Assembly (NCBI GenBank): GCA_030612185.1
Contig: JAUWOI010000051.1
Coordinates: 1 to 14,435, forward strand
Origin: Anaerolineae bacterium
Lineage (GTDB): Bacteria > Chloroflexota > Anaerolineae > B4-G1
DNA: 14,435 nt
Reading direction: 5' to 3'
The position numbers and the translations under genes are program-made. Each line of letters starts with the position of its first letter. The first letter of the stretch is position 1. Shown piece after piece: positions 1-14,435 of this stretch. The notes beneath the pieces are model-generated. The model saw only the letters and a program-made list of their open reading frames with translations. It was not told the DNA's origin and searched no databases.

Positions 1-3000
1 CGTTGTCCACCTCGCTGGTGGTCTCCCACTCCAGTCGCACGCCGTCGGGCGCGCGCACGGCGCGGAAGTAGCCCAGCGTGACGGCGGTCGGGTTGGACCA
101 GTTGACCCCGCCGGGGGAGGGGACACCGCTGTCCACGCCGCCGGTGGTCTCCCAGTCAACAGGATCGTTGGTATCCGCGCTGTACTGGTCGCGGCCCAGC
201 GTGCGCCCGGCCGATAGGTTGCGCTGCACCCATCCGCCATTGGGCCACTGATTGGCGGCGACGGCCAGGTCGTAGAGGGCCGAGTCGCCCAGGGTACCGT
301 TGCTGTCCCAGTGCACGAAGTCCAGCATCGCGTCAGCCACCAGTTCGTTGCCGGCAAAGAGGGCGATTTGATCCTCGGTGTCGTCGAGGGCACCGGCGGA
401 GCCCGCGCCAGTGTACAGGTCGGTCTGGCTGTTGGTGCCATCGCCCAGGTGGACGATGACGTAGCCGGCGGTGGGCAATACCAGGGCGGTGCCGCCGACC
501 TGCGGGATGGTGTAGGCCAGCGTGTCGCCGTCACTCAGCGTGCGCCCGGTCAGCACTACGTCTGTGGTGCCGTGGTTGTACAACTCGATCCACTCGTCGC
601 CCGTGGACGGGTGGTACATAACCTCGTTGATCACCAGTTCCACCTCGCTGGCCTCGTCGGCGCCCACGACCACGACCGCCACGTCCTGCGTCGTGTAGAG
701 GTCGCCGCCGACGGGGGAGCCGGTTCCGCTGGTGGTCGCCACGCAACGTTGCCGGCTGCCCGGCGTCGCGCCAGAGGGCACGGTGGTGGTAATGACAAAG
801 TGGTGCACGCCGCCGGCGGGGGACATGGAACCATTGTGGTTCCAGGCGATGGTCCAGGAACCGTCGGTGTGCTGTGTCTCGGTCACAATGGCGCTGGAGA
901 GTTGCTCCGGGGTGCTGTAGTTGCCCGAGGTGTACTCCATGTCGGCGGGTATGTCCATGGTGGTGACCGGGTCGTATAACGTCTCCTCCGCCACCCATAC
1001 GTCGGCGGTGAAGGCGACCTGCTGCCCGGCGGCGCGCTGGTAGTGACTGGGCAGGTAAACCAATGCCGGGTCGGGGTAGAGGATGGTGGTGGCGTAGGTC
1101 ATCCAGTTGTCGTTCCAGTTGGTGTCCATCACGCTGACCACCTCGTCGGATTCGACGACCAGGTACGGTCCCTCGGGGTCCACACTGCCCGAGTTAGGGC
1201 GGTCGCCGTTGTGGATGGATTCCCAATCCCAGACGTCCAGGGCGACGTCGTAATACCCCTCTTCCGGTACCGTAAAGTGCCGCCAGATCCGACCGGTCAT
1301 AATCTCGTTGATGACCACCTTTCCCGGGATCGGCATGGCAGGCTTCATCCTTCCTGCCGCCAGACAGGAAACGTCGTTCTCCGCCCGGGGGGTGCCAAGG
1401 AACGCACCCAGGTTATCGGCTATGTTGTCATGCCAGGTCCAGGCATCGGCCCAGTTGTCGGGATCATTGACCTCATTGAAGGGATTGATGCGGGATAGGG
1501 CATAGTAGACGCCATGTTCGCCCCAGGTTTCGCTGTAGGTAAGGACCTCTGTGTAGTCCGTGCCATCGGTCAGTGTCAGTGTGTCCCCGCCGTTGTCCAA
1601 CTTGAAATAGGGGTTGCCCCCGCCGTAGATGAAATCGGAGGGAACCTCGGTTGCCTTCTCGTGGTACTCCAGCAGATAGTAGTCTCCCGCCGCGACGTAG
1701 GCGTGCTCCGGCAATGCAATGGTCTCACCGGCGCTGTTAGTCAAGGTCCAGCCGCTGAGGTCCACGCCGGCAGCGGTGCCGTTGTACAGTTCGACCCACT
1801 CGCCGTAGGCATCGGGGTCGTAGACGGCCACGTCTGCTTCCTCGTTGGCGAAGATGTAGAGGTGAGTAAGTTTGGTCGAGCCACTGCCGGTCTCCAGATT
1901 CGGCTCGGTGGCGGGTGGCCCCAGGTAGGCCTCGAAGCGCCGACCTGCGCCGGTGCCTGCCGCCGACGAGATGTAGGTGGCGATGTCGGAGGTGCCGTAA
2001 CTACCGGTCTCGAACCAGTTGCTCTCAAAGACAGATACATTGGCCGTGGCCTTGACCTCGAAGAAGTAGTAGTCGTCTCCCAGTTCGTCGCCGATGAGTT
2101 CCAGGTGGCCGTGAGGCCCCAGTGTGGTGGTGTGCACGTCGTCCCACTGGGACGTGGTGGTATTCCAGCCGCGCACGGAGACGTCGGCCCCGTCGTCGTA
2201 GGTGACGAAGCGCAACTCGCGCTCGTGGTCCATGCCTTTGTCGTAGGGGATGCCGAAGTAGAAGGTGCGTCCGGCCGAGTAGCCGTTCTTGCTGGGCACG
2301 TAAGCGCCGCCGTCGCGCCGCCCATACGTGCTGTGGCCCAGGGTTCCATACTGGAGGGTGACCTTTTTGTTCGCCAGGAGGTGGTAGGTGTGCCCCACGT
2401 CCAGGTTGACAGTGAGACCATTTACGTCCAGCAGGTCTTCCCCGGCGTTCAGTTCCCAACTGCCGATCGCTGTCCCGGCGTCGTCGCCTACGACGCTGGT
2501 GTAGCCGGAGCCGGTCATCGCTGTGTCGGTCACGTCAATCAACTGCACCAGCGTGTCGTCGGAGTAGGCGATGGGGTCAATCTGGGGCTTCTGGCTGCTA
2601 TACATCTTAAAGACGTAGAAGTAGAAGTCGGTGCCAGCCATCGTTTTGTTGGTCGCCGGTACGAAATCGTGTTCCCAGGAGGTGTTGCGGGTGAAATTGC
2701 AGACGATGACCGGCTTGTTGGACGTGACCAGGAAGTAGTCCCCCTGGGTAGCCTGCGGCCCGCCCCGGTCGTCGTTGACGTCGCCGTCCTGGATGTAGAC
2801 CAGGTAACTTTGTCCTTTGTCCAGCGTGACACCCAGGTGGGTGTCGTCGTCGTCGCCGTCGTCGGTATCGTCGTCCACGATGTTCACCGTAGTACCGTCT
2901 TGCACAGCCGTGACGAGCAACCCAGGGTCGCGGCTGTTGCTGTCGGCATTGGGCGGTACGTAGACGCCGAACTTGGTGGAAGCCTCGCCCACGGCGTAGG

Positions 3001-3097
3001 CGGTCCAGCCTGATTGCAGTGCACCGAGTAGCATCAGCATCAGGCCAGCGACGAGTAGCCCACGTATCACGTGACTGAATTCTCTATTGATAGTCAT
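1..3097 (-). CDS. Secreted lamin-tail-domain (LTD) protein, C-terminus beyond window
   Basis: One uninterrupted frame runs from an ATG at 3097 to the left edge (about 1032 residues seen, no stop), so the gene is partial at its 3' end. A stop codon two codons upstream (3103-3101) fixes the start; only a weak purine-rich GAGTGAG precedes it. Residues 10-35 form a signal peptide (hydrophobic LLVAGLMLMLLGAL, likely cleavage after AYA at 33-35). Residues about 40-400 are beta-rich with an Asp-rich patch near 70-85 and look like an extracellular IgGFc-binding-like module. An LTD follows around EWVELYN (W434) and a second around INEVMYH/EWIELYN (W836). VINEIM at 595-600 resembles another LTD beginning, but the sequence after it does not continue as one. 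The last visible residues, GVRLEWETTSEVDN, match the beginning of the Fn3-like tails common in Chloroflexota exoproteins. Role inferred as cell-surface or secreted binding; no catalytic motif was seen. Confidence 0.85.
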   Translation of the reverse strand, partial: MTINREFSHVIRGLLVAGLMLMLLGALQSGWTAYAVGEASTKFGVYVPPNADSNSRDPGLLVTAVQDGTTVNIVDDDTDDGDDDDTHLGVTLDKGQSYLVYIQDGDVNDDRGGPQATQGDYFLVTSNKPVIVCNFTRNTSWEHDFVPATNKTMAGTDFYFYVFKMYSSQKPQIDPIAYSDDTLVQLIDVTDTAMTGSGYTSVVGDDAGTAIGSWELNAGEDLLDVNGLTVNLDVGHTYHLLANKKVTLQYGTLGHSTYGRRDGGAYVPSKNGYSAGRTFYFGIPYDKGMDHERELRFVTYDDGADVSVRGWNTTTSQWDDVHTTTLGPHGHLELIGDELGDDYYFFEVKATANVSVFESNWFETGSYGTSDIATYISSAAGTGAGRRFEAYLGPPATEPNLETGSGSTKLTHLYIFANEEADVAVYDPDAYGEWVELYNGTAAGVDLSGWTLTNSAGETIALPEHAYVAAGDYYLLEYHEKATEVPSDFIYGGGNPYFKLDNGGDTLTLTDGTDYTEVLTYSETWGEHGVYYALSRINPFNEVNDPDNWADAWTWHDNIADNLGAFLGTPRAENDVSCLAAGRMKPAMPIPGKVVINEIMTGRIWRHFTVPEEGYYDVALDVWDWESIHNGDRPNSGSVDPEGPYLVVESDEVVSVMDTNWNDNWMTYATTILYPDPALVYLPSHYQRAAGQQVAFTADVWVAEETLYDPVTTMDIPADMEYTSGNYSTPEQLSSAIVTETQHTDGSWTIAWNHNGSMSPAGGVHHFVITTTVPSGATPGSRQRCVATTSGTGSPVGGDLYTTQDVAVVVVGADEASEVELVINEVMYHPSTGDEWIELYNHGTTDVVLTGRTLSDGDTLAYTIPQVGGTALVLPTAGYVIVHLGDGTNSQTDLYTGAGSAGALDDTEDQIALFAGNELVADAMLDFVHWDSNGTLGDSALYDLAVAANQWPNGGWVQRNLSAGRTLGRDQYSADTNDPVDWETTGGVDSGVPSPGGVNWSNPTAVTLGYFRAVRAPDGVRLEWETTSEVDN
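1337..1368. repeat. Short palindromic element inside the LTD gene
   Basis: This 32-bp stretch contains ggcagg pairing with cctgcc (6-bp arms, 10-nt loop) followed by an overlapping cctgcc/gacagg pair. It is read in frame as part of CLAAGRMKPAMP (about residues 578-589), a low-complexity join between the first LTD region and the next VINEIM segment. It looks like a REP-type insertion, but there is only one copy in the window, so the call is tentative. Confidence 0.35.
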
Positions 3098-3103
3098 CGC
3101 TCA

Positions 3104-3167
3104 CTCATTTACTCATTTACTCATCTACTCATTTACTCATCTACTCATTTACTCATCTACTCGTTAA
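3104..3167. repeat. Octamer tandem array A (CTCATTTA/CTCATCTA)
   Basis: Eight consecutive 8-bp units: seven are CTCATTTA or CTCATCTA and the last is the degenerate CTCGTTAA. The array fills the gap between the C25 peptidase and the LTD gene. On the minus strand the unit reads TAAATGAG or TAGATGAG; its TAG at 3159-3157 is the stop codon of the C25 catalytic frame, and the last residues (NE) are also array-derived. A second array of the same unit and orientation lies at 6195-6266. Confidence 0.95.
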
Positions 3168-4413
3168 TTCCTATCCTACTGACCACCGGCAGATACACTT
3201 GTTCGAGCCAATAGGCCAGGCGGGTTGCCGGGTCGCCCAGCAGAACGTAGGTATCTATTAGTGCGACGTGTTCGGGGGCCTGCTGGTACAGGAAGACCTG
3301 GGCGGCCACGGCCGCCAGCCCCAGGTTGGTGACGCCGTCGCTAAAGACGGCTGTGTACCAACCCTGATGGAGCCAGGCGTGCCCGGTTGCTACTCCCTGT
3401 CCGGTGGGCGACCAACTGGCCACGGCTCCCTTATCCGGCGCACGGACCAGGCTCTCCGCCAGCGAGGGGTAGTCCGGCACGTGATAGTAGCCCTCCCAGC
3501 AGGTCATAGGCAGAAAGACCGGGTAGCGGCCGCTGTTGTTCAACTGGGCCAGTTCGCCCAGTCCGAAAAGTTGCTCCTTGGCCCAGTAGTTGATCCAGCC
3601 GTGGCCCACGTAGTTGACCAGGAGGACGCCGTCGTTGATGGCGGCGACGGTGGCCGCGCGAGCACTCTCCGGGGTGGTGTGGGTTGCTCCAAAATAGACT
3701 TTGTGGGCGCTCATCCCGTCGGGCAGCAGATGGTCGGCCACCAGGTCGGAGTAGGCGGCAAAGTCATCAGGGCCATCGGCGTCGTCGGCCACAAAGAGGG
3801 CTCCAGAAGCCGGGTTCCTTCCGAAAAACCCGGCTTCTCCCTCATACGCCAGGATCTTATCCACCACAGCACTCAGTTCGTCCGGCGTGTTGACCGGCAA
3901 CCGGCCCAGCGCCATATCGGGCAGGGGGTCGTCGCCACTGACGGTCACAAAGCGAGTGTCGGCGGCGGTCTCGCCCAGCCAGGGGTCGGCCAGGGTCAGG
4001 TAGGGGGGCAACGGGTTGGCCGCGCCGGTGGACAGGTTGTCCTGGAAATCATAGTGGCCGTCGCCGACCAGCAGGACGTAACTGGGCGCGGGTGGCTGCC
4101 AGGAGGCGTAGGCGTAGGCCAGGAAGTCGCGGATCGCTTCTGCCGACAGTTCCCCGTCGCCGAATTCGTCGTAGACGTCCTGCAGGTCCACCAGTACCAC
4201 CCGCAGCCCCTGGCCCTCCCGGTGGCTGAGCAAGGGCTGGAGCGCACTGTGCAGGCTGGCGGGCGCGATGGCGATGTAGTCCGCGCCGTGGTCGGGAGTG
4301 TGCCAGTCGGAGGGCACATCTTGTTTGATGGTGGGAGTGCATACGGCGGTGGGGCCAGCGGCCAGGTAGACGTGGGGGGTGGGGGAGGGGTCGGTAAACG
4401 TCAAAGGTGACAC
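3157..4413 (-). CDS. C25 (gingipain-family) cysteine peptidase, catalytic C-terminal part (frame-split)
   Basis: This frame encodes the catalytic half of a peptidase C25 protein. Residues 45-125 carry the characteristic sequence ADYIAIAP, then AIRDFLAYAYASW and YVLLVGDGHYD. MALGRLPV lies at 167-174. The likely catalytic His is H271 in NYVGHG and the likely catalytic Cys is C305 in LPMTCWEGYY; LLGDPATRL (391-399) is the usual end of the domain. The last residues include EQVYLPVVSR, a YLPLV-type C-terminal motif. The nominal GTG at 4413 lies inside the heptamer array, has no ribosome-binding site and gives no signal peptide, so independent translation is doubtful. The N-terminal half is the adjacent frame ending at 4401. 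The peptide EAGFFGRNPAS (193-203) is encoded by an inserted palindrome. Family assignment is firm; expression as a functional product is uncertain. Confidence 0.85.
   Translation of the reverse strand: MSPLTFTDPSPTPHVYLAAGPTAVCTPTIKQDVPSDWHTPDHGADYIAIAPASLHSALQPLLSHREGQGLRVVLVDLQDVYDEFGDGELSAEAIRDFLAYAYASWQPPAPSYVLLVGDGHYDFQDNLSTGAANPLPPYLTLADPWLGETAADTRFVTVSGDDPLPDMALGRLPVNTPDELSAVVDKILAYEGEAGFFGRNPASGALFVADDADGPDDFAAYSDLVADHLLPDGMSAHKVYFGATHTTPESARAATVAAINDGVLLVNYVGHGWINYWAKEQLFGLGELAQLNNSGRYPVFLPMTCWEGYYHVPDYPSLAESLVRAPDKGAVASWSPTGQGVATGHAWLHQGWYTAVFSDGVTNLGLAAVAAQVFLYQQAPEHVALIDTYVLLGDPATRLAYWLEQVYLPVVSRIGINE
3805..3838. repeat. 34-bp hairpin, copy 1 (12-bp arms, 10-nt loop)
   Basis: The left arm agaagccgggtt (3805-3816) and right arm aacccggcttct (3827-3838) are perfect reverse complements around a 10-nt loop. 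It lies in coding sequence between the C25 segments VDKILAYEG and ALFVADDADG, where it encodes EAGFFGRNPAS. The same architecture recurs at 5494-5527 in the other half of the gene. From memory, similar elements are common in Chloroflexota and filamentous cyanobacteria. Confidence 0.85.
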
Positions 4414-4531
4414 GTGAGGCGTGAAACGTGAAACGTGAGGCGTGAAACGTGAAACGTGAGGCGTGAAACGTGAGGCGTGAAACGTGAAGCGTCAAGCGTC
4501 AAACGTGAAGCGTCAAACGTCAGAGGTGAAG
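4392..4531. repeat. Heptamer tandem array C (TTTCACG/CCTCACG/TTTGACG), frame-breaking
   Basis: Twenty consecutive 7-bp units with no spacers. On the minus strand the units from 4406 to 4531 are mostly TTTCACG, CCTCACG, CTTCACG and TTTGACG. The array begins with CTTCACC-TCTGACG and ends with TGTCACC-TTTGACG, two similar flanks exactly 17 units (119 bp) apart. The N-terminal C25 frame passes through as repeated SRLTFHV and ends at TGA 4403-4401; the C-terminal frame emerges from the array as SPLTFTDPSP. Confidence 0.97.
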
Positions 4532-6215
4532 TGTGGTGTGTGTTCGTTAGCAGGGTGGGGGAGGTGGGGTTGGCTATGTCGAGGAGGAAGATGGGGTCGG
4601 CGGTGAAGTTGGTCAGTTCGTGGGTGGCGGCTCCGTCGTGGGGCACGGTCAGTGTGTCGCCGGTGGCGGTGGGGGTGCGTTGGTAGGTGAGTTCGAGCCA
4701 GTTGACCAGCGCCGCGTCTGTCGTCGCGCCGGTGTCCGGGACGACCTGCACTTCCAGGTTCTCGTTGAGCGCGCCGCCGTAAACAGGCGGTGAGGTGGCA
4801 TGCGCGCCGCCGTGAACGGGCGGCGCTGGGTCGCAGATCTGCCCATATCCGTTGCTGTCCTGAAATCCGCGTTCTAACATCGCAGACGGAAAGTCGAACG
4901 TCGCCTCGGTTGCCTCTTGCCCGTCCCAGGTCACGTCGCCCAGAGTGTGCCCGTTGAGCAACACGCGGGTGTGATGGTCGGGGTTGATGCCGGGATAGGA
5001 GGTGTACCCCTGGAGCGCGAGACGCAGTGTGGCGGTGTAGTCGCCGCTCGCTGCCCCGGGCGGATAGATTGTGAAGTAGGCTGAGAGGCTATTCTGGTAG
5101 TTCTCCCAGTACCAGTGGTCGGTCTCCTCCAGCATGGGAAGTTGGGAGCGGTAGAGTTCATTTTCCTCAAAGTGCGCAGTGACGGTGTAGGCGGGCGTGG
5201 CCGGGCTGCCGTCGGGTGGGACGGAGCGGGTGAGCATACGTGTCCCGGTTATGCCGCCGTAGGTCAGCCAGTAGATGTTCTCGTCGCCGTAGCGGCTTCT
5301 GCGTTGCTGGCCGTAGAAGTAGAGCGTATCGTCTTCCTCCCAGAGTGAAACCTCTGTGCCGTCGTCCAGCAGGCGTAACGTGACCGGGTCGAGTGTGTCC
5401 ATCGGCAGCCCTGCCGCCGCCAGGTCTGCGTGGGTCAGGCGGTACAGCCCGTCAGCCGATACGGTGACTTTGTACCAGGGGATGTTGTCTTCTAGAAACC
5501 GGGTTGTTCGGAAAAAACCCGGTTTCTGCCGCCATACGCGAGCCTGCTCGTAGTTCACCAGGGCGCGGGCCAGTACCGGTTCCCACAGCGGATGCTCCGG
5601 CCTAATCGCCGTCGAATGCGTCGCCGTCGAATGCGTCGCCGTCGAATGAATTCGACGGCTGATATGGGAAACCCGTTCAAACGGGTTAAGCCCAATAAGC
5701 GCAACACGTTTTAACGTGTTTTGAGTGGCAGGCCCCGAATTCATTCGGGGCTCGAACGTTCGGGGCATTCGGGGCTCGAACACGATCTGCACATCGGCGT
5801 AGGGAGGCGCGGCCTCGATATGCTCGCTATCCTCGTCGCCGGTGTGCCTCAACCGCACGGCGGCGAAGGGCTGATCGCGCAAGCGGCCGGTGAGCGCCAC
5901 CTCCACCTCCAGCGGCAAGCGATCGTCGAGCAGTTGGGCCGAGACCTCAGCGCCAGCGGGGATGCCGACGAGCACGATGCGCTCTTCTCCTTTACGGGGG
6001 GTAGGCGTGACCCGCAACAACAGGCCAATGTCACTGGTCTCCAGGAGCACGGCGCCAGGCCCGCCGCCCGTGACGCGAGCAACCGGCGGCGACATCAGAC
6101 ACAGGCCGATGATAGGCAGATTCAGCAGAGCGTGATTCTGTAGTGACGACTTCAGTCGTCCTAGCGCGAGTGCGACTGAAGTCGCTACTACGAGCCCATT
6201 TACTCGTCTACTCAT
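4401..6215 (-). CDS. C25 peptidase-family protein, N-terminal part (frame-split)
   Basis: This 604-residue frame is the N-terminal half of the C25 peptidase protein whose catalytic part follows at 4413-3157. Residues 244-330 (NIPWYKVTVSADGLYRLTH, then LRLLDDGTEVSLW and YWLTYGG) and 350-440 (ELYRSQLP, HWYWENY, DHHTRVLLNGH) match the regions that precede C25 domains in Chloroflexota proteins. Homologues run on into the catalytic domain; here the frame enters a heptamer array at about residue 566 and stops at 4401. The ATG at 6215 lies in octamer array B without a clear ribosome-binding site, and residues 1-27 are repeat-encoded. M41 (6095), or a lost start before the hydrophobic ALLNLPIIGLCL (29-40), may be nearer the original signal peptide. 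Other repeat-derived insertions lie at about 146-205, 230-242 and 448-482. The family is clear; start and integrity are doubtful. Confidence 0.8.
   Translation of the reverse strand: MSRRVNGLVVATSVALALGRLKSSLQNHALLNLPIIGLCLMSPPVARVTGGGPGAVLLETSDIGLLLRVTPTPRKGEERIVLVGIPAGAEVSAQLLDDRLPLEVEVALTGRLRDQPFAAVRLRHTGDEDSEHIEAAPPYADVQIVFEPRMPRTFEPRMNSGPATQNTLKRVALIGLNPFERVSHISRRIHSTATHSTATHSTAIRPEHPLWEPVLARALVNYEQARVWRQKPGFFRTTRFLEDNIPWYKVTVSADGLYRLTHADLAAAGLPMDTLDPVTLRLLDDGTEVSLWEEDDTLYFYGQQRRSRYGDENIYWLTYGGITGTRMLTRSVPPDGSPATPAYTVTAHFEENELYRSQLPMLEETDHWYWENYQNSLSAYFTIYPPGAASGDYTATLRLALQGYTSYPGINPDHHTRVLLNGHTLGDVTWDGQEATEATFDFPSAMLERGFQDSNGYGQICDPAPPVHGGAHATSPPVYGGALNENLEVQVVPDTGATTDAALVNWLELTYQRTPTATGDTLTVPHDGAATHELTNFTADPIFLLDIANPTSPTLLTNTHHTSPLTFDASRLTLDASRFTPHVSRLTFHVSRLTFHVSRLTCHL
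4769..4825. repeat. Two 24-bp palindromic repeats, 33 bp apart, in C25 N-terminal half
   Basis: Copies at 4769-4792 and 4802-4825 match at 21 of 24 positions (gcgcgccgccgt-aac-ggcgg) and each can pair ccgcc with ggcgg around a short gt-aac loop. The 33-bp offset keeps frame, so the protein shows PPVHGGA and PPVYGGA eleven residues apart. They adjoin the 34-bp element at 4846-4879. Confidence 0.75.
4846..4879. repeat. 34-bp dispersed element, copy in C25 gene
   Basis: This stretch matches 11599-11632 at 32 of 34 bases in the same orientation. Here it encodes ERGFQDSNG in the C25 N-terminal half; the other copy encodes ERGFQDNNG at the end of the CheY-like gene. The distance between copies (6753 bp) is a multiple of 3, so both are read in the same frame. 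Confidence 0.9.
5494..5527. repeat. 34-bp hairpin, copy 2 (12-bp arms, 10-nt loop)
   Basis: The arms agaaaccgggtt (5494-5505) and aacccggtttct (5516-5527) are perfect reverse complements around a 10-nt loop, the same layout as 3805-3838. It encodes QKPGFFRTTRFLE between NYEQARVWR and DNIPWYKVTV, a point where the C25-associated family normally has a short linker. Confidence 0.85.
5606..5659. repeat. Three 15-bp tandem repeats ending in a 22-bp palindrome
   Basis: Three copies of a 15-bp unit (tcgccgtcgaatgcg and a variant) run from 5606 to 5650. The last leads into the hairpin gccgtcgaa-tgaa-ttcgacggc (5638-5659, 9-bp arms, 4-nt loop). Because 15 is a multiple of 3, the protein simply shows repeated HSTAT (about residues 190-203). 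Confidence 0.85.
5670..5720. repeat. Two short palindromes with 4-nt A/T-rich loops
   Basis: aacccgt-tcaa-acgggtt (5670-5687) and aacacgt-ttta-acgtgtt (5703-5720) are perfect 7-bp-arm hairpins with the same geometry but different arm sequences. Both are read through in the C25 N-terminal frame, giving NTLKRV and NPFERV. Confidence 0.8.
5732..5782. repeat. Palindrome plus partial direct duplication (gccccgaa family)
   Basis: gccccgaa-ttca-ttcggggc (5732-5751) is an 8-bp-arm, 4-nt-loop hairpin. It is followed by a second copy of the cattcggggctcgaac segment, so the protein contains FEPRM twice (about residues 146-158). It belongs to the same cluster of 4-nt-loop palindromes as 5638-5720. Confidence 0.75.
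6141..6190. repeat. 50-bp imperfect inverted repeat at the 5' end of the C25 gene
   Basis: The arms tagtgacgacttcagtcg (6141-6158) and cgactgaagtcgctacta (6173-6190) match at 16 of 18 positions around a 14-nt loop; each arm contains the near-palindrome cgacttcagtcg. It lies between octamer array B and the hydrophobic segment of the C25 protein and would encode about VVATSVALALGRLKSSLQ if the 6215 start is used. If translation starts later, this hairpin is intergenic and could cap the 3' end of the upstream transcript. Confidence 0.85.
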
Positions 6216-6266
6216 TTACTCATTTACTCATTTACTCGTCTACTCGTCTACTCATTTACTCGTCTG
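6195..6266. repeat. Octamer tandem array B (CTCATTTA/CTCGTCTA)
   Basis: Nine 8-bp units (CTCATTTA, CTCGTCTA and degenerate end units) fill the gap between the stop of the 1486-residue protein (6275) and the C25 frame. The unit and orientation match array A at 3104-3167. On the minus strand, tandem TAAATGAG places stop codons and ATGs in all three frames over 24 bp; the apparent C25 start (6215-6213) is one of these ATGs. Confidence 0.95.
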
Positions 6267-6274
6267 GATCTCCG

Positions 6275-9200
6275 TCAACTGCCTCTCACTACCAGCGGCA
6301 GGTAGATAGTCGACCCGCCGGTGAAGTTCTTCAGCACCAACGGCAGGTAGATTTGGGATGTCTTGGGCTGTACCTCGGTGCTGACCAGGGCGAAGGTGGT
6401 AAAATGGTCAATCTCCAGCGTGATGAGGTTGTTCGCGGTGTCAATCGAGTAACTCTTGGGATAGGCCCAGCAGTTGGACGTGGTCGAGAAGTAGGCCGGC
6501 ACCAGGTCACTCTCGGAGACACCGAAGTAATCCAGCCGCTCGTCGGTGTAGCCGAAGGTGATGAGGACGTTCTGGTTGAAGGTGTCCACGATTTGGCCGT
6601 GCTTGTCGAAAGCGAACATGGCGTAGCCAAAGCCAAAGGGCTGCGCGTTGATGCTGTGGGCCAGCCCGGACGCTATGGGTGTGATGATCAGTGAGACTTT
6701 CTCCTTGGTGGACAGCGCCCCGGCAGGGATAGTGATCTTTGTGCCATCTTCCAGTGTGATCACTGTCATTTTCTTGGGGTTGATCTTGTAGGAGACGGAT
6801 GCTGGCAGCGGAGTGGGGTCCAGGTAGAGTCTCATATTGAGCGTCCGCGTCTCACCGATCCCTACCTTGACTATCGAAGTCTGCTGTGTCCGGTAGACCA
6901 ATCCCTGGTCGTGGTACTCGTAGACCGCGCCGACGTGCCAGACGTCGTCGCCGGTGACGGGGAGATGGTAGGTGCCGTCGTAGCGGGTGGCGGTGGTGGC
7001 GTAGGTGCCGCTATCTGCCCAGGCCCACACGCTGGCCTGGTAGAAGGCCGGTTGCCCGGCGACGTCGTTGAGGGTCAGCCTGCCGTCTATGGCTGCGTCG
7101 GAAGCGCGGAAGGTGAGCGTGACCTGCGCCGAGGCGGATGCAGTGGTGGTGACAGTCTCCGCAGTGGGCGGCAGGTAGCCCCACTCCGGCGGCACGCCCG
7201 CGCCGACGCTGTAGGTGCCCTCAGGCACGCGCACCTGGGCGTGACCTGCGACGGCGGTGCTCTCGCCGGGGTTGAATGTAATGGCCGATTGCGCCGGCGG
7301 GCGGGCGGCCCAGACCCAGGCGTCGGGCAGGGGCAGGTCGTCGGGGTCGTGGATGGTGGCTAAGATGTGTGCGTTGGCCTCGACCACGGTCCAGTCCAGC
7401 CGGATAGTCTGGTTGCTGCTAATGCACACGCGGGTATCCGGGTAGGGATTGCTGACGTACTCCTCGTCCTCAAGGCGATAGCCCACGTTCCAGCACCCCT
7501 CGGCCACGGGCAACTCGTAGGTGCCATCGGGGTTGATGGTCGTTTCCTGCCAGGCACCCAGCATCCCGCTGGTGGCGTAGACGATGCCGTCAGGCTGGAC
7601 GGGCCTGATGCTCTGGGGGCTCATAGTCCCACTGGCTTGGCCGGCAGGCCCCTGGAAGAGGCCGGTCAGCCGGGCGTCCTGGGGAGCCACGGTGATGGCG
7701 ACGGACTTGGTCTCGCCAGGGCTGATGTTGGTCAGCACCTCGCCCAGGACGGTGTAGGCCGCGCCCGGCGCAAGCCAGACGCCCACGCGGTACTGTCCGG
7801 AGGCAAGACGCCAGTTGAAGCGCCCGTTGACGACAGAGCCGCCAAAGGTGGGAACCGTCTCGGTGACGAGATGCCCGTAACTCCAGCCGTTCAATTCCGT
7901 CAATACCTTACCGTCTGAGTCCACCAATTGGCCCGCGACCTCGGCGTCGGTTGCCCTGAGCAGGCCGTCCAACCCGGAGGCGGTGCCGGTTTGGGTGATG
8001 ACGACCCGGCCGGGCTGTGAGGCGACGATGTAGGTCGAGGAGATGGGGGGTGTCAGACCGATGTCCCAGGTGCCGGTGATAACGGCGAGGCTGTAGGAAC
8101 CGTCGGCGGCGGTGGTGGTGGACCACCAGGCACCACCGCCAGTGGTCCATGCGTCCACTGTGATCCCGGCCACGCCCGCGCCGTCGCTGGCGCGGGTCAC
8201 GTGGCCCTGTATAGTAACGTCGCGCTCACGCAGGGTGAGTGTGCCCAGGTTCAGTGTCTCTCCCTCCGCCACGGAGATGGGGGCGATGGCCGGCCCGCTC
8301 AGTTCGGGGTCGGTGGAGTGGACGAGCACCCGGTAGACGCCGGCCACGACTGGGATGTTAAAACTGCCGTCCTCCACTACCTGTCCGTTGCCGAAGCCCT
8401 CGCTGGTGCGGAGTTCGACGTAAACACTCTCCGGCGCAGGCAGCAGACCTCCCGGCTCCTGCATCTGGCCGATCACGTTGGCGTTGGTAGCGGTCACGGT
8501 GAAGACGACGGTGGCGGTGACCGCGCTCGTATCGGTGAGGGGCAGGAAGGAGAGTAACTTGGGTGGCTGATCGTAGGCCCAGTTGGGGACCGTGCCCTCA
8601 GGCGCGGCGATGCTGAGTTCCCAGTTGCCTGGCGTCAGGTCCAGGCCGTAGGAGCCGTCCGTTGCTGTGCTGGTGGTGGCCCAGGCGCTGAAGCCGCGCC
8701 CCAGCGCGTTCACCACCACGTTGGAGACCACGCCGCCGCTGCTGAGTTGCACCGCGCCAACCACGGGCTTGGGAGCGGCGGCGAACTGCCGGTCTACGGT
8801 GATGGGCGTGCTGGCCGCCACTGTGACAGTCACCGGGCCGGGGCTGAGCATACCACCGCTGCCCCACGGCGCGAAGATCTCCAGTGTGTAGATGCCGTCG
8901 GGGAGGCCGCCTATCTTGTAGTGGCCGCTGCTGTCGGATCCGGTGGATACGTTTACCGAAAAATCGTCGTTGTAGACTTCGACGCCAGCCTCCTCGAGCG
9001 GGTCCCCGCCCGGGTCCGTGATTTGGCCACGGATGTTAATGGCATTCAGTTGCAGGTTGCGGGTGACGGGCGTGGTGTCCAGCGTGGCCGCCGCAGGAGT
9101 GGACGCGGCCATGTCCGCCCCGTCGGGCGGGTAGGCGATAAGCGTATAGTCGCCAGCGGGCAGCCCGCCGATGCGGTAGAAGCCGCTGGCGTTGGTGACG

Positions 9201-10735
9201 CCGCCGCGTTGGGTGTAACCGTCTGCACCGGTTGCCTCGACGTAGGCATCGGCGACCAAGGCTGAATCGGGATCGCACACCGTGCCCTGCACCTGGGGGG
9301 TGGTCAGTGCTACGTCGCCGATTTCAGGGTCCCCGCCGGTCTGCACGGTGACGGCCTGCGGGAAACTGGGGGTGTAGGGCGAACCTAGCGGTGGAAAGGC
9401 CTCCAGCGTGTAGATACCCTCCGGCAGTCCGCCCAGGTAGAAGCGACCGAAGGAATCCGTCGTCGTGCTGGCCGACAGGTCCGTGCCCGGCAGGTAGAGT
9501 TGCACCCACGCTCCTTCGACGATGGCGCTGGCGGGGTCTTTGACTGTGCCCTGCACCTGCGGTGTGCGCAGCGAGACGTCCCCCACGCCGATGGTGCTCC
9601 CCTGGCTCAGGATGACAGTCTGCGGCTCAGACCCGGCGTAGGGTGCGCCGGTGGGCGGGAAGGCCTCCAGCGTGTAGGCTCCAGAGGGCAACCGGTCCAG
9701 CCGGAAGATGCCGTTTTCGTTAGTGAGCGCGACTTCGCTCACGCTCCAGTCGGCGTTGTGTACCCAGACGGAGGCATCGCTAGCGACACCATCGCTCGGA
9801 TATCGTACGGTGCCGGTCACTTCAGGTGTGGTCAGCAGCAGCGTGCCCACGTCCACCGGAATGGCGACGTCGGTGATGACAAAGGTGGCAGTGTAGGAGG
9901 GGGTATAGCCGGACTCGCCGGGCCGGGCCTCGATGGTATAGGTGTCGGTGAGCAGGCCGCCTATACGGAAGTTACCGCTACCGTCCACGCCGGCGGTGCG
10001 CTGGAGACTCAGGTCGCCGTTGTAGACCAGCACGCCGGAGTCGGTGATCACCTGTGTGCTCGTGGGATCGAGTACCTGCCCATGCACGTTGATGGTGGTC
10101 ACGCTGACGTCAATCGCGATGAGCGTCGTCCCGTCCGCGGTAAAGGTGATGGGGACGGAGGCGGCCAGGGTGGGCGTCGGTGGGTAGGCGATGAGGGAGT
10201 AGTCGCCGGCCGGGACGCCGGTGATAGTGTAGTCGCCGTTGCTGTCGGCAGTGTCGCTGCCGACCGGGTCGCTGTCGGTGTCGTAGATCTCGACGAATGC
10301 GTCGGGCAGGGGAGTGACGCTGTCCGGTTCGTAGACGGTGCCGCTGACAGTAGAAGCGGCAGCCGCCAACGGAGCAGTTTCGCCTCTCTCTGCTTCTCTA
10401 TCCTCTGACCAGGCCCTCGCCTCCAACGCGCGTTGAGCGGCACCCACGGGCATCAAGACGGTCACGATGTCCCACTGGGGTCGCCCGTTATACAGATTCC
10501 GGCCCCGGTAGATGGGGACGCGAGTGGTCGGGTGGTCAGGTAGTTGGGTAGTTGAGTGGTCTGGCGGTCGCGTGGTTAGATAGCCGGCGGTGACGGTCGT
10601 CCCAGGCAGGGACGGAGCGCTCGCTTCAGCCTCGTGGTCGGTTGGCCCGGCCACCGGCAAGATCAGCAAAGCGAGCACGAACGATACGTACATCCAACGA
10701 GAATTTCTTGACCGAAACAGAGTGTAGTTGTTCAT
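6275..10735 (-). CDS. Giant secreted protein of about 13 carboxypeptidase-regulatory-like repeats
   Basis: This 1486-residue exported protein starts at the ATG at 10735, which has AAGGAG six bases upstream. Residues 1-30 are a signal peptide (MNNYTLFRSRNSR, then YVSFVLALLILPVAG). An octamer-encoded linker (about 52-71, TTRPPDHSTTQLPDHPTTR) follows. About 13 beta-sandwich repeats of 65-95 residues come next, each opening V-G-V/Q with D-G-Y and G-Y-L; the third to fifth share GGLP-G-YTLEAFPP and look recently duplicated. Near the C-terminus is a ZU5-like segment (ITLEDGTKITIPAGAL), then two copies of a YLPLV motif (IYLPLVLKN and IYLPLVVRG) at the very end. No enzymatic motif was seen. The repeats are of the carboxypeptidase-regulatory/CnaB-like type, so a stalk or adhesin role on the cell surface is inferred. 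It sits 65 bp after the nucleotidyltransferase and may share its transcript. Confidence 0.9.
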   Translation of the reverse strand: MNNYTLFRSRNSRWMYVSFVLALLILPVAGPTDHEAEASAPSLPGTTVTAGYLTTRPPDHSTTQLPDHPTTRVPIYRGRNLYNGRPQWDIVTVLMPVGAAQRALEARAWSEDREAERGETAPLAAAASTVSGTVYEPDSVTPLPDAFVEIYDTDSDPVGSDTADSNGDYTITGVPAGDYSLIAYPPTPTLAASVPITFTADGTTLIAIDVSVTTINVHGQVLDPTSTQVITDSGVLVYNGDLSLQRTAGVDGSGNFRIGGLLTDTYTIEARPGESGYTPSYTATFVITDVAIPVDVGTLLLTTPEVTGTVRYPSDGVASDASVWVHNADWSVSEVALTNENGIFRLDRLPSGAYTLEAFPPTGAPYAGSEPQTVILSQGSTIGVGDVSLRTPQVQGTVKDPASAIVEGAWVQLYLPGTDLSASTTTDSFGRFYLGGLPEGIYTLEAFPPLGSPYTPSFPQAVTVQTGGDPEIGDVALTTPQVQGTVCDPDSALVADAYVEATGADGYTQRGGVTNASGFYRIGGLPAGDYTLIAYPPDGADMAASTPAAATLDTTPVTRNLQLNAINIRGQITDPGGDPLEEAGVEVYNDDFSVNVSTGSDSSGHYKIGGLPDGIYTLEIFAPWGSGGMLSPGPVTVTVAASTPITVDRQFAAAPKPVVGAVQLSSGGVVSNVVVNALGRGFSAWATTSTATDGSYGLDLTPGNWELSIAAPEGTVPNWAYDQPPKLLSFLPLTDTSAVTATVVFTVTATNANVIGQMQEPGGLLPAPESVYVELRTSEGFGNGQVVEDGSFNIPVVAGVYRVLVHSTDPELSGPAIAPISVAEGETLNLGTLTLRERDVTIQGHVTRASDGAGVAGITVDAWTTGGGAWWSTTTAADGSYSLAVITGTWDIGLTPPISSTYIVASQPGRVVITQTGTASGLDGLLRATDAEVAGQLVDSDGKVLTELNGWSYGHLVTETVPTFGGSVVNGRFNWRLASGQYRVGVWLAPGAAYTVLGEVLTNISPGETKSVAITVAPQDARLTGLFQGPAGQASGTMSPQSIRPVQPDGIVYATSGMLGAWQETTINPDGTYELPVAEGCWNVGYRLEDEEYVSNPYPDTRVCISSNQTIRLDWTVVEANAHILATIHDPDDLPLPDAWVWAARPPAQSAITFNPGESTAVAGHAQVRVPEGTYSVGAGVPPEWGYLPPTAETVTTTASASAQVTLTFRASDAAIDGRLTLNDVAGQPAFYQASVWAWADSGTYATTATRYDGTYHLPVTGDDVWHVGAVYEYHDQGLVYRTQQTSIVKVGIGETRTLNMRLYLDPTPLPASVSYKINPKKMTVITLEDGTKITIPAGALSTKEKVSLIITPIASGLAHSINAQPFGFGYAMFAFDKHGQIVDTFNQNVLITFGYTDERLDYFGVSESDLVPAYFSTTSNCWAYPKSYSIDTANNLITLEIDHFTTFALVSTEVQPKTSQIYLPLVLKNFTGGSTIYLPLVVRGS
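10525..10580. repeat. Octamer tandem array E within the giant secreted protein gene
   Basis: Seven degenerate 8-bp units (tggtcggg, tggtcagg, tagttggg, tagttgag, tggtctgg, cggtcgcg, tggttaga) lie in the coding region just after the signal peptide. Three units equal eight codons, so the protein repeats with period 8 (LTTRPPDH, STTQLPDH, PTTRVPIY). Any change by one or two units would shift the frame of the remaining 1400 residues. Confidence 0.85.
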
Positions 10736-10741
10736 AACATG

Positions 10742-10747
10742 CTCCTT
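10742..10747 (-). promoter_or_regulatory. Ribosome-binding site that fixes the giant-protein start
   Basis: AAGGAG on the minus strand is six bases before the ATG at 10735. It decides against the in-frame upstream GTG at 10804, which lies inside a heptamer array and would put an array-encoded peptide ahead of the signal sequence. Confidence 0.85.
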
Positions 10748-10748
10748 A

Positions 10749-10818
10749 ATGCGTGATGCGTGAAACGTGTTGCGTGTTGCGTGATTTGACGTTTGACGTT
10801 TCACGTTTCACGTTTCAC
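10749..10818. repeat. Heptamer array D, inverted (xxxCGTG then GTTTCAC)
   Basis: Ten 7-bp units lie between the nucleotidyltransferase and the giant secreted protein. Five read as atgcgtg, aaacgtg or ttgcgtg, then five as atttgac, gtttgac or gtttcac. The halves are partly complementary: gtgaaacgtg (10760-10769) pairs perfectly with cacgtttcac (10802-10811 or 10809-10818), so the transcript could fold into a long hairpin. The right end encodes the nucleotidyltransferase tail KRET and its TGA stop. Confidence 0.85.
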
Positions 10819-11574
10819 ATTAGCCAGCAGCGGCTCCAGATAGTCGAAGTTCAGCCGCAGGATGTCCCGCTGGTCGGTCAGATTGGGAGCCAGAGGCTCA
10901 ATCTTGCCCATCACGCGCAGCCCGTCGGCGATCATCATGGCGACGACGTCAGTGAGTTCGTGCTCGCCCCGGCTCGAAAGTTCGACGCGGGGCAGGTAGT
11001 CAGGCAGCGATGGTGGGTAGATGTGCAGTGGCGCGCCGGCCACATCGCTGGGGGCGGTGCCGGGCGCAGGCTTTTCGACGATGCGCGTGATCTGGCCTCC
11101 CTGCCCCGGCGGCACCGTCTCGTCCGGCACGAACGATACCGAACTGGTGGCGGCCAGCCGTTCCACGGGCACGCGCTTGAGGCTGATGCTCAGATCGGCG
11201 CTCGTTCGCCGGTGGAATTCGACCAGCCCGCCGATGTGGTTCGGTCCAAAGGCGGTGTCCCCGGCCAGCACCATCGTCTCGCCGTCTATAAAATCCAATG
11301 CCTGCATCACGGCGTGGGCGGTGCCCAGCCGCTCCTTTTGCTCTCGGTAGGTCAGGTTCACGCCGTAGGCGCTGCCATCTCCCAGGAAATGGCGCATCTT
11401 GTCCGCCAGGTGGCCGATGATGACCAGCACGTCGGTGACGCCGGCGGCCTGCAGGTTGATCAGCAGCGTGCCGATGACCGGCTGTCCACCGATGGGGAGC
11501 AAGGGTTTAGGGACCCACTCGGTGATGGGGCGCAGCCGTTTGCCCTTGCCCGCGGCCATGATAATCGCTTTCAT
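10801..11574 (-). CDS. Sugar-1-phosphate nucleotidyltransferase (NDP-sugar pyrophosphorylase-like)
   Basis: This 257-residue protein belongs to the nucleotidyltransferase family that makes NDP-sugars from an NTP and a sugar-1-phosphate. It has the nucleotide-binding AAGKGKRLRP (7-16), KPLLPIGG (23-30), the REQKERLGTAHAV region (77-89) and the metal-ligand Asp in VLAGDTAF (D106), followed by a ribose/sugar-binding RIVEKP segment near 170. Only the catalytic domain is present, with no C-terminal acyltransferase beta-helix. The sugar and base specificity (glucose, mannose or another) cannot be read from the sequence. The start at 11574 gives the canonical MKAIIMAAG; a longer in-frame reading overlaps the receiver gene and has no family support. 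It follows the receiver gene by 23 bp in the same direction, so it is probably co-transcribed with the glycosyltransferase upstream. The tail KRET and the stop are supplied by heptamer array D. Confidence 0.9.
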   Translation of the reverse strand: MKAIIMAAGKGKRLRPITEWVPKPLLPIGGQPVIGTLLINLQAAGVTDVLVIIGHLADKMRHFLGDGSAYGVNLTYREQKERLGTAHAVMQALDFIDGETMVLAGDTAFGPNHIGGLVEFHRRTSADLSISLKRVPVERLAATSSVSFVPDETVPPGQGGQITRIVEKPAPGTAPSDVAGAPLHIYPPSLPDYLPRVELSSRGEHELTDVVAMMIADGLRVMGKIEPLAPNLTDQRDILRLNFDYLEPLLANVKRET

Positions 11575-11597
11575 GTCCTTATCGCCCTTGGATTGCC

Positions 11598-11987
11598 CTA
11601 TCCGTTGTTGTCCTGAAATCCGCGTTCTGACAAATGCTGCCGGATGATCGCGAGTAACTGTTGGGATTGGAAGGGTTTGGGTATGAGCCCATTCGCGCCG
11701 GCTGCCTGTATCTCGGCAGCGTCTGCGGGTCCCAGGCGGGCGCTGGCCATAAGCACCGGCAATGAACGGGTGGCCGGATCGGCCCGCAGGGTGCGGAGGG
11801 CTTCCATACCATCCACCTTGGGCATGTTGCGGTCCATAATCACCAGGTCTGGTTTCTCGGCCGCGACCTTGTCCAAACCCTCCTGCCCATCGGCACTGCA
11901 TACTACCTCGTACCCGGCTGCTTGTAAGACCTGCTGGAGCAAGCGCCGCATAAGAGCGGAATCGTCAACGACGAGTATTTTGGTCAA
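11598..11987 (-). CDS. Stand-alone CheY-like response-regulator receiver
   Basis: This 129-residue receiver domain has no output domain. The acidic pair is D8-D9 (ILVVDD), the phosphoacceptor is D52 (VIMDRNMP), S82 (LMASA) holds the switch Ser/Thr position and K104 (IPKPF) is the conserved lysine, so phosphorylation competence is expected. The start is a TTG at 11987, supported by AAAGGAG seven bases upstream; the upstream ATG nearest that site is in a different frame. It lies 3 bp after the helical-repeat gene and before the nucleotidyltransferase, so it may relay a signal to polysaccharide synthesis, but no histidine kinase is in the window. The last nine residues, ERGFQDNNG, come from a 34-bp dispersed repeat also found in the C25 peptidase gene, so the natural C-terminus was probably near IIRQHLS. 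Confidence 0.93.
   Translation of the reverse strand: MTKILVVDDSALMRRLLQQVLQAAGYEVVCSADGQEGLDKVAAEKPDLVIMDRNMPKVDGMEALRTLRADPATRSLPVLMASARLGPADAAEIQAAGANGLIPKPFQSQQLLAIIRQHLSERGFQDNNG
11599..11632. repeat. 34-bp dispersed element, copy at the receiver C-terminus
   Basis: It matches 4846-4879 at 32 of 34 bases, same orientation and same reading frame. Here it supplies the last residues and, by the variant GGATAG instead of GGATATG, the stop codon of the receiver gene. Confidence 0.9.
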
Positions 11988-11990
11988 CGT

Positions 11991-13196
11991 TCATCTCCTT
12001 TCATCCCGGCCCAACAGACTGAGCACTTCCCTGTGCCGGGCAGATGGCAACTGGTCGAGAATCGCCTCGAGCGTCGTCTCCGGTAGCAATCGCAGCAGTG
12101 AGAGGGCAGGAGGCGACTGCAAGTCCAGTGCGGCGACGACGTCAGCTGAGACTTGGGCGAGGGGCTCCCGGCGCGGGCGGCGCAATCCATGGTCCACCGG
12201 GCGAAAACCCAAAAGTATGTCCGTATCCAGCCCGCGCAGTAGGTCGGCGGCCAGCGCGGGTTCCGAAGCGGCGACGGCAGTGAGCAGGGTGGCCGCCAGC
12301 GAGGCGTCCAGCGCTGTCAGTGCGGCCGCCGCAGTGTCCGGCGCGGAACGGGCCAGGGCGAAGGCCGCCTCCTTCGTGGGCGACTCTGTCAGGTACAGGC
12401 GGGTTCGGCGACCGTTGAGACCGGACAGAGGGCTGGCATCCAGGTGGTGCAGAGCGGTCGTCAGCCGGTCCTGCAAGACAGGGCCCAGTTGCTCCAGGAA
12501 TTCCATCTGAGCCTGGCGGGGGAGCCCGCAGAGCATCCGGGCGGCGCGGGCAGCGGCCACGCGCCCACCATCCTCCATAACGCTCGACAACAGGGCGGCA
12601 GCCGTGTCCAGGTCGGCCGCAGCCAACAGATATCCCTGAGCGTCTGCTGGCATCTCGAGTACCAATCGGGCCAGGCAGGCCGGGTGAGTGTGAGCCAACA
12701 GCGCCCCCAGTGCCATCTCCGGGATGTGGGGCAGAACACGGGCCATTTTCAGCGGTGCGTCCACGCCCAGGCTCATCACTTCGACGACGGCGGCGGCTCG
12801 TTCTGCGCGCATAATGGCCAGGATCGCGGCGCTGCGCGCGGGCCTGACGCGGGTGTAGTTGTCGAAGAGGGCACGGCGTGCTTCGACCGGGGTGAATTCG
12901 TCAAAGACAGCACCGACCACATCGTCCGGCAGCGCAGCCAACAACGAGGGAACGCGATTTTCACAGGGGTGCATCGGGTCGCGCTGCCGCAGGCCATCCT
13001 CGTAGGCCATAAGCCCTCGCAACCAGTCGGCTGCTCTCGCCGGGTCACCAGCCGCCACCAGATTTGTTGTTTCCTCAATCAATGTCTCCAGGCTGGCGGT
13101 TTGTGCATCCATTGCTCTGAGGAGATTGTCAAATCCCCCTTTCGGTTCAGTTTCGTCCTTGGTGGTGAGCCGAGGATCATGGCGACTGCGTCTCAT
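11991..13196 (-). CDS. Alpha-helical repeat protein (MgtE_N/HEAT-like), function unknown
   Basis: This 401-residue soluble protein has no signal peptide and no clear membrane segment. It is rich in Leu, Ala and acidic residues and is built of roughly 30-40-residue helical repeats resembling MgtE N-terminal or HEAT repeats (LLAALPDDVVGAVFDEF near 86-102, MARVLPHIPEMALGALLA, MPADAQGYLLAAADLDTA, LLRLLPETTLEAILDQLP near the end). Such folds usually mediate protein-protein contacts, but the partner is unknown. Its ATG overlaps the glycosyltransferase stop by one base (TGATG), so translation is probably coupled; its stop precedes the receiver TTG start by 3 bp. Acting with the receiver or the sugar-transfer machinery is inferred from this tight linkage only. 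I do not recognise a named family; a scaffold role is the best guess. Confidence 0.8.
   Translation of the reverse strand: MRRSRHDPRLTTKDETEPKGGFDNLLRAMDAQTASLETLIEETTNLVAAGDPARAADWLRGLMAYEDGLRQRDPMHPCENRVPSLLAALPDDVVGAVFDEFTPVEARRALFDNYTRVRPARSAAILAIMRAERAAAVVEVMSLGVDAPLKMARVLPHIPEMALGALLAHTHPACLARLVLEMPADAQGYLLAAADLDTAAALLSSVMEDGGRVAAARAARMLCGLPRQAQMEFLEQLGPVLQDRLTTALHHLDASPLSGLNGRRTRLYLTESPTKEAAFALARSAPDTAAAALTALDASLAATLLTAVAASEPALAADLLRGLDTDILLGFRPVDHGLRRPRREPLAQVSADVVAALDLQSPPALSLLRLLPETTLEAILDQLPSARHREVLSLLGRDERR
11995..12001 (-). promoter_or_regulatory. Ribosome-binding site for the TTG-started receiver
   Basis: AAAGGAG on the minus strand lies seven bases before the TTG at 11987. The site overlaps the last codons of the helical-repeat gene, which fits translational coupling. 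Confidence 0.75.
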
Positions 13197-14308
13197 CAGT
13201 TAACGCCCATATTTTGGTATATGTCCGCGTAGGCCTGCAGAGAGCGAGATATGTCGTAATAGCGCCGGGCGCGCCGCCAGGCGGCGCGGGACATAGCCCG
13301 GTAGCGGTTGGGGTTACTGAGTATTGTCACCACTGCGGCGGCCACTTCGTCGCCCTCGCCGTTTTCACCATTACTCTGAGAGACGATGATGCCCGACGGC
13401 CCCAGGCTACGGTCGGCGTCCGTCTCCCCTTGCAGCAGTGCGGCGCAACCCCCGACCCGGGTTGCCACGGCCGGTATCCCGGCGGCCATCCCCTCCAATA
13501 GGGCCAGGGGCTGCCCTTCGCTGACGCTGGTCAGCACCAGCAGGTCAAGCCGGGGATACCAGGCCGCCGGATCTACCTGGCCCGCAAAGCGCAACCGGTC
13601 ATTTTCCAGGAGGCCGAGTCCCTGCGCCAGAGCGCGACATTCGGCGGCGTAAACAGGATCGTGATCGGTGGGACCGAGAACCCAGAAGTAAACGTCGGGC
13701 AAGCGGTCGGCGACTTGCCGCGCAGCGTGGATGAAGCGCTTAACGTTCTTGATGGGCACCACCCGTCCCACCTGGCCGACGTGGTATGGCCTGTCCCTGG
13801 GCAGGAAGCGAGGGCAAGGCGCTCCGAAACGGCACAGGTTTACCCCGTTGGGGATGACCTTGCAGCGGGAAGGGATAGCACCGGCCTCAATCTGAAACGC
13901 ACGGTTGGCCTGGCAAACGGTGGTGATAATATCGGCCTGATCGTAGATCATACGGGCCAATCGCTTGAAGCAGATTGTCCAGTGCGCCCGCTGCGCGGTC
14001 AGTCTGGCCCCGTCGTCAGTGTCATCTATCACCCGAAAGCCACATTCCAGTTCGCCCGCCTCCTGTTGTATCTCCCGCCAGTAGATGCCATGCTCGGTGA
14101 GGAGCAGGGGACGGCCGGTGAGCGTTTTGATCTGCGTCCCCAATAGCCCGGCGAAACCGGTCGCCAGCGCGTGGTAGATCCGTGCCTGGGGCAGATCCAG
14201 CACGGCAGGCAGCGCCGTCGCTGGGTCATCTGGGTCATCGAATTGCCCCAGGGGCACATATTGCAGATGCCGTAGATTGGCGGGAGGTGTGTAGGCAGCA
14301 ATTCTCAT
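13196..14308 (-). CDS. pelF: PelF-type GT4 glycosyltransferase, N-terminally short
   Basis: This 370-residue GT-B fold enzyme matches PelF-like GT4 glycosyltransferases of exopolysaccharide synthesis. The N-terminal domain shows ARIYHALATGFAG (42-54) and the diagnostic LLLTEHGIYWREI (68-80), then VIPNGV (151-156). The C-terminal nucleotide-sugar-binding domain shows VGRVVPIKNVKRFI (180-193) and SEGQPLALLEGMAAG (263-277), including the usual Glu pair of GT4 enzymes. Typical PelF proteins are about 450-520 residues; about 130 residues, including the usual early YVRGGVSSW-like segment, are missing before MRIAAYTPP. The ATG at 14308 has no ribosome-binding site and follows a C8 run (14314-14321), while the frame stays open to the window edge without looking like PelF. 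It is probably a sugar transferase coupled to the downstream nucleotidyltransferase; the start could be a truncation, frameshift or assembly effect. Confidence 0.85.
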   Translation of the reverse strand: MRIAAYTPPANLRHLQYVPLGQFDDPDDPATALPAVLDLPQARIYHALATGFAGLLGTQIKTLTGRPLLLTEHGIYWREIQQEAGELECGFRVIDDTDDGARLTAQRAHWTICFKRLARMIYDQADIITTVCQANRAFQIEAGAIPSRCKVIPNGVNLCRFGAPCPRFLPRDRPYHVGQVGRVVPIKNVKRFIHAARQVADRLPDVYFWVLGPTDHDPVYAAECRALAQGLGLLENDRLRFAGQVDPAAWYPRLDLLVLTSVSEGQPLALLEGMAAGIPAVATRVGGCAALLQGETDADRSLGPSGIIVSQSNGENGEGDEVAAAVVTILSNPNRYRAMSRAAWRRARRYYDISRSLQAYADIYQNMGVN

Positions 14309-14371
14309 TTTGAGGGGGGGGCCTGGTCTGTGATGGATAGACGAATTATTTGCGGCTCGGTTCTGAACAAT

Positions 14372-14425
14372 GTAGCCGCGCTTTCCGCAGCACGAGATAC
14401 TGCGTGGAATGGAATCCGCGCCTAC
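14372..14425. repeat. 54-bp imperfect inverted repeat upstream of pelF
   Basis: The outer arms gtagccgcgctttcc and ggaatccgcgcctac pair at about 12 of 15 positions, and inner cgcag/ctgcg arms pair inside them, giving a long REP-like hairpin. It occupies most of the 127 bases between the pelF frame and the window edge, a region with no other gene or convincing promoter. Confidence 0.65.
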
Positions 14426-14435
14426 GGCCCATTTT

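Follow-up and report, generated by a model that had tools for sequence, protein, structure and literature searches.

Rickettsia palindromic elements are dispersed repeats that are inserted in frame into proteins, and the heptanucleotide repeat of HMW1A is reportedly located in the promoter. In Xanthomonas and Nostoc, dispersed heptanucleotide repeats, (GGGAATC)n and its relatives, are mostly intergenic and form G-quadruplexes, and arrays in X. campestris run from 2 to 26 units with lengths that vary among close relatives, according to the available text of that study (PMC4692102). The TAACTGA direct repeats of Beggiatoaceae and cyanobacteria are dispersed as well and lie mostly upstream of genes; their orientation within ORFs is limited by stops, which the forward orientation carries in all frames, and the repeats are tolerated mainly at the protein periphery (PMC4679880, available part). 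Among prokaryote satellites, some abundant bacterial families derive from heptamer or hexamer repeats and many encode amino acid repeats; Chloroflexus aurantiacus is tabulated as satellite-rich, with 14.4 per Mb (PMC6749651). The available part of that paper describes neither a TTTCACG family nor a frame test of in-gene heptamers. Slipped-strand phase variation by repeats within reading frames is an established class (PMC3711429, available part). Dispersed heptamers, coding satellites and frame-moving repeats are known already, but in the parts of the open-licence PMC literature that we searched we found no description of TTTCACG-type arrays in Chloroflexota genes, nor of any heptamer family with one stop-free strand whose arrays are read in frame within many proteins of Chloroflexota.

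Here, we describe such a family, starting from one copy in a stretch of 14,435 nucleotides from an Anaerolineae bacterium, hereafter called the window. Like (GGGAATC)n, the TTTCACG-type repeat forms length-variable heptamer arrays that are scattered genome-wide, but it is intragenic, in frame in many genes of one genome, G294 (compare PMC4692102, available text). Like TAACTGA, it is a dispersed heptamer family, whereas its unit is stop-free in one orientation and is found in the protein interior (compare PMC4679880, available text). Thus, heptamer arrays that are mostly intergenic in these two studies, as far as their available text describes, occur here inside proteins, even in a PheT-like tRNA synthetase subunit. 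With slipped-strand phase-variable genes (PMC3711429, available text) the copy in the window shares a repeat whose unit is not a multiple of three and which lies within the frame of a predicted exported protein, where a change in unit number shifts the frame. It differs in that the array is degenerate, belongs to a dispersed family that is in frame in housekeeping genes, and is known from the window as a single sequence.

The array separates two ORFs on the minus strand of the window. The N-terminal ORF (4401..6215, 604 aa) enters the array and ends there with a stop at 4403, and the catalytic ORF (3157..4413, 418 aa) has its first possible start, a GTG, within the array. The two overlap by 13 nt, and both otherwise appear intact, with no additional stop in either. 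The catalytic ORF matched Peptidase_C25 (PF01364) over the full-length domain (E 1.5e-82, residues 46-399, profile positions 1-374 of 374). Its His271 and Cys305, which are invariant in an alignment of five sequences (A2) and align to the HG and TC of PorU, are what we take to be the catalytic pair of C25. The N-terminal ORF had no Pfam match, and two PorU-type NCBIfam models matched it over short N-terminal stretches only, under the model cut-offs. The catalytic domain has the GHG and TC motifs in common with PorU/gingipain C25 peptidases (PDB 6za2, 1cvr, 4ief), although the window sequence is remote from these (best E 1.1e-14) and its N-terminal half differs in the limited reach of the PorU-type models. 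The protein is predicted to be an exported peptidase of the PorU/gingipain type. A plasmid search for C25 returned two records, both remote.

The heptamer array (4399..4531, minus strand) consists of 19 whole units, or 133 nt, with the coding-strand consensus TTTCACG/CCTCACG. On the minus strand it opens with CTTCACC (4531-4525), and its 3' end adjoins TTTACCG (4398-4392), which starts the FTDP codons. Tandem Repeats Finder reported it as 17.9 copies of period 7 (4396-4520) and as 10 copies of period 14 (4396-4535); when 200 sequences were simulated with a first-order Markov model based on the window, no more than two units in a row arose by chance. The N-terminal frame is open from 6215 down to its sole stop at 4403, and the catalytic frame runs into two TGA codons within the 5' portion of the array (4515-4513 and 4494-4492, feature 4492..4515, minus strand) and is thereafter open as far as 3159. 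A single reading frame requires a length of 2 mod 3, and the two frames do not join because 133 nt is 1 mod 3. The sequence-only reading of this locus had placed the meeting point of the frames 6215-4401 and 4413-3157 at a 7-bp array, which both the repeat calls and the frame reading bear out. It had also stated that one additional unit or the loss of two would give one protein of 1021 or 1014 residues, and this arithmetic holds: the coding stretch from 6215 to 3160 has 3056 nt, which amounts to 1021 codons once 7 nt are added and to 1014 once 14 nt are removed. As in SSR phase-variable genes, the array is a tandem repeat inside a reading frame with a unit that is not a multiple of three.

The units of this array are mixed (TTTCACG, CCTCACG, CTTCACG, TTTGACG, CTTGACG and a few variants), and they differ in what they allow. 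Pure arrays of TTTCACG, CCTCACG or CTTCACG are stop-free in all three frames of the coding strand, and each frame encodes one heptapeptide, rotated, so that the peptide (F/P/L)H(V/A)SR(F/L)T is identical in all three frames. The reverse strand of the same arrays has a TGA in each frame. A TTTGACG-type unit brings a stop in one frame, and pure TTTGACG and CTTGACG arrays have a TGA in each frame of the coding strand, one per three units. Within the array of the window, the longest exact repeat spans 41 nt with a frame-neutral offset of 21 nt, followed by repeats of 27 nt (offset 35) and 26 nt (offset 14).

Homologues of the two ORFs are mostly encoded in one piece. A protein search with the N-terminal ORF found an intact protein of 933 aa (P0122) in which the N-terminal and catalytic halves are fused, and to which the catalytic ORF of the window has 88% identity; the earlier proposal that the two ORFs are halves of one C25 protein is thus supported by an intact, close orthologue. 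The more distant proteins matched by the N-terminal ORF were mostly fused as well. Two further proteins cover one half each: P0121 (591 aa) has the N half only, is 97% identical to the N-terminal ORF (alignment A1) and ends inside the array, and P0001 (424 aa), found with the catalytic ORF, is 96% identical to it (A2) and begins inside the array. The longest contigs for P0121 and P0001 have 6643 and 2081 bases, respectively. Their ends within the array could be assembly breaks, which would weaken trust in the count of the window, or they could represent a second split allele, which would point beyond an accident.

The stretch between the same anchors measures 68 nt in P0122 and 133 nt in the window, the P0122 array being known from the protein alone. 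As 68 nt is 2 mod 3, P0122 is in frame. The difference of 65 nt is also 2 mod 3 and is not a whole number of units, and therefore P0122 and the window differ by something besides unit number too. As among the alleles of SSR genes, array length varies between relatives and alters the frame, with P0122 being an orthologue from another organism and not a sister clone. Judged from these sequences, array length at the C25 locus varies and sets the frame.

Among the 137 proteins of the two C25 searches, the array was clear in P0001, P0121 and P0122 only; P0070 had one single 6-mer match. The N-terminal ORF had matches in 233 of 396 genomes sampled from the class of genome G001, and all were stop-free among the matches listed. 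In the order of G240, 18 of 20 genomes matched P0122 below 1e-60 and 54 of the 55 matches were stop-free, though not all span the junction. In none of 21 inspected C25 loci, not all of which need reach the junction, did we find even two tandem array units. No close relative of the C25 locus was found among the genomes searched: a scan of genome contigs returned three C25 loci with 33-47% identity, and the best identity was 50% in the 396 genomes of the class and 46% in the order of G240. On this evidence the array resembles an insertion particular to one lineage, in a gene that otherwise forms a single ORF. The sequence-only reading had named two outcomes that would speak against it, namely array-less homologues that are also split at this point and a unit number that is fixed in all molecules and relatives. 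Neither is what we observed, given the 54 of 55 unsplit matches, the 21 loci without the array and the different array lengths of the orthologues. The MgtE_N-like neighbour was matched in G240 only among 396 genomes, at 1e-15, and a search for a PelF-type glycosyltransferase in the order of G078 found 0 of 6 at 1e-60.

The position of the array in the protein was viewed in an AlphaFold model of P0122 (mean pLDDT 74.9, 30 sequences). The array residues (about 499-519) have no secondary structure in this model and lie between the strands 496-498 and 518-523. Confidence falls below 50 at 501-505 and 510-513, with means of 84 and 90 in the flanking blocks. Since the array falls in a predicted loop, an in-frame array is plausibly a harmless extension of that loop.

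Next, we focused on the distribution of the heptamer beyond this gene. The heptamer pattern CGTTTCACGTTTCACG was found in 8 of 24 genomes in the family of G001, and its reversed control in none. In the sample of 396 genomes of the class, arrays of four or more units turned up in 61, with as many as 508 overlapping matches in a single genome (G129), while the reversed control matched in 7. In relatives of the window the heptamer thus has the many copies, above control, of a dispersed family. The window itself contains two heptamer arrays. The second (10736..10821, plus strand) lies in the 5' region of an ORF of 1509 aa and has four in-phase units at 10785-10812. The listed start of this ORF, GTG 10804, lies within the array, and by eye the downstream ATG of MNNYTLF looks like the true start. 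An intergenic location, which is typical of dispersed heptamer families, does not apply to the C25 copy, which is intragenic. In other genomes, none of 29 arrays in G001, G017 and G026 (5 at edges and not classifiable) and none of 26 in G129, which belongs to the same order as G240, was assigned to a gene on the strand of the array. In G129 (L120-L133, L191-L196), 13 of the 26 arrays of at least four units are upstream of a same-strand gene, and the longest has 28 units. A second heptamer, TTTACGA, with 4-5 perfect units, lies near TTTCACG-type arrays in G294 (L095, L097, L110, L112, L114), where it is read in the same ORFs and gives a TIYDLRF-type peptide.

When the array part of the N-terminal ORF was used as a query, 54 proteins were found at E values up to 10, P0122 among them. 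In the other 53, the array-encoded peptide was internal in 45, near the N-terminus in 6 and near the C-terminus in 2. Eight of the 54 are labelled PMT-type glycosyltransferase, PF13231 or PF02366; source names of others include O-antigen ligase, FAD-binding, 2Fe-2S domain, TadD-like and beta-propeller. These proteins are no test of frame, because they were found through their open frame. Twenty of them were taken in full sequence. Some do not fit the picture of an array that is internal and in frame: P0143 ends 4 residues past the array, the sequence after the array in P0150 is by eye unlike a continuing protein, and the long repetitive ORFs P0138 and P0139 may be spurious. Three proteins that carry the array peptide (P0149, P0167, P0184) have FAD-binding and 2Fe-2S labels together. 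By eye, the array peptide of P0149 links its FAD-binding part to its 2Fe-2S part, a hint that two genes can become fused through an array lying between them.

To see how in-gene arrays relate to the reading frame, we counted arrays of four units or more whose coding strand was clear from codon scores over 240 nt on each side. In all, 98 arrays from ten genomes were classified. G294, whose contigs reach 2.15 Mb, contributed 38 arrays of this size. Of these, 27 are inside a gene and have the stop-free orientation, each of them in frame, across 25 ORFs of 493-1556 aa. Among the remaining G294 arrays, 7 precede a same-strand gene, 1 precedes a gene on the other strand, 1 is downstream and 1 is non-coding on both sides; one more (L098) was called in-gene, opposite strand and out of frame, and sits between two different genes. 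A Pfam scan covered 9 of the 25 array-bearing ORFs. In a PheT-like ORF the array (489-498) lies within the B5 domain match (450-532), in a CobN ORF (554-563) it lies within the CobN match (287-1534), and in an SbcC-like ORF it lies between the N-terminal and C-terminal matches, which supports that these ORFs are real genes. A further three in-gene arrays that are clear (in G077, G207 and G283) are also in frame. Repeats of SSR switches should be confined to contingency genes, with OFF copies seen; in G294 we found neither this confinement, as PheT, CobN and SbcC-like genes are included, nor an OFF copy among the 27. To the extent of this test, most of it on G294, in-gene arrays stay in frame, with the window as the exception.

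Outside the window, five arrays were called out of frame, one on the same strand (L164 in G147) and four on the opposite strand (L098 in G294, L121 and L130 in G129, L165 in G147). Eleven arrays classed as both coding and ambiguous were left out of the in-frame count (8 in G147, 1 each in G055, G129 and G283); the two frames agree in 2 of the 8 from G147. Pfam scans on the out-of-frame arrays and the eight ambiguous ones of G147 covered 20 ORFs of nine G147 loci and 8 ORFs of four loci. In the four opposite-strand calls, each array lies between two different genes; the flanking pairs are PALP/tRNA-synt_1b, penicillin-binding protein/SurE, Glucosamine_iso/transaldolase and zf-HC2/Toast_rack_N. 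The same-strand call L164 has NAPRTase on the other strand, ending or beginning at or near the array. Genes on the other strand also end or begin at or near the array at L166 (MacB/FtsX), L167 (two PFK genes), L172 (AAA/Lon_C), L177 (radical SAM) and L182 (DNA ligase). At L174 (NAD synthase) the array is ahead of the domain in the same ORF, at L175 a biotin carboxylase ORF stops before the array, and the ORFs scanned at L180 had no Pfam match. In G017, two ORFs pass through an array in frame: L040 has 3 units, below the threshold, and L050 has 4 units and was not classed as in-gene.

The explanation that we favour, with a probability of somewhat less than one half (about 0.47), is that the array in the window is an incidental and recent loss-of-frame allele, reversible by slippage in principle, and not an evolved on/off switch. 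A slippage-prone TTTCACG-type repeat that is dispersed in Chloroflexota would have lodged in a surface beta-hairpin loop of the C25 peptidase, between the N-terminal part and the catalytic domain. It could grow inside the gene because one orientation is stop-free and encodes the same seven-residue peptide in all frames. Steps of three units would preserve the frame and steps of one or two would shift everything downstream, leaving orthologues with different lengths and the window copy with one that takes its catalytic domain out of frame. The heptamer family would spread or grow where the harm is small, and selection would remove frame-breaking lengths in genes that matter. Within this explanation, slippage would be the cause of the length changes, the 19-unit length would be real in the cell, no intact peptidase would be made from this copy, and the loss of frame would be recent. 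Given that in-gene arrays elsewhere are in frame, an accidental break or a miscount seems to describe the array in the window better than a proven switch does. However, a single sequence of an evolved switch would look identical to such a loss of frame. The frame-breaking length itself may have escaped removal by selection, the protease having been lost recently or its loss being tolerated; otherwise the count is wrong or the gene toggles.

A wrong count, with the true genome in frame and units gained or lost in the assembly or consensus, is the close rival, less probable than the loss of frame but with several observations on its side. In G026, arrays lie near contig ends above expectation (11 of 28 within 500 bases, 4.2 expected). 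Of the 10 arrays listed for G077, 4 or more touch a contig end (the starts of C184, C401 and C474 and the end of C49). The two halves of the closest relative come from different contigs, which may break in the array. Moreover, both halves in the window resemble a functional gene, and in-gene arrays that are clear in other genomes keep the frame. Against this, the longest exact repeat in the array is 41 nt and the mixed units hinder a clean collapse; a repeat of 41 nt is resolvable by common assembly word lengths and read lengths. The sequence-only reading had described the locus as having the structure expected of a phase-variable exported protease. An evolved switch, in which slippage of the array toggles the exported peptidase in the population and the window is the OFF sequence, is unlikely in our assessment. 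The unit that is not a multiple of three, the predicted exported peptidase with its conserved catalytic domain, the length difference between orthologues and a repeat that brings no stop all fit it. Yet the array is one copy of a family dispersed in many genomes and not specific to the locus, and the longest internal repeat favours frame-neutral steps of 21 nt. The same arrays are in frame in PheT, CobN and SbcC-like genes, where toggling makes little sense, and a set of switches should include OFF copies, which the 27 of 27 clear in-gene arrays of G294 do not. With neither an OFF share nor a preference for dispensable surface genes there, in-gene arrays as switches are unsupported in that genome. 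The structure of a dedicated switch is therefore not borne out, and the plain disruption or repeat miscount that the sequence-only reading mentioned as a caveat is at least equally likely.

There is also a broader idea that we likewise consider improbable. In this scheme, the stop-free heptamer with the same peptide in all frames would be a genome-wide coding insertion in Chloroflexota, in frame in essential genes and drifting in dispensable exported proteins, where it would produce heritable ON/OFF states, an undirected but usable phase variation. Far less probable still is that the catalytic half is made separately by a restart at GTG 4413 in the array and then pairs with the N-terminal half. 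The 13-nt overlap of the ORFs permits translational coupling, but by eye there is no purine-rich ribosome site ahead of this GTG, the catalytic half would be without the N-terminal export signal, and the homologues are fused. In-protein arrays of this kind offer a natural test of how selection keeps 7-bp repeats in frame, and the window shows the outcome where it does not. Should the count of 19 units be confirmed, one could ask directly at this locus whether uncultured Chloroflexota frame-switch exported proteases.

Other repeats were found in and around the C25 gene. Octamer arrays lie at the start of the N-terminal ORF (CATTTACT, 6197..6261) and at the end of the catalytic ORF (ACTCATTT, 3103..3162). 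A 37-nt repeat, 92% identical between copies, occurs at 4843-4879 in the N-terminal ORF, where it encodes ERGFQDSNGYG, and at 11596-11632 at the end of a response-regulator ORF; in the C25 protein it falls within a stretch that is absent from the remote homologues P0123 and P0125. Each C25 half has one copy of a 40-nt palindromic repeat with an AACCCGG core (3802-3841 and 5491-5530, 75% identical), and both copies are in an open frame, encoding GEAGFFGRNP and RQKPGFFRTTRF. Several dispersed repeats appear to have entered the C25 gene. Among the 190 loci examined for palindromic repeats of the window, AACCCGGYTTCT was found in none, CGGATTTCAGGAC in 2 overlapping loci and GCGACTGAAGTCGC in 2 loci, both in G129. 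A palindrome around GACTTCAGTCG (6140-6191) covers about residues 9-25 of the N-terminal ORF, where the start of P0122 is different, and its 14-base core recurs in two G129 loci. Lastly, a 15-bp tandem repeat at 5606-5648 encodes HSTATHSTATHSTA in the N-terminal ORF and has fewer copies in P0121 and P0122, so that in-frame repeat variation exists elsewhere in the C25 gene too.
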